Under the pieces are notes generated by a model that was not told the origin of the DNA, made no database searches, and saw only the letters and a program-made list of their open reading frames with translations. From positions 136,159 through 200,158 of the forward strand of contig CACAND010000001.1 of the NCBI GenBank assembly GCA_902533795.1: 64,000 nucleotides of DNA, in the 5' to 3' direction. The translations under genes were made by a program, and so were the position numbers. Shown in pieces: positions 1 through 64,000 of the stretch. The stretch's first letter is position 1; each line of letters begins with the position of its first letter. The stretch comes from an uncultured Candidatus Actinomarina sp. (lineage in GTDB: Bacteria > Actinomycetota > Acidimicrobiia > Actinomarinales > Actinomarinaceae).

Positions 1-390
1 TGTGATCATTATGGTTTTAAAATTGAAGATTCATGTAACGCAATATTATTAAAATCTAAAAAACCTGACGAATTCTTTGCTTTATTTTGTGTACTGGGCT
101 CCAACAGATTGGATGTAAATCACAAAGTAAAAAGTTTGTTAAATGCAAAAAAAATTAGTTTCGCATCTAAAGAAGAAGCTGAATCAATAACGAATCAGAT
201 ATATGGTGGAATAAGTCCCCTCGGACTACCAAGCGAAATCAATGTATTTATTGATAAGAATGTTATGGAAAGGGAGAAAGTCTTTATTGGTGGTGGAAAT
301 AGAGTTAGTAAGTTCTTTCTAAAGCCAGAGATACTAAAAAGCTTGACAAATGCAACAGTAGAAGACTTAACTCAATCCATCTCTACATAA
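1..390 (+). CDS. YbaK/aminoacyl-tRNA deacylase-like protein, 5'-truncated by window edge
   Basis: Frame 1 is open from base 1 (CDHYGFKIEDSCNAILLKSKKPDEFFALFCVLGSNRLDVNHKVKSLL...) into the listed ORF; GGISPLGLP and VFIGGGNR segments resemble the YbaK/ProX family. Confidence 0.7.
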   Translation, partial: CDHYGFKIEDSCNAILLKSKKPDEFFALFCVLGSNRLDVNHKVKSLLNAKKISFASKEEAESITNQIYGGISPLGLPSEINVFIDKNVMEREKVFIGGGNRVSKFFLKPEILKSLTNATVEDLTQSIST

Positions 391-804
391 ACTTGCAGCC
401 TGTGGTGAAAACGCCTTTCCATTTAAGCCTGGAAATCTGCCAGCCTGTAGATAATACTTAAGAAATGTTCTCACATTTTTAAAGTCTTCATTAGAAATTT
501 CTTGAGGGGTTGTTAAGACATTTAATGGATTTGGTAAATTTCTTTCTAAAAATGATTGTTGATCACTGTCTAGTTTTTCAATATATTCAGAAAGGAGAGA
601 TATTGTAATCTCATAATCTTCAATAGTATTAGTACAGTTTTCATACTCGTTTACGGAAAGAGGGCTTACGTCTACTTCATAATCAGTCCTGTACTGAAAA
701 ATTAAGACAATTATTAAAAATAATAAAACGGTGTAGAAAAAGATTTTAATTGGAAAAAAAATAACTTTTCTAATAGGCCATAATATTGCTTTAATTATCC
801 TCAC
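367..804 (-). CDS. hypothetical single-TM protein
   Basis: 145-aa ORF with N-terminal hydrophobic helix. Confidence 0.6.
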   Translation of the reverse strand: MRIIKAILWPIRKVIFFPIKIFFYTVLLFLIIVLIFQYRTDYEVDVSPLSVNEYENCTNTIEDYEITISLLSEYIEKLDSDQQSFLERNLPNPLNVLTTPQEISNEDFKNVRTFLKYYLQAGRFPGLNGKAFSPQAASLCRDGLS

Positions 805-808
805 AAAT

Positions 809-1609
809 TTATTGTAATGTAATCACAAGACACTGACAGGCTCCTCCGGATTTCATAAATTCTGAAACATTTGAAATTTCAATATTACAACCTAATTGTG
901 CAACAGTTTCGATAATTTCAATGTTTTCAGAGGGAAATATAACTGATTCATTAATTACTACAGCATTGCATGCAAGTTGATTCGCATCATCCTCATGGAT
1001 TGGAATCAAATTAAATAAATCGGAAAATTCAGAAAGGGATTGATCTTCAAATGCAGGAGGGTAAAAAATAGCATCATTGTTTTTTGTAGGAAGCTGTTGG
1101 AAACAGGTATCAAGGTGATAGAATTTTTCATCAACTAACTTTGCAATTTTTGGAATCAATTGAAAATGATCAGCTATCAACAAAAGCGCTTCTTTATCAC
1201 TTCTAATTCCATATGAGCCTATTAAGTATTCCCCATAAACAAAAGCATCGCCGCGTCCTTCAAATTTATGTTCAGATGGAATTCGAGCAACATCATACCC
1301 ATTCTTGCGAAACCAATTCTCATAGATAACTTCCTCGCCCTGTCTTTCTTGATATTTGAAATTAGATATAAGAACAGATTTATCTTTTATTATTCCAGAA
1401 TTAGCGGTGAATACGAGATCTGGATAAACCGTATTCCCAGGAATTACATTTACTTCAGCACCACATTTTTCTATAGTAGATTTGAGTCCTCCCCATTGAT
1501 CTTTCGCTAACTCTAAATTGATCTCTACACCCTCAGTCATCCAAGGATTAATTGAATATTCAATTCGAAAATATTCTGGAGAACTCATTAAAACGGAAGT
1601 GTTTTGCAT
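809..1609 (-). CDS. dimethylarginine dimethylaminohydrolase / amidinotransferase family protein
   Basis: N-terminal VLMSSPEYFRIEYSINPWM, VFTANSG, HLDTCFQQL and C-terminal GGACQCL motifs of the DDAH/ADI fold. Confidence 0.85.
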   Translation of the reverse strand: MQNTSVLMSSPEYFRIEYSINPWMTEGVEINLELAKDQWGGLKSTIEKCGAEVNVIPGNTVYPDLVFTANSGIIKDKSVLISNFKYQERQGEEVIYENWFRKNGYDVARIPSEHKFEGRGDAFVYGEYLIGSYGIRSDKEALLLIADHFQLIPKIAKLVDEKFYHLDTCFQQLPTKNNDAIFYPPAFEDQSLSEFSDLFNLIPIHEDDANQLACNAVVINESVIFPSENIEIIETVAQLGCNIEISNVSEFMKSGGACQCLVITLQ

Positions 1610-1653
1610 GTTTATATTTTACATTTTTATACATTAAATGTATATTTTCATAC

Positions 1654-2169
1654 ATGGATAACATTATATTTTCAAAAATTGATGAAACAAATATTGAAGG
1701 CTGTTTTAATTTAAATGAAGATAATGTTCCAGAAGTAGGGTCAACATCTATTGAAGAATTTAATAATTTGGTTCAAAATTCAGATTTCAATCTATGTGCT
1801 ACTTTCGATGAAAAGATAGTAGGTTTTTTAATCTGTTTCCAAGATACTTCTAAAACAAAATCTTTCATGTACAAAATAAAACATAAGAATTTTAATGAAT
1901 TCAAAAATAGAATAAACAATTTTATGTACATTGATAGGATTGCAATTGATGTTAATTACAGAAATAATGGGCTTGCAACAATATTCTATGAGCATTTATT
2001 AGAACACTGTCTAGAAGTAGATGTTGAAAATCTTACCGCAGAAATCAATTTACTACCAACTGAAAATGAACCATCTCTAAAATTTCATGAGAAATTACAA
2101 TTTATTCAAATTGATACGAAAAAATATAATGATGAATATGAGGTTTCCTTACAAAAGAGGATTCTTTAA
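1654..2169 (+). CDS. GNAT-family N-acetyltransferase
   Basis: IDRIAIDVNYRNNGLATIFYEHLLE resembles GNAT motif A; start placed at internal ATG 1654 because the listed ORF start overlaps the opposing gene. Confidence 0.75.
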   Translation: MDNIIFSKIDETNIEGCFNLNEDNVPEVGSTSIEEFNNLVQNSDFNLCATFDEKIVGFLICFQDTSKTKSFMYKIKHKNFNEFKNRINNFMYIDRIAIDVNYRNNGLATIFYEHLLEHCLEVDVENLTAEINLLPTENEPSLKFHEKLQFIQIDTKKYNDEYEVSLQKRIL

Positions 2170-2189
2170 GTAGTAAGATATTTATATTA

Positions 2190-2471
2190 ATGAAGTTTAA
2201 CTTACCAAGAAGACAGCGAAAAAGCTTTGAGTCAGTATCTGGAAAATCTTTAGATAGCAATTTAAATAAAAAAGAAGCGTTAGAAATTTTTGAAAATGTA
2301 AAAAAAAGTTATTCCTCAGCTCCAAATTCTTTTGGTTCTAAAACAGGAAAAAAAGAAGAGGTCTTAGAAATGCTTCTAATAATTAGCGATCAAATCGCTT
2401 CAGAGTATAAAGATTGTGAAGTTGCCTTAAAACAAGGTGTTCCAGAAATTACAAAGGTCAAAGAGAAATGA
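2190..2471 (+). CDS. hypothetical protein
   Basis: 93-aa ORF overlapping the next gene by 4 bp. Confidence 0.55.
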   Translation: MKFNLPRRQRKSFESVSGKSLDSNLNKKEALEIFENVKKSYSSAPNSFGSKTGKKEEVLEMLLIISDQIASEYKDCEVALKQGVPEITKVKEK

Positions 2472-3454
2472 TGAAACTAATAATTGATGCAGATACTGGC
2501 TCAGATGATGCAGTTGCACTATTAATGGCATATCGTAATTTGCCTTCAGATCAAATACTAGGGGTGACTGTTGTTGCAGGAAATGTTCCACTTGATCAGG
2601 GCCTAATCAATACAAGTTATGTAAATGAACTGTGTGAAATAGATATTCCAATATTTAAGGGTGCCGATAAACCAATGAAGAGGAACTATAAAGAGGTTTA
2701 TAATTCTGATGAGTCTACAGCTATTGCCCTTAGTTATGGAAATGACTCTACATCAGCCCAAAACGTTCATGGAATAGATGGATTAGGTGACATAGGTATA
2801 AAACCTAAAAATCACAAAATCGAAACTGAATCTGCTCAAGATTTTTATAAGAAAGTACTTGAGGAGGAAGATGAAATAGAAATTGTAACACTAGGACCAT
2901 TGACAAATATTGCTGGCTTAATACAAAACAATGAAGAAAAATTGGAGAAAATAAAGCACTGCTACATAATGGGTGGCAGCTCAAATGCCCTAGGAAATAT
3001 TACAAAGTTTGCTGAATACAATTTTTGGGTTGATCCCGAAGCAGCAGATATTGTTTTAAATTCAGGAATTCCTATAACTGTGATTGGCTGGGACCCTTCA
3101 CTTTATGATGCAATGATTGATACAGAAAAAATCCAAGAAATTGATGCTATCGGTACAAAGTTCTCAAAATTTACCAACGATATTCAAGTTGTTTTAAGAG
3201 AAATGATGAAAGACATATTTGGAAGCGACAGTTATGATTTACCAGACCCCCTTGCAATGTCTGTTTACTTAGATAATGAAATCATAAGTCAATCCGTTGA
3301 AGTTAATGTAAGAGTTGATACTAGAGATGGAATGACTAGAGGAGGTTGTATTCTTGATTTTCTGAACTTGGAACCTGAAGCTCCAAAAATCAGAGTCGTA
3401 CAAAGATGTCATGGAGATAAGTTCTATAGTCTATTAAAAAATAGCCTTGCTTAA
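2468..3454 (+). CDS. inosine-uridine preferring nucleoside hydrolase family protein
   Basis: N-terminal LIIDADTGSDDAVALL Ca-binding motif, VTLGPLTNIA, EYNFWVDPEAA. Confidence 0.92.
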   Translation: MMKLIIDADTGSDDAVALLMAYRNLPSDQILGVTVVAGNVPLDQGLINTSYVNELCEIDIPIFKGADKPMKRNYKEVYNSDESTAIALSYGNDSTSAQNVHGIDGLGDIGIKPKNHKIETESAQDFYKKVLEEEDEIEIVTLGPLTNIAGLIQNNEEKLEKIKHCYIMGGSSNALGNITKFAEYNFWVDPEAADIVLNSGIPITVIGWDPSLYDAMIDTEKIQEIDAIGTKFSKFTNDIQVVLREMMKDIFGSDSYDLPDPLAMSVYLDNEIISQSVEVNVRVDTRDGMTRGGCILDFLNLEPEAPKIRVVQRCHGDKFYSLLKNSLA

Positions 3455-4068
3455 TGGTTGCAAGTGACTCAGTAATCGAATTAATTATTCTACAAGTTAG
3501 TGTTGCATTCAGCCCTGGATTAATAATTGCCTTGATTGTAAATGAATCAGTCCAAAAAAGTAGAAGAAATGGACTTGAGGTTGCTACAGGAGCAGCAACA
3601 GGAGCAATCTTTATAACAATAATTACAGCGAGCGTCGTTACTTTTATCTTTAATTTAATCCCACAAATTTTAACAATGATCTACATTGTTGGAATTATCT
3701 ATATTGTGTACAAAGGAATTGTCACTATAAAAGCTGAAATAAAAATAGATGATACAAATATTAATGCAGGATCCTTTAACGCAGGAATGCAACTTAATTT
3801 AATAAACCCTAAGATGTGGGTATTTTATCTTTCTGTCTTGCCCATATTCGCTACAGAAAATGAGAATGTTTTTGTGCAACTTATTATTCTTGGAGCTATA
3901 ACGATATTTGTTAATCTGATTGCCGATATTAGTTATGCATATATGAGTAGTTATTTTTTTGAAGATTCTTCAGTAAAAACAAAAAAAGTAATCAATGCAG
4001 TAAGCGGTTTTTGTTTAATTCTGATAGGTATTTATTTATTTTTTAGTAGATTTCTTGGATTCCTTTGA
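3454..4068 (+). CDS. LysE/RhtB family amino-acid exporter
   Basis: [32 protein letters not shown] and [17 protein letters not shown] are LysE-type motifs. Confidence 0.85.
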
Positions 4069-4980
4069 ATCATCATCTTTAAATAATTCAGCAACTGCAC
4101 CAATACTTCCAAGAGTTGCAGAAAGATCAGCAGGTAAGAAAATTTTAGTAGCTTTGCCGTTTGCAACTTTTTCGAGAGATTCAAGATATTTAATTGCGAT
4201 CAAGTCATTTGTTGGATCACCCTTGTGAATAGCGTCAAAAACTTTTTGTATAGCTTCTGATTCACCATCAGCAATGGCAATTTTTTCATATTTTTGAGCA
4301 TCGGCTACTGCTTTGAGTGCTTCTGCTTCACCCTCAGCACTTAAAATTTGGGACTGTCTTTCGCCTTCCGCAGTCAAGATAGCTGCTCTCTTTTCACCCT
4401 CAGCTTCTGTAACAGCTGCTCTTCGATCTCTTTCAGCTTTCATGACTTTATTCATTGCATCCTGAACGTCTTGTGGTGGGTCAATTCTTTGAATCTCAAC
4501 ACGAACTACTCTTGTACCCCATTTATCAGTTGCTTCATCAAGAATGAGTTTTAAAGATGTATTAATTGTTTCTCGAGAAGTAAGTGCTGCATCAAGCTCT
4601 AGGTCACCAATAACATTTCTCAAATTGGTTTGTGCAAGTTTTGTTGCAGCAGTTATAAAGTCACCTACGTTATAAACTAATTTTTTTGGATCAGTCGGTT
4701 CATAATAAATGACTGCATCAACTGTAATTGTAACGTTGTCTTTAGTGATTACTTCTTGTGGTGGAACATCTATAACTTGTTCACGCATGTCTACAACAAT
4801 TAATCTCTCTATACCAGGAATCACTATATTTAAACCTGAAGTTGCTTCACGATTGTATTTACCAAATCTTTCAATTAAGCCTTTTTCAAATGGCCTTAAA
4901 ATTCTAAATATTCTAAAAGCTACAAATACTAAAAGACCAAATAGTATTACGCTTCTTACGAGTGAAAAGATAAATTCCAT
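4036..4980 (-). CDS. SPFH/band-7 (stomatin-like) protein
   Basis: [60 protein letters not shown]. Confidence 0.95.
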
Positions 4981-5020
4981 AGTATTAGTTTATTATTGAT
5001 AAAGTTATACGTTGATTTGT

Positions 5021-5389
5021 TTAACTATTTGTTTCTTCTGACTCTTTTTCTTCTTGTTCATACCTACTTAAAGCAAGCATAAACATGATGAATAGAATCA
5101 ATGAACCTGCAAAATATGTAAGAGGTATGATTCTGATCTCAAGTGCATTTAAACCGTCGATTGATGCAGGAGCAGGGCCTCTTGGTGCATAAAGAAGAAA
5201 AAGGAAAGAATTAATAACTAGCCAACCAAAAGTAGCAGCACCAACAACTAAAAATCCAAGCCTTCTACCAAGATTTGTTGCATTCAAGACAAAAGTTGAG
5301 CCAAAAAAAGAAAGTATGAAAAATATAAATAGAACTATTCCGGTAAAAGTAAGGTTGGACGATAAAAGTGTCCTCATTATTTCACGCAT
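5021..5389 (-). CDS. small membrane protein at the end of the bc-complex operon
   Basis: 122 aa, about 3 TM; overlaps the diheme cytochrome c gene by 8 bp. Confidence 0.65.
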   Translation of the reverse strand: MREIMRTLLSSNLTFTGIVLFIFFILSFFGSTFVLNATNLGRRLGFLVVGAATFGWLVINSFLFLLYAPRGPAPASIDGLNALEIRIIPLTYFAGSLILFIMFMLALSRYEQEEKESEETNS

Positions 5390-6806
5390 CAGGTGTCATT
5401 CCTCTCAAATAATCTATTACTAATTCTATATCTGACTGTGGAAGCACTGCACCAAAACCAGGCATTTTTCCACCACCTACTCCATTCACTCCATACCCTT
5501 TACCGTTTACGGAACCATTAATGATAAAGTCAATAAAATCATCACGTTCTTTAAATTGAATGTTTACTCTTCCTCCCCTTAAAGCAGGCCCCAAGCCACC
5601 TGAGCCAATTTGTTTAGTGTAAGCAGCACCAGCAGAATAACCTGCAGTATGACATCTTGCACAATATGCATTAAATATACCTACGGCTCTAATTGCTTTA
5701 TCGTAATCTCCGTCGAAAGTTGAATCAGCTATATCTTGGAAATCGATAAGCCACAGCTTTTGTTGGTATGCATTTTCTAAAAATGCTAAACCTGTTTCAG
5801 CTTCATCCATAAACTTGTCATATCCATCAGTAAGTATTCCAAGATTAATAACTTTTGTTTCAAGTTCAGACAAGAAACCTCTAACTATAGAAGCATCTTT
5901 CCTTCCAGGAATCGATTCCTCCTCGTCTGGATTAAGATTTAATACTGGAGTTCCTAACATTTCAGTTATCGTTTCACTGTATGCTGAGAGATCAGTTTCA
6001 ACACTGTCATACAATCCATCTTCATCAGTATCAATACCGCTTTGTCTAGAAATTAACGCTGAGACGACCTCAACTGCTTCAATTGCGATTGGTAATCTAA
6101 TTGGTGCCATTTCTATATCGTTTATTAACTCATTTTGTTTGGCTATTTCACTCTCAACTTGTAAATCGGAATTTTCTATTCTTAATAATGATGAATTTAT
6201 ATTTCCCTCAATTTCAAGCAATTCTTCATTTTGAGGAATTTGAAAGGAGTGTAAATACTCAATCAAATCACTTAATTGGCCGTCGTTCATAGGTCCACCA
6301 CCTTTAAGACCCCAAGCTGGCATTGGTGAATTTGCTCTTCCATAGATAAGCCAATATAAAACTTCATCATCATCGTATCTGTAAAATACATCATTAATAG
6401 CAGGGGCTACCCAAGTAACACTTACCCCACTTCTTTTTTCAACATACGATGCAGCACCACCACTTCCATCTGCACCATGGCAGTTACCACACCCAAATTC
6501 TTCATATAAATGTTGCCCTCTTTCTACAGAAACATCATCAAATTCCTCTACAAAGCTTTCTTGTCTAGCTGGTTCACCTAAATAATATAAAGGAATCATA
6601 ATTGTTAAAAGAGAAGCTAAAACAACAGCAACTGACAAAATCTTATCTAGCTGAGTTGTCTCAAGCTGGTCATCAGGTAAATATTTTTGAAGATTTCTTG
6701 GTACTTTTTTAATCTTTCCTGCACCTCGAAATCCGACAGCAGAAAAGTATGCAATTGCGCCGATAACAGCTAAAGCAATAAGTGTTATAAAAAGTGAACT
6801 ATTCAT
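5382..6806 (-). CDS. membrane-anchored diheme cytochrome c of the bc complex
   Basis: CGNCHGADGSGG and CARCHTAGY heme c sites with SPMPAWG and GKMPGFG Met ligands; N-terminal TMs; internal DTDEDGLYDSVETDL. Confidence 0.9.
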   Translation of the reverse strand: MNSSLFITLIALAVIGAIAYFSAVGFRGAGKIKKVPRNLQKYLPDDQLETTQLDKILSVAVVLASLLTIMIPLYYLGEPARQESFVEEFDDVSVERGQHLYEEFGCGNCHGADGSGGAASYVEKRSGVSVTWVAPAINDVFYRYDDDEVLYWLIYGRANSPMPAWGLKGGGPMNDGQLSDLIEYLHSFQIPQNEELLEIEGNINSSLLRIENSDLQVESEIAKQNELINDIEMAPIRLPIAIEAVEVVSALISRQSGIDTDEDGLYDSVETDLSAYSETITEMLGTPVLNLNPDEEESIPGRKDASIVRGFLSELETKVINLGILTDGYDKFMDEAETGLAFLENAYQQKLWLIDFQDIADSTFDGDYDKAIRAVGIFNAYCARCHTAGYSAGAAYTKQIGSGGLGPALRGGRVNIQFKERDDFIDFIINGSVNGKGYGVNGVGGGKMPGFGAVLPQSDIELVIDYLRGMTPDA

Positions 6807-6808
6807 TA

Positions 6809-7687
6809 TTATTCCTCAGGTGCGGCAATAGTAATACATGAAATACCTTGGGGATATTTAACTGACATTCCAGCAGCACGTGGAGATTCTATGATAGAAC
6901 CCGTATCAATAATAAATTTTCCAGATGAGTTTACATTCACTATGAATCTATCAAGATTACGAGGTGCTGGTCCAGCGTAGTATTCACCAACCATATTATA
7001 TTTTGATCCGTGACAAGGACATTCAAACCCTTGAGAGGTATTACACCAAGGGACTCTGCAACCAAGGTGTACACACCTTTGATAAACAGCAACAAGTCCA
7101 TCAGCAACTGTTCCACTATCAGAAAATTGTGAGTTTCCTGATTGTTCGAATGGTAATACATAAGCTCTAGCAGCTGGGATGAAAGCAGGAATCACAGATC
7201 CATCAGATTGAAAAATTTGGTCTTTTAAATCTTGAACTCTTCCTGCGTCAATCTTAGAACCAAAACCTCCAGAGACTTTAGGATAGAAAAATCCCAGCCA
7301 GGAAATTAATTGAATTCCGGCGAAAGCGCCGAAAGTAATTCCTAATGCTTTTCCCAGGAATTGTCTACGAGTCATTCCAGCTTCTTCTTCTGATATTTCT
7401 TCGTAAATAATTTCTTCTTTTACTTTTATTGATCCATCTGTTTGAATATCATCTTTTTCTTCAATATCTTCAGATAAATTTTCTTCTTCATTTTCAGGTT
7501 CATCAGGAGCTAAAAAGTTTGTTTGTGATTTATCTACTTTTAGTGCTCTCTTATCTAAATTTTTCTTCCAATTCAGCCTTTTATTTACAGCTTTAGGCGT
7601 TCTACCAGTGACTACTGCAATGATTCCAATGACGCCAAATAAACCGATAAAAGCAATTGCAATAAATGAAAGTTGTACCAGGCTCAT
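6809..7687 (-). CDS. Rieske [2Fe-2S] protein of the bc complex
   Basis: CVHLGCRVPWCNTSQGFECPCHGSKYN cluster-binding motif; Tat-like TRRQFLGKALG after an acidic linker. Confidence 0.93.
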   Translation of the reverse strand: MSLVQLSFIAIAFIGLFGVIGIIAVVTGRTPKAVNKRLNWKKNLDKRALKVDKSQTNFLAPDEPENEEENLSEDIEEKDDIQTDGSIKVKEEIIYEEISEEEAGMTRRQFLGKALGITFGAFAGIQLISWLGFFYPKVSGGFGSKIDAGRVQDLKDQIFQSDGSVIPAFIPAARAYVLPFEQSGNSQFSDSGTVADGLVAVYQRCVHLGCRVPWCNTSQGFECPCHGSKYNMVGEYYAGPAPRNLDRFIVNVNSSGKFIIDTGSIIESPRAAGMSVKYPQGISCITIAAPEE

Positions 7688-8439
7688 TCGAAATGGACCC
7701 AGTCAAGTAAGTCATCAAACCAAACACCATCAATCCAAGGATATGTCCAGTTCCAACCTGGGCCTCTAAATAATATACCAATTAAACTCAATGTTCCCGC
7801 TCCTGCCAGAAAAAATGTCCAAAGCATAATTGCATATTTTCTTTTTGACGGTTTATTATCCTTATTTCTATCTATATATGGAATAGCCATAAATGCTGCC
7901 ACACCAATAATTAAAGGAATCATAACTCCAGCAATCTGTGGATCCCAGTATGAAAGTAATTCTTGTAAACCAAGGAAATACCATGGTGCTTTTGCAGGGT
8001 TTGGAGTAATGTTTGGATTTGCTTCTTCAAGTAATGGGGCCTGCAAAATTGCGCTAATAAAAATAAGAAAAGCTGTCATAGCCATCAAAGATATAAATTC
8101 TGGAAGCATTAAATGTGGCCAGGTGTTTACTTTATCTACTGGCTCAGAAGTAGGTTTTTGTATCGGTTTGGCTTTTACAACTGTCAATAGTCTCTGTGTA
8201 ACTCTTGTTTCTGGAGCAAAATCAACTTCAGCTGGTATATCAGCTTTTACAGCTGCTGCTGGTGCTGGTGCTTCTTTGACTTCAATTGGTTTTACATCTA
8301 TAACTTCTGGTTCTTTTGAAATAGTTGTAGGCTCTGCCTCACCCTTCATTTCAGCTAATGCTTGCTCTACAGATATACCTAAAGCTTTTGCTCTTGCCTC
8401 AGCTGTTTTTATTAATAAATGTTCTGGAATATCAACCAT
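7684..8439 (-). CDS. cytochrome b C-terminal (subunit IV-like) protein with N-terminal PExL/AEARA tag
   Basis: APWYFLGLQELLSYWDPQIAGVMIPLI (PDWYF/PEWY-type Qo motif region); start placed at ATG 8439 (MVDIPEHLL) since the longer ORF overlaps the upstream gene. Confidence 0.9.
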   Translation of the reverse strand: MVDIPEHLLIKTAEARAKALGISVEQALAEMKGEAEPTTISKEPEVIDVKPIEVKEAPAPAAAVKADIPAEVDFAPETRVTQRLLTVVKAKPIQKPTSEPVDKVNTWPHLMLPEFISLMAMTAFLIFISAILQAPLLEEANPNITPNPAKAPWYFLGLQELLSYWDPQIAGVMIPLIIGVAAFMAIPYIDRNKDNKPSKRKYAIMLWTFFLAGAGTLSLIGILFRGPGWNWTYPWIDGVWFDDLLDWVHFE

Positions 8440-8450
8440 ATATATAAAAA

Positions 8451-9230
8451 CTAGAGGGGACCAGAGATCCCTCCATCCTTTCTGACTCTCCAAAAATGGA
8501 TCGCCATAAATATAACGATTATGAACGGGAGAAATAAAACATGTAAAACATAGAAACGGAGCAAAGTAGCTTCTGTTGCTTCTAATCCTGCAAATAAGGC
8601 AAATTTTACCTGAGCGCCAATTACAGGTGTGTAGCTAGCCATGTTTCCTCCAACGGTAACCGCCCAAATAGCTAACTGGTCCCATGGAAGAAGATACCCA
8701 GTAAAAGATAAAAGCAAGGTTAATAAAAGCAAGATAACCCCAATTACCCAGTTAAACTCTCTTGGTGCTTTATATGCTCCATGATAAAACACTCTTGACA
8801 TGTGAAGGAAGACTACGATGACCATTATATGTGCAGCCCACCTGTGCATATTTCGTACTAATGAGCCAAAAGCTATTGAAGTTTGTAGAGATTGAATATC
8901 AACATAAGCCATTTCAGTTGGTCTAAAATAAAACATTAACCATATTCCTGTAATTGTAAGAACAATAAATGTAAAAAAGCTTAAACCTCCAAGACATAAT
9001 GTGTAAGACAATCTCACAGCATGTCTTTTAACCTTTACTGGGTGAAGATGGTACAAAACATTGTTCATAACAACATATGATCTGTTTCTTGGGCTGTCGG
9101 AATATCCTTTTCTGAATGGTGATCCTGGACGAAAGATACTTCCCCATAATGAGCTTTCCTTCAGTGAGTCCCCTAGACCTGCACTTATATCTTTTACACG
9201 ATCTCTAAACTTTATTTTTTCATTCTTCAT
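8451..9230 (-). CDS. cytochrome b N-terminal (b6-like) subunit
   Basis: HRWAAHIMVIVVFLH (14 spacing) and HVLFLPFIIVIFMAIH (15 spacing, b6f type) heme ligand pairs; ends KDGGISGPL. Confidence 0.95.
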   Translation of the reverse strand: MKNEKIKFRDRVKDISAGLGDSLKESSLWGSIFRPGSPFRKGYSDSPRNRSYVVMNNVLYHLHPVKVKRHAVRLSYTLCLGGLSFFTFIVLTITGIWLMFYFRPTEMAYVDIQSLQTSIAFGSLVRNMHRWAAHIMVIVVFLHMSRVFYHGAYKAPREFNWVIGVILLLLTLLLSFTGYLLPWDQLAIWAVTVGGNMASYTPVIGAQVKFALFAGLEATEATLLRFYVLHVLFLPFIIVIFMAIHFWRVRKDGGISGPL

Positions 9231-9686
9231 TTAAAGTCTTCCATATATATATCCATGTCTATCATTTCTTTCTCCAGAGTCTTCATCCCATGGAGCTTCA
9301 TAGACACCGTTATTAATTGCTGCATCTGCCAACGATCCTGCAAATTTACCCAAAGAAATTACTCCTGTTGGACATCTATCAACACATAATGCACATCTAG
9401 TACATGCATCTTCGTCAACAACAAAAAATCCTGATTCATTTTCTTCCATACTTGGTGCTTCAACATTGATAGAGTCTTCAATAGCATCTGTTGACAAGTA
9501 GTGAATACATTTCCATGGACATATATCAACACAACCTTCGCATAAAATACATTCTGCTTCATCTATGTGTAGAAATTGTTTCGGTCTTACTCTTGATGAA
9601 ATCTTTTCAGCATCAACCATGGCAAGGTTGTATTGTTTTTCAAATTCAGGCATCTCAATAAGTACTTCTGATTTAGCCATCAGCAC
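9231..9686 (-). CDS. 2x[4Fe-4S] ferredoxin-like protein in the bc-complex operon
   Basis: CILCEGCVDICPWKC and CTRCALCVDRCP motifs. Confidence 0.92.
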   Translation of the reverse strand: MLMAKSEVLIEMPEFEKQYNLAMVDAEKISSRVRPKQFLHIDEAECILCEGCVDICPWKCIHYLSTDAIEDSINVEAPSMEENESGFFVVDEDACTRCALCVDRCPTGVISLGKFAGSLADAAINNGVYEAPWDEDSGERNDRHGYIYGRL

Positions 9687-10266
9687 CTACCTTTACTACT
9701 TCTTTTCCATAATCAGAAATTCTTGTTTTACCTCTCTCTTTTGCTTCATTGATATCCTGAATTAAATATCCAACAACAAAAGCGGTTACTAATGCACCTG
9801 TAGAAATTCCAAGTTGAATAATATCTTTAAGTGCTCCAAGACTGAGACCAATTTCATTACCAAGAAAAAGAATAGGCGGAAAGTTTATAAATTCTCTTTG
9901 ATTAGTCCATTCAAGAGGTCCCTGAGAAAGGTTAAGCCATTCAGATGGTAAAACTCCAAAAATTAGTGCGAATTGGATCCAGCTTAAGAAAGCAAGATAT
10001 GTTGCTCTTGCCCATGTCATCTCTGTATCTTCCCAAGCTAACATTGCCATTCCAATCAAAAGAAGTTGCCCAGCTCCAAATGCTATTAGTTGGCCAATAG
10101 TTTGCATTAACCATCCTCGAGGCATCCAATTAAAGTAATCAATTACTTCCCCCTCTGGAAAACCAGCAAAATGTGCAATAATGACCCCGATAGTGACACC
10201 ACCGATTCCAGCAAATATTAAAGCTACGCCGATTTTGTATCGATTAGTAAATATAAAATTTAACAA
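9673..10266 (-). CDS. membrane protein of unknown function, first gene of the bc-complex operon
   Basis: 197 aa, about 4 hydrophobic helices; overlaps the ferredoxin gene. Confidence 0.7.
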   Translation of the reverse strand: MLNFIFTNRYKIGVALIFAGIGGVTIGVIIAHFAGFPEGEVIDYFNWMPRGWLMQTIGQLIAFGAGQLLLIGMAMLAWEDTEMTWARATYLAFLSWIQFALIFGVLPSEWLNLSQGPLEWTNQREFINFPPILFLGNEIGLSLGALKDIIQLGISTGALVTAFVVGYLIQDINEAKERGKTRISDYGKEVVKVGADG

Positions 10267-10435
10267 GTTTCCCTCTACACGTCATTAACTCAAAACTTTC
10301 AATACCTATTGTATCAAGAATTGGGTACATAATATAAATTTTATAACGGTACTTTTTTAAGAAATTACATATTTTATTGACGTATTTTTTACAGATTAAT
10401 AGTAAAGTCAAATTGAGAACTTACTATTTAAACAA

Positions 10436-11839
10436 ATGAAAATAAAAATTTTTCCAAAAAATGAACAAGAATTTTCAAAATTTTTTATTGTTGTTATGCC
10501 CTTTTTATTATTACTTTTTGGAGGTATATCACTATTAAAAGAAGCTTATTTTCTTTTTGTGAATATTCTTCCCCAAAATATTGTATTTAATTACGGTTTT
10601 CTAGATATATTAAATAATCATATAACTTATAGCCTTTTGCTATCATTCTTAATCGTATTTTTAACTTCATATCTTTTACCAAAAACTCTTGGCAGGAGGT
10701 TGGTTATATTTCCAATTTTCTTCCTAACCTCACTAGGTGTAATAGGTTTAGAGTCTTTAGATTTATTATTAGGGTTTTTGTTTCCCAATAACTTTTTTTC
10801 TTTTGGTAATACAAGTTATACAATGCTCTTCAAAATTTTAATTTTGTTTGCTTTTGTAAGTCTTTTATCAATAAATATTCTTGCCAAAAAAGAGGCTTCC
10901 ATGTTTATAAGTGCGCAATATTTATATGGAGCAGCTTTATTTTATGCTCTTTCATTAGTTATTTATCGTGGAAATTTTTCTGTATTTAGTGATAATTTTT
11001 TTATTAACTCTATGTATGTATCTACACATATATATGTTGGATATTCTTTTGTATTTTTAGCATTGCTTCATTTTATGACTACAAAGGGAATCAACGGAAC
11101 ATTATATAGTAAAACTTTAGGATCAATTAGTTTTTGGGGATATCTATTTTTATTGCCATGGACTAACTTTAAATTTTATTTTGGTTCAGTTTTGCCTAAT
11201 TGGATTGAAAACATTTCACTTTATTTATCATTAAGCTTGGCTCTACCACTGCTTGCAGTCACAGTTAATTTTTTTAGAACTGTAACAACTAGAGATGAAG
11301 AAAATAAAATAATTTATGGCCTTGTTAGTTTTTCGTTTGGAATTTTCCTAGTAACTAATCTCTTTCAAATTGTTTCATCATTATCAAACATTATCCCCAT
11401 ACTTAGTCTTACAAGTTTTGAAATTGCAATAAGATATGGCTACGTTTTTAGTTCTATATTGATATCTATTGCTTTTATTTATTATCTCATTCCAAAGATC
11501 TTTGGTAGAGAAGTAAAATATACAAGACTTGAGTCTCTTACTGCCTATACTTTGAAAATTGTTGTATCTGGCACATTATTCTCTAATGCTTTAATAGGTA
11601 TAATTTCTGGGTATTCGTGGAATGCTGGTGCAAATGCAGGAAATCCAACAATATATGGTGAAGGTTTTGCGTTGTTATGGTCGCTAATAAGTACTCCTTT
11701 ATCAGTAAATTTGTTTTTATCAGTTTTGCTCCTTTTACCATTTTTTCTATTCTTTATATCTGTGATAAAAGCCATAGTAAATGGAGAAATCACAGAGGCT
11801 GAAACAATAGAGCTTACAGAAGAAGAGCTTCCAGTATGA
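10436..11839 (+). CDS. heme-copper oxidase subunit I (CcoN)-like membrane protein lacking canonical metal ligands
   Basis: Collinear CcoN landmarks (NNHITY early helix; STHIYVGYSFVFLALLHF; FWGYLFLLPWTNFKFYFGSVLPNW; IAFIYYLIPKIFGR), followed by CcoO- and CcoP-like genes; only three His in the protein. Confidence 0.7.
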   Translation: MKIKIFPKNEQEFSKFFIVVMPFLLLLFGGISLLKEAYFLFVNILPQNIVFNYGFLDILNNHITYSLLLSFLIVFLTSYLLPKTLGRRLVIFPIFFLTSLGVIGLESLDLLLGFLFPNNFFSFGNTSYTMLFKILILFAFVSLLSINILAKKEASMFISAQYLYGAALFYALSLVIYRGNFSVFSDNFFINSMYVSTHIYVGYSFVFLALLHFMTTKGINGTLYSKTLGSISFWGYLFLLPWTNFKFYFGSVLPNWIENISLYLSLSLALPLLAVTVNFFRTVTTRDEENKIIYGLVSFSFGIFLVTNLFQIVSSLSNIIPILSLTSFEIAIRYGYVFSSILISIAFIYYLIPKIFGREVKYTRLESLTAYTLKIVVSGTLFSNALIGIISGYSWNAGANAGNPTIYGEGFALLWSLISTPLSVNLFLSVLLLLPFFLFFISVIKAIVNGEITEAETIELTEEELPV

Positions 11840-12056
11840 GTGAACTCTTAAGTAAAGTCGCAGAAATATTAAATGCTCCAGAATCGTTGGTACAACGATC
11901 TGCAGAGGCTAGAGCGGAAGCATCAGGTAAAAGTGTTGATGAGGTTTTACAATCTTGGGCAGGTGGTGAAAGTGTAGCTGCTGTCGAAAAGAGTGTGGAA
12001 GAACCAGCACCTGTGGAAGAACCAGCACCTGTGGAAGAACCAGCACCTGTGGAAGA
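11836..12056 (+). repeat. 221-bp direct repeat, copy 1
   Basis: Base-by-base identical to 12629-12849; encodes the N-terminal tag and Pro/Glu linker. Confidence 0.97.
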
Positions 12057-12636
12057 ACTCACAACTAAAGATGAATCTTCGATTGATGTTCAAGAAGATG
12101 ATGATGAAGAAATTGTTCAACTTTTAATAGAAGAAGAACTTATAGAAGCTAAAAAAGAGAGTTCATTTGCAGTCTTAATGGGAGTAATTGGAGTTGTAGT
12201 ATTCACATATTTATTTGCTTTTTCAATTCCAAAACAACAAAGCGAAGATCTCGTATTGGAATCTTTAAATAATTCCGTACGCGTAAGTGAAGAAATTCTT
12301 GAAGGTGCAACAGTTTATAATCAACTTAATTGTCAATCATGTCATACACAGAATGTGAGGGTGCTAATACCTGATTCACAAAACGGAAAAGTTTTAAAGA
12401 ATAGGTTTGCAAATAAAAATTTAATTCTTAATACTGGATTACTAAGGTTAGCTCCAGATTTATCTACTCTTGCATCCAGAGAGCCAACAAATGATGGGGA
12501 CTGGCTTAAAAAATATTTGACCGATCCATCATCAGTAAAAGAAGAGATTCCGCATCCATCAATAAATTTCTTAAATGAACAAGATTTAGATTATTTGATA
12601 ACTTATTTATTATCTTTAGGAAGTACAAATGAGTGA
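11836..12636 (+). CDS. CcoO-like membrane-anchored monoheme cytochrome c with N-terminal tag
   Basis: GATVYNQLNCQSCHTQNVR...LAPDLSTLA resembles CcoO GRDIYVREGCYNCHSQMIR...GPDLARVG; TM after a Pro/Glu linker. Confidence 0.82.
   Translation: MSELLSKVAEILNAPESLVQRSAEARAEASGKSVDEVLQSWAGGESVAAVEKSVEEPAPVEEPAPVEEPAPVEELTTKDESSIDVQEDDDEEIVQLLIEEELIEAKKESSFAVLMGVIGVVVFTYLFAFSIPKQQSEDLVLESLNNSVRVSEEILEGATVYNQLNCQSCHTQNVRVLIPDSQNGKVLKNRFANKNLILNTGLLRLAPDLSTLASREPTNDGDWLKKYLTDPSSVKEEIPHPSINFLNEQDLDYLITYLLSLGSTNE
11995..12048 (+). repeat. 18-bp tandem repeat x3 (gtggaagaaccagcacct; VEEPAP)
   Basis: Direct reading; same array at 12788-12841. Confidence 0.95.
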
Positions 12637-12849
12637 ACTCTTAAGTAAAGTCGCAGAAATATTAAATGCTCCAGAATCGTTGGTACAACGATCTGCAGAG
12701 GCTAGAGCGGAAGCATCAGGTAAAAGTGTTGATGAGGTTTTACAATCTTGGGCAGGTGGTGAAAGTGTAGCTGCTGTCGAAAAGAGTGTGGAAGAACCAG
12801 CACCTGTGGAAGAACCAGCACCTGTGGAAGAACCAGCACCTGTGGAAGA
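12629..12849 (+). repeat. 221-bp direct repeat, copy 2
   Basis: Identical to 11836-12056, offset 793 bp. Confidence 0.97.
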
Positions 12850-13582
12850 GATTGAAAAAAAAGAAGATAAAAATGAAATTGTTTCGGAAGAAAAAGAAAA
12901 ACCACAGACATTATCTTCTTCAAGAAATACCAAAAAAATAACTCAAAAAATAGCTTTTGCTAATAAAACATTAAATATCAAAGTTAATGCAGAAACTACT
13001 TTGCCTAGATGGTTAAATGTAAGTTTTGTCCTTATTCCTTTATTTATAGTAATTGGAATCATAAACACATCATCGACTCAAGAATGTGGTGAAAACGGCA
13101 TTCTTGATATAGATAGAAAATCTCAATTGACAATTAATTGTGATGGTTCTGCTTTTGAAGGCAAGGGTGTTGGCTCAGCAAGTTCTATAAATTATATTGC
13201 TCTTGGACAACAAATATATTCTGGAGCAGCTGCTTGTGCAGGTTGCCACGGTGTGAATGGAGGTGGTGGTGTTGGACCAGCATTTACTGGGGGTGAGCTC
13301 TACACAACATTCCCAACTTGTAGTGATCATGCACTTTGGATTGAGCTAGGATCAGCAGGATGGCAAGCTGATGTTGGGCCAGCTTATGGTGCCGAAGATA
13401 AAGTTTCTATTGGAGGAATGCCAGGTTTTGCTGGAAAACTTACCGAAGATGAACTTTATGCAGTAGTTGTATTTGAAAGGGTTGTCTTCGGTGGTGGGGA
13501 TACAAATGAAGTATTAGAAGATTGTGGTCTTCTAGAAACTGAAGAAGAAGTAACTGCTGAAGCAGTAGAAACATCAAGTTAA
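12629..13582 (+). CDS. CcoP-like membrane-anchored monoheme cytochrome c with identical N-terminal tag
   Basis: LPRW preceding TM (CcoP-like), CAGCHGVNGGGGVGPAFTGG heme site, GGMPGFAGKLTEDEL. Confidence 0.85.
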   Translation: MSELLSKVAEILNAPESLVQRSAEARAEASGKSVDEVLQSWAGGESVAAVEKSVEEPAPVEEPAPVEEPAPVEEIEKKEDKNEIVSEEKEKPQTLSSSRNTKKITQKIAFANKTLNIKVNAETTLPRWLNVSFVLIPLFIVIGIINTSSTQECGENGILDIDRKSQLTINCDGSAFEGKGVGSASSINYIALGQQIYSGAAACAGCHGVNGGGGVGPAFTGGELYTTFPTCSDHALWIELGSAGWQADVGPAYGAEDKVSIGGMPGFAGKLTEDELYAVVVFERVVFGGGDTNEVLEDCGLLETEEEVTAEAVETSS

Positions 13583-13598
13583 ATAAACAAATAAATTC

Positions 13599-13636
13599 AA
13601 GTTGATTGTTTAAATAATCAAACTACTATTTTTTTT
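13599..13636 (+). terminator. possible intrinsic terminator downstream of the cbb3-like trio
   Basis: AGTTGATT/AATCAAACT imperfect hairpin followed by T-run. Confidence 0.4.
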
Positions 13637-13711
13637 ATGTTGCCAGCAATATATATTCATGTATTTTTGATCGCATTTAGTATTGTTCTTTTCTATGTAA
13701 TTTTATAAAAT

Positions 13712-14152
13712 ATGGCCAAAAAAAAGAAAGAGAAAAGAGCCGTAGGTTGGAAAGAACACGTTGCTCTTCCTGATTTAAAGATTAAAAGTGTAATAGCAAA
13801 AATTGATACTGGTGCAAATGTTGCAACTATAGATGCTGCAAACATAAAATTTATTACTAAGAATGATATTAAGTACGTAAAGTTCACTGTTAAAAAAAGA
13901 AACAATACAATTAGAAAAACCTCTGCACCTCTTGCAGGATTTAAAAGAATAAAAAGCTCTAATGGTGATGTTGAAAAAAGACCGTACATAAAAACTGATA
14001 TCCTGATGGATGGTATTACAAAAAATATTGAACTTACTCTTACCGATAGAGGACCTATGGATTACACGATGTTGATTGGAAGAAAAGCCTTAGGGAGAAG
14101 ATGGGTAGTTAATCCATCCATAGGTTTTTTGACAAAGCCTTCAGGAGAATAA
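13712..14152 (+). CDS. ATP-dependent zinc protease-like (RimK-associated, PF05618-like)
   Basis: [32 protein letters not shown] and [16 protein letters not shown]; adjacent to rimK. Confidence 0.82.
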
Positions 14153-14154
14153 AA

Positions 14155-15057
14155 ATGAAGATTGGAATTTTATCACAAGATATTAGATTGTATTCTACAA
14201 AACGTCTTTACGAAACTGCTCTTGAAAGAGGTCATGATACTGAAGTAGTAAGTTATTTAAGGTGTTACATGAATATTGCTAAGGCAAAACCTAGAATATT
14301 TTCTGCTGGTAGAGAACTAAGCTTTGATTCCGTGATACCAAGAATTGCTGCGACTTGGACGTTTTATGGTGCTGCTGTTGTTCGTCAATTTGAATTAATG
14401 GGGTCAGTATCGGCAAATTCGTCGGCTGGAATAAGTAGATCTAGAGATAAATTAAGAGCTCTACAGCTTATTGGAAATACAGGAGTGGAAATGCCGGTAA
14501 CTGGATATGTTCATTTTTCAAGAGATGTCGAATCTGTTTTAAAAAGTGTTGGAGAGCCCCCTTTTGTTATTAAATTACTCGAAGGAACTCAAGGAAGAGG
14601 TGTCGTGCTAACAGAAACAATGGATGCAGCTATAAGTGTTATTGAAACAATGAAGAAGATAGATGCAAATATTTTAGTTCAAGAATTTATAAGTGAAGCA
14701 AATGGTGAAGACATAAGAGCAATTGTCGTTGGAGATAAAGTGGTTGCATCAATGAAAAGAATCGCAAAACCTGGTGAGTTCCGATCAAATGTTCACTTAG
14801 GAGGAAGAGCTGAAAATTACAATATTTCAAAAGAAGAGGAAGAAAGTGCTGTCAAGGCTGCACAAATTTTAAAACTTGATGTCGCCGGTGTAGATCTAGT
14901 TCAATCTGACAGAGGCCCTTTAGTGTTAGAAGTAAATTCTTCTCCTGGATTAGAGGGTATTGAATCTGCATCAGATATTGATGTTGCAAAAGAGATCATA
15001 TCTTTTCTAGAAAAAAAAGTGGAAAATACGGATAAGTCAAAACCTATCGATATTTAA
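14155..15057 (+). CDS. rimK: RimK-family ATP-grasp ligase
   Basis: [60 protein letters not shown]. Confidence 0.93.
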
Positions 15058-15298
15058 TGAAATTTCTAAAAATTACGTACTGGCTTAATATTCCTTCATC
15101 CAAAACTTTTTTACCATATAAAACTACTGGGACTCTTAATAAAAATTCTTGATAGCCTTCTTCAACATCAACTTTTTTAATAGTAAAAAAGTAATTTAAA
15201 AAACTGAGATTTTTTAAACCTTTTTCACACAATTCACAATTTTCAGTAACGACAACACGTAATGTGGGCATATCTCTAATATAGTCAAATGAGGCCAT
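15044..15298 (-). CDS. glutaredoxin-like (DUF836-like) protein
   Basis: [11 protein letters not shown] redox motif, [15 protein letters not shown]. Confidence 0.75.
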
Positions 15299-15364
15299 GG
15301 ACTTTAATATTTATTGTTTTATTAGCCGTAATAATTTTTGTCTCAGGGGCGATTGTCTTAAATA

Positions 15365-16168
15365 TTATTTCTTAATATCTATTTTTTCACCATCAACGAT
15401 ACCTATTATCTCTGAGGCATTCTTATTTTTGGCAAAAATTGAAATCATACCCCATGAATCAGTAATTAATCCAACTTGATTTACCCCATCACTTTGATAT
15501 GTTTCAGACCAAGTCATCTTAATTTCCTGATTTTGTATGTTAACACTTAAAACATCTCCAATATTTTTTCCAAGATCAGCTAGTTCATCCGGTGAAATGT
15601 TAGTTTGACAATTACCGTAATGATCTATCCACAAGATTTCGCCTTTTACCTCATCTTCTTTTTTTTCTGTCAAGGGAATCAAATATTGCTGAAGATTCAT
15701 TAGATCAACTTCCTCACCACAATCTTTTATATCAAGCTGATTTGAGGCAATACCAGCAGCAAAGGGCGAAAATATGTCTCTGGCATGAAACGTGTTCCCA
15801 TCACTAGGGATAATCCAGTTTTCATTTTCAAGGAGATATGCTTTTTTGGCTCCCCCTACAGTTGCGCATGCAAGATTTAATAATCCATTATCGGGTCCTA
15901 TCATTACTCCCCAATCAGTTTCTATAGCAACAGGTTTTCTATCTGTCCCGACACCTGGATCTACAACTGCTAAAAGAACACCTTGTGGAATGTATTGAAT
16001 AGCTCTCATGAGTAAGAGGCTTCCGTATTTAATATTTTGTGGTGGAATCCCATGTGAAATATCATTGACTTTGATAGAAGGGTCAATTCTATTAATAACA
16101 CCCTTAACAATACCGACTGAGCCATCTGAAATTCCAAAATCTGATGCAAATGATAAAATTTTTGTCAT
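15365..16168 (-). CDS. SAM hydroxide adenosyltransferase (DUF62 family)
   Basis: FASDFGISDGSVGIVKGVI, VDPGVGTDRKPVAIE, GPDNGLL, WIDHYGNCQTNI. Confidence 0.92.
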   Translation of the reverse strand: MTKILSFASDFGISDGSVGIVKGVINRIDPSIKVNDISHGIPPQNIKYGSLLLMRAIQYIPQGVLLAVVDPGVGTDRKPVAIETDWGVMIGPDNGLLNLACATVGGAKKAYLLENENWIIPSDGNTFHARDIFSPFAAGIASNQLDIKDCGEEVDLMNLQQYLIPLTEKKEDEVKGEILWIDHYGNCQTNISPDELADLGKNIGDVLSVNIQNQEIKMTWSETYQSDGVNQVGLITDSWGMISIFAKNKNASEIIGIVDGEKIDIKK

Positions 16169-16259
16169 TATTTAATTATAAGTAATCTACTGAACTTAAT
16201 AAATGGTTATATTTTTAACGATGTTGATTTAAGTAGTGTATTCTAAAAATATATCAAGA

Positions 16260-17219
16260 ATGAAAAAAACATTAATAATTATATTATTAGTTGTAATTTT
16301 GGGGGGATACTTCTTCGCTGGTTACAATGTGTACAGCCAAGCTGCTTTAGTTGAGTGTTCAGTACCTGAAGTAGATAAAAATAATAGACCTGACAATTTT
16401 TCTCTTTCTGATAAAGATGTTTTGTGGGATCCATCAGAATATTTTGTCAGAAGTTATGAAGTAGTAAATATTGAAATACCAAATGAAAATATTACATTAG
16501 GTTCATGGTGGATAGATGCGCAGAATAACAATGGGCCAACAATTTTGGTTCTACATGGATTAGGAAGTAGTAAATATTCTCCTGATATGTTGCTAACTGC
16601 TGGAATATTGTTCCAAAACGGATTTAATGTTCTTGCTATTGATTTCAGAGATCATGGTGATAGCACATGCGAAGACGGGTTTCATTCGGCGGGACAAAAA
16701 GAATCTGATGATGTTGTTGCCGCTTTGAATTGGATTATAAATGAAAAAGATATTACGCCAAACAATATTGGAATTTATGGATCGTCTTTGGGTGCACTAG
16801 TTGGATTATTGACTCCTGCTAAATCAAATAATTTTTCTGCTTTAGCTGTTTTAGATGCTCCATTTGATTTTGAAACTTTAGTAAAAGAGGAACTAATTTA
16901 TCAAGATTTTACTGAATTGCTCTGGATGCCACTTTATCATTATGTTTTAATCTTTGAGGGCGTCAATTTATTAGCAGACAATCCAGCAGATTCTTTAAAA
17001 GCCAGTAACAATCAGCCAATTCTAATATTTAATGGTATGAATAATGATAGAGTGCTCTCGCATCACACAGATGATTTAATAGAATCAGCCAATAGTATTG
17101 GTATAGAAATAGAAGTTAATCGTTATAAAGAACTCGGACACACACGTGTCCTTTATGATTATCCAGAAGAATTCGCTGAAAAATTAATTCAATTTTTTAC
17201 AAAAAATTTATCTCAATGA
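16260..17219 (+). CDS. alpha/beta hydrolase with N-terminal TM
   Basis: VLHGLGSSKYS oxyanion motif, GIYGSSLGAL nucleophile elbow; start taken as ATG 16260. Confidence 0.88.
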   Translation: MKKTLIIILLVVILGGYFFAGYNVYSQAALVECSVPEVDKNNRPDNFSLSDKDVLWDPSEYFVRSYEVVNIEIPNENITLGSWWIDAQNNNGPTILVLHGLGSSKYSPDMLLTAGILFQNGFNVLAIDFRDHGDSTCEDGFHSAGQKESDDVVAALNWIINEKDITPNNIGIYGSSLGALVGLLTPAKSNNFSALAVLDAPFDFETLVKEELIYQDFTELLWMPLYHYVLIFEGVNLLADNPADSLKASNNQPILIFNGMNNDRVLSHHTDDLIESANSIGIEIEVNRYKELGHTRVLYDYPEEFAEKLIQFFTKNLSQ

Positions 17220-18430
17220 AAAAGTTATTTTATTTTATAATTTCAATTTTTATAGTTTTGATGTTTGGTGCTGGGTGGTACTTTTCAGGATTGATTTATA
17301 GTGTTGGTTTAAATCCAGAATTTACTGACTCAGGAAGTGTTGGAACCGCAGAAGATAGAGTAAAAATTGATTCAATAAATTCTTCAAGCTTAACCTTTGA
17401 TATTCAAGAAGAACAATGGGGTTATCTCTATGAAAATGGTGTGTATGGAATTATTGGCCAAAATGGAGATGCAGTTGTTGGTAAAATTTTATCCGTTAAT
17501 GAAAATTTGGTTACACGAGAACTTATACAAATTAGTGGAACTTTGGTCGAAGGAGACCTTATAAGAGATTCTGCATTAATTGTGAAAGACGAAGATACGA
17601 ATAAATATAAAATTTTAGGTTCTAACAGCTGGTCAGGTCAGGTCTCAGAGGGCGTGTATACTCCAAAATCAGTCGCTGATTTAGATTTTGAAACTGTAAC
17701 ATACACATCTGAACTTGGAGATTTTCCTGCGTATTTAACAAATGATGGGGATAAAGGAATTGTAATTTTTGTTCATGGATTTAGGGGTGATTACAAAAGA
17801 GAGGTCTTCGCAATGGTACGTGGTGCAGAGTTTGCTGAAAATGGATACAGATCAATGATTATTTCTTATAGAAATGACAGAGGACTACCTCAAGATCCTT
17901 CAGGAATTTTTCAATATGGTGTAACAGAATGGAAAGATCTTGATTCAGCGATAGAAAAAGCTAGAACGCTAACTGACAACATTGTTTTATTTTGCATAAG
18001 TGGCGGTGGAGGTCCTTGTTCTTCTTGGTTAGGAAATGCAGAGAATCAAAACCAAGTATCAGGTGTAATTTATGAAGCCCCAGTAATAAGTTTTTGGGAA
18101 AGTGTAGAAATTAATGGAGAGTCAAGATTTCCATGGGTTCCTTCTTCACTATTTAGTTATTTCAAGATATTTACTGAAATCAGATATGGCGTAGATTTTG
18201 ATTCCATGGACTTTAGATATGACTTAATTGATTCTCAAATTCCAGCTTTATTATTTCATGGTGATGATGATGAATGGGTTCCCGTCTCAATGTCTGATTT
18301 TATTGCATCTAGTAGAGACTACAAATACACATACAAAAGATATGAAAATGTGGGGCATGTAACTGCATGGAATGCTGACCCTGAAGATTATCGAAAAACA
18401 ATCAAAGAATTTCTTAATTCGTTAGATTAA
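17216..18430 (+). CDS. alpha/beta hydrolase family protein with N-terminal TM
   Basis: VIFVHGFRGDYKREVF, LLFHGDDDEWVPVSMS, ENVGHV. Confidence 0.8.
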   Translation: MKKLFYFIISIFIVLMFGAGWYFSGLIYSVGLNPEFTDSGSVGTAEDRVKIDSINSSSLTFDIQEEQWGYLYENGVYGIIGQNGDAVVGKILSVNENLVTRELIQISGTLVEGDLIRDSALIVKDEDTNKYKILGSNSWSGQVSEGVYTPKSVADLDFETVTYTSELGDFPAYLTNDGDKGIVIFVHGFRGDYKREVFAMVRGAEFAENGYRSMIISYRNDRGLPQDPSGIFQYGVTEWKDLDSAIEKARTLTDNIVLFCISGGGGPCSSWLGNAENQNQVSGVIYEAPVISFWESVEINGESRFPWVPSSLFSYFKIFTEIRYGVDFDSMDFRYDLIDSQIPALLFHGDDDEWVPVSMSDFIASSRDYKYTYKRYENVGHVTAWNADPEDYRKTIKEFLNSLD

Positions 18431-19555
18431 AGATTTATAAATAGTTTCTAAATTATCAGTAGTTTTTAACCAGCTATAATTTTTTGATTTTTCAAAACAA
18501 TTGTTCGAAATTTCTTTAAATTTTTCTTCATCGTTTAATAATTTTTTAACAAAATTATTTACTTCTCCATCTATTAAACTTTCTGATAAATACCCATTCT
18601 TGTTGTTTTCAATAATTTCCATCAACGATCCATTATTAGTTGTTAGTACAGGCACCCCCATTGTGTTAGCTTCGATAGCAACAAGCCCAAAAGTTTCAAA
18701 TTGTGAGGTATGAATCAATAATTTTGCTTTATTTAGTAATTCTATAATTTTTATTTGAGGAAGATTATCTAAGAACTCAATATTCTCTTCCAAATTAAAA
18801 TCTTTGACAGTTTTCTTAAGCTCCTGTAAATATTCGTTTCCATACTTGCCACTAGGTCCCCCAATAAAAATACATTTAAAATCATTTTCAATTTTTTTAA
18901 AATTATTTAAAAATTCTAAGGTTTGAAGTTGTCCTTTTTGTTCTTGTATTCTTCCAATAGATAAAAAAATGTTTTCTTTTTTAACTGACAAATTAGGAGA
19001 AAATATTTTTCTATCAACTCCTGGAATAACTTTTTTAATTTTATTTTCATCAACTTTGTATGTATCAGTAATCAACATAGTTTCAAAAACTGAAGAAGCA
19101 GTAACTACATCAGATGATGTCATTACTATTTTTTCGCAATCAACTCTTTCCTTGTTGTAACCGTCTAAAAAAACCCCCAAACTGTGAGATGTAAAAACAA
19201 AAGGTATGTTTAATTCATTTGAAATCTCTTTTGCAATAAGACCTGACAACCAATAATGTGCATGAATTACGTCAAAGCTTTTAAGTTCTAAGGATTCTTC
19301 AAGTTTATTTTTAAATGTCTGCAAGTGTATTTCTTTATCCTCCACATTTAGTTCAGGTTCAAATATGTCCAACGAAATAAATTCAAGATTTTTATTTTTA
19401 AAACTCTCTGCTTTTTCACCTGTTACAACAGTTACATTGTGCTTCTCTGATAAGTGTTTTGAAATTTGTTGAACGTAAACACTCATACCTCCACCATCAT
19501 TTTTTCCTATTTCACTGAAAGGAGAAGCGTGAAATGATAATTGGAGAATATTCAT
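18422..19555 (-). CDS. glycosyltransferase family 4
   Basis: NDGGGMSVYVQQ, SIGRIQEQKG, ETFGLVAIEANTMGVPVLTTN. Confidence 0.93.
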   Translation of the reverse strand: MNILQLSFHASPFSEIGKNDGGGMSVYVQQISKHLSEKHNVTVVTGEKAESFKNKNLEFISLDIFEPELNVEDKEIHLQTFKNKLEESLELKSFDVIHAHYWLSGLIAKEISNELNIPFVFTSHSLGVFLDGYNKERVDCEKIVMTSSDVVTASSVFETMLITDTYKVDENKIKKVIPGVDRKIFSPNLSVKKENIFLSIGRIQEQKGQLQTLEFLNNFKKIENDFKCIFIGGPSGKYGNEYLQELKKTVKDFNLEENIEFLDNLPQIKIIELLNKAKLLIHTSQFETFGLVAIEANTMGVPVLTTNNGSLMEIIENNKNGYLSESLIDGEVNNFVKKLLNDEEKFKEISNNCFEKSKNYSWLKTTDNLETIYKSLI

Positions 19556-20373
19556 ACTTTAATTTTTAAATCATACAATTGATGGACTTCTCCACCAAAG
19601 TTAAATTTATATTTTTCTTCACCTTTAAGAAAATCGAAATACTGTTTACTTTTTTTCATGCTGTTTTGTAAAAGTTGATCGTTTAAGTAAGTTCCCGTAT
19701 TAAATTCATCTAAATTATGGTCTCTGCATGAGTTGTACAGGTACTCTACCTTTTCAGATTCATAGACAAAAGCACCAGCAATCATTAAATTTTTCTGTTT
19801 AAGATAATGAATTTTCCAATTATTTTCTTTAAAAAGGGCTTTATAAAACTTTTCAATCTTCTCTGTCATATACTTACCTTTTTCACCAGTTGATTTTCTA
19901 TGCAATTTGATGAATTCATCAAAAATAGTCTCATCTTTTGATTGCTCGTAAGAAAAATCATCGAACTTATCCTCAAATATCCTTTTTTTTCTTTTTAGTT
20001 CATGCCTATTTTTTTTACTTAGACTTTTTAAGTAAGAATCATAGTTGTCAGGCAATTCAAGATAGACCGCAATATCACTTTTCTCTATTTTGATAGAAGA
20101 AAATGAGTGGTGATTTAGGAATTCACTTACTTGAAAATAGCTCAACGAATCAAGATCAAAGTGGTTTATATTCAATTCACTTATTTGTTCTTTAGAGAAA
20201 AAAGGGGTTATTCGATAATCAACAAAATCTCTGTTGAGATTAAAAGAAACGGCTCCTGAATCAATTTTGTAGTAATCAAATAGTTTTTCAAGATTAGATT
20301 CATTCAATATTTCTCCAGCTTCTATAAATTCTAGATTTATGAATGGGGAACTAGCTACAAGATCTTTAACCAC
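19552..20373 (-). CDS. FemAB/BioF2-like GNAT-fold acyltransferase
   Basis: LSKKNRHELKRKKR, FDEFIKLHRKS, FDFLKGEEKYKFNFG. Confidence 0.75.
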   Translation of the reverse strand: MVKDLVASSPFINLEFIEAGEILNESNLEKLFDYYKIDSGAVSFNLNRDFVDYRITPFFSKEQISELNINHFDLDSLSYFQVSEFLNHHSFSSIKIEKSDIAVYLELPDNYDSYLKSLSKKNRHELKRKKRIFEDKFDDFSYEQSKDETIFDEFIKLHRKSTGEKGKYMTEKIEKFYKALFKENNWKIHYLKQKNLMIAGAFVYESEKVEYLYNSCRDHNLDEFNTGTYLNDQLLQNSMKKSKQYFDFLKGEEKYKFNFGGEVHQLYDLKIKV

Positions 20374-20378
20374 AGAGT

Positions 20379-21122
20379 CTAGAATAACCCATTAATGAGA
20401 TTTAATACATCTACGAAATACAAAGAAAATAAAAATGCGATTAAATAATCATAAAGATAAATTTGTGTCGTGAGCTCTGAAAAATATTTGTACTCTCTTC
20501 TATTTCTTTGAAATAAGAAATTTAAAATTGTTGTAGATATTGAGACTAAACCTGCTGCGATAAAAATATATTGAAAACTAAAACCTAAAAATAAACTTAT
20601 GGTTGTTATCACAAAAAATGAAGCAAAAAAATTAAAAAAGTATTGATAGTTACTAAATTGAATGTTTAAAAATGTTGCAAGAGTTTTTATAAAGAAGAGC
20701 ATCAAGAATAAAAATGTTAAATAATCTAAATTTTCAATAAATTCTTTGGAAACGCAAAAAGAAATAATGTAAAAACTAATTACTGTCACTAGATACGAAC
20801 TACCAAATGTTGATATGCTTATTTCATTAAAAACTAGATATAAAATTCCAACCAAAATCGATACTAAAAATATCGTTCCTTTTATATCGTCAATTTCTAG
20901 GAAGGATGTCAGAACCGGGATAAACGAGATAGACAATAATAAAAGAATAAAAATAAATTCGTTATTGTCTGTTCTTAATTCGCAAAGTAATAATTCAAGT
21001 TGCCAAGCTAATGCTAAGCCTACAAAACACGCGATAATCAGGCTACTGTTGTTCAAAAAAATAGTAATGAAAATACCAAAAGTTAAAACTGTTTGTACGT
21101 ATCTAAGTTGGGTTTGTAACAT
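20379..21122 (-). CDS. polytopic membrane protein of unknown function
   Basis: 247 aa, multiple TM. Confidence 0.65.
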   Translation of the reverse strand: MLQTQLRYVQTVLTFGIFITIFLNNSSLIIACFVGLALAWQLELLLCELRTDNNEFIFILLLLSISFIPVLTSFLEIDDIKGTIFLVSILVGILYLVFNEISISTFGSSYLVTVISFYIISFCVSKEFIENLDYLTFLFLMLFFIKTLATFLNIQFSNYQYFFNFFASFFVITTISLFLGFSFQYIFIAAGLVSISTTILNFLFQRNRREYKYFSELTTQIYLYDYLIAFLFSLYFVDVLNLINGLF

Positions 21123-21186
21123 TATCCTCGCGAAAATTTTACCTAGATATGCTTGAAAATTAAAGTGATTTGTATATAATTAAAAA

Positions 21187-21233
21187 ACACTACATTTAGT
21201 GTCAAAAACAGTGGCATATACTACATTTAGTTA
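21187..21233 (+). promoter_or_regulatory. tandem NrdR-box-like sites upstream of nrdJ
   Basis: acactacatttagtgt (21187-21202) and atactacatttagtta (21218-21233), start-to-start 31 bp; compare NrdR consensus acaCwAtATaTwGtgt. Confidence 0.82.
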
Positions 21234-21248
21234 TAAAAAGGAGAAATT

Positions 21249-24200
21249 GTGGCAAAAAATTCAGGGCTAAAGATAAATAGGAAATATACCTCACCTGGTG
21301 ATCCTTATAAAGATATTGTTTGGGAGAAAAGAAGCTCCAAGATAGCCAACCCGGATGGATCAGTAGTTTTTGAAATGAACGATGTAGAAATCCCATCTAC
21401 CTGGTCACAAGTAGCAACAGATATTATGGTTTCAAAATACTTCAGAAAAGCTGGAGTTCCTCAAGTAGATGAAGATGGAAACGAATTGCTTGATGAAAGT
21501 GGACAAAAAATCTTAGGTCCTGAAACATCATCAAAACAAGTATTTAATAGACTTGCCGAAACATGGAGACATTGGGGAGAAAAAACAGGATACTTTGCCA
21601 CTGAAGAAGATGCTCAAGCATTTGAAGACGAACTAAAGTACATGCTTGCAACACAAATGGCAGCACCTAATAGTCCACAATGGTTTAACACAGGTTTAAA
21701 TTATAAATATGACCTTACAGGTAAAGCACAAGGCTTTTGGTTTGTTGATCCTGCAACAGGTGAGTTAACTCCAGGAGAAGATTCATACTCAAGGCCTCAA
21801 CCGCATGCTTGCTTTATTCAATCTATTGATGATGACCTTGTGAATGAAGGGGGGATCATGGATTTGTGGGTTAAAGAAGCAAGACTGTTTAAATTCGGAT
21901 CTGGTACAGGTACAAACTTTTCAAATTTAAGAGGAGAAGGAGAAAAACTTTCAGGTGGTGGAATGTCATCAGGAGTTATGTCTTTCTTAAAGATCGGTGA
22001 TAGAGCTGCTGGCGCAATTAAATCTGGAGGAACTACCAGAAGAGCAGCAAAAATGGTAATCCTGGATCTTGACCACCCAGATATCGAAGATTTTATAGAG
22101 TGGAAAGCAATTGAAGAAGATAAGGCAAGAGCACTAATAGCAGCCGGTTATCCGTCAGATTACAACGGAGAAGCTTACGAAACTGTTTCTGGTCAAAACT
22201 CAAACAACTCTGTAAGAGTCCCTAATGATTTTATTAAAGCCCTTGAAGCAGATGGAGATTGGGAACTTACTGCAAGAACAGATGGATCAACTATGAAAAC
22301 TGTAAAGGCTCGAGATCTTTGGAACAAAATTGCAGATGCAGCATGGAGATGTGCAGATCCAGGTGTTCAATTCAATACAACCATTAACGAATGGCATACT
22401 TCACCAGCTGGTGGTCAAATTAGAGCATCAAATCCATGTTCTGAATATCTATTTCTAGACAATACAGCTTGCAACCTTGCTAGTTTGAACTTAGTAAAGT
22501 TTTACGATGATGAGAAACAAGTTTTTGATATTGATTCTTATAAACATGCCTTGAGAATTTGGACAGTTGTGTTGGAAATATCAGTTGAAATGGCACAATT
22601 TCCTTCAAAAGAAATAGCCCAAGGTTCATATGATTACAGAACACTTGGTCTTGGTTATGCCAATTTAGGTTCGCTTTTAATGAGAAAAGGAATCGCCTAT
22701 GACTCTGAGCTTGGAAGGGCAATAGCTGGTGCCTTAACTGCAATGTTAACTGGTGAAGCCTATAAAACTTCTGCAGAAATGGCTAGTGTTGTAGGACCAT
22801 TTCCTAAATATTCCGAAAATAGTGAAAACATGCTTCGCGTAATGAACAACCACAGAAAAGCTGCATATGACTCTGGAGATTATGTAGGAATAAGTCACGA
22901 CTTGCTTCCTATTAATCAAGACCTCTGCCCTGATGATTTATTAAAAGGTGCTCAAGCTTCATGGGACGGGGCTGTAGAACTAGGTGACAAATATGGATAC
23001 AGAAATGCACAGGCAACAGTGTTGGCCCCTACAGGAACAATCGGATTACTCATGGATTGTGATACAACTGGTGTTGAACCTGATTTTGCATTAATGAAAT
23101 TTAAAAAGTTAGCCGGTGGTGGTTATATGAAGATCGCCAATCAATCAATAGGCCCAGCATTAAGTGCTCTTGGATACGATAGCGAGCAGACAAGCGATAT
23201 TATTCAATACGTGATCGGATCCATGTCTCTCAACGGCTCACCGTTTATCAATAGTGAAACACTTAAAGAAAAAGGTCTTAATGATAATGATATAGAGAGT
23301 ATTGAAAGTTCCCTCCCTGGAGCATTTGAAATTCAACATGCATTTAATGTCTTTGTTGTCGGTGAAGAAACCATGCAAAGGTTGAACATCTCTGAGGAGG
23401 ATTACACATCTTTTGACTTTAACCTTTTAGAGGAATTAGGTTTTACAAAAACTGAAATTGCTGAAGCAAACAAATATATTTGTGGAACGCAAACAATTGA
23501 GGGTGCTCCTCATTTACAAGACAAAGATCTAAGTGTTTTTGACTGTGCCAATAAGTGTGGAAAAGATGGAGAACGATTTATTCACTATATGGGTCACGTC
23601 AAGATGATGGCTGCTGCACAACCATTCATTTCAGGTGCAATTTCTAAAACAGTAAATATGCCTAATGAAGCAACAATAGAAGATATAGAAAATTGTTATT
23701 TTGAATCTTCTGGACTTGGAATTAAAGCAATTGCAATTTATAGAGATGGATCAAAAGCTTCACAACCGTTGTCTGCATCTTCAGATGATGGTGAATCTGA
23801 TGAAAGTGATCCTCAAGTTTCTGAGATTATTGAAAATGAATCTATGTTAATGCATGGAAACTTTGCTGCAGGAACAAGCCCAAGTAAAGCTTATGCAGGA
23901 ACAAATAGGCCTCGTTTCTTGTTACCAGAAAGAAGAGAAGGATGGACACAAGAAGCAAAGATTGCGGGTCATAAAGTATATCTAAGAACTGGTGAATATC
24001 CTGATGGAACACTTGGTGAAGTATTTATAGATATTGCGAAAGAAGGTGCCACCCTTAAAGGAGTATTAGGATGTTTTGCAATAGCAGTTTCAAAAGGTTT
24101 ACAGTATGGAGTGCCACTAGAAGAGTTCGTCGATACATTTACTTTTCAAACATTTGAACCACGGGGAATGGTTGAAGGACACGAAAACATAAAAATGAGT

Positions 24201-24665
24201 AACTCAATTATTGATTATGTTTTTAGAGCACTTGGTCTTGAGTACCTTAACAGGACTGATATTGTTCAGAATCCACCAAAAGAAGAGGTTAACGAACTTG
24301 AACAAGAGCCAAGTGCACCTGTTCAACAAGAGCCAAGTGCACCTGTTCAACAAGAGCCAAGTGCACCTGTTCAAGAACAATTAGTCGAACCAACAACTGA
24401 GGCAAATCAAATAGAAACAACTAATAGTTTTAAGGCGTCAGAACCTATATCTGAAGTTCAAGAAGTTCAGTTTTTGACAAAAGTTGAGGAAATTGAAACA
24501 ACCGATACAGCTGAAGCTGTATCAAATTCAGTAACAACAGTTCAAGAAGTCCTTGGTGACATGATGGGAGATGCACCTGCTTGTAATGAGTGTGGGCATA
24601 TAACAATAAGAAACGGTTCATGTTACAAATGCTTGAATTGTGGAAACTCTTTAGGTTGTAGTTAA
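21249..24665 (+). CDS. nrdJ: adenosylcobalamin-dependent (class II) ribonucleotide reductase
   Basis: NSPQWFNTGL, PHACFIQSIDD, GSGTGTNFSNLRG, SNPCSEYLFLDNTACNLASLNL, C-terminal CNECGHITIRNGSCYKCLNCGNSLGCS; GTG start. Confidence 0.97.
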   Translation: MAKNSGLKINRKYTSPGDPYKDIVWEKRSSKIANPDGSVVFEMNDVEIPSTWSQVATDIMVSKYFRKAGVPQVDEDGNELLDESGQKILGPETSSKQVFNRLAETWRHWGEKTGYFATEEDAQAFEDELKYMLATQMAAPNSPQWFNTGLNYKYDLTGKAQGFWFVDPATGELTPGEDSYSRPQPHACFIQSIDDDLVNEGGIMDLWVKEARLFKFGSGTGTNFSNLRGEGEKLSGGGMSSGVMSFLKIGDRAAGAIKSGGTTRRAAKMVILDLDHPDIEDFIEWKAIEEDKARALIAAGYPSDYNGEAYETVSGQNSNNSVRVPNDFIKALEADGDWELTARTDGSTMKTVKARDLWNKIADAAWRCADPGVQFNTTINEWHTSPAGGQIRASNPCSEYLFLDNTACNLASLNLVKFYDDEKQVFDIDSYKHALRIWTVVLEISVEMAQFPSKEIAQGSYDYRTLGLGYANLGSLLMRKGIAYDSELGRAIAGALTAMLTGEAYKTSAEMASVVGPFPKYSENSENMLRVMNNHRKAAYDSGDYVGISHDLLPINQDLCPDDLLKGAQASWDGAVELGDKYGYRNAQATVLAPTGTIGLLMDCDTTGVEPDFALMKFKKLAGGGYMKIANQSIGPALSALGYDSEQTSDIIQYVIGSMSLNGSPFINSETLKEKGLNDNDIESIESSLPGAFEIQHAFNVFVVGEETMQRLNISEEDYTSFDFNLLEELGFTKTEIAEANKYICGTQTIEGAPHLQDKDLSVFDCANKCGKDGERFIHYMGHVKMMAAAQPFISGAISKTVNMPNEATIEDIENCYFESSGLGIKAIAIYRDGSKASQPLSASSDDGESDESDPQVSEIIENESMLMHGNFAAGTSPSKAYAGTNRPRFLLPERREGWTQEAKIAGHKVYLRTGEYPDGTLGEVFIDIAKEGATLKGVLGCFAIAVSKGLQYGVPLEEFVDTFTFQTFEPRGMVEGHENIKMSNSIIDYVFRALGLEYLNRTDIVQNPPKEEVNELEQEPSAPVQQEPSAPVQQEPSAPVQEQLVEPTTEANQIETTNSFKASEPISEVQEVQFLTKVEEIETTDTAEAVSNSVTTVQEVLGDMMGDAPACNECGHITIRNGSCYKCLNCGNSLGCS
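24303..24374 (+). repeat. 24-bp tandem repeat x3 (caagagccaagtgcacctgttcaa) inside nrdJ
   Basis: Three perfect copies encoding QEPSAPVQ. Confidence 0.95.
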
Positions 24666-25357
24666 TTAAAAAATCTATATTTTATTGTATTTAATAAATA
24701 TTGAATACCATCAAGGGCCTTGATTTTCTTTCCCTCAGAATATGAGCGCCCCTCATAGGCAATTGGAACTTCCAAAACAGATTTGTTATATTTTAAAAAT
24801 TTAGAAAGTAATTCAATTTCAATTGAGAATCCCGTTTCCCTTAGTTCGGTATTTATAAAAAACTTTGAAGGCATAAGTTTATAGCAAGTGGCAACATCCG
24901 TTACTTTATAGAAATTAACAAATGAAAAAAATAAAGACATAACTTTATTAGCTAAAAATGTTCTCAAATAAATATTTTCTCTTTGCTTATTTCCAATAAA
25001 TCTAGATCCAAGAATTAAAGAGTTTTGATTTGTTTGGGCCGCATCAAACATTTCAACAATATCTTCTGGAAAATATTCTAGGTCAGCATCATGAATCACA
25101 ACATGAGAAGTTTTAATCAAACTTCTACTAAACCCAAGTGCTGATCCTTTTCCTTTCTTTTTATTTGTTTTGTGTAATTCAATCTTTTTATGCTGAGTTT
25201 CTAAGTTTTTAGCAATATTATAAGAGTTATCTGTCGAATTATTATCAATCAAATAGATTGAAGAATAAATATCATGTGATAAAAGACGATCTACTGATTC
25301 TTCAAGAAACTGTTCTTCATTAAAAAAGGGAACAATTACAGATAAATTTATCACCAT
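24662..25357 (-). CDS. glycosyltransferase family 2 (dolichol-P-mannose synthase-like)
   Basis: SVIVPFFNEEQFLEESV, DNNSTDNS, KKKGKGSALGFS, HDADLEYFPEDI. Confidence 0.92.
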   Translation of the reverse strand: MVINLSVIVPFFNEEQFLEESVDRLLSHDIYSSIYLIDNNSTDNSYNIAKNLETQHKKIELHKTNKKKGKGSALGFSRSLIKTSHVVIHDADLEYFPEDIVEMFDAAQTNQNSLILGSRFIGNKQRENIYLRTFLANKVMSLFFSFVNFYKVTDVATCYKLMPSKFFINTELRETGFSIEIELLSKFLKYNKSVLEVPIAYEGRSYSEGKKIKALDGIQYLLNTIKYRFFN

Positions 25358-25391
25358 TTAATTATATACCTCATATTATAATTATTACCTC

Positions 25392-25465
25392 GGGCGCTTA
25401 GCTCAGTCTGGCAGAGCGCTTCCCTTACAAGGAAGAAGTCACAGGTTCAAATCCTGTAGCGCCCA
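25392..25465 (+). tRNA. tRNA-Val (anticodon TAC)
   Basis: Cloverleaf: GGGCGCT/AGCGCCC acceptor, GCTC/GAGC D-stem, CTTCC-CTTACAA-GGAAG anticodon arm, ACAGG-TTCAAAT-CCTGT T-arm; no encoded CCA. Confidence 0.95.
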
Positions 25466-25525
25466 CAAGGGTTTTTCAGAAATCTTTACATATATATACG
25501 AACTTGACCCACATTTGAATCTTAA

Positions 25526-25984
25526 TTACTTATTTCTAAGTCTTAAATAAAAGAATAAATTTCCAAGAAAATTAGGAGTTTCTAATAAAAAGGCATACAT
25601 TGCTGATTCAGGCACACCAAATAAAGTAATTCCCATTCCTCTATTTGCCAAGAGGACAGCGTAAAAATATACTATGTACTTTATATGGGTTACATTTTTT
25701 GTAGATAATACAATTACCGATCCTATAGAAACACACAATGGAACAGTGGTCATTAATCCAAAAATATTTGAGTCTGTATAAATATAAGGATGTATATCTG
25801 CCATCAAAACAGATAATGGAACAGTGCCCAATAAAGTTAAGAGATTGAAATATGAACCAGATGGTACATCCCCCATTCCTGGATCAGTTATATAAAAACT
25901 TAACCATATTAAAAACAACTCAATTGCAAGATATATATAAAATACATAAAAAAGAGTTTTGATGTAATTTTTTTCATTAGTCAT
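25526..25984 (-). CDS. hypothetical membrane protein
   Basis: 152 aa, about 4 TM. Confidence 0.6.
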   Translation of the reverse strand: MTNEKNYIKTLFYVFYIYLAIELFLIWLSFYITDPGMGDVPSGSYFNLLTLLGTVPLSVLMADIHPYIYTDSNIFGLMTTVPLCVSIGSVIVLSTKNVTHIKYIVYFYAVLLANRGMGITLFGVPESAMYAFLLETPNFLGNLFFYLRLRNK

Positions 25985-26015
25985 TTGTGCCTTTCTTTTA
26001 AGTAATTATTGCAAT

Positions 26016-26267
26016 ATGATAAATCGTTTCAAAACACTTATTGTTAAATATTTGTTTCTATCCCCTACGTCTACAACAAATTACTATGAAGTTATGAAAT
26101 ACAAAAAAGACTTAGGTGGTTTATTTGTCCTTTTAGGTTTTACTTGGCAGATATTTGGCTCTATTCGCTCTAGCTACACTCCAACTCAAGCAATTCTTGT
26201 TGTTATATTTGCCTATATTGGGGTTCGCTTAACTTACTTCGTTTATTTTAAAAATAACAAACCATAA
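26016..26267 (+). CDS. hypothetical small membrane protein
   Basis: 83 aa, 2 hydrophobic segments. Confidence 0.5.
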   Translation: MINRFKTLIVKYLFLSPTSTTNYYEVMKYKKDLGGLFVLLGFTWQIFGSIRSSYTPTQAILVVIFAYIGVRLTYFVYFKNNKP

Positions 26268-26403
26268 CTAACTCATCAGAATATTTTGTCAAAAACTGTA
26301 GGTAGTATCTAGCAACTTTTGATACAACTCTCAACAGAGCTTATAGTCATTGACTCATAGAAATGAGACTTTCCAGTATTCCCTAGTATTCATTTATTTA
26401 TTT

Positions 26404-26461
26404 CTTACAAAGGAGAAGTCACAGGTTAAATCCTGTAGGGCCCACAAAGGTTTTTCAGAAA
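26404..26461 (+). repeat. degenerate duplicate of the tRNA-Val 3' half plus flank (att-like remnant)
   Basis: cttacaaaggagaagtcacaggttaaatcctgtagggcccacaaaggtttttcagaaat vs cttacaaggaagaagtcacaggttcaaatcctgtagcgcccacaagggtttttcagaaat. Confidence 0.85.
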
Positions 26462-26577
26462 TATGTTCTATAAATAAACCCTTGCCCCAACATTTCCCCT
26501 ACATTTGTTGAATGTTATTTACAAAATAAATAAGTGAGAGAAATTAAAGATTCAACCTTTGTCATTAAAATAATTAT

Positions 26578-28509
26578 GTGGAAAAAGATCTAATAAATAA
26601 TATTCAAAACTTAAAATTTCGTAAAGACATTAATTTTCTTAGAGCTCTGTCAGTAGTCTCAGTAATTATTTATCATATCCAAAAAAGTTTTTTACCAGGA
26701 GGATGGTTGGGTGTTGATATTTTCTTTTTCATTTCAGGGTACTTGATCTCAAACAAAATAATTTTTGAAATAAAAAATAACAATTTTCAATTCAGAAAAT
26801 TTTACTTAAAAAGAATTAAAAGAATACTACCCGCATTACTCTCTACACTAATTTTTACAGTTCCTTTTGCTTTCTTTCTTCTACCTCCTTTTGAACTATA
26901 TTTATACATAAGTAGCTTTCAGTCATCACTACTTTTTTACTCTAATTTCTTTTTTGAGAATTTAGATTTTTATAATTCTCCTTCAACACAATATTTTCCT
27001 TTATTGCATATGTGGAGCTTGTCAATAGAAGAGCAATTCTATCTGATATTTCCAATTGTTTTATTTTTAATTTTTAAATTAAGAAATAAATTAGTTTTTA
27101 AATTTATAGTATTAATTTTTTTAATTTCCTTATTGTTAAGCTCATTAGACTTTGGAAATTCTGTTTTTTATCACCTTCATTTTCGTATTTGGGAATTTCT
27201 TTTTGGAGTAATTTTTACATTTATAGATAGTAAGATATATTTTCGCAAAAACACTAAAAATTTTGGGCTTTTTATTATTTTGCTATCGTTTTTTTTCTTT
27301 GATGACTCATTGATAAATTATTCTTATACAAAATTAATTTGTCTTGCTGGGGTTTTTATATATTTAGCAAGATCAAATGAAAGTAAATTAATTACTTCCT
27401 TAAACGAAAATAAATTCATACAACAAATTGGTTTAATGTCTTTTTCTCTCTATCTTTTCCATCAGCCAATTTTTGTGTTTTTTAGAATATACGACAAAAA
27501 TATTAATGACTTAAGCTCTTTTATATATATAGGTTTAATAATATTTTTATATATTATTTCTTTTTTAAATTGGAAATTTATTGAATTACCATACCAAAGA
27601 AGTTTTATAAAGAGTAAGAAGCTAGTCTTGAGTGTTCTATTTGTTGGTATGTGTGCTTCTACTTTAACCTTGTTAAACCAAGATAGTTTTATAAATAGAT
27701 TTACAAATATTCCAAACAAAGCTCTTAAGTTAGCATTTAAAAATCAAGACAATATAAGTCAAAATGGGATTGATTGTGACAATAGGTCAATTGAAAATAC
27801 TTGTATTTTTAAAGCACAAACATCTAAAAAAGATATTTATGTGATTGGTGATTCTTCTCTTAGAACATTAAGTACAGCTTTGCTTGAATACCAAAATAAT
27901 AACTTTAACTTAATTCATCTAGGTGGTGATGATTGTATGTATTTAGTTGGTGAAAAATTAAGTAAGAATTCGTGTCCTAATAAAGAAATTCTTGAGATGG
28001 ATAAATTTATCAATTCAATTAGCGATTCAGTTATTATTTATGGCGGAAGGCTTCCAAGATATTTATCTGGTAAAGGTTTTAATAATTCTTTTGTGCAGGA
28101 AGATAATGATATAAATGTAATTAAAAATTTTGATGGCAAGCTTACTCAAACAATTAAAATGCTCTCATCAAAAAATACATTAGTACTGATATATCCAATT
28201 CCTGAACAGGGATGGAATGTTCCAGAGTTATACTTTTATAACAAATATGAATGGGGAGAAACTATTTCATACCCCTCCTCAATATGGTACGAAAGGGTTG
28301 AAGATAGTAAATCTCTTTTGAATAGCATAAATGACAAAACTATATTGAGGGTATATCCGGAAATTATTTTTTGTGATAGTTTTGTTTATTCAGAATGTGT
28401 AGGAGCAATTGACGATCAAATATTCTACTCTGATGATGACCACTTATCTCTTGAAGGCTCACAACTTCTTGCTCGGGAGGTTGTTAGGGTTTTAAATATT
28501 GACTACTAA
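26578..28509 (+). CDS. acyltransferase 3 (OafA/YrhL-like) with C-terminal SGNH-like domain
   Basis: FLRALSVVSVIIYH, GGWLGVDIFFFISGYLI, LLHMWSLSIEEQFYLIFP, VIGDSSLRTL, DDDHLSLEGS. Confidence 0.92.
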   Translation: MEKDLINNIQNLKFRKDINFLRALSVVSVIIYHIQKSFLPGGWLGVDIFFFISGYLISNKIIFEIKNNNFQFRKFYLKRIKRILPALLSTLIFTVPFAFFLLPPFELYLYISSFQSSLLFYSNFFFENLDFYNSPSTQYFPLLHMWSLSIEEQFYLIFPIVLFLIFKLRNKLVFKFIVLIFLISLLLSSLDFGNSVFYHLHFRIWEFLFGVIFTFIDSKIYFRKNTKNFGLFIILLSFFFFDDSLINYSYTKLICLAGVFIYLARSNESKLITSLNENKFIQQIGLMSFSLYLFHQPIFVFFRIYDKNINDLSSFIYIGLIIFLYIISFLNWKFIELPYQRSFIKSKKLVLSVLFVGMCASTLTLLNQDSFINRFTNIPNKALKLAFKNQDNISQNGIDCDNRSIENTCIFKAQTSKKDIYVIGDSSLRTLSTALLEYQNNNFNLIHLGGDDCMYLVGEKLSKNSCPNKEILEMDKFINSISDSVIIYGGRLPRYLSGKGFNNSFVQEDNDINVIKNFDGKLTQTIKMLSSKNTLVLIYPIPEQGWNVPELYFYNKYEWGETISYPSSIWYERVEDSKSLLNSINDKTILRVYPEIIFCDSFVYSECVGAIDDQIFYSDDDHLSLEGSQLLAREVVRVLNIDY

Positions 28510-28652
28510 TATTTATTTAAAATTTACAAAACTAAATATAAATTAATAGTTACAAATTTTTAATTTATTAGAATAATCGACATATTATTTTATTTTTTGA
28601 GTAGAAATCTAATCAGTTACCATTTGACTTTAAACTATTATAATTCGCCTAT

Positions 28653-30035
28653 ATGCCATTTAAAGAAAGTATCTTAAAAAACCTGAACAATCAAATCAAA
28701 TATAGCAATTTAAATTACTATCATTTCATCATATTTGTTGTCATTATTTTTATTAGTTACCTGCTTGTTTACAGAACAGCGATCTATCTTGGAGCATTTG
28801 TAGATGAAATCGTAGCTTTAACTTCAAGTTATAACTTTTTCACAAGTCTAAATTTTGATGCAAGCAATTTAGACCCGATTTTTGATGGCAATTATAAACC
28901 AAACTTATCTACTGGACCTTTTTCTTCTTTAGGGTCTGCACTTGGTTGGATGATTTCAAAAAATCTCATAATAACTAGATTATCTAACTTTATTTGGGTT
29001 AACGTCTTCCTTTTATTATGTGTTTTGTTTTTATCAAAATTTTTTCAACTAGATAAGAATATTTTTTTTATTCTATCCCTTATTGCTTTGTTAATTCAAC
29101 CTTGGTGGTTTGGTTCACTTTATTCACTAGGTGAAACGTTTAGTACTATATGTTTGTTTTTTGGATTTATTTTATTCAGTAAGAAAAGATCTATAGCAGT
29201 ACTAATAATGAGCTTTGCAATTTGGTTTGGAAAAGACATTCATTTGCTAAGCTTTGTTGGATTTTATATTTATATCTTAATTAGAGACAAAAATATCAAA
29301 AATGTAATTAAAGATTTTATATTATTTTTGATCCCGCTAGTTGCTTGGCTAAGTTTGGTTTATTACAAGTATGACGGGACAGTAATGGATTGGTTTATTG
29401 ATTTTTATAACTACAAGATTGCAAACAATCAGAGTGTTTCCAATGTAGATGGTGATAATAATTATTTTGATTTTGTTAATAATTTTAGAGATTCAGAAAT
29501 TAGTACCTGGGGATTAGCTGATTTTTTAAGGACACTGGTTATGCCAATAATCTCTTATTTTGTTTTATTTAGTAAAAATATACTTGATGATAAAGGTTTA
29601 AGAAAAATTATTAATCCAATTTTTATATCAACTATCCCTCTTTTTGTTTGGTTTTGGTTATTTAGTCCCACTAAATGGATTAGGTACTCTCAGACATTTG
29701 TATTGACTTTACTATTATGTTTTGCATTCATACTCTCTCAAAAGAAAGAATTTAAATTGAAAGACTTAGTTTTAATATTTTTATGCTTTGGATTTTTTAT
29801 AAGTTCAAATCTGTTGTTTGTTTTGTACAACTTTTTACTAATTACTTTTTTAATACTAAATACATCAAATTATACAATAAAAGTAACCCACATATTCCTT
29901 GTTGTTTTTCTTGCATTTAGTTTGGTAAATAATTATTTTGAAATACAAGATAAGGAAATTAGAAATTTTGAACTTTCTAAATGTATTAATAATCTAAATT
30001 CAAAAGATTGTTATCAAGAGTATATGAATAACTAA
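28653..30035 (+). CDS. polytopic GT-C/GT39-like membrane protein
   Basis: 460 aa multi-TM with acidic GAFVDEIVALTSSYNF in the first loop. Confidence 0.6.
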   Translation: MPFKESILKNLNNQIKYSNLNYYHFIIFVVIIFISYLLVYRTAIYLGAFVDEIVALTSSYNFFTSLNFDASNLDPIFDGNYKPNLSTGPFSSLGSALGWMISKNLIITRLSNFIWVNVFLLLCVLFLSKFFQLDKNIFFILSLIALLIQPWWFGSLYSLGETFSTICLFFGFILFSKKRSIAVLIMSFAIWFGKDIHLLSFVGFYIYILIRDKNIKNVIKDFILFLIPLVAWLSLVYYKYDGTVMDWFIDFYNYKIANNQSVSNVDGDNNYFDFVNNFRDSEISTWGLADFLRTLVMPIISYFVLFSKNILDDKGLRKIINPIFISTIPLFVWFWLFSPTKWIRYSQTFVLTLLLCFAFILSQKKEFKLKDLVLIFLCFGFFISSNLLFVLYNFLLITFLILNTSNYTIKVTHIFLVVFLAFSLVNNYFEIQDKEIRNFELSKCINNLNSKDCYQEYMNN

Positions 30036-31243
30036 ATATTGAAAAAATAATTATAAATCTCTTCTGTTATTTTGTCTCTTTTAAATTTCTTACTGGTTTT
30101 AAGCGCGTTAATACTTATTAATCTAATGTCTTCCTCAGATAAGTCTAGATATCTATCAATTGCATTTGATAGGCTCTTGGAAGATCCCGACTTAAAAATT
30201 AATCCGTTTTGCCCATCGATAATATGTTCGGCATAACCAACAGAGTCACTACAAATACAAACCAGATTTTGCGACATAGCTTCTATCAAAGTTAATGGGC
30301 CCCCTTCCATAATTTGACTATCTTGCTTTGATGTAATGAAAACAACATTCGCTTTATCATAAAATTTCATTTTTTCTTCATTACTTTTCCAACCATGAAA
30401 AAGAATTCTTTCAGTTAAATTAAACTTTTTTGACATATCTATAAGTTTTGCTTTATCAACACCATCTCCTACAATATCTAAAGTTATATCTTTCTTGCGA
30501 AAATCAATATTGTTAAAAGCATCAATTAACAAGTCGATCCCTTTTACTTCTGTAAGTCGTCCAATTGATAAAAAATTTATTTTACTAATTTCTTGCTTTT
30601 TTTGAATTTCTCTCTTAAAAAAAATCTCATCAATTGGTAATGGGATTATTTTGTAATTTTTTTTGCTTTTTAAAGTCTTATTTAATGTCGAAATAATAAT
30701 ATCTAAATTTAATGAGCTAATCGCAGAAAACTGATCAGTGTTTTTTATAACAAAATTTATAATTCTTTTTCCAAAAAACGGTATGTTTTTAACTATCCGT
30801 ACGTCAGCACCGTAAGTACTAAAACAATTATTAAATGAATATACCTTGTTAACCATAGTTGTAACAAATGCTTGTGGAAGAAACCATTGAGAATATATGA
30901 AATCAGGTTTCTCTTTCTTTACCAATTTCATAAGAGCAAAGAATTGTGAAATAAATAAAAAAATAATTTTTAAAATATTTTTTTTATCTATGTCATAAGA
31001 TGGTTTTAAGCCGTATTTCCATAAAGTTTGTTTCTTAATTGACCAGTGGTATCTAAATGGGACAACTCTATAATTATTTTGATAATATTCCTTCTCGTAC
31101 CTATCTTTCATTGGTCGAAAAACAATTATATTTAAATCATTATAAGTATGTGTTAAAGAGTCAACCATTGAATTAATAAAATCAGGAGTCATATCATTTT
31201 CATCTGATTTGAAAGTAGAGGTTGATATTATTACTTTTTTCAT
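30032..31243 (-). CDS. glycosyltransferase family 4
   Basis: FLSIGRLTEVKGIDLLIDAF, GDGVDKAKL, EGGPLTLIEAMSQNLVCICSDSVG. Confidence 0.93.
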   Translation of the reverse strand: MKKVIISTSTFKSDENDMTPDFINSMVDSLTHTYNDLNIIVFRPMKDRYEKEYYQNNYRVVPFRYHWSIKKQTLWKYGLKPSYDIDKKNILKIIFLFISQFFALMKLVKKEKPDFIYSQWFLPQAFVTTMVNKVYSFNNCFSTYGADVRIVKNIPFFGKRIINFVIKNTDQFSAISSLNLDIIISTLNKTLKSKKNYKIIPLPIDEIFFKREIQKKQEISKINFLSIGRLTEVKGIDLLIDAFNNIDFRKKDITLDIVGDGVDKAKLIDMSKKFNLTERILFHGWKSNEEKMKFYDKANVVFITSKQDSQIMEGGPLTLIEAMSQNLVCICSDSVGYAEHIIDGQNGLIFKSGSSKSLSNAIDRYLDLSEEDIRLISINALKTSKKFKRDKITEEIYNYFFNI

Positions 31244-32073
31244 TTCTTTGTAAACAATAAAGAAAGAAGATAAGTTAATACGTCAATAAACGTGGTTAGT
31301 ATTCTAACTACAACGATAAAGGTGATTGCAGAAGTTGGGTCAAAAGACTCTGCAAGAAAAAATAAAAAAGTAGACTCTCTTACTCCAATTCCTGAAGGAG
31401 CTGTAAATACAAACATGCCTATGATTGTTGACAAAATATAAATAGATGCAGGCTCTAGACTATTTGAATCAAAAATAGCTGAAGAAACTGTATATAAAGC
31501 AGTTAAATGAAAGAATTGACCTAAAAGATAAATTGAAAAAGGTCTGAAAAGTTTAACTTTTACACTTCTCCCTTGTACTATTTCCATTAAAAGAACTGAA
31601 ATAAGAAAAATAATTGAAAAATTTAATAAGCTTTCAACAAAATAACAAATAGAGATTATAACTGCGGTAACTATGATTATTACTTGTTCTATAAAATAAT
31701 TTTTTGTTATTAATTTTCCTGATAATGTTGGATAGTGAAATTTAATTTCATTAATTCTTTTAATAATTACCCCAACTTTTAAAGGTATATATTTAGCTAT
31801 ATTTGAACTAAGCCATGCTTTGATAAGGAACCTTGGTTTATGGATGTCAAATAATTTTGACCATGCTATGGATTGTAAAAAAAATGAAATAAATATCAAA
31901 AAAACAGCAACTAAAAGAGAATAGGAGGGTAAAAGCCTTACTTTCTCTAATTCATATATTTCTAGCTTTTTCCATAAGTAATAGATTGATAATAAAAAAA
32001 CTATGTAATTTAAAAATTTAATAGTTTTTTGTTCTTTATACTTTTCAGAAAGAATTTTTAAATTTTTAAACAT
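31240..32073 (-). CDS. lysylphosphatidylglycerol synthase TM domain (UPF0104/AglD-like) protein
   Basis: LKAWLSSNIAKYIPLKVG-like segment, TAPSGIGVRESTFLFFL. Confidence 0.8.
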   Translation of the reverse strand: MFKNLKILSEKYKEQKTIKFLNYIVFLLSIYYLWKKLEIYELEKVRLLPSYSLLVAVFLIFISFFLQSIAWSKLFDIHKPRFLIKAWLSSNIAKYIPLKVGVIIKRINEIKFHYPTLSGKLITKNYFIEQVIIIVTAVIISICYFVESLLNFSIIFLISVLLMEIVQGRSVKVKLFRPFSIYLLGQFFHLTALYTVSSAIFDSNSLEPASIYILSTIIGMFVFTAPSGIGVRESTFLFFLAESFDPTSAITFIVVVRILTTFIDVLTYLLSLLFTKK

Positions 32074-32075
32074 AT

Positions 32076-33023
32076 TTATTCAGAATGTTTAGCCTTGTAA
32101 ATTAATTTTCGAATTTCAGTGTGATTCTTAAAGTTGTTAATACGAAGCAATATGTAAAGTAATAAAACAATTAATATAGTTATGTATCCTGTTCCTACAA
32201 TTAATGACTGTACATTACCTGGGTTTGACCCATTTATAATATAGGGAAGAAAAAATCTCGATAATAAAATAATTCCTGGAGTGAGAAATAATGAAGTTAT
32301 CCAGAAGATAGCAGTTTTTATTTTGTAAAGAAAAAAAGATTTAACAATTATTGAGATAGATTTTTTTACATAATCAAAATTACTACTGAAAAGTCTTGAT
32401 TCTCTAGTTTGATTTATATTTCCTATTTTAGTTGATTCAACTTTCAATTTCTCTGATGCTGCTTGGAAGAGTGTTTCAATTGTATATGTAAAACTATTAT
32501 TTGAAAATAATGTGTGTGCAGCTCTCTTGGAGTAAACCCTAAATCCTGAAGTCGCATCTTGAATTTTTAATTTTGTTATATTGCTAACAACTTTTGACCC
32601 AAAGATTTGAAGAATTTTCTTTGTATTTGAAAAGTGATCAATTTCTCTAAAAGTTCTAAAACCAATCTCAATATCTGAATTTTTATTGTAAGCATTGTTA
32701 AATAACAAGGGAATATCTTCTGGAGGATATTGATTATCTGAATCAAAAATTAGAACATAATCATAATTATTGATTTTTGTATAGGTCATTATTGAGTTAA
32801 AGACCTCAGATAATCCATGATTAACAACTGAGTTTAATATTATTAAGTTTTCATCATAACTTTTCAATATATTTAAGGTGCCGTCTATACTTCCGTCGTT
32901 AACAACTAATATGTCCACTTTAAATTTATCCAAACTAGCTTTTTGCAAAATTACAGATTCAATGCACTCAAGTACTGACTCCTCTTCGTTGAAACATGGG
33001 ATAGAAATTAATATTTTTTTCAT
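32076..33023 (-). CDS. glycosyltransferase family 2 with C-terminal TM
   Basis: ISIPCFNEEESVLECIES, VVNDGSIDGTL, FDSDNQYPPEDI, DATSGFRVYSKRA. Confidence 0.93.
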   Translation of the reverse strand: MKKILISIPCFNEEESVLECIESVILQKASLDKFKVDILVVNDGSIDGTLNILKSYDENLIILNSVVNHGLSEVFNSIMTYTKINNYDYVLIFDSDNQYPPEDIPLLFNNAYNKNSDIEIGFRTFREIDHFSNTKKILQIFGSKVVSNITKLKIQDATSGFRVYSKRAAHTLFSNNSFTYTIETLFQAASEKLKVESTKIGNINQTRESRLFSSNFDYVKKSISIIVKSFFLYKIKTAIFWITSLFLTPGIILLSRFFLPYIINGSNPGNVQSLIVGTGYITILIVLLLYILLRINNFKNHTEIRKLIYKAKHSE

Positions 33024-33029
33024 AAGTAC

Positions 33030-34622
33030 TTATTCTACTTTTCTAAAGTTTCGTTTAGTAGGTTGATCTAATATTTTATAAATAAAATATAGAATTAATG
33101 TTGTTAAAAATGATAATTCAAATATAGATGTAGAACTTGAATATTCAATAAGTCTTAATACGTCCTCGTTAAGATATCCAAACCTGTCTATTAACTCTAC
33201 TAGAGAATCCAAATCAATAACTAATAAAAATAGTTTAATAAAAATTACCGCAACAAAAGAGGAGCCAAAAATGGTTAGATAAGATCCTAAGTTTGAAATA
33301 GAATTAAATGAGCCTTCTATGTAATAACGAGCTGTATACATGGTATTGACACCAAAGGTATTAACTTGTTCGCTTAACGAATTTAACTCGTCTGTCTCGA
33401 AAGTAAAATATAAAAATAAACTAAATATATTTAAAATGTTTAAGATTCTAAATTCATTTTGGGATAAATATTTACAAGACAAGACTAATGCAACCGGAAT
33501 TAAACTATACATGTATCTATATCCGTATGAAGAAGCAACTGATTGCCAAAGAATAACAATTCCCAATGGAACAAATATCATGGTTGATAAAACTATAAAT
33601 AACTTAATTTGTTTTTTATAAACAAGTTTTATAATTACATAAAATATTGAAAACAGTACTGGAGAGAACCAAGCTAATCCAAATTCTTGAGAAAATAGTA
33701 TCAATACAAAATCATTTAAAATACTAAACAGTGTCTGTATAGAATACAGTGATTGCAAGTCACTAAAAATTAAAAACTTATCAATTAGATTTACTGCAGG
33801 CCCAGCATAGTTATTAACCTTAGAAGGATTAAAACTAATAAAACCATACAAAATAAAAGTGTGATACAAGAATAATGTAGCCCCAGTTAAGAGGCCAAAA
33901 AAATAGTAGTAATTCTTATATAATAAGTATTTCAAATTTGACTTTTTGCCCATCAGTATTCTGGTAAAAAAAGGCAATAAAATAAAGTAATAATTAACCC
34001 ACCTGATTGCCAGAAATAATATAGATAATAAGCCTACAAAATAAAATTGCTTTTTATTATCAAATGTTGAAATATAAATTATCAAAGAGACTGCAAATGC
34101 CTCATAAACAGGTGTCATGCTGAATCTTTCAAAAGCAAAATAAGCAAGGCCCGAACCAGAAAGTAGAAATAATAGATTAATAGAGTTAATTTTTTTAATA
34201 TTTAAATTGTTCAAAGCTTTATCGATCAATAAAGCGGTAAAAAAGAAATAAGTAATCGAAGACAATGAATAAAAAAAATAAATAATATTGTTATTTTCGT
34301 GTAACATTTGGGAAAATAAATTATTAAATATCTTTCCCATAAATACAAATGGCGATGCCAGAAATCCAGCTCCAAAAGGATGTGTTGGAACAGGATTACT
34401 GCTTTTATTTAGCTTAGAAAAATTACTATCTTTATTAACTTGATTTGTATAGTCTAGATCAAAATCTAGTCCTACTGTATATGCATGAAAATAATAACTT
34501 GCATCATCATGTGAAGACCAGGGATGGGGCTCAGAAGTTCTAAAATCGATTTTAGTAAAAACTAGGAATACTAATAACATCATTAATATTGTTTTTAAAT
34601 TTTTAAATTTTTTAGACGCCAT
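33030..34622 (-). CDS. polytopic GT-C-like membrane protein
   Basis: 530 aa multi-TM; first loop EPHPWSSHDDASYYFHA. Confidence 0.6.
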   Translation of the reverse strand: MASKKFKNLKTILMMLLVFLVFTKIDFRTSEPHPWSSHDDASYYFHAYTVGLDFDLDYTNQVNKDSNFSKLNKSSNPVPTHPFGAGFLASPFVFMGKIFNNLFSQMLHENNNIIYFFYSLSSITYFFFTALLIDKALNNLNIKKINSINLLFLLSGSGLAYFAFERFSMTPVYEAFAVSLIIYISTFDNKKQFYFVGLLSILFLAIRWVNYYFILLPFFTRILMGKKSNLKYLLYKNYYYFFGLLTGATLFLYHTFILYGFISFNPSKVNNYAGPAVNLIDKFLIFSDLQSLYSIQTLFSILNDFVLILFSQEFGLAWFSPVLFSIFYVIIKLVYKKQIKLFIVLSTMIFVPLGIVILWQSVASSYGYRYMYSLIPVALVLSCKYLSQNEFRILNILNIFSLFLYFTFETDELNSLSEQVNTFGVNTMYTARYYIEGSFNSISNLGSYLTIFGSSFVAVIFIKLFLLVIDLDSLVELIDRFGYLNEDVLRLIEYSSSTSIFELSFLTTLILYFIYKILDQPTKRNFRKVE

Positions 34623-34715
34623 ATTTACATACTAACTTAAAAATTTATAACTAAACATAGCCATAAAAACAATATATATTGATATGATTAAAGGTAACTA
34701 ACCATTTGAGGAAAT

Positions 34716-35567
34716 ATGAATGGTATTAACATTCAAGAACTAGAAGGCATTTTAGGTAGAAAACAATATAGCAAAATTACAAACTTGGATACTTCATTTT
34801 TAGAAGAAAAAAAAGTTTTAATTACTGGTGCAAATGGAAGTATCGGTAACAGATTAGTAGATAAATTAAAAAGTAATGAAAAAATAAATTTATTAGCTAC
34901 CGATATATTTGGTGATTTTGAGTATTTAGATGTAACCGACAGTGAAAATGTAAAAAAAACAGTAAAAAAATTTGATCCCGATTATTTAATAAATTTGGCA
35001 GGGGCAAAGCACGCTCCCGAAGGAGAGATCGATACATTTAAAACATTTTCAATAAATACATTGGGAACTACAAACTTACTAGAAAATATTAGCAAAAAAA
35101 CAAAATTTTTATTAACTTCTACTTGCAAATCTGCAAATCCTGAAATTGTTTACGGAGCTTCAAAGCTAATTGCAGAAAGAATGGTCTTGAATGAACAAGG
35201 AAGTGTGGCAAGATTTTTTAACGTTGTTGAAACCAGTGGTAATGTTTTTGAAATATGGAACAATATTCCTGATTCTGAACCAATCGACCTCGCACCAACA
35301 TGTGAAAGACATTTTATTTCATTAGATGAATCTGTTGGACTAATTATTTTTTGCCTCAATAATGAACCTGGTAGATATATCGTAAACTCTGGACCTTTAA
35401 TTAAAATGAGTGATGTGGCTGAAAGACTTTATCCAGAAAGAAAAACCAATATTATTGCTCCTAGAAGAGGGGATAGATTGTCAGAAAAATTTCTTTCAAC
35501 AGCTGAATCTATAGAGTCTTATTTTTTAGGTACTGAAATTATAAAAGTTTCGAGTCTTCACGATTAA
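34716..35567 (+). CDS. NAD-dependent epimerase/dehydratase (truncated CapD/WbpM-like)
   Basis: LGRKQYSKI...EKKVLITGANGSIGNRLVDKL; YGASKLIAERMV. Confidence 0.82.
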   Translation: MNGINIQELEGILGRKQYSKITNLDTSFLEEKKVLITGANGSIGNRLVDKLKSNEKINLLATDIFGDFEYLDVTDSENVKKTVKKFDPDYLINLAGAKHAPEGEIDTFKTFSINTLGTTNLLENISKKTKFLLTSTCKSANPEIVYGASKLIAERMVLNEQGSVARFFNVVETSGNVFEIWNNIPDSEPIDLAPTCERHFISLDESVGLIIFCLNNEPGRYIVNSGPLIKMSDVAERLYPERKTNIIAPRRGDRLSEKFLSTAESIESYFLGTEIIKVSSLHD

Positions 35568-35576
35568 TATTTTCTT

Positions 35577-36299
35577 GTGAAAAAATCATTAACAATCTCT
35601 ATTCCTCTATTTAATGAAGAAGAGGGAATTCATAATTTATATAAAGAACTTATTAATGAAATTGAAAATATTCAAAAATATGTTGACCTTAAAATAATTC
35701 TTGTAAATGATGGCAGTACAGATTCAACACAAGTTTTACTTGAAAAGTTTTTTAAAGATAATATTTTTGAAATCGTTGCTCATAAAAATAATCTTAATCT
35801 TGACGGATTTCTTAAAACGTCGCTTACACTTTGTAATACAGATTATATTGCATTTTTGGACAGTGACTGTACCTACTCTCCGAAACTTATTTCAGAAATG
35901 CTACATTACATGACTGAAGACCTAGACGTAATTAGCGCTTCACCATGGCATCCTCAAGGAAGTGTTGTGGGCCTTTCAAAATTTAGAGTTTTTATAAGCA
36001 AAGGTGCAAACTTCGTTTATAGAATTATCATAAATAAAAAAATTTTTACAAGTAGCTCAATTTTAAAAATTTATAAGTATGAAACGATAAAAGATATTCA
36101 AATTAAATCTTCTGGGTTTGTTGCTATTACAGAATTGTATTGTAAAACTTTACTTAAGAAAACAAACTTTATGGAATTTCCTTGTCAGCTAACTATAAGA
36201 ATGTTTGGAAGTTCAAAAATACAATTTACCGCCACAATATTCAGCCATTTAAAATTTATGCTTCATCTTATATTGTTAAGAATTAAGTTTAAAAATTAA
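35577..36299 (+). CDS. glycosyltransferase family 2
   Basis: LTISIPLFNEEEGIHNLY, LVNDGSTDSTQ, FLDSDCTYSPKLI; GTG start. Confidence 0.9.
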   Translation: MKKSLTISIPLFNEEEGIHNLYKELINEIENIQKYVDLKIILVNDGSTDSTQVLLEKFFKDNIFEIVAHKNNLNLDGFLKTSLTLCNTDYIAFLDSDCTYSPKLISEMLHYMTEDLDVISASPWHPQGSVVGLSKFRVFISKGANFVYRIIINKKIFTSSSILKIYKYETIKDIQIKSSGFVAITELYCKTLLKKTNFMEFPCQLTIRMFGSSKIQFTATIFSHLKFMLHLILLRIKFKN

Positions 36300-36337
36300 T
36301 CCTCTTTCTCTATTTTCAAGGTATTAATATTCTTTTT

Positions 36338-36511
36338 ATGACAAACAATATTTGTTTAGATAACTTATATACTTTAAATAAATTTGCTTCTTTAAATAAA
36401 GAAATACAAACTGAGGCTTTAATTTATTTTTGTTATAAATTTGAAAAGTATAAAAAAAATTTTGAAATTTCAATAAGGCATATCAATATAAAAAGGAATA
36501 TATCCCAGTGA
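36338..36511 (+). CDS. possible 57-aa small ORF overlapping wecB start
   Basis: MTNNICLDNLYTLNKFASLNKEIQTEALIYFCYKFEKYKKNFEISIRHINIKRNISQ*; GTGA overlap with next start. Confidence 0.35.
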   Translation: MTNNICLDNLYTLNKFASLNKEIQTEALIYFCYKFEKYKKNFEISIRHINIKRNISQ

Positions 36512-37554
36512 TTAAAAATTTATTTATTGCTGGAACTAGGCCAGAAATAATTAAAATATCTCCGCTAGTTAATGAACTTAATGCTCAAGTTTTATTAACA
36601 GGCCAACACTTTAATAAAGAAATGCTTGAGGATTTCTTGCCTTTAATTAACCCGTCTAATTTATCAAATCTAGAACTTAAAGAGTTTAAAGATTTTAACC
36701 AGAGTCGATATCTTATATCAGATTTAATTAAATCGAAAATTTTAGAATTAGATATAGAAAATGTTTTTGTATTAGGTGATACAAATACAACTTTAGTAGG
36801 TGCAATCGCTGCTAAATCAGCAAATAAAAGATTATTTTTTATGGAGTCTGGGATGAGGACCGGAGACCTCAAACAAGTTGAAGAGTACAATAGATTGATT
36901 GTTGCACACTTAGCTGATGTTAATTTTTGTAATCATGAAAATAATGTAAACAACCTTAAAAAAGAAGGTATTGCAGACAACAAAATTTATCTTACAGGCA
37001 GCACTATTTTTAGTGCACTAAACAGATTAAATGTTTTTGAACTAAATGAGGATGAAAATAATTATATATTGCTTACTTTACATCGACCAGAAAATGTAGA
37101 TGACGAACATCGATTGAAAGAAATAATACTTGGTCTACAACTACTTGACTATAAGATAATATTTCCAATACATCCAAGAACAAAAGATAGAATAAATAAA
37201 ATAAATAACTTGGATACAGATCATATTGAAATTATTGAACCCAAAAATTATGATGACTTTGTAAAATTGATGAAATCTTCTAAGCTTATAATTTCTGACT
37301 CAGGAGGTCTTCAAGAAGAAGCAATGGTATTGCGAAAACCACTATTAATTCCAAGAAAACATACTGAAAGACCTGAAATGCTAGATGTCTTTAATATATT
37401 AACTTATGAAATATCATCGCTTCTAGAAAATGCGAAAGAGATAATTGCAAACAAGTCAAGCCTGCAAAAGAAAGTACGCGAGAGCAACTACTTGTATGGA
37501 AAAGATGAAGTAATTGATAATTACCTTAACCTTATAAATAATAAGTTGTTATAA
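36508..37554 (+). CDS. wecB: UDP-N-acetylglucosamine 2-epimerase family protein
   Basis: FIAGTRPEIIKISPLV, LLTGQHFNKEM, LGDTNTTL, LTLHRPENVDD, SDSGGLQEEA. Confidence 0.92.
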   Translation: MIKNLFIAGTRPEIIKISPLVNELNAQVLLTGQHFNKEMLEDFLPLINPSNLSNLELKEFKDFNQSRYLISDLIKSKILELDIENVFVLGDTNTTLVGAIAAKSANKRLFFMESGMRTGDLKQVEEYNRLIVAHLADVNFCNHENNVNNLKKEGIADNKIYLTGSTIFSALNRLNVFELNEDENNYILLTLHRPENVDDEHRLKEIILGLQLLDYKIIFPIHPRTKDRINKINNLDTDHIEIIEPKNYDDFVKLMKSSKLIISDSGGLQEEAMVLRKPLLIPRKHTERPEMLDVFNILTYEISSLLENAKEIIANKSSLQKKVRESNYLYGKDEVIDNYLNLINNKLL

Positions 37555-37568
37555 AAAGAATTATTGTT

Positions 37569-39506
37569 TTAACCAACTTTTGAAATGGTATTGTCTATCT
37601 TAGATTTTTTGCTGAATAAAAAATTATAAAAGTTATTAAACATATAACCCGCTGAAATTATAAAAATATAAAATGAGGCAATATCTTTCATAATGGACAC
37701 AAAATTTGTAAAGCTTGATGGAACTATAACACTAAAACTAGGAGTTAAGAAAATAAATAAAATTATAGAAAATTTTAGATTATTACTTTTTGTATACACG
37801 TAAAGAAAATATAAATAAAAATAGTGAATTGGGAGATTATAGACCATTCCAATAAAGAGCATTACCCCAGTAAAAAGAAGAACTGTTAAAGTGTGAAATT
37901 CAGATTTTAAGAACGGTGCAGATTCTTTAAAATACCGATCACTTATTTTAGACCTATTAATGTAAGAAATTAATATAGAGATAATTACCACTGGATAGTA
38001 AATAATATACGTATTCAAACCTGTAATAATTTCTATCAAATTTGAGAAAGAAAGAAAACCAAACCCATAAAATCTTCCCTCTAAAATGAAATTATTTTGA
38101 AATAAGGAAGTAGTAGAAATTCCTATAAAAGCCAATATGAACGTTAACGTAAAAATCATTGCAGTGTACTTTTTTTTAATAAGTTCAACATATAACTGAG
38201 CAAAGTAAACTATCCCCGGCCAGATCTGAAATAAAGCTAGAGGGAAAAGTAAGATTTTTTTAATTTTATTAATCGGTTTATTTTTATTATTAAAAAGAAA
38301 ATATATTAAAAGTCCAATTATTAAATCATCGTTCATAGTGAAAGTTAAAAAATTAATTGCTGGACTAACTAGTAAACAGGCTATCAAGAATGGTTCTTTC
38401 GGAGAGTGTTTCATAATTTTAATAATTAATAAAATAAATATGATTAATGTAACCGTTCCAATATAAATAGCTACCTGATGTGCGTTTGAATTAAATGATA
38501 TAAGGTTTGATATAGCACCGCCTTGAAGTATGAAGTCGCAATCAATGGTGCAGGGGATTCCATTTTTTTGATTATAAATATTTTTAAAACTAGCAAAATT
38601 ATAGTACATGTCAAAATATCTACCTGTACCAGTCCAAGCTCGTTGTGTAGGAAGAGTCCAGAGATTATTTAGCTCTAATGAAAATTTAAAGGGAGGTGAG
38701 AAAACTCCAGAAAGTATCCTTAATGTATAAAACGTAATTATTGAAAAATTGATAACTTTTAGATTATGGGAATTACTGTTTGACTTTTTGTTATAAATTA
38801 TATTTGCAAAATAGATAATGATAAGTAGTCCAAAATACTCATTAAACATAAATAAAAAGTATATGAAGTAAAATGTTTGGACCAACTTATTTTCTAGCTT
38901 GCTCACTAAAAAAGAAATAAAAGAGACATTGTAGAAATAACCTGATAAAGCGAATATCTCTTGATCAAGTGGAAAAAATATTCTTTCAAAATTTAATCCA
39001 GCTTCAAAAATAATATAAAAAATTATATAACCAATTGTATAAATAAAAATATTTGAACTTAAAGTATCTTTATTTGAAAAAACTAAGAGTGAAATAATTA
39101 AAATAAAAAAAATAGTTTCTAGTAACAAATATAAATTTTGAGAAGATCCTATAAAAACCACTTTTCTATTTGAACTATCTATTGCAATCTCTTCAACCAT
39201 ACCGATGCACTGGATATTTTCTATTTCAGGATATATAGCTAAGTTTCTTTTTTCGAAAATTAGATCTTCTTTGCTTGTGGAAGTAAACTCAAACATTCTT
39301 AAATCCAACATTGAGAGTGAGCAGTTTTGATTATTAATTTGTTGAATGCTCTCAGTTGATAATTCTTTAAAATCAGTATCTGGTTTTCTTAAATCATTGA
39401 TGATTAATAAACTTAACAAGAAAATTAAAAAAAGAGCTATTGAAATTTTTATCAATTTTATTGATATTTTTTTCCCTGATTTATTAATTAAATTCATAAG
39501 AATCAA
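37569..39506 (-). CDS. large polytopic GT-C-like membrane protein with N-terminal Cys-containing ectodomain
   Basis: 645 aa multi-TM; IYPEIENIQCIGMVEEIAID before second TM. Confidence 0.65.
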   Translation of the reverse strand: MILMNLINKSGKKISIKLIKISIALFLIFLLSLLIINDLRKPDTDFKELSTESIQQINNQNCSLSMLDLRMFEFTSTSKEDLIFEKRNLAIYPEIENIQCIGMVEEIAIDSSNRKVVFIGSSQNLYLLLETIFFILIISLLVFSNKDTLSSNIFIYTIGYIIFYIIFEAGLNFERIFFPLDQEIFALSGYFYNVSFISFLVSKLENKLVQTFYFIYFLFMFNEYFGLLIIIYFANIIYNKKSNSNSHNLKVINFSIITFYTLRILSGVFSPPFKFSLELNNLWTLPTQRAWTGTGRYFDMYYNFASFKNIYNQKNGIPCTIDCDFILQGGAISNLISFNSNAHQVAIYIGTVTLIIFILLIIKIMKHSPKEPFLIACLLVSPAINFLTFTMNDDLIIGLLIYFLFNNKNKPINKIKKILLFPLALFQIWPGIVYFAQLYVELIKKKYTAMIFTLTFILAFIGISTTSLFQNNFILEGRFYGFGFLSFSNLIEIITGLNTYIIYYPVVIISILISYINRSKISDRYFKESAPFLKSEFHTLTVLLFTGVMLFIGMVYNLPIHYFYLYFLYVYTKSNNLKFSIILFIFLTPSFSVIVPSSFTNFVSIMKDIASFYIFIISAGYMFNNFYNFLFSKKSKIDNTISKVG

Positions 39507-40612
39507 AATCTAAATTTTTTTAACTCTTTAACAACTCTTTCCTTTTCTTCTTTTTTCATAAATGCATAGAAAGGTATTGACATTATCTCTTTAGAAATCT
39601 TTTCTGTATTTGGTAGCTTTTCTGTTTTTATGGAAAGTTTTTTAATAACTGGCTGTTTATGTATAGGGTTCTCGTAATATATTGAAGATTTTATTCCTTT
39701 TGTGTTTAATTTATTCATCAATTGTGCTCTTTTATTTTTAGGTACCCTAATTGTAAAATAATTCATCACAATATTCTCACTTTCCATAACTGGCTTTTTT
39801 ATAGAGTCAATAGATTCAAAATTTTTACTATAAAAGTTGAATAAATCTAATCTACTTTTTCTTATTTTATTAAATCCTTTTAGCTTTTCATTTAATACAA
39901 ATGCATTTAAAGAATCTAATCTAGAGTTAAAACCAACCCTGTAATGCTTATATTGAGTTTTTTGCCCGTGATTCTTAAGAGATTTAACTTCATCATATAT
40001 TTTTTTATTATTTGTAATAAGAGATCCACCATCACCAATGCCGCCAAGAGTTTTACTGGGAAAAAATGAAAATGCGCTACAGTCACCAAAAGTCCCAAGA
40101 AATTTTTTATCAGGATCCATACTTCCAAATGACTGGGCGCAATCTTCTAGTATTTTTAAATTATTTTTTTTTGCAAAAATAGAAACTTCCTTGATATTTG
40201 CATTATTTCCAAATAAATGCACTGGGATAATTGCTTTTGTCTTCTTTGTGATTTTCTTAGCTGCATCATTTAGATTTATGCAATAGGTGTCTGGTTCAAT
40301 ATCTAAAAAAACAGGAATAGCATCTAATTGAAGAACGGTTTCTACTGTAGCAAAGTAAGTAAATGAAGGTAATAAAACTTCATCTCCTTTTTTTATATTT
40401 AAGGCTATTAAACCAAGCAATAGGGCATCGGTTCCTGAATTGAGAGTGGTTGCATATTTGACATTAAATAGACTAGCCAAATTTTTTTCAAATATTGATA
40501 CTATCTCTCCATTAACATACTGGCCAGTTGAATATTGCTGATATAAATTTTTTTGATTAATTCCTAATTTTTGATTTTCGCGAAGTGGGTTTGCAACCTG
40601 TATCTCTATCAT
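39503..40612 (-). CDS. DegT/DnrJ/EryC1/StrS sugar aminotransferase
   Basis: TLNSGTDALLLGLIAL, PSFTYFATVE, IPVHLFGN, LEDCAQSFGS, FSFFPSKTLGGIGDGG. Confidence 0.96.
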   Translation of the reverse strand: MIEIQVANPLRENQKLGINQKNLYQQYSTGQYVNGEIVSIFEKNLASLFNVKYATTLNSGTDALLLGLIALNIKKGDEVLLPSFTYFATVETVLQLDAIPVFLDIEPDTYCINLNDAAKKITKKTKAIIPVHLFGNNANIKEVSIFAKKNNLKILEDCAQSFGSMDPDKKFLGTFGDCSAFSFFPSKTLGGIGDGGSLITNNKKIYDEVKSLKNHGQKTQYKHYRVGFNSRLDSLNAFVLNEKLKGFNKIRKSRLDLFNFYSKNFESIDSIKKPVMESENIVMNYFTIRVPKNKRAQLMNKLNTKGIKSSIYYENPIHKQPVIKKLSIKTEKLPNTEKISKEIMSIPFYAFMKKEEKERVVKELKKFRF

Positions 40613-40772
40613 TTTATAAAATTTTTTATCATTAATTTAAATATGTTACTTTCTTGATGTTACTTGAATCTTAAGAAGTTAGAAAGCAATATAGTTTTCA
40701 ATTTTTTTGATTAAGCAGATTTTTCTTTGGTACTTTAACAAAGACATAATATATCATTAATATTTAATCAGT

Positions 40773-42167
40773 TTGAAAAAAAATATAAATTTACTTTTTG
40801 TGTACGAAATAATTATTTTCTTTACAGTTTCTGCATTAATAATATATGCGCTAATTTATAACTTACTACACTACAATCCAGCATGGGGTTATGATGGCGA
40901 AGCACATCATGCTTATGTACAAAATTTCCTAAATATTTTTGGCCCATATAAAACTGATCAACCTGCATCTAACTTTACATATGAATTCTTTAGCCCCCCT
41001 TTGCCATATGTTTTTCCAGCTTTTATAAATGAAGCATGTAAATCTTTATCATCTGTAGTCAACATTTTAGAATTTTGTCAAAATTTATATGGTTTTGTTA
41101 ACATTGGTTTTTTAAGTCTTCTTTACTTAAGTTTGCTTTTTATATATATGAAAATTGTAAATAAAGTACTAAAAAGTAAAAAAACTCTCAGTTCAACAAC
41201 ACTATTAGTTTTAGGACTTTTTTCCATCAACTATAAAGCAATATCTATGATAAGGGCTGAGATGTATATTCTTTTTTTAAGTGCTTTTCTGATTTATAGA
41301 CTATTAATTCTTATTGAAAAATCTTACACCTACACGACAATAGATATAATAATATTTGGTTCGACTATCGGACTCCTTGCATTAAGTAGGCAATGGGCCT
41401 TTTTATTATTTCCCGCATACTTTATTGTTTTCTTTTTTATTAACAAAAAAAGTAAAAAAAATTATTTACAATTTTTGATATTTTCATTTATTTTAGGCTT
41501 TACAATCTCAAGTTGGTTTTATTTTAGACTTTATGTCGATTATGGTTCATTTACGAGTTTCAATATGGAGTCTTCAGGATTTAGTTTTAGTAACCAGACT
41601 CAATCTTTTTACTTACCATCAAAAGAAGCAGCGAGTTACTTCTTTTACAAACCTATAAGGCCATATTTTGAAAATTCATTCTTGCCTATACTTTATAGTG
41701 ATTTATGGGGTGACTATTGGGGTTATTTTTCATTTACTAGCAGGTCTCTAGATACTGGGCGAAATCAATTATTGATTGGTGATTATCTTGGGAGGGTAAA
41801 CCTAGTATCGATTTTCCCATCATTACTCTTGATTTTAGGATTTAGAAATAGTCTAAAATCTACAAAATCTAAGAGGAAATCGACATATGACTTTTTAAAT
41901 ATTTATATAACTTTCGGAGTAATTTTTAGTTTTTTTGGGTATTTATGGTTTTTGATTTCCTATCCACAAATCTCTGGAGATACAATAAAGTCAACTTATA
42001 TGATCCAACTTTTTCATCTCCTTGGATTAAGTTCTATAATTTATATTGAAAACTTAAAGGAAAAAAAGAAAAATTTTTATTATTTTATTCAAATATCACT
42101 TTTAATTGTTTTCATACATAATTTTCAAACTATGTTGAGTCATTTTCCAAAAATAAATTTATTTTAA
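40773..42167 (+). CDS. polytopic GT-C-like membrane protein
   Basis: 464 aa multi-TM; NPAWGYDGEAHHAYVQNFLNIFG first loop. Confidence 0.62.
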   Translation: MKKNINLLFVYEIIIFFTVSALIIYALIYNLLHYNPAWGYDGEAHHAYVQNFLNIFGPYKTDQPASNFTYEFFSPPLPYVFPAFINEACKSLSSVVNILEFCQNLYGFVNIGFLSLLYLSLLFIYMKIVNKVLKSKKTLSSTTLLVLGLFSINYKAISMIRAEMYILFLSAFLIYRLLILIEKSYTYTTIDIIIFGSTIGLLALSRQWAFLLFPAYFIVFFFINKKSKKNYLQFLIFSFILGFTISSWFYFRLYVDYGSFTSFNMESSGFSFSNQTQSFYLPSKEAASYFFYKPIRPYFENSFLPILYSDLWGDYWGYFSFTSRSLDTGRNQLLIGDYLGRVNLVSIFPSLLLILGFRNSLKSTKSKRKSTYDFLNIYITFGVIFSFFGYLWFLISYPQISGDTIKSTYMIQLFHLLGLSSIIYIENLKEKKKNFYYFIQISLLIVFIHNFQTMLSHFPKINLF

Positions 42168-42185
42168 GACCTTATCAATTAAAGA

Positions 42186-43043
42186 TTAATAGTTAATTTT
42201 TTTAAAAAATTCTTTTAATGTGCTTGGGATCATCGAAGTTAGTTTGTAATATATTTTGCGATAGTAAGTTATATAAAAATATTTAAGATTAATTTTTTTA
42301 ATTAGATTAAAGATAATTCTGTAATACCTAAGTTTCCTATTTATATTTTTATCGGATAAAATATTATGTGTTGCTTCAATGAAATACTTATCTAAAAATC
42401 TTGGGTATCCTGAAAGCTCCATTTTACATCTATAAGCAACATGGATTCTTTCTATATGACCAGTTAATATTTCTGAATCAACATGTTTTACTTCTTTGTT
42501 AACCAGATCAATTTTTATAGAGTGGAAAAGCTTCCCAAGCGCGGCATCATCAATGAGATTATGATCCCAATTATTTTGGTTTTCAAGAATTTTTAATACA
42601 GAAAAATTATTTAAAATAATACATGATCCATGTGCATAATTAAATAAATTTTCATATGATGTTTTTCTTCCAGAATAAAAAGGCTTTGATGATTTGTTAC
42701 TAAAAAGATATTTCTTCATTTCTTTTACGTTTATGTATGTTGAACTGTTTGATCTTACTAAATAATCGAACGAGAAATTTTCAACAAGCCAATCGAAAGC
42801 AGCTATTGTTTTATAACCAATATCTTTTAAACTGTCTCCAACCTCTAAAGTAAGATAATTTTTTTCAAAATTATGAGATTTCCCTCCTTTATAAAATATT
42901 GCAATTGAGTCTGAGCCTAAGTCGCTAACCCATGTCTTATGTTGAGTTTTTTCATTTAGAGATGAAGGATATTTTTCGGAACTTAGAATTAAAAAAATAA
43001 ACTTAAAATGTTTTTTTGGTTTATTTTTATTTTTAAAACTCAC
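42186..43043 (-). CDS. GT31/fringe-like galactosyltransferase-type protein
   Basis: FDYLVRSNSSTYINVKEM, YAHGSCIILNNFSVLKIL, NLIDDAALGKLF. Confidence 0.6.
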   Translation of the reverse strand: MSFKNKNKPKKHFKFIFLILSSEKYPSSLNEKTQHKTWVSDLGSDSIAIFYKGGKSHNFEKNYLTLEVGDSLKDIGYKTIAAFDWLVENFSFDYLVRSNSSTYINVKEMKKYLFSNKSSKPFYSGRKTSYENLFNYAHGSCIILNNFSVLKILENQNNWDHNLIDDAALGKLFHSIKIDLVNKEVKHVDSEILTGHIERIHVAYRCKMELSGYPRFLDKYFIEATHNILSDKNINRKLRYYRIIFNLIKKINLKYFYITYYRKIYYKLTSMIPSTLKEFFKKINY

Positions 43044-43150
43044 ATCGTAATATTAATACTTTGGAAAAAGATATATTCACGGTAATTCTACTAATAATGA
43101 TTAGAGTTAATAAAATATAGATATTTAAAATCGATCAGTATAATCTAGAT

Positions 43151-44155
43151 ATGAAAATTTTTGTCACAGGTATTGCTGGATTCTTAGGTGGGCATGTAGC
43201 AGAAAACTTACTTGCAGCCGGACATGAAGTTAGCGGTTGTGACAATTTAATTGGTGGATATCTTGATAATGTACCCGAAGATGCAGATTTTTATCAAGTA
43301 GATGCAATTTACCTTAATCAGATGAAAAAACTTACAAAGGGTTCTGATATTGTAATTCATACAGCTTGTACTGCTTATGAGGGTTTAAGTGTTTTCTCAC
43401 CTTACCTAGTTGGACAAAATACTTATCAAATTTCTATGTCGGTTTTTACAGCTGTTGCCGATAACAAAATACCAAAATTGATTAATTGTTCAAGTATGGC
43501 AAGATATGGTGAACAGGAAACTGTTCCTTTTACCGAAGATATGGTTCCTAAACCTCAAGATCCATACGGTATTGCAAAACTTGCATCTGAGGAAAGCTTA
43601 AAAGTAATGAGTGAAGTTCATGATTTTGAATTTGTCAATCTTGTTCCTCACAACATTATTGGTCCAAAACAAAAATATGATGATCCATATAGAAATGTAG
43701 TTTCAATAATGATTAATAGAGTACTAAATGATCAACCTCCAATAATATATGGTGATGGCTCTCAACAAAGATGTTTTTCAGATATAGATGATGTAGTAAA
43801 TCCAATTACTAACTCTTTAACGAATCCAAATGCCGTATCTGAAACAATAAATATAGGTCCTGACGAGGATGTAATATCAATTCTTGAATTATCTGAAAGG
43901 GTTTTAAAAATATTGAATTCCGATTTGGAACCTATCTTTGTTGATCCAAGACCTCAAGAGGTATCGTTTGCTCATTGCTCAGCTGAGAAATCAAGGAACT
44001 TGCTTGATTACAAAACAACGGTTCCTTTAGACCAGTCAATTGAAAAAATTGCTAATTGGATTATTAAAATGGGTCCAAAAAAATTTAGATATCACTTGGA
44101 TATAGAAATAATAAATGAAAATACACCAAAAACATGGAAAGATAAATTAATCTAA
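43151..44155 (+). CDS. NAD-dependent epimerase/dehydratase
   Basis: IFVTGIAGFLGGHVAENLLAAGHEVSGCDNL, YGIAKLASEES. Confidence 0.93.
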   Translation: MKIFVTGIAGFLGGHVAENLLAAGHEVSGCDNLIGGYLDNVPEDADFYQVDAIYLNQMKKLTKGSDIVIHTACTAYEGLSVFSPYLVGQNTYQISMSVFTAVADNKIPKLINCSSMARYGEQETVPFTEDMVPKPQDPYGIAKLASEESLKVMSEVHDFEFVNLVPHNIIGPKQKYDDPYRNVVSIMINRVLNDQPPIIYGDGSQQRCFSDIDDVVNPITNSLTNPNAVSETINIGPDEDVISILELSERVLKILNSDLEPIFVDPRPQEVSFAHCSAEKSRNLLDYKTTVPLDQSIEKIANWIIKMGPKKFRYHLDIEIINENTPKTWKDKLI

Positions 44156-44156
44156 T

Positions 44157-44885
44157 TTATCTTTTTTTAGCTTTTACAAAATAACCAAAGTTTAAAAGCT
44201 CGTGACTTCCATTATCCTTTTTACTTAGACTGCCTAATAGAACTAAAACGATATAAATACCAACTTTATAAAATATATTTAAATTTTTTGAAGAATATTC
44301 GAAAGCCACATTTTTAATCCTTCTTACTTCCTGAGCTAAATATTCAAAATAGTTTCCATTTGGAATAATTTCTTCAATTTCAAATCCTAAGTTTTCTAGG
44401 TGATGTTGATAATAATATCTATTAAAACCAGTTGAGTAATGATAGGGAGCATAATGAGTAAGGCTGTTAAAAGGTGCAGTTAATATCAAATTTCCACCTT
44501 TTTTCAAAATTCGATGAATTTCTTTTAATGCCTCTAGTGGGTCTGGGACGTGTTCGATTACCTCTATGCATAAAACATTGTCAAAATAATTCTCAGAAAC
44601 CGGGATGTCTACAATGTCAGAAACAATATCAAGTTTTTCATAGTTTCTTTCATTAGTTTGAATACCTGTTCCATCTCCAGAACCATCATATTCGGCAATA
44701 TCTTGTGAAGTGTAGTTTAAGTGTTCACAAAATTTTTTATACTTTCCCTCTCCTGCACCTGCATCGAGAATTAAAGATCCTTTTTGTAAGTTGGATAATT
44801 TATTTTCAATCCAATCATCTCGGCTAATACCATTCTTAGTTCCAACTGTACCAGTTATGACTTGGTTTATTTTCCGTTTTAACAT
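44157..44885 (-). CDS. class I SAM-dependent methyltransferase
   Basis: LILDAGAGEGKYK, FDNVLCIEVIEHVPDPLEALKEIHRILKKGG. Confidence 0.93.
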   Translation of the reverse strand: MLKRKINQVITGTVGTKNGISRDDWIENKLSNLQKGSLILDAGAGEGKYKKFCEHLNYTSQDIAEYDGSGDGTGIQTNERNYEKLDIVSDIVDIPVSENYFDNVLCIEVIEHVPDPLEALKEIHRILKKGGNLILTAPFNSLTHYAPYHYSTGFNRYYYQHHLENLGFEIEEIIPNGNYFEYLAQEVRRIKNVAFEYSSKNLNIFYKVGIYIVLVLLGSLSKKDNGSHELLNFGYFVKAKKR

Positions 44886-44930
44886 TTTAGATATAATTTT
44901 TGAATTTCGATCTTATAATTATATAATTAA

Positions 44931-47282
44931 ATGAAAATAAAATTAGAATCTTTAACCTTATTTGTAAAAAGGTACTCAAAAGTCTTTATAACTCTATTAA
45001 TTCTCTTTTCGATGATGCCAATCCTATTAAATTTTTTACTTTTTAATGATCATAATGTAGGTATAAGAACTACTGATCATCAATGTTTTACTAAAAATTC
45101 AATTTTAAATAAATTTGATGATTCAAGCGACCTTGATATCTTTGAAACTGGAGAAGGAATCTATGTTATTCCTGAAATTAGTAATTTAAAATGTGTTGGA
45201 AAAGTAGTTGATTATGTAGTTGATGAAGAAAGTCTTCTTTTATATATTGGAACAAATCCAAAAGCAACAAATCTAGTTTTTATATTTTCCTTAATTATTT
45301 TTATTTTTTATTCGGCTATTTTCAGGTCGGTAAATTTCCAACTAATTAATGGGTTGTCTTTCATTTTATTTCTTATATCTTTTATCTATTTTTATCTTCC
45401 ATCTTTTCAGATAGTAAATTATTTTGTTTTTGGTTTTTTTGTTATTTCAATTTTGATCTATTCAAATCTTAGGAAAAATAATTTTGATTTGGTTGAAATA
45501 AGTATTTTCATAATTTTTCCAATATTTAGTTTATTGCAATTTAAAGAAAGATGGTTTAGCTGGATCATATTTTTATCGCTTATTTTATTATTAATCTTTT
45601 ATTTGATTCAAGTTAAAATTCAAATAAATAATGAATTTAAATTTTTATCTCTTTTATTTTTTCAAAGTTTAATTCTGAATTTAGGTAGTTTTTTTCAACC
45701 ACTAAGAGACGCTGAACATTGGAGACAAAATCAAAATGCCTTTGCTGCAAAAACTATTGGAAATGAAGGGATAAATTTTCTGAATCCCCTCCCCGTCTTT
45801 GGATTAAATTCCAACGTTCCAATGGAGCTACCGATATTACAAAATTTAAGTGGTTTTTTACAGATCATGGGTGTAAGAGAAGATATCACCCTAAGACCAA
45901 TAGCATGGCTTATATATATTCTGTTCATATACTTTTCCTATAAATTCATACTGAACATTTCAAACGAAAAAATTGGAGAAATAGTTGCAATCTTTTTTGT
46001 TTTTACACCTATATTGTATAAATTCTCAAATTCTTATATGATCGAATTCTTACCACATCTTCTTGGTGTATTATCACTGAATCTAAATATAAATAATAAA
46101 AAAATAGCTCCAATAGTTTTAAGCTTGTCCCTTCTTTCAAAAATTACGACTGGCATAATTTACTTATTTTTATTTGCTTGTATTCAAATTTTTAAAAAGA
46201 AAGAAAAAATAACAAAAACTGCCTATGTTTTGAGTATTGCAATTATTCCAAATATAGTTTGGAATATTTACGCTGATTTTGTAAAGTCTCAAAACTCTTT
46301 AACTTCCTGGTTAACAAGTGAGAATCTATTCTCTCATAATTTTGGAACATTAGAACAATATCAGAACATCGAAATTTACAGAAAGATTCTCATAATCTTA
46401 TTGAACAATGTTTGGGGCCAATATTTAACTTTTATTGGTATTGTTTTGATAATTTACTCAATTTTTAGAAGACCAGAAATTATCTTTGTTTTGATAACTC
46501 CTTTTGTTTTCATCAATCTTTATAATGCACATGAATATTATTTTCTAAGTGTCATACCAATAATTTTGTACTACATAATTTATTCATTACAACAAATAAT
46601 AAAGAAAGACAAGATTTTTATAATTGCTTGTTTGTGTATTCTTGTAAATATAAATTTTGGAATTAATAAAAATAGTAAAGAAAATTATAGAATAGCTTAT
46701 AAAGTTAATGAAGAAATTGAACAAGCCGAGAGTTTGTCAATTAAACTTAAGTCTTACACTTACGAAAATACCTATTTATCTTCTGAAATTAATGATTGGA
46801 ATCCTATTATTTTTTATGAATCAGACAAAAAAGGCATCATGTATTTAGAAAAATTTGAAATACGAGGAAAAACTAGCTGGGATTCAAGAAATATTGCAAA
46901 TGAGAATATTGAGCTTTATGTTTTTGAACAAGGATTCTTAAATATTGACCATTTAAATGTTTACTTATCTAATCAATTTAAAAATTATGAAAAAATTAAA
47001 ATTGATTTATTTCTATATCGTCCAGAAGAAGGGTGGGCAAAAGGTAGAAAGGTGTTTTATTTCATTTTTAGTCCATATAAAGCTGGAGATTTATCTGATA
47101 TCTTAATTTTAAATAACAGTGGCATGAACAAGGTTAGTCAAGGTTTGATTGATTGCTTTTACTCAGAAGAGGTGCTTTCCTCTGAAGCAAGGTCTGATTT
47201 AAACATCATACTTTCAAGTATTGGTAACTATCAATATGAAATTTTAAATAAAAGTTATAATTGTCTAGATGAAAGTGCCTAA
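44931..47282 (+). CDS. large polytopic GT-C/GT39-like membrane protein with N-terminal Cys-containing ectodomain
   Basis: 783 aa multi-TM; QPLRDAEHWRQNQNAFAAK acidic loop; VIPEISNLKCVGKVVDYVVDEE ectodomain. Confidence 0.68.
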   Translation: MKIKLESLTLFVKRYSKVFITLLILFSMMPILLNFLLFNDHNVGIRTTDHQCFTKNSILNKFDDSSDLDIFETGEGIYVIPEISNLKCVGKVVDYVVDEESLLLYIGTNPKATNLVFIFSLIIFIFYSAIFRSVNFQLINGLSFILFLISFIYFYLPSFQIVNYFVFGFFVISILIYSNLRKNNFDLVEISIFIIFPIFSLLQFKERWFSWIIFLSLILLLIFYLIQVKIQINNEFKFLSLLFFQSLILNLGSFFQPLRDAEHWRQNQNAFAAKTIGNEGINFLNPLPVFGLNSNVPMELPILQNLSGFLQIMGVREDITLRPIAWLIYILFIYFSYKFILNISNEKIGEIVAIFFVFTPILYKFSNSYMIEFLPHLLGVLSLNLNINNKKIAPIVLSLSLLSKITTGIIYLFLFACIQIFKKKEKITKTAYVLSIAIIPNIVWNIYADFVKSQNSLTSWLTSENLFSHNFGTLEQYQNIEIYRKILIILLNNVWGQYLTFIGIVLIIYSIFRRPEIIFVLITPFVFINLYNAHEYYFLSVIPIILYYIIYSLQQIIKKDKIFIIACLCILVNINFGINKNSKENYRIAYKVNEEIEQAESLSIKLKSYTYENTYLSSEINDWNPIIFYESDKKGIMYLEKFEIRGKTSWDSRNIANENIELYVFEQGFLNIDHLNVYLSNQFKNYEKIKIDLFLYRPEEGWAKGRKVFYFIFSPYKAGDLSDILILNNSGMNKVSQGLIDCFYSEEVLSSEARSDLNIILSSIGNYQYEILNKSYNCLDESA

Positions 47283-48432
47283 AAGTGATGTAAGTGTAGT
47301 AGGTGGTGCAGGACATATTGGTCTGCCATTAAGTTGCTATATTGCTTCAAAAGGCCATAAAGTCACAATTATCGATACTAATGAAGATGTACTTAAAAAT
47401 TTAAAAAATGATAACCTTCCTTTCAGTGAAGTAAATCTTGAGGAATATTGGAAACTAGCAAAAAATAATAATATTGAATTATCAAATAAAACTCAATCAA
47501 TAGAGAATTCTGACTTTATTGTAATAACACTAGGAAGTTCATCAGAAATAGAAGATGTCAAGATTTTTGACAGTTTATTAAACGATGTACTCCAAAATGC
47601 ACGTCCTGAATCAAAAATAATTCTAAGATCAACTATCAATATTCAAACTATCGAAAATATTGAAACTAATAAATTATTTATTGAAAAAAATTTAAAACTT
47701 GCATATTGTCCTGAAAGAATAGCTGAGGGAATGAGTCTTGAAGAATTACCAGCAATGCCGCAAATAATTGGGGTAAAAAATGATGAAGACTTTCAAATAT
47801 TCCATAATTTTTTTGATTCGATTAATATTTCAAGTAAAAAAACTACATTTAGAAATGCCGTTTTTTTAAAGCTTTTTACAAATACATATAGATATGCAGA
47901 GTTTTCATTAGTAAATGAATTTTATAATATAGCTAAAGAACAGTTAATTGATTTTGATGATATAGTCAGTCTCGCTAAAGATAATTATCCTAGATTAAAA
48001 AATCTACCATCAAAAGGGTTCGTTGGAGGTCCTTGCTTGATTAAAGATACTAAAACATTCATAAAAGAATATGATAAAAGCAACCCACTTCTATCTTCAA
48101 TACAAAATGTAAATGATAAATTTTTTGAAAATATTTTCAACGAATGTCTTGAAATGTTTGAAAACAAAACTTTGATTCAACTTGGACTTTCTTTCAAACC
48201 TAATTCAGATGACTTAAGATCTTCATTGTCTTTAAGATTTTATTTTTATTTAATAGAAAATGGTTTTAAAGTTTATCCTGTTGATAAATTTGTTAAAAGT
48301 GAGGAGATTAAATTTTATGAATTTGGAGAAGTGGAAAATTTAACAAACAATATATTAATCGCTACTTATCACGACTATTTTAAGAAACTCAACTTATCAA
48401 ATAAGAAAGTAGTCACTGTTGGAAATAAATAA
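47269..48432 (+). CDS. UDP-sugar 6-dehydrogenase (WecC-like)
   Basis: SVVGGAGHIGLPLSCYIASKGHKV, CPERIAEG, GFVGGPCLIKDT catalytic Cys, GLSFKPNSDDLR. Confidence 0.92.
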   Translation: MKVPKSDVSVVGGAGHIGLPLSCYIASKGHKVTIIDTNEDVLKNLKNDNLPFSEVNLEEYWKLAKNNNIELSNKTQSIENSDFIVITLGSSSEIEDVKIFDSLLNDVLQNARPESKIILRSTINIQTIENIETNKLFIEKNLKLAYCPERIAEGMSLEELPAMPQIIGVKNDEDFQIFHNFFDSINISSKKTTFRNAVFLKLFTNTYRYAEFSLVNEFYNIAKEQLIDFDDIVSLAKDNYPRLKNLPSKGFVGGPCLIKDTKTFIKEYDKSNPLLSSIQNVNDKFFENIFNECLEMFENKTLIQLGLSFKPNSDDLRSSLSLRFYFYLIENGFKVYPVDKFVKSEEIKFYEFGEVENLTNNILIATYHDYFKKLNLSNKKVVTVGNK

Positions 48433-49111
48433 ATCTTTAATAATACCAGTAAAGGAAGAAGGTATAGAAGTATTAGAAATACTTGCTAATTTTTTAGAGC
48501 ATTTAAAAAATGATACAGAATTATTAGTTGTGATTGACTCAATTGAGGACAAGACTCACGAAATTATAAAAAATAGCGCTCTTGATATAAAAATAGTTAT
48601 AAATAATTTAGGTCCTGGTGTAAGTAATGCCATAAACTCTGCAATAAGCGAATGTAAAGGTAAACACATTTGTATCGCAATGGGAGATGGTAGCGATGAC
48701 CCAAGACAGGTTGAAGATTTACTAATTTTAATTCAGAGAGGACTTTCTGTTGCTGTTGCTTCACGTTACTCAAGGGGTGGACAGTTTGTTGGTAATAAAA
48801 ATTTAAAATACATTCTTAGCAAATATTCAGGTTTTTTTCTAAATTTATTATTTAGGGTCGGAACAAAAGATCCAACAAATATGTTTAAAGCTTACGATAA
48901 AAACTTTCTGCAGGAAGTAAAAATTGAAAGTGATGTAGGTTTTACCCTAGGTCTTGAAATGATAGTAAAAGCTAAACTATATAAAAGAATGGTTGGGGAG
49001 ATCCCAACAATTTGGATTGATAGAGCTTTTGGTACATCAAAATTTAATTTTCAATCATTTCTTCCCAAATATTTATACTGGGTAGGAAGGTTAATGCTAA
49101 GAAAGAGATAA
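48419..49111 (+). CDS. glycosyltransferase family 2
   Basis: IIPVKEEGIEVLEIL, GPGVSNAINSAISECKG, MGDGSDDPRQVEDLL; TTG start. Confidence 0.88.
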   Translation: MEINKSLIIPVKEEGIEVLEILANFLEHLKNDTELLVVIDSIEDKTHEIIKNSALDIKIVINNLGPGVSNAINSAISECKGKHICIAMGDGSDDPRQVEDLLILIQRGLSVAVASRYSRGGQFVGNKNLKYILSKYSGFFLNLLFRVGTKDPTNMFKAYDKNFLQEVKIESDVGFTLGLEMIVKAKLYKRMVGEIPTIWIDRAFGTSKFNFQSFLPKYLYWVGRLMLRKR

Positions 49112-50121
49112 TGAAAGTACTTGTAACAGGATCAGAAGGATTTATAGGTGGATACATCGTTAAAGAACTTATAAATAAAGGCTATGAGGTTGTCGGAATT
49201 GATAACTTATCAAAATATGGAAAGCTTGTAAAAAGTTTTTCAGAAGACAAAAATTATAAATTTATACAAAATGATGTCAAAGATAGAGATTTATTACTTG
49301 AGGAAATGTCTGATTGTGAATACTTGATTGCCGGGGCAGCAATGATTGGAGGAATATCTTATTTTCATGATTATGCCTATGATTTACTTTCCGAAAATGA
49401 AAAAATTATATCTACTACTACAGATATTGCAATTGAGTGCCAAAAAAATCATAAACTAAAAAGAACCGTTTTTCTAAGCTCATCGATGGTTTTTGAATCA
49501 AGTGATGTATTCCCCACAAAAGAAGAAGATATAAATCATATACCTCCACCAATTAGTTCATACGGTTTTCAAAAGCTTGCTGTTGAATATTTTGCTAGAG
49601 CCGCCAAAGAACAATATGGACTTGAATATTCAATTGCAAGACCATTTAATTGCGTAGGTATTGGGGAAATAAAAGCAATCAATAGTGATGAAAATTCAAA
49701 AAAATTAACATTAAGTCACGTTGTTCCTGACTTGATACTTAAAACAATGATGGCCGATGACTCAATAGAAATTCTAGGTAATGGAAATCAAATACGTCAC
49801 TATACATACGGTGAAGACCTTGCAAAGGGTATTGTGATGCTACTTGATCACGAAAATGCAAAGAATGATGACTTCAATTTATCTACAAGTGAATCTACCT
49901 CTGTATTAGATTTAGCAGAAAAAATTTGGAAAAAATTGAAACCGGACAAAGAATTTAAATATATATCTACTGACCCATATGAATATGACGTACAAAAAAG
50001 AATACCATCTACTGAAAAAGCAAAAAATTTATTGGGTTTTGAGGCAGATACAAGTCTTGATGAAATGTTAGATATTGTAATTCCATGGATTAAAGATGCA
50101 CATACAAAAGGTTTTTATTAA
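49111..50121 (+). CDS. NAD-dependent epimerase/dehydratase
   Basis: VLVTGSEGFIGGYIVKELINKGYEVVGIDNL, YGFQKLAVEYFARA. Confidence 0.94.
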   Translation: MKVLVTGSEGFIGGYIVKELINKGYEVVGIDNLSKYGKLVKSFSEDKNYKFIQNDVKDRDLLLEEMSDCEYLIAGAAMIGGISYFHDYAYDLLSENEKIISTTTDIAIECQKNHKLKRTVFLSSSMVFESSDVFPTKEEDINHIPPPISSYGFQKLAVEYFARAAKEQYGLEYSIARPFNCVGIGEIKAINSDENSKKLTLSHVVPDLILKTMMADDSIEILGNGNQIRHYTYGEDLAKGIVMLLDHENAKNDDFNLSTSESTSVLDLAEKIWKKLKPDKEFKYISTDPYEYDVQKRIPSTEKAKNLLGFEADTSLDEMLDIVIPWIKDAHTKGFY

Positions 50122-51110
50122 TTCCTTGATTTGAATAAATTTTTTAATATCACATTAGACCAGTAAATTGTTCTTTTTAATACATAAATTATCCTTGTTA
50201 AAAGTAATGCATTAGGATAAATTTGCTTATCGTTTATTCCAAAATGTACAGCATATGAAATTCTGACATCTGTGTTGTATGTATTGTCATCATCATTAAA
50301 ATCACTTAAATTAGTCAACTGGAATGTTTTAGCGTCGCTTCTAAAGTTTCTTTTTTTTGTATGAGTGGCATCATCACCCCAACCAATATTTTTAATGAGG
50401 TTTAGTCTTGGAATGATCGATAAATATTTGTTTTTTATCATCGTTGAATACAACATATAATCCCAATTTTTTTCTTCTCTTGAACTTACTCTGTTTAGCA
50501 TCTTATATATTAAATAAGATTCAAATAGTGAGTATCCATCGAATAATTTCCTAATTTTCCTAAATGGTTGATTCCATAAACTAAGATCTCCATCAAAATT
50601 TTCCCACCTATTTTTCCATGTTGCCCATCCCCATGTGAGTGGAACTTTTGTAAATAAATAACTGTTTTTATTAAAAAAATCTTTATTAATTATAGGACCA
50701 CCATTATCTCCAGATATCATAAACACTCTATCATCTTCAGAATATCTATCTAAAAGAACTGAACAATATTCGTAGAAAGAATCGTTTGGAATACAATCAT
50801 CTTCTAAAATAATTCCAACTGTCTCATTCTCAAATAACCAATCAATAGCTTTTTTTGGGGCTATGTGACTTCCATAATTAATTGTATTTTGCTGAATTTG
50901 AATATCACAACTCCAGTCAATATTCTCAATAATCTTTTTAATTTCATCTATATTTTGACTATCAATAATTTTTTGATTTTCCCGCGGTCCATCGAAATAA
51001 ATATATATTTTTTTAGGCTGAGTTTTACTTAAAGAACTTATAAGTTGTTTTGAAATTTCGGGCCTATTGAAAAGAATTAGAAGCACAGGAACGCTAATAG
51101 ATTTTTTCAT
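50118..51110 (-). CDS. glycosyltransferase (GNT-I-like nucleotide-diphospho-sugar transferase fold)
   Basis: VPVLLILFNRPEIS, IILEDDCIPND, FMISGDNGG, TWGWATWKNRW. Confidence 0.8.
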   Translation of the reverse strand: MKKSISVPVLLILFNRPEISKQLISSLSKTQPKKIYIYFDGPRENQKIIDSQNIDEIKKIIENIDWSCDIQIQQNTINYGSHIAPKKAIDWLFENETVGIILEDDCIPNDSFYEYCSVLLDRYSEDDRVFMISGDNGGPIINKDFFNKNSYLFTKVPLTWGWATWKNRWENFDGDLSLWNQPFRKIRKLFDGYSLFESYLIYKMLNRVSSREEKNWDYMLYSTMIKNKYLSIIPRLNLIKNIGWGDDATHTKKRNFRSDAKTFQLTNLSDFNDDDNTYNTDVRISYAVHFGINDKQIYPNALLLTRIIYVLKRTIYWSNVILKNLFKSRN

Positions 51111-52066
51111 ATGTTTTTATTTCTATTTGATAAGAAGCGAATAATTCCAATTAAGAAAAAGAATGGAGATTCAATAAATTCTAATTTCAAGTTTATTAAA
51201 ATTTTAAAAAAATCTTTTATGGCAAATTTTTTCCTTGAGTTAGAGATATAGTATTTTTTATCATAAACTTCATTAAACATATCTTGGAAAATAAAAGAGC
51301 TGCTATGAGCAACGCCTCTTACGTGCCAAGGTTTGAATTTGCCAGAATAGTGAACAAGAGAAATATTATTTTGTTTTAAAATTTCTGTATAGTTTTTTTC
51401 GAAATAATTAACTTTGTAGTTTAAGTTTTCTGATATTTTTAAAAATTTATCATCATAATACTTATTCAAAATATCTTGATCCCAGAAAATCGCATCCTCT
51501 TTTATCTGTGAAAGAATATCAAGCACTTTTTTGGAAAAATTATTTTTTCTAGCTTTTTCAACATCCATCAACATTACACCTGCATTAAAGTAAGAATTTC
51601 CTGTTAATTTAAGTCTTTTGAATGAAGTCTGATTAACATCATTTCTATTTGTTTCTTCCGAAAATCCAGCCTCAAGCCCACTAGAATTTAAATTTTGGAA
51701 TTCTTTTTTAATTTGTTCTAATGGATCAGATATGCAATAAACATCTCCATCTAAATAAATTATATTTTTAATATTTTCTGGAATATATTTTAACAAAAAT
51801 AATCTATAGAAAGTTGCCTCTGTCACATGAGCATCAAGAAGATTATAAAATTTTAAATCACTTTTATTAAATTTGTAAACATTGATATTATTTAAATTTT
51901 CACTTTCTAATATTTTTTTAGGTAAAAATTCGGTGGTTTCTTCTGATTGGTGAATAATAAATATATTTATTTTTTCACTCACACTTTTCAACAAAGAATA
52001 AATAGAAACTATTGTTTGAATATTGTAATTTGAATCAAAGCAATATAAGAAATTTAACATTATCAA
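51107..52066 (-). CDS. glycosyltransferase family 8
   Basis: FLYCFDSNYNIQTIVSIYSLL, IIYLDGDVYCISDPL, YFNAGVMLMD, WDQDILNKYY, LVHYSGKFKPWH. Confidence 0.93.
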   Translation of the reverse strand: MIMLNFLYCFDSNYNIQTIVSIYSLLKSVSEKINIFIIHQSEETTEFLPKKILESENLNNINVYKFNKSDLKFYNLLDAHVTEATFYRLFLLKYIPENIKNIIYLDGDVYCISDPLEQIKKEFQNLNSSGLEAGFSEETNRNDVNQTSFKRLKLTGNSYFNAGVMLMDVEKARKNNFSKKVLDILSQIKEDAIFWDQDILNKYYDDKFLKISENLNYKVNYFEKNYTEILKQNNISLVHYSGKFKPWHVRGVAHSSSFIFQDMFNEVYDKKYYISNSRKKFAIKDFFKILINLKLEFIESPFFFLIGIIRFLSNRNKNI

Positions 52067-52926
52067 TAAATTGATGTGTATTTTAGAAGTGTATTCATTT
52101 TCTTTTTTGCCTTGCCTTGAAAATGAATATTCATTAGCTCAAGATATTCATTATTTACTTTGTCAAATATATAGTTTTTATTCTTTTTTTTATCTTTAAA
52201 AATTTTTATAAATTTTCCACTCATTTCATACTGGTCCTTGGAATAAAAGCCCTCTCCATTCCCATAGTTATTCATAAATACAACTCGAGATTCTCCTTTG
52301 TTTTTTGGAAAAATTAAATTATCAACATCAAGAAGATTCATTTTATCAAACAGATAGAAAAAGGTCATATCACATATTCCTCCACCTCCATTTTTTTCAT
52401 GAAAATCTATTTTGTGTTGGATTAATGGCAGCTTGCTTTTATTTATAAATACATCTTCATATAATTCAGAAAACAATTCGTAAAACTCAATAGTTGTTCT
52501 TCCAGAATGGATACTTCCGGTCATATGAAACTCATCCCAGTCATTTAATATAAAATAAGAATTTTCCTTTTCATACTCAATTTCATTAATGTTATCCAAA
52601 AGAATATTGTCAGAATCAATATGGAAAATTGATTTTTTGTGAGTTTGTTTCAAAAATTCTAAAATAGAAAATAATTTAAAATACCATATCCATATAAAGT
52701 CTCCCTTTGTGTTGTAACTAACAAAATAGTCTTGATAATATTTCATTTTTTTAGTGTCTATAAAATCCCTATAGTCATAGAAATCAACGTTTTGGATTTT
52801 ATCTAGTTTTTGACAGGAGCTGTCACCAAGAAAAATTACTTCATTATTTGCTGAAGTAATTTCACAATTAATTTTTAAATAATTTTCATAGTTGTTGTGA
52901 AATAATAAAACTGGAACATCTTCCAT
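52063..52926 (-). CDS. putative glycosyltransferase
   Basis: FHIDSDNILLDNI DxD-like motif; GGGGICDMTFFYL. Confidence 0.6.
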   Translation of the reverse strand: MEDVPVLLFHNNYENYLKINCEITSANNEVIFLGDSSCQKLDKIQNVDFYDYRDFIDTKKMKYYQDYFVSYNTKGDFIWIWYFKLFSILEFLKQTHKKSIFHIDSDNILLDNINEIEYEKENSYFILNDWDEFHMTGSIHSGRTTIEFYELFSELYEDVFINKSKLPLIQHKIDFHEKNGGGGICDMTFFYLFDKMNLLDVDNLIFPKNKGESRVVFMNNYGNGEGFYSKDQYEMSGKFIKIFKDKKKNKNYIFDKVNNEYLELMNIHFQGKAKKKMNTLLKYTSIY

Positions 52927-52970
52927 ATTGATATTATAACTTCCTATTAGTTTGTAAATTATTAATAAAT

Positions 52971-53840
52971 TTATATAATTTTTTTATAATTTCTTAATTT
53001 TATTTTTTCTTTTTTAAAAATTTCATCAAAGTCTATATTTGTAATAAAACCATTTCTATGAAACTTTTCATTCTCTCCAACCCATCCGTGTATATCAAAA
53101 GTCAAAAAACTTAAATTATTATATTGAATTTTAAGATCTTCAAAGATTTCAAGGGATGCGCTCATTAAATCTGGAAAATCAAGATCATCAAAGTAAAGAA
53201 CAAATGTATCAGATAAAGAATCCTTAATAATATTTCTATATTCGGCCATTACTCCTTTTTTAGTGTGTAAAGCATCTGAAAAAATTAAATCAAATTTCTC
53301 ATTTATACTTTTGAATTCATCTGTGTCTTTTTCATCAAGTAAATCTCCAATAAAATAAATCAGTTTATTTTCATTAAGTTCTGAAGTAAAGTAATTTGAT
53401 TTAAGTTGTGTAAATTTATTAGAAAAGTTAGGATTTATTTCATTATTATCAAAACCAACAATTAATGAGTTGCTCAATTGATTTACGATTTGTAAATAAT
53501 TTTTCATTACAGATACTCCAATTTCTAAGTAATTAATTTTTACTTTATCCATATTTCTAGAAATAAAAACTAAAAGATCAGAGTAAGTTGGATATTCATT
53601 TATTTCGTTATCGATATGTTCAAATAGTTTTTTGGGAATGCCATAATCATTTGCTTTATACTGATCTTCTGTCAAGAAAGTTTCAATACTAGACAAGTAA
53701 AGTCTGTTATCTCGAATAATATTGACAAATTCTTTATTCGTATTTTTATAAAACAAGATATGTATGGCTTGAATTTTTCGTTTTATAAATAACGCAAATT
53801 TTGAATTGTAATACTTTAATTGTTCATTCATTTTTTTCAT
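52971..53840 (-). CDS. class I SAM methyltransferase-like protein
   Basis: INYLEIGVSVMKNYL, LIVGFDNNEINP, FDLIFSDALHTKKGV. Confidence 0.65.
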   Translation of the reverse strand: MKKMNEQLKYYNSKFALFIKRKIQAIHILFYKNTNKEFVNIIRDNRLYLSSIETFLTEDQYKANDYGIPKKLFEHIDNEINEYPTYSDLLVFISRNMDKVKINYLEIGVSVMKNYLQIVNQLSNSLIVGFDNNEINPNFSNKFTQLKSNYFTSELNENKLIYFIGDLLDEKDTDEFKSINEKFDLIFSDALHTKKGVMAEYRNIIKDSLSDTFVLYFDDLDFPDLMSASLEIFEDLKIQYNNLSFLTFDIHGWVGENEKFHRNGFITNIDFDEIFKKEKIKLRNYKKII

Positions 53841-55146
53841 TGATTTTTTGCTTTTTGTTTATAGACAAAAAATAATTGATCAAATAAACCACAAAAATAA
53901 TTATTGAAGCAATTATCCCAATATTGATATCAATTATACCCTCGTAGTTCCAATGATTTAAGAAAATCATAAACGAGAGAACACTTAATAAATGAAGTGT
54001 TTTTAAAAGTTTTTCTTTGTAATTTAGAAGTAAAAATACATTAAGTAAAATAATCAAATTACCAATTGAGTAATAACTAAATCTTATAGGAGGATACCAA
54101 CCAATTAATGAATAAAATAAATAGATTAATGCAGAAAATTTTATTAATTTTTCTAAACCCAAATTATTTCTATAAGCATTTAAGGGATTAGTAATAATCA
54201 CAAAAAAGAAAGGGACAATAAGATAAAGAATTAGTTGAAAATTATCTACTAAATAGCAAGCAAGGAAATTGGGAATTTCCATACAATGCCACCCCCCTTC
54301 AAACCTTCTTGAAGTAAAAAGATATAAAGGCAACCATATAAATTGGCCATAATGTGATGAATTTTCGTCATAAGGAATTTGATTCTCGAAAATAAAAATA
54401 TACAAATTGTAGATAACAAAAGGAAGAATTGAAATTATTAGCATCTTAAAAATATGAGTAAGGTCTTTCATATTAAATTTCATAATTTTCTCAATAAGCA
54501 AAATTAAAAAAACTAAAGTATATCCTACAAGAAATATTCTATGTATTAAGACAAGACAACCAACCAGTAAAGAAGTTTTATAATTTATATTGTCTTGCTT
54601 TGTTATCAAATAAGTATTAAAAGTAATGATCAATAATGTCCAAAGTTGGTTTGATGGATCAAAAATACCCCATTTATTTAATGGACTTGAACATAAAACT
54701 AAAGAAATTAAAAAATATGTAAAAATATTATTAGATAGGTCTTTGTTTAAAATTTTTAAAAATAGAATAGATGAAAGTGTTATTACGAAAATGTTTAATA
54801 ATATGATTGAAATATGTATTGCTACATCAAAATCTGGAATGATATTAAAACTCATAAAATTAATAAAATTTGAAATTAAATTATTGATTGTAATAAACAA
54901 AGGTCTGCCTTGGTAAACATATCCTTCGGTAAATAAAGTTGGTAAATTTCTAATTGCAGAGTAATACGATTCTTGATCGCAACTTATTGGATAAGAAATT
55001 TTAATATTAAAAAATTTGTAATCATTAATTGTGTTACAAATAAAATAATTTGGTTCGATAAATTTAAATACAAAATTTATAAGAAAAAGAAAAGACACAT
55101 TAACAACATTAATTAGGTAAAACTTAATATAAGTCTTGGTATTCAC
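53824..55146 (-). CDS. polytopic GT-C-like membrane protein
   Basis: 440 aa multi-TM; SYPISCDQESYYSAIRNLPTL first loop. Confidence 0.6.
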   Translation of the reverse strand: MNTKTYIKFYLINVVNVSFLFLINFVFKFIEPNYFICNTINDYKFFNIKISYPISCDQESYYSAIRNLPTLFTEGYVYQGRPLFITINNLISNFINFMSFNIIPDFDVAIHISIILLNIFVITLSSILFLKILNKDLSNNIFTYFLISLVLCSSPLNKWGIFDPSNQLWTLLIITFNTYLITKQDNINYKTSLLVGCLVLIHRIFLVGYTLVFLILLIEKIMKFNMKDLTHIFKMLIISILPFVIYNLYIFIFENQIPYDENSSHYGQFIWLPLYLFTSRRFEGGWHCMEIPNFLACYLVDNFQLILYLIVPFFFVIITNPLNAYRNNLGLEKLIKFSALIYLFYSLIGWYPPIRFSYYSIGNLIILLNVFLLLNYKEKLLKTLHLLSVLSFMIFLNHWNYEGIIDINIGIIASIIIFVVYLINYFLSINKKQKINEKNE

Positions 55147-56187
55147 TTAATTAAGATTGTTCAAATAATTACTAGCTTGATTCATAGAAAAGTCTGGGGA
55201 AGTATCATTCAAATACTGCTTCTCCCACAATACTGTTTCATTTAACATTTCATCAATTGTCAATATTGGTTTCCAACCAAGTTTTTCTTTTGCTTTAGAA
55301 GAATTAATGATCAGTGTGTCAACTTCCTTAAATTCTTCGTTTTTTTCAATCTCTATAGAAATTTTTGAGTCCCATAATTCGATGAATTTTTTTGATAAAT
55401 ATTCGGCATCATATTTATTGTTTATCTCTGAATTAAGATTATAAATTTCAGATTTTTCACTTAAATAATTTTCTTGAGCAACCAACAGATAACCATATAT
55501 TGAGTCAAATACATGCTGCCATGGACGTATAGATTTAGGTTTACGAAGGATAAAATCTTTATTTGCAATCAATGATTCTATCAAATCTGTAGCTAAGCGC
55601 TTTTCCGCTCTATCTCCACCACCAATAACATTTCCTGATCGAACTACAGATGTTTTGAGTTCACTATCCAATCTTGAAAATGCCTCAATAACATTTTCTT
55701 GTCCAACCTTGCTAGAACTATAAAAATCTTTTCCCCCTAATGGAGAATCTTCAACATTGTCAAAATCAGAATTCTTATAAACCTTGTCAGTTGTAGATAC
55801 AACTACAGACTTTGTGTCAGGACATTTTGATATTTCATTTAAAACATTAAACGTACCAATAATGTTTGAGTTCAATGTATCTAGAGGGTTTTTGTATCCC
55901 TGATAAACTAAACTTTGAGCTGCAAAATGAAATACAATATCTGGATTAATTTTTTCAATTTGTTGAAAATTTGAAGCATTGTCTGGACTTGATAAATCAA
56001 AAAATAACTCACCTTCATAAATATTTTTTAAATTTGCCATCTGATATAAGCCTTTTTTATCCTCTCTTGATATTCCGTAAATTTGAGAGTTTAAATTTTT
56101 TAGAAAGACACCTAACCAGGATCCTTTAAACCCTGTATGTCCAGTTATTAAAACTTTTTTATTTTTCCAGAAGTCATAATTTATCAA
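55147..56187 (-). CDS. rfbG: CDP-glucose 4,6-dehydratase
   Basis: FWKNKKVLITGHTGFKGSWLGVFLKNL, VFHFAAQSLV, STTDKVYKN, RPWQHVFDSIYGYLLVAQ. Confidence 0.95.
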   Translation of the reverse strand: MINYDFWKNKKVLITGHTGFKGSWLGVFLKNLNSQIYGISREDKKGLYQMANLKNIYEGELFFDLSSPDNASNFQQIEKINPDIVFHFAAQSLVYQGYKNPLDTLNSNIIGTFNVLNEISKCPDTKSVVVSTTDKVYKNSDFDNVEDSPLGGKDFYSSSKVGQENVIEAFSRLDSELKTSVVRSGNVIGGGDRAEKRLATDLIESLIANKDFILRKPKSIRPWQHVFDSIYGYLLVAQENYLSEKSEIYNLNSEINNKYDAEYLSKKFIELWDSKISIEIEKNEEFKEVDTLIINSSKAKEKLGWKPILTIDEMLNETVLWEKQYLNDTSPDFSMNQASNYLNNLN

Positions 56188-56918
56188 TTTACCAAACCAC
56201 TTTCAATTGCTCTTTCTAATATTTCTAACTCTCTAATTGTGTCACAAGGTTGCCAGAATCCTTCATGTTTAAACGCCGATAACTGTTTTTGTTTTGCAAG
56301 CAACTCAAGAGGTTTTGTTTCTAAAATATCTTCTGAATCAGCTAAATAATCTAATATTTGTTTTTTAAAAACGAAAAAACCTCCGTTTATCCATCCACTC
56401 GAAGTATTATCTTTTTCTCCAAAGTTTGTTACGATATTGTTTTCAATTTCTAAACTTCCAAATCTAGCAGGAGGTCTGACAGCCGTAACAGTAGCAATTT
56501 TGTTTTCTTCAATAAAAAATTTTGTTAAATCTTCTAAATTAATATTTGCAATGCCATCTCCATAAGTTAAATAAAAATTTTCCTCATTAAGGTACTCAGC
56601 TCCTAGCTTTAACCTTCCTCCTGTCATAGTTTCTAAGCCGGTATCTAAAACAGTAATTTTTGTATTTAGGTTATTCTCAAATATATTTTCAGATTTTGAT
56701 ACTCGATTCAAACTTGATTCATAGTGTTCGACTATTTTTTCAATTTTGTATCCTGCAAGAACAACTATATTATTTATATTAAATTTAGAGTAAATAGATA
56801 TTATGTGATCTAATAGTGGTTTTCCATTTGCCAATATCATTGGTTTTGGAATTTTATCAGTATATTCGGCAAATCTTGTACCTTTACCTCCAGCCAATAT
56901 CATTACAGAATTGAACAT
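56184..56918 (-). CDS. rfbF: glucose-1-phosphate cytidylyltransferase-like nucleotidyltransferase
   Basis: MILAGGKGTRFAEYTDKIPKPM, LTYGDGIANI, VTAVRPPARFG, GFWQPCDTIREL; overlaps rfbG. Confidence 0.9.
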   Translation of the reverse strand: MFNSVMILAGGKGTRFAEYTDKIPKPMILANGKPLLDHIISIYSKFNINNIVVLAGYKIEKIVEHYESSLNRVSKSENIFENNLNTKITVLDTGLETMTGGRLKLGAEYLNEENFYLTYGDGIANINLEDLTKFFIEENKIATVTAVRPPARFGSLEIENNIVTNFGEKDNTSSGWINGGFFVFKKQILDYLADSEDILETKPLELLAKQKQLSAFKHEGFWQPCDTIRELEILERAIESGLVN

Positions 56919-56981
56919 ATAAATAATATGTTAATTATATGAATTTAATAATGGAGATATTTAATATACAATAGTTATAAT

Positions 56982-57803
56982 TTGCAAAATATTCTTATAA
57001 CAGGTGGTAGTAGCTATTTAGGTTCAAAAACTATTGACTACTTTAAAGATTTTACATTTTATGGATTAGAGCATAATTCAAAATTATTAGAAAGAAAGAA
57101 TTTATTTACATTTCAAGATACAAATTTTAAAGAAATAATTTCAAAATACAAAATTGATATCATAATTCATTTTGCGACAAACTCTGATAGAACAAATAAA
57201 CAGAATAAAGAGGAAATTCATAAAACCAACGTTTTACTCGGGGAAGAACTATTAAACGCTTGTATTGATAGTAGAGTTAAACTCTTCATATCTGCAGGAA
57301 GTTATTCGCAAGATATATTTGAGAGACCACCCAATTTCTATGTTGAAACAAAAAATATTTTCGAAGATTCCCTAATTTCATACAGTAAAAAACATAGATT
57401 AAGAATTATAAATTACCTACTTGGAGATGTTTATGGAAAGGATGATTTTAGATCAAATAAGCTAATAAATTATTTAATTCAAAATGAAGATAAGGAACAA
57501 ATAAAATTTAATTCAAATGGACTTGGTGCATTTTCACCAGTTTATGTAAATGATATTTTATCAATAATGGAAGAAGATCTTAATTTGGCACATGATCAGA
57601 AATTTTACAGACGAAAAATAATTTCTTCTAATATCATAACTGTAAAAGAATTTGTCAAAATTTATAAAACGACAAGAGGAAAAAAATTCAAAGAAATTTA
57701 TAACAATATCGAGAATCCTTATAGTAATTTTAAAAAAATTAATTCAAAAGATTTATTATTCAAAACTTCTATAGAAGAAGGGCTTAAAAGCTTAGAGATT
57801 TAA
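56982..57803 (+). CDS. NAD-dependent epimerase/dehydratase (SDR)
   Basis: NILITGGSSYLGSKTIDYFKD, IIHFATNSDR, SAGSYSQ, YVETKNIFED; TTG start. Confidence 0.82.
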   Translation: MQNILITGGSSYLGSKTIDYFKDFTFYGLEHNSKLLERKNLFTFQDTNFKEIISKYKIDIIIHFATNSDRTNKQNKEEIHKTNVLLGEELLNACIDSRVKLFISAGSYSQDIFERPPNFYVETKNIFEDSLISYSKKHRLRIINYLLGDVYGKDDFRSNKLINYLIQNEDKEQIKFNSNGLGAFSPVYVNDILSIMEEDLNLAHDQKFYRRKIISSNIITVKEFVKIYKTTRGKKFKEIYNNIENPYSNFKKINSKDLLFKTSIEEGLKSLEI

Positions 57804-58721
57804 AAATTTTTTTAAATATTTATAGGTCTCAGATAAAGACATGCTTGGATCAAAACCATTGACATCTTGTATAGATTTGTAATCTTTGTTAAATCTACCT
57901 CTAAATTTTGTTGCAAATACTCTGTGGGAAATTATATTCTTTTGATGTTTAGTAAGTGTGGTTGAGTTGTGTTCAATCATTAATGCAAGTGATCTCAAAT
58001 AACAATGACTTAGAATTTTTGGATTATTTACTAAAGATATTGAGTCATCCCCACCATAAAAATTAAATAGAGTCTTATTTATATAATATGTATCAAGCTC
58101 ATTAAATACTCCAAAGAAATTCATTATTAAATCATTTCCCATCAACTTTTTTGTACAAATGTTATTACTTTGACCAAAAATTATTGCTTCCTCTATATAT
58201 TTAGATTTCATAATAGAAGCTGTTGGTGAGACAGGAAAAACTGGTGCAAGTTGGAGGACATGATCTATTACATCTCCCGTTGTTAATTTTTTTGTTTCAT
58301 TTCTGTAGTAGTTTTTTAAAGGTTTCTGAAAACTGTCTTTGAGGTAGATATTGCAGTTATAAATCAAAGTATTTGGTTCATAGTTTTGAAGATCTATAAA
58401 CATTGTTTCTAGCGCTTCTCTTTCCATCCAGTCATCATCCTGAAGCCATTTAGAATAATCTGTATCAATATATTTAAGAGTTTGCATCCAATTGTCTATC
58501 GGTTCTAAACTTTCCTCATTATTTAAAAAAGTTAATATGAAATTTTTGTTTTTATTTTTCCAATTGGTAACAACATCTTTTGTGTTATCTGAAGAATTGT
58601 TATTAGAGATTATACAATGAATTTTTCCATCAAAAGTTTGCTCAGATACCGATTGTAGACATTTGTCTAAAAGTTCGGCTCTATTGTATGTAGGAATAAG
58701 AAGAGTTACTTCTTGCTGCAT
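57792..58721 (-). CDS. glycosyltransferase family 2
   Basis: VTLLIPTYNRAELLDKCLQSV, ISNNNSSDNT, WLQDDDWMER. Confidence 0.93.
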   Translation of the reverse strand: MQQEVTLLIPTYNRAELLDKCLQSVSEQTFDGKIHCIISNNNSSDNTKDVVTNWKNKNKNFILTFLNNEESLEPIDNWMQTLKYIDTDYSKWLQDDDWMEREALETMFIDLQNYEPNTLIYNCNIYLKDSFQKPLKNYYRNETKKLTTGDVIDHVLQLAPVFPVSPTASIMKSKYIEEAIIFGQSNNICTKKLMGNDLIMNFFGVFNELDTYYINKTLFNFYGGDDSISLVNNPKILSHCYLRSLALMIEHNSTTLTKHQKNIISHRVFATKFRGRFNKDYKSIQDVNGFDPSMSLSETYKYLKKFLNL

Positions 58722-59541
58722 TTTTTACCATCAGTTTATATTCACCATAATATCTTTCTTTAAAGGCATTGTAGTAATCCTCTATACTTCTTTTCGTTGA
58801 ATATTTTAAACCAAATAAATCATACCCAAATTGATCACTACTAAGATTGTTAATTAATGACTGAAAATATTTAGGGTGATCTTCGACTTTTAGTTTAAAT
58901 ATATGCTTTTTATATCTCAACTCAATCATCTTAAACCAAGCTTTAAAAGCCAACTCTGGAGTTTCTCCCCCTCTATCTCCGTAATCTTTAAAATAGTTGT
59001 ACCATGCTCTTGCAAATCGAGCCCTATCTTCAGCAATTACATTCTTAGATTTGAAGGATGAGTCATAGTTCCAGAAGGGAATATTTACTACAGGAACATT
59101 TGTTGAATCAAGTAAGACTCCATTGAGTGTTGGATCACACATATCTCCACCGCCGTTAAGTTTTATGTTTGGGTATTTCTTTTTGTTTAAGATAAATGAC
59201 ATTCTTGATTTCAAGTGATATCTATCTGGGGTAAATATTTGATATTTTCTCAGAGAGATAGCAGGATAATCTTGATATTCATCGAGAGCTTTTTTGAGAT
59301 TATAAAAATTATTTTCATGGAAAATTGTGTCAATGTCCATTTTTATAACCCAATCTCCTTTTGATTTATTGAAACCTTCTTGGAAAACTTTACCAATATA
59401 TTCAAATGAAAATTCTTCTTCCCAGTCTTCTCCGACAACAACTACTTCATCTGCAAAGTCTTTATAACAGTCCAATGCTTCTTTCCATGGATCCATTCTT
59501 TTTTCTGGATCAGTATAAGAAGTAAAAATTGAAATATTCAT
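58681..59541 (-). CDS. putative glycosyltransferase (GT-A-like)
   Basis: GDWVIKMDIDTIFHENN DxD motif. Confidence 0.7.
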   Translation of the reverse strand: MNISIFTSYTDPEKRMDPWKEALDCYKDFADEVVVVGEDWEEEFSFEYIGKVFQEGFNKSKGDWVIKMDIDTIFHENNFYNLKKALDEYQDYPAISLRKYQIFTPDRYHLKSRMSFILNKKKYPNIKLNGGGDMCDPTLNGVLLDSTNVPVVNIPFWNYDSSFKSKNVIAEDRARFARAWYNYFKDYGDRGGETPELAFKAWFKMIELRYKKHIFKLKVEDHPKYFQSLINNLSSDQFGYDLFGLKYSTKRSIEDYYNAFKERYYGEYKLMVKNAARSNSSYSYIQ

Positions 59542-59543
59542 TT

Positions 59544-61331
59544 CTAAGCCTTTGTAAATTCAGTAAAAATTATCAATTTGAGTATTCTAATTGCATTTAT
59601 TCTTGATTTGTTTTTAGAAAGTTTACTTAATATATTCAAATTATTTTCAAGATATTGATTATTTTCGACCATATAGTTTTTTATATTATTTAAATTATTA
59701 AAAATAAAATTTTCAAGATTAAATACAAATCCCATTTTTTTTCTATTTATGAATTCATCATTAAAATCCTCACTTAAATATTCTTTTAATAATGACTTTT
59801 GATTATTTTTATCAAAATAATTTGTATCATGGCTCATAATATAATCAATTAACCTATGATCAACAAAAGGAGATCTAACTTCTAGAGAGTTTGCCATAGA
59901 AGTTCTGTCGACTTTAAGCATCATCATCTCTGGAAGATAAAATTGATAATCTGTTGCAAGCATTGATTTGTAATCATCTTGTAAATTCACAAATATGTCA
60001 TCCTGAAAATCACTGTACTCATTTATATCAAGCATCGACATAAATTTTCTATCTTCAAAAAAAGAGGCATATCTTTGAGAAATCTTTTTGCTGTTTCTCA
60101 AAAAATGATTTCCAGTTCCCAAATACGATGGATATAAAGGATATATTTTTGAATAAAATGCTTTTAATTTATTTGGTGCATCCAACGATAAGGATGTTCT
60201 TAAATATCCCCCCAGCAACTCATCTCCTCCGTCGCCAGAGATAGCAACCTTATATTTTTTTGATATCAAACGACTTAACATATAAGAAGGAACAATTGAT
60301 GGATCACAATAAGGTTCGTCAAAAATATTAATTACATCCAGTAAAGTGTTGAAGTCAAGTTCCAAATCTAGCTTTTCCTCAATATGGTTTGTTTGATATT
60401 TTTCTTTAACACTTCCTATCCAAAAGCTTTCGTCATATTTTTTATCGCTATAAATTGCTGAAAAAGTATTTATATTTTTTTTATTATCAGATAAATTTTT
60501 AATAATTGATGAAGAATCTAGTCCACCCGATAAAAAATTTGCAACTGGCACATCTGATTCAAGTCTGTAATTTACAGAACTTGAAAATAATTCATAAAAT
60601 TCATTATCAATAAATTTTTTTTCATCTATTTCATCTATCGGAGACCAATATATATGGTTTTGAGGTTGGAGATTTTTTTCTAAATTAAAAGAAATTATTT
60701 CACCTGGTTTAAGTTTATAAATATTTTTGTATATTGTATTTGGAGATTTTATGACACCATAATTAAAAAAATTACCAATTTCTTTATCATTAATTTGTTT
60801 CTCACCTAATAAATCTGCAACAGAAATTAGGTTTGATCCAAAAACTAAACTTCTATCAGAGAGGTTGAAAAATAATGGTTTTTGTCCCACTCGATCTCTA
60901 ATTAAATGTATATTTTTATTTTTAATGTCATAAAATACTATTGCAAACTGTCCAATAATATTTTTTACAAAATCGAGACCAAATATAGACAATCCTTCTA
61001 ATAGAACTTCTGTATCAGAATTTTTTGAGTTAAAAGTAATGCCCTTTCTCAAAAGAATTTGTTTTAATTCTTTATAGTTGTATATCTCGCCATTAAACAT
61101 CATTAAATTTTCTTTGTTATTTGAAACCATTGGTTGTGAGGCTGTATCAGTCAAATCAATTATTGAGAGCCTGTTGAAGACAAAAGAAAAAAATGTGTTG
61201 CATTGATTTAGGTTGTTCTGATTTAAAAATTTAGTTTCATCTGGACCTCTGCATATAATTCTTTTGTTTGCATTTATTAGATCTTCATCTGAGAAACTAT
61301 CTAAAGAAATTTTGCCTAGAAAGCCACACAT
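59544..61331 (-). CDS. asnB: asparagine synthase (glutamine-hydrolysing)
   Basis: MCGFLGKI (Cys2), RGPDET, MFNGEIYNYKEL, FLSGGLDSSSI, AISGDGGDELLGGY. Confidence 0.97.
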   Translation of the reverse strand: MCGFLGKISLDSFSDEDLINANKRIICRGPDETKFLNQNNLNQCNTFFSFVFNRLSIIDLTDTASQPMVSNNKENLMMFNGEIYNYKELKQILLRKGITFNSKNSDTEVLLEGLSIFGLDFVKNIIGQFAIVFYDIKNKNIHLIRDRVGQKPLFFNLSDRSLVFGSNLISVADLLGEKQINDKEIGNFFNYGVIKSPNTIYKNIYKLKPGEIISFNLEKNLQPQNHIYWSPIDEIDEKKFIDNEFYELFSSSVNYRLESDVPVANFLSGGLDSSSIIKNLSDNKKNINTFSAIYSDKKYDESFWIGSVKEKYQTNHIEEKLDLELDFNTLLDVINIFDEPYCDPSIVPSYMLSRLISKKYKVAISGDGGDELLGGYLRTSLSLDAPNKLKAFYSKIYPLYPSYLGTGNHFLRNSKKISQRYASFFEDRKFMSMLDINEYSDFQDDIFVNLQDDYKSMLATDYQFYLPEMMMLKVDRTSMANSLEVRSPFVDHRLIDYIMSHDTNYFDKNNQKSLLKEYLSEDFNDEFINRKKMGFVFNLENFIFNNLNNIKNYMVENNQYLENNLNILSKLSKNKSRINAIRILKLIIFTEFTKA

Positions 61332-61392
61332 GTTTTTATTGTATACCTTATAAAATACAATTTTTGAATTAAAGTATGTATTTGGAGATAAA

Positions 61393-62523
61393 ATGAAAAG
61401 CTCTGATATAACTTATGTATTTGGGACTGGAAGAATAGATAAATTAGAAAATAAAAATTTTACAGGAGAATTTTTCTATGGATATAACTACTTCTCGTCA
61501 AAAAACTTAAATATTCAGATTATCGAATTAAATGAATCAAACAAAAAGAATAGACTTACATCAAAAATATTACTTTTTATAGACAGAGTATTAAATAAAA
61601 TTTCAAAACTTCCTTTTTATATGAATGAAGTGATTACTTTTGAGAATATCAAAAAATTATCAAATTCCAAAAACATTGTATTTACAAATGACAGGATAGG
61701 AATTTCTTTATTACCTGTAATGATTTTTCTAAAGTTATTTTACAAAATAAATTGTGTTGTAATTGTAATGGGTATGCTCAATAATTCTGGAGAAAATGGA
61801 TTAGTTAAGTTTTTGAGAAATTTGATTATCAAACTTTTTATTAAGTTAAATGATAAATTTATCTTCTTAGGTATTGGCGAATATGAGAAAGCCAAAGAAA
61901 ATTTCAAACAAGAAAATAAGTTTGTTTTTTTTCCTTTTTGTGTTGACTCAGCTTTTTGGAAAAGTAAAGATAAATATAAGTCGTCAACAAGAAAGAAAAT
62001 ATTATTTATTGGAAACGACGGGAATAGAGAGTTCGATAAAGCCATTCAAATCGCAAAAATTATGAAAGATAAGGAATTTTTGTTTGTTACTTCCAATGAA
62101 GAAATAAATTCTATTGAAATGAAAAATGTAGAAGTTATTTCAGGAAACTGGAATAAATCATTATTAACTGATACTGAGGTAAGAGATATTTATGAACAAT
62201 CTAAAATAACAATATTACCACTCAAAAATACTCTCCAACCCTCAGGTCAAAGTGTTACTCTCCAATCGATGTCTTGTGGAGTCCCAGTTATTATTACAAA
62301 TACGATAGGTTTTTGGGATTCTAGCAAATTTAAAAATGATCATCATTTAATTAAATTAGAAGACAATGAGCTTAATAATTGGGTATCCAAAATTAATGAA
62401 ATATTCAAAAATGAAGATTTATTAGATGAAATATCTAACAATGGAATCGAATTAATCAATAAAAATTATGATATTAAAAAATTTAATGAGTACATTGAAA
62501 AAACAATCATAATAGATTATTAG
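61393..62523 (+). CDS. glycosyltransferase family 4-like
   Basis: ILFIGNDGNREFDKAI, ITILPLKNTLQPSGQSVTLQSMSCGVPVIITNTIG. Confidence 0.9.
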   Translation: MKSSDITYVFGTGRIDKLENKNFTGEFFYGYNYFSSKNLNIQIIELNESNKKNRLTSKILLFIDRVLNKISKLPFYMNEVITFENIKKLSNSKNIVFTNDRIGISLLPVMIFLKLFYKINCVVIVMGMLNNSGENGLVKFLRNLIIKLFIKLNDKFIFLGIGEYEKAKENFKQENKFVFFPFCVDSAFWKSKDKYKSSTRKKILFIGNDGNREFDKAIQIAKIMKDKEFLFVTSNEEINSIEMKNVEVISGNWNKSLLTDTEVRDIYEQSKITILPLKNTLQPSGQSVTLQSMSCGVPVIITNTIGFWDSSKFKNDHHLIKLEDNELNNWVSKINEIFKNEDLLDEISNNGIELINKNYDIKKFNEYIEKTIIIDY

Positions 62524-62530
62524 GAATTAA

Positions 62531-63466
62531 ATGAAAGTAATAGTATTTGGAAGTAAAGGACTGGTGGGGTCTTCAATCAGTAGAATTCTGGAGGACTCAA
62601 ACAAAGTAGATGAATTAATAAAAAGTAACAGATCTGAATTAAATTTATTTAACTCAAAGGATGTTAAAGAATTTGTAAAAAATCATCAGCCAGATGTAAT
62701 TATTAATGCAGCTGCAAAAGTTGGTGGTATACATGCCAATGATACAAAAAGAACAGAATTTATTTTAGAAAATTTAAAAATAAATATGAATGTTTTAGAA
62801 AGCTGTCTAGAGATACCATCGATAAAAATTATCAATTTAGGTAGCAGTTGTATCTACCCACTAAATGCTAAAAATCCAATAAACGAATCTGAGTTTATGA
62901 ATGGTAAGCTTGAACCAACAAATTCTCCATATGCAATGGCAAAGCTTTCAGCTATTGAAATTGGAAGGAGTATGTCAAAACAATTTGGACATAGGGTTCT
63001 AAATTTAATGCCAACAAATTTATATGGCCCTAATGATTACTTTTCCGATTTGGATAGCCATGTAATTCCAGCATTAATTCATAGGATGCAAAAAACAATT
63101 GAAGATGACGAGAACAAATTTACAGTTTGGGGTTCTGGTTCTCCGTTGAGAGAATTTCTTTATGTAGATGACTTGTCGAACTTTATAAATTTTATTATTG
63201 ATAAAGATGTTGAAAATGACTTAATTAATGTAGGAAGTGGTCACGAGATATCAATTAAGAATCTTGCATTACTTATTAAGGATTTAATGGGTTTCAAAGG
63301 AGATGTTGTTTTTGATTCAAGTAAACCTGATGGAAATCCGAGAAAACTATTAGATTCAAGCTTAATGAATGAATTAGGATGGAACGATTTTACCGATCTT
63401 AGAAATGGTTTAAAAAATACTATTAAATGGTACAAATCAAATCAAGAGTCAAATAGAATTAATTAA
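62531..63466 (+). CDS. fcl: GDP-L-fucose synthase
   Basis: VIVFGSKGLVGSSI, NAAAKVGGIHANDT, LGSSCIYPLNAKNPINES, PTNLYGPNDYF, GSGSPLREFLYVDDL. Confidence 0.94.
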   Translation: MKVIVFGSKGLVGSSISRILEDSNKVDELIKSNRSELNLFNSKDVKEFVKNHQPDVIINAAAKVGGIHANDTKRTEFILENLKINMNVLESCLEIPSIKIINLGSSCIYPLNAKNPINESEFMNGKLEPTNSPYAMAKLSAIEIGRSMSKQFGHRVLNLMPTNLYGPNDYFSDLDSHVIPALIHRMQKTIEDDENKFTVWGSGSPLREFLYVDDLSNFINFIIDKDVENDLINVGSGHEISIKNLALLIKDLMGFKGDVVFDSSKPDGNPRKLLDSSLMNELGWNDFTDLRNGLKNTIKWYKSNQESNRIN

Positions 63467-64000
63467 CTACAGGATTTTCCCAAGTTGGCTTTATAAGCCC
63501 ATTGTCCAATAACATTTTTTCTTTAGTTGCTATCTGAATATCACTTTCAACCATTAGTTTTATCAAATCGTCAAAACTAGTTGAGGATTTCCAATCTAAT
63601 AATTTATTTGCTTTGGAAGGATCTCCAAGTAAATAATTTACTTCATTTGGCCTTATATATCTTTCAGAAGTTTCAACATAATCCTCATAATTTTTATCGA
63701 TTAAATTAAATGCTTTTTTTGCAAAATTTTCAACTGAATGAGCGCTTCCAGTAGCAATGACCCAATCATCAGGTTCAGAATAATCTAAAATTTTGTACAT
63801 TCCATCTACATAGTCTCCAGCAAATCCCCAATCTCTTTTTGCATTAAGATTTCCAAGAGTAAGTTTTGATTGCAATCCCATATGAATTCTTCCTACTGCT
63901 CGAGAAATTTTTCGAGTTACAAAAGTCTCACCCCTGTAAGGAGATTCATGATTAAATAAAATTCCGCTCGAACAAAACATGCCATAAGATTCTCTATAAA
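63459..64000 (-). CDS. gmd: GDP-mannose 4,6-dehydratase, 5' part beyond window
   Basis: Frame continues upstream of the listed Met as YRESYGM|FCSSGILFNHESPYRGETFVTRKISRA, the Gmd signature; LTLGNLNAKRDWGFAGDYVDGMY. Confidence 0.95.
   Translation of the reverse strand, partial: YRESYGMFCSSGILFNHESPYRGETFVTRKISRAVGRIHMGLQSKLTLGNLNAKRDWGFAGDYVDGMYKILDYSEPDDWVIATGSAHSVENFAKKAFNLIDKNYEDYVETSERYIRPNEVNYLLGDPSKANKLLDWKSSTSFDDLIKLMVESDIQIATKEKMLLDNGLIKPTWENPVVN

Follow-up and report, generated by a model that had tools for sequence, protein, structure and literature searches.

The peripheral subunit-binding domain (PSBD) is a tiny helical binding domain associated with flexible Ala/Pro-rich linkers. 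It belongs to the E2 component of 2-oxoacid dehydrogenase complexes (PMC8421416). The encapsulation peptides of microcompartments are also short helical domains on disordered linkers, which self-associate as trimers and drive the co-assembly of enzymes (PMC12339742). A different means of holding enzymes together is found in Mycobacterium and Corynebacterium, where intertwined subunits and a diheme QcrC couple the bc complex to the oxidase in an obligate III2IV2 supercomplex (PMC8361435).

Here we describe a short tag from a hitherto undescribed family, with members of about 40-50 residues, that recurs on respiratory proteins of an uncultured Candidatus Actinomarina species; three copies lie in the 64,000-nucleotide stretch of its genome that was analysed as a whole (hereafter, the window). 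No relative of the tag was found in Pfam, NCBIfam or the sequences of the PDB, where the only matches were spurious ones to designed repeats. A literature search for a respiratory tag in Acidimicrobiia returned nothing relevant, nor did the databases and literature searched hold a docking domain shared by complexes I, III and IV and a soluble ferredoxin reductase.

Genetic organization of the tagged genes

The tag of the cytochrome b C-terminal subunit, MVDIPEHLLIKTAEARAKALGISVEQALAEMKGEAEP, lies at positions 8329 to 8439 on the minus strand and makes up residues 1-37 of the protein, as judged from translation, profile matches and hhalign alignment to the cytochrome c tags. The peptide quoted at these positions by the first-pass annotation matches the translation exactly, and the plus-strand reading is meaningless. 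The gene, cytbC (7684 to 8439, minus strand), starts with the ATG at 8439 and encodes a protein of 251 aa with transmembrane segments (TMs) at residues 114-132, 169-187 and 206-224 in a TM scan. Its C-terminal part matches Cytochrom_B_C (PF00032; Pfam 5e-7) and is the petD/subunit IV-like half of a split cytochrome b. A 76-aa tether rich in P, A, E and V (8101 to 8328, minus strand) leads from the tag to the first TM, and its C-terminal end is closed by a conserved pre-TM segment, TQRLLTVVKA....

The remainder of the bc cluster, all of it on the minus strand, consists of the untagged partner of cytbC, a petB/b6-like cytochrome b N-terminal half (8451 to 9230; PF00033), a 2x[4Fe-4S] ferredoxin-like protein (9231 to 9686; recognised by Pfam) that is kept in the bc clusters inspected, a conserved hydrophobic protein without a Pfam family (9673 to 10266), a Rieske protein (6809 to 7687; PF00355), a protein with two cytochrome c domains (5382 to 6806) and a small conserved protein, again without a Pfam family (5021 to 5389). 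In a divergent oxidase cluster on the plus strand, a COX1-like subunit (10436 to 11839; PF00115) is followed by two tagged, membrane-anchored cytochromes c, namely the FixO-like, mono-haem cytcA (11836 to 12636; TM at residues 111-129, CXXCH at 166) and cytcB (12629 to 13582; TM at 129-147, CXXCH at 203). The oxidase is called cbb3-like because cytcA is FixO-like, its Pfam match of 28.6 bits falling just under the cut-off of 29.6. The cytcA tag, MSELLSKVAEILNAPESLVQRSAEARAEASGKSVDEVLQSWAGGE (11836 to 11970, plus strand), was delimited by translation and an AlphaFold2 three-helix model, and the cytcB tag (12629 to 12763, plus strand) is identical to it. Another Actinomarina bin (G012; loci L143 and L144) possesses two complete, diverged sets of bc and cbb3-like oxidase clusters, both of them tagged.

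All three window copies have the arrangement that had been reported from the first reading of the sequence, with the tag followed by a P/A/E(V)-rich linker (76, 64 and 82 aa in cytbC, cytcA and cytcB) that runs to the first TM at residues 114-132, 111-129 and 129-147, respectively. In the four proteins measured, linkers span 64-82 aa, and P, A, E, V, T and S account for 61-77% of residues; this composition, together with the variation in length, suggests that the linkers are disordered. Elsewhere in the window, a ribonucleotide-reductase-like protein (21249 to 24665) has a QEPSAPVQ tandem-repeat linker before its zinc-ribbon-like C-terminal end, which resembles the tag linkers in style and has no tag match.

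Homology, fold and constraint

Class-wide profiles built independently from cytbC tags and from cytochrome c tags align with an hhalign probability of 98.7% (E=2e-16, 35 columns), and alignment to the tags of a caa3-operon protein gives E=2.8e-13. Thus the diverged third copy of the cytochrome c tag that had been proposed for cytbC is real, and the profile-profile homology whose absence would have told against it is strong. Reversed profiles, run as a control against 11,335 ORFs from the loci analysed, gave a best E of 0.45; because these loci were partly picked by the tag, the unbiased evidence is the whole-genome search described below. Among the tags, the RSAEARA stretch of the second helix is nearly invariant.

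For the cytochrome c tag, AlphaFold2 (34-row alignment) predicts helices at residues 3-12, 16-30 and 34-41. The model has a pTM of 0.66, and its block pLDDT is 94-96 across residues 11-40; the cytbC form begins at the second helix. A Foldseek search of the PDB gave no confident fold neighbour among its 11 matches to E=10. The nearest fold, the designed alpha/alpha toroid dTor_6x35L (PDB 4yxx), superimposes with a TM-score of 0.76 and an rmsd of 0.8 Å over 39 columns, but it is an artificial protein with 20% identity to the tag and a Foldseek E of 3.1, which is not significant. The resemblance offers only a hint that such helices may be able to pack side by side.

Across 31 distinct cytbC genes the tag has a pN/pS of 0.104 and the membrane domain one of 0.121, values of which the comparison alone is meaningful, synonymous sites being near saturation. 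The tag is under purifying selection and is as constrained as the membrane domain of its host.

Carriers and distribution

A profile search of the host genome (0.98 Mb in 13 contigs) returned exactly five tag matches, all at E<=1e-16, and no other match up to E=10. The five carriers are cytbC, the two cytochromes c, a membrane protein of a caa3-oxidase operon and KorA, the alpha subunit of a 2-oxoacid:ferredoxin oxidoreductase; the scatter over non-respiratory proteins that would have undermined the first-pass annotation is not seen. Two of these copies, located elsewhere in the genome, had been overlooked by that annotation.

The profile matches all 42 genomes of the genus and 119 of the 198 genomes of the class Acidimicrobiia (E<=1e-3), and in a phylum sample of 398 genomes matches are confined to this class; these tag counts are lower bounds, as many assemblies are incomplete and some contigs stop in tag DNA. 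Contigs that end inside the tag include G036:C2:1-72, G035:C10:2-79, G024:C3:3-104 and G017:C29:3-104, and the ends of G072:C8, G120:C58 and G120:C38 also fall there, presumably through disruption of assembly by near-identical copies. In 21 genomes of the class studied in detail, every assignable full-tag ORF is cytbC, cytcA, cytcB or the caa3-operon protein (tm372), with the exception of KorA in the window's own genome, and five others, left unassigned, are truncated by a contig end or a sequence gap in the same clusters. An independent scan of GTDB, which relied on one ten-residue pattern that distant relatives elsewhere could escape, found 81 tag ORFs, each of them cytbC or KorA (11 are cut short and were identified from their neighbours). 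The records are named as Candidatus Actinomarina and other Acidimicrobiia, with a few under other titles; horizontal spread to those titled Bacteroidetes or Acidobacteria was rejected, as they carry the same Acidimicrobiia-type bc cluster and are taken to be mislabelled bins. The tag thus occurs, almost without exception, on respiratory subunits and KGOR of a single bacterial class.

The caa3-operon protein has 372 aa, carries the tag at its N-terminus and is encoded by the last gene of the operon, where the genes ahead of it are taken to be ctaB, C, D, E, F and G. The gene itself lies at L133 6556-7674, tagged homologues are present in L102, L104, L106, L110, L112, L126, L129 and L150, and homologues across Acidimicrobiia are multi-TM proteins beside caa3-oxidase genes. 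Pfam gave nothing consistent for tm372, and its model, of middling quality (pLDDT 72), showed no fold recognisable by fold search.

In the window's genome the KorA tag lies near the C-terminus of a protein whose gene adjoins that of KorB, and it is 72% identical to the cytbC tag. This KorA is broken at the start of contig C12, such that an N-terminal tag cannot be judged there; the first 189 bases of the contig (L134 1-189; G000:C12) match KorA inverted, with the 5' part of the gene broken, and the join looks like an assembly or whole-genome-amplification chimera. Within one Actinomarina group, KorA is tagged at the N-terminus, the C-terminus or both, on long E/V/P-rich linkers, with about 750 residues separating the two tags of the doubly tagged form in one ORF. 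KorA lacks a tag at 22 other loci of the genus, where it has 616-631 aa. Tagged forms (L135, L137, L141 and L142) have a conserved charged tail, VERVTERVTERIIEKVDE...EEVKTDE, that is missing from the untagged forms and is possibly a second interaction element.

NuoI of complex I is tagged in one of the 30 loci inspected. Both this tag and the proximal linker are similar to the cytbC tag of that genome, a likeness that points to copying from cytbC. As neither the KorA nor the NuoI tag is universal in the genus, tagging of these two proteins is not essential. A complex I without NuoEFG and fed by ferredoxin was also considered; G038 has no nuoEFG between D and H (nuoA-D,H-L), but NuoF is present in 39 of the 42 genus genomes, and the idea was set aside.

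In both cytochromes c the only TM lies ahead of CXXCH (TM scan), and because the haem motif comes after this single TM, the tags are assigned to the cytoplasmic side. The N-termini of subunit IV proteins, KorA and NuoI are likewise on the cytoplasmic side. All tag positions are predicted to be cytoplasmic.

Sequence variation and copying between genes

The two window cytochrome c genes share 221 bp of identical DNA, covering the tag and proximal linker (11836 to 12056 and 12629 to 12849, plus strand), and the identity sets in precisely with the start codon. Over 120 bp the two tags do not differ at all in 14 of 21 genus clusters, and tags of different genomes have a median of 89 of the 120 positions in common. 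The pair is a case of concerted evolution, with gene conversion between neighbours probably acting as the mechanism of homogenisation.

A full-length tag is found across a broad set of families, often in tandem, reaching five copies on cytbC (G066) and three on cytcB (G042). Other families have a shorter core, M-x-E-[IV]-P-E-H-L-L-K-R-[AS], which usually occurs as a pair on cytbC and singly on cytcB. Among genomes of the class without a profile match, this core opens the split cytbC in 19 of 19 genes, one of them much diverged, and no convincing core motif was found in two fused full-length cytochromes b. The short-motif families are devoid of the third-helix region; a complete folded domain is therefore not needed in them. 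In one family the core also stands at the C-terminus of a protein of about 150 aa with weak, below-cut-off similarity to Pfam Nfu_N, which ends in VPAHLLERSRAARARLKG (L362-L365; G043, G048, G112 and G097) and may be an Fe-S carrier that bears the same docking helix. Where COX1 and cytcA are joined in one ORF (most clearly in L116), cytcA has no tag, as expected if the tag requires a free cytoplasmic N-terminus.

Function of the tag

The first-pass annotation had envisaged a mobile domain that brings subunits of the two complexes together at the cytoplasmic side. This proposal holds as far as sequence can take it, the cytoplasmic positions being predicted, but the carriers exceed two complexes, and the docking, that is, binding by the tags, is something we infer. 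They comprise the bc complex, the cytochromes c of the cbb3-like oxidase, the caa3-operon membrane protein, KorA and, once, NuoI. With modest confidence, we consider the tag on balance to be a tethered docking or clustering module that joins respiratory complexes and KGOR. A respiratory docking module should appear in homologous form on several components of the pathway and rarely elsewhere, which is the pattern found. The same reading draws on the conserved folded module, its flexible tether, the tandem repeats and the further gains of the tag by components of the same pathway.

Mechanistically, each tag would be a three-helix microdomain on a long flexible tether, displayed at the cytoplasmic face of membrane subunits or, in soluble KorA, at either terminus or both. 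Tags would bind each other or a common partner, with direct tag-tag binding slightly ahead of a shared receptor, and would thereby bring the bc complex together with the cbb3-like and caa3 oxidases, in some lineages also with KGOR and complex I, in a single assembly or patch. Such gathering could shorten the path for electrons carried by quinol, cytochrome c and ferredoxin. That these enzymes lie close to one another is plausible because KorA and NuoI act at the ferredoxin/quinone end and the bc cluster has a ferredoxin-like protein of its own.

It is also conceivable, if rather unlikely, that the tag is a localisation handle by which each carrier binds one membrane-domain or scaffold protein, bringing the complexes to the same cell site and not joining them to each other. 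One type of tag on unrelated proteins, at either terminus, would suit such a handle, and the near-invariance of RSAEARA fits a shared binding site. A search for a receptor gene found none, however, and no co-occurring candidate was identified; moreover, up to five tandem copies favour multivalent mutual binding, with which a receptor would still be compatible.

Less probable again is a handle for assembly or maturation, recruiting a haem, Fe-S or membrane-insertion factor during biogenesis and having no role in the finished complexes. Most membrane carriers bear the tag N-terminally, many of the carriers contain or adjoin haem or Fe-S centres, and the weakly Nfu_N-like protein with the short motif, known from a single family, also fits such a role and to that extent counts against docking. 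Yet soluble KorA can be tagged at both ends, about 750 residues apart, tagged cytbC is itself not an Fe-S protein, and the adjoining Rieske, ferredoxin-like and diheme cytochrome c proteins are without a tag. That the tag is a functionless coding repeat spread by recombination is scarcely credible, for despite the identical DNA shared by cytcA and cytcB and the evident transfer of copies from one gene to another, the strong purifying selection, class-wide conservation and restriction to respiratory hosts all speak against it.

Returning to docking or clustering, a bolder version, which we put forward only tentatively and think doubtful, is a common tag code in which mutually binding microdomains of one family would physically link 2-oxoglutarate:ferredoxin oxidoreductase and complex I with the ferredoxin-containing bc complex and a pair of terminal oxidases to form a tethered respiratory metabolon, any enzyme being recruitable by fusion to the tag. 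The tag provides a testable handle on the spatial organisation of respiratory complexes and a TCA-cycle enzyme in very small free-living marine bacteria, for which the natural forms of KorA and NuoI with and without it are ready-made comparisons, and a module of 45 residues might be used as an orthogonal means of bringing membrane enzymes into clusters.

Comparison with known systems

The likeness to encapsulation peptides lies in a short helical module, a linker that is here probably disordered, and attachment to several enzymes of one pathway. Those peptides, however, bring soluble cargo into a protein shell, whereas the hosts of the tag are mostly membrane subunits; and in place of the single amphipathic helix of an encapsulation peptide, the tag model has three helices (3-12, 16-30 and 34-41). 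With the PSBD the tag shares a small helical domain, a flexible linker and a link to a machine for 2-oxoacid oxidation, but the hosts differ. Membership of the PSBD family was considered and rejected, E3_binding being absent from the Pfam matches of 34 tag members at E<=1 and the PSBD fold from the 11 Foldseek matches in the PDB to E=10.

The III2IV2 supercomplex resembles the proposed arrangement in being an actinobacterial case of physical coupling between bc complex and oxidase, which for the tag we infer. A tethered tag was not found described for that supercomplex (PMC8361435), and the genomes of the phylum sample outside Acidimicrobiia are without one. The presence of the tag on several respiratory machines of one bacterial class, and on hardly anything besides, suggests an undescribed way of holding a respiratory chain together, at the inner face of the membrane.
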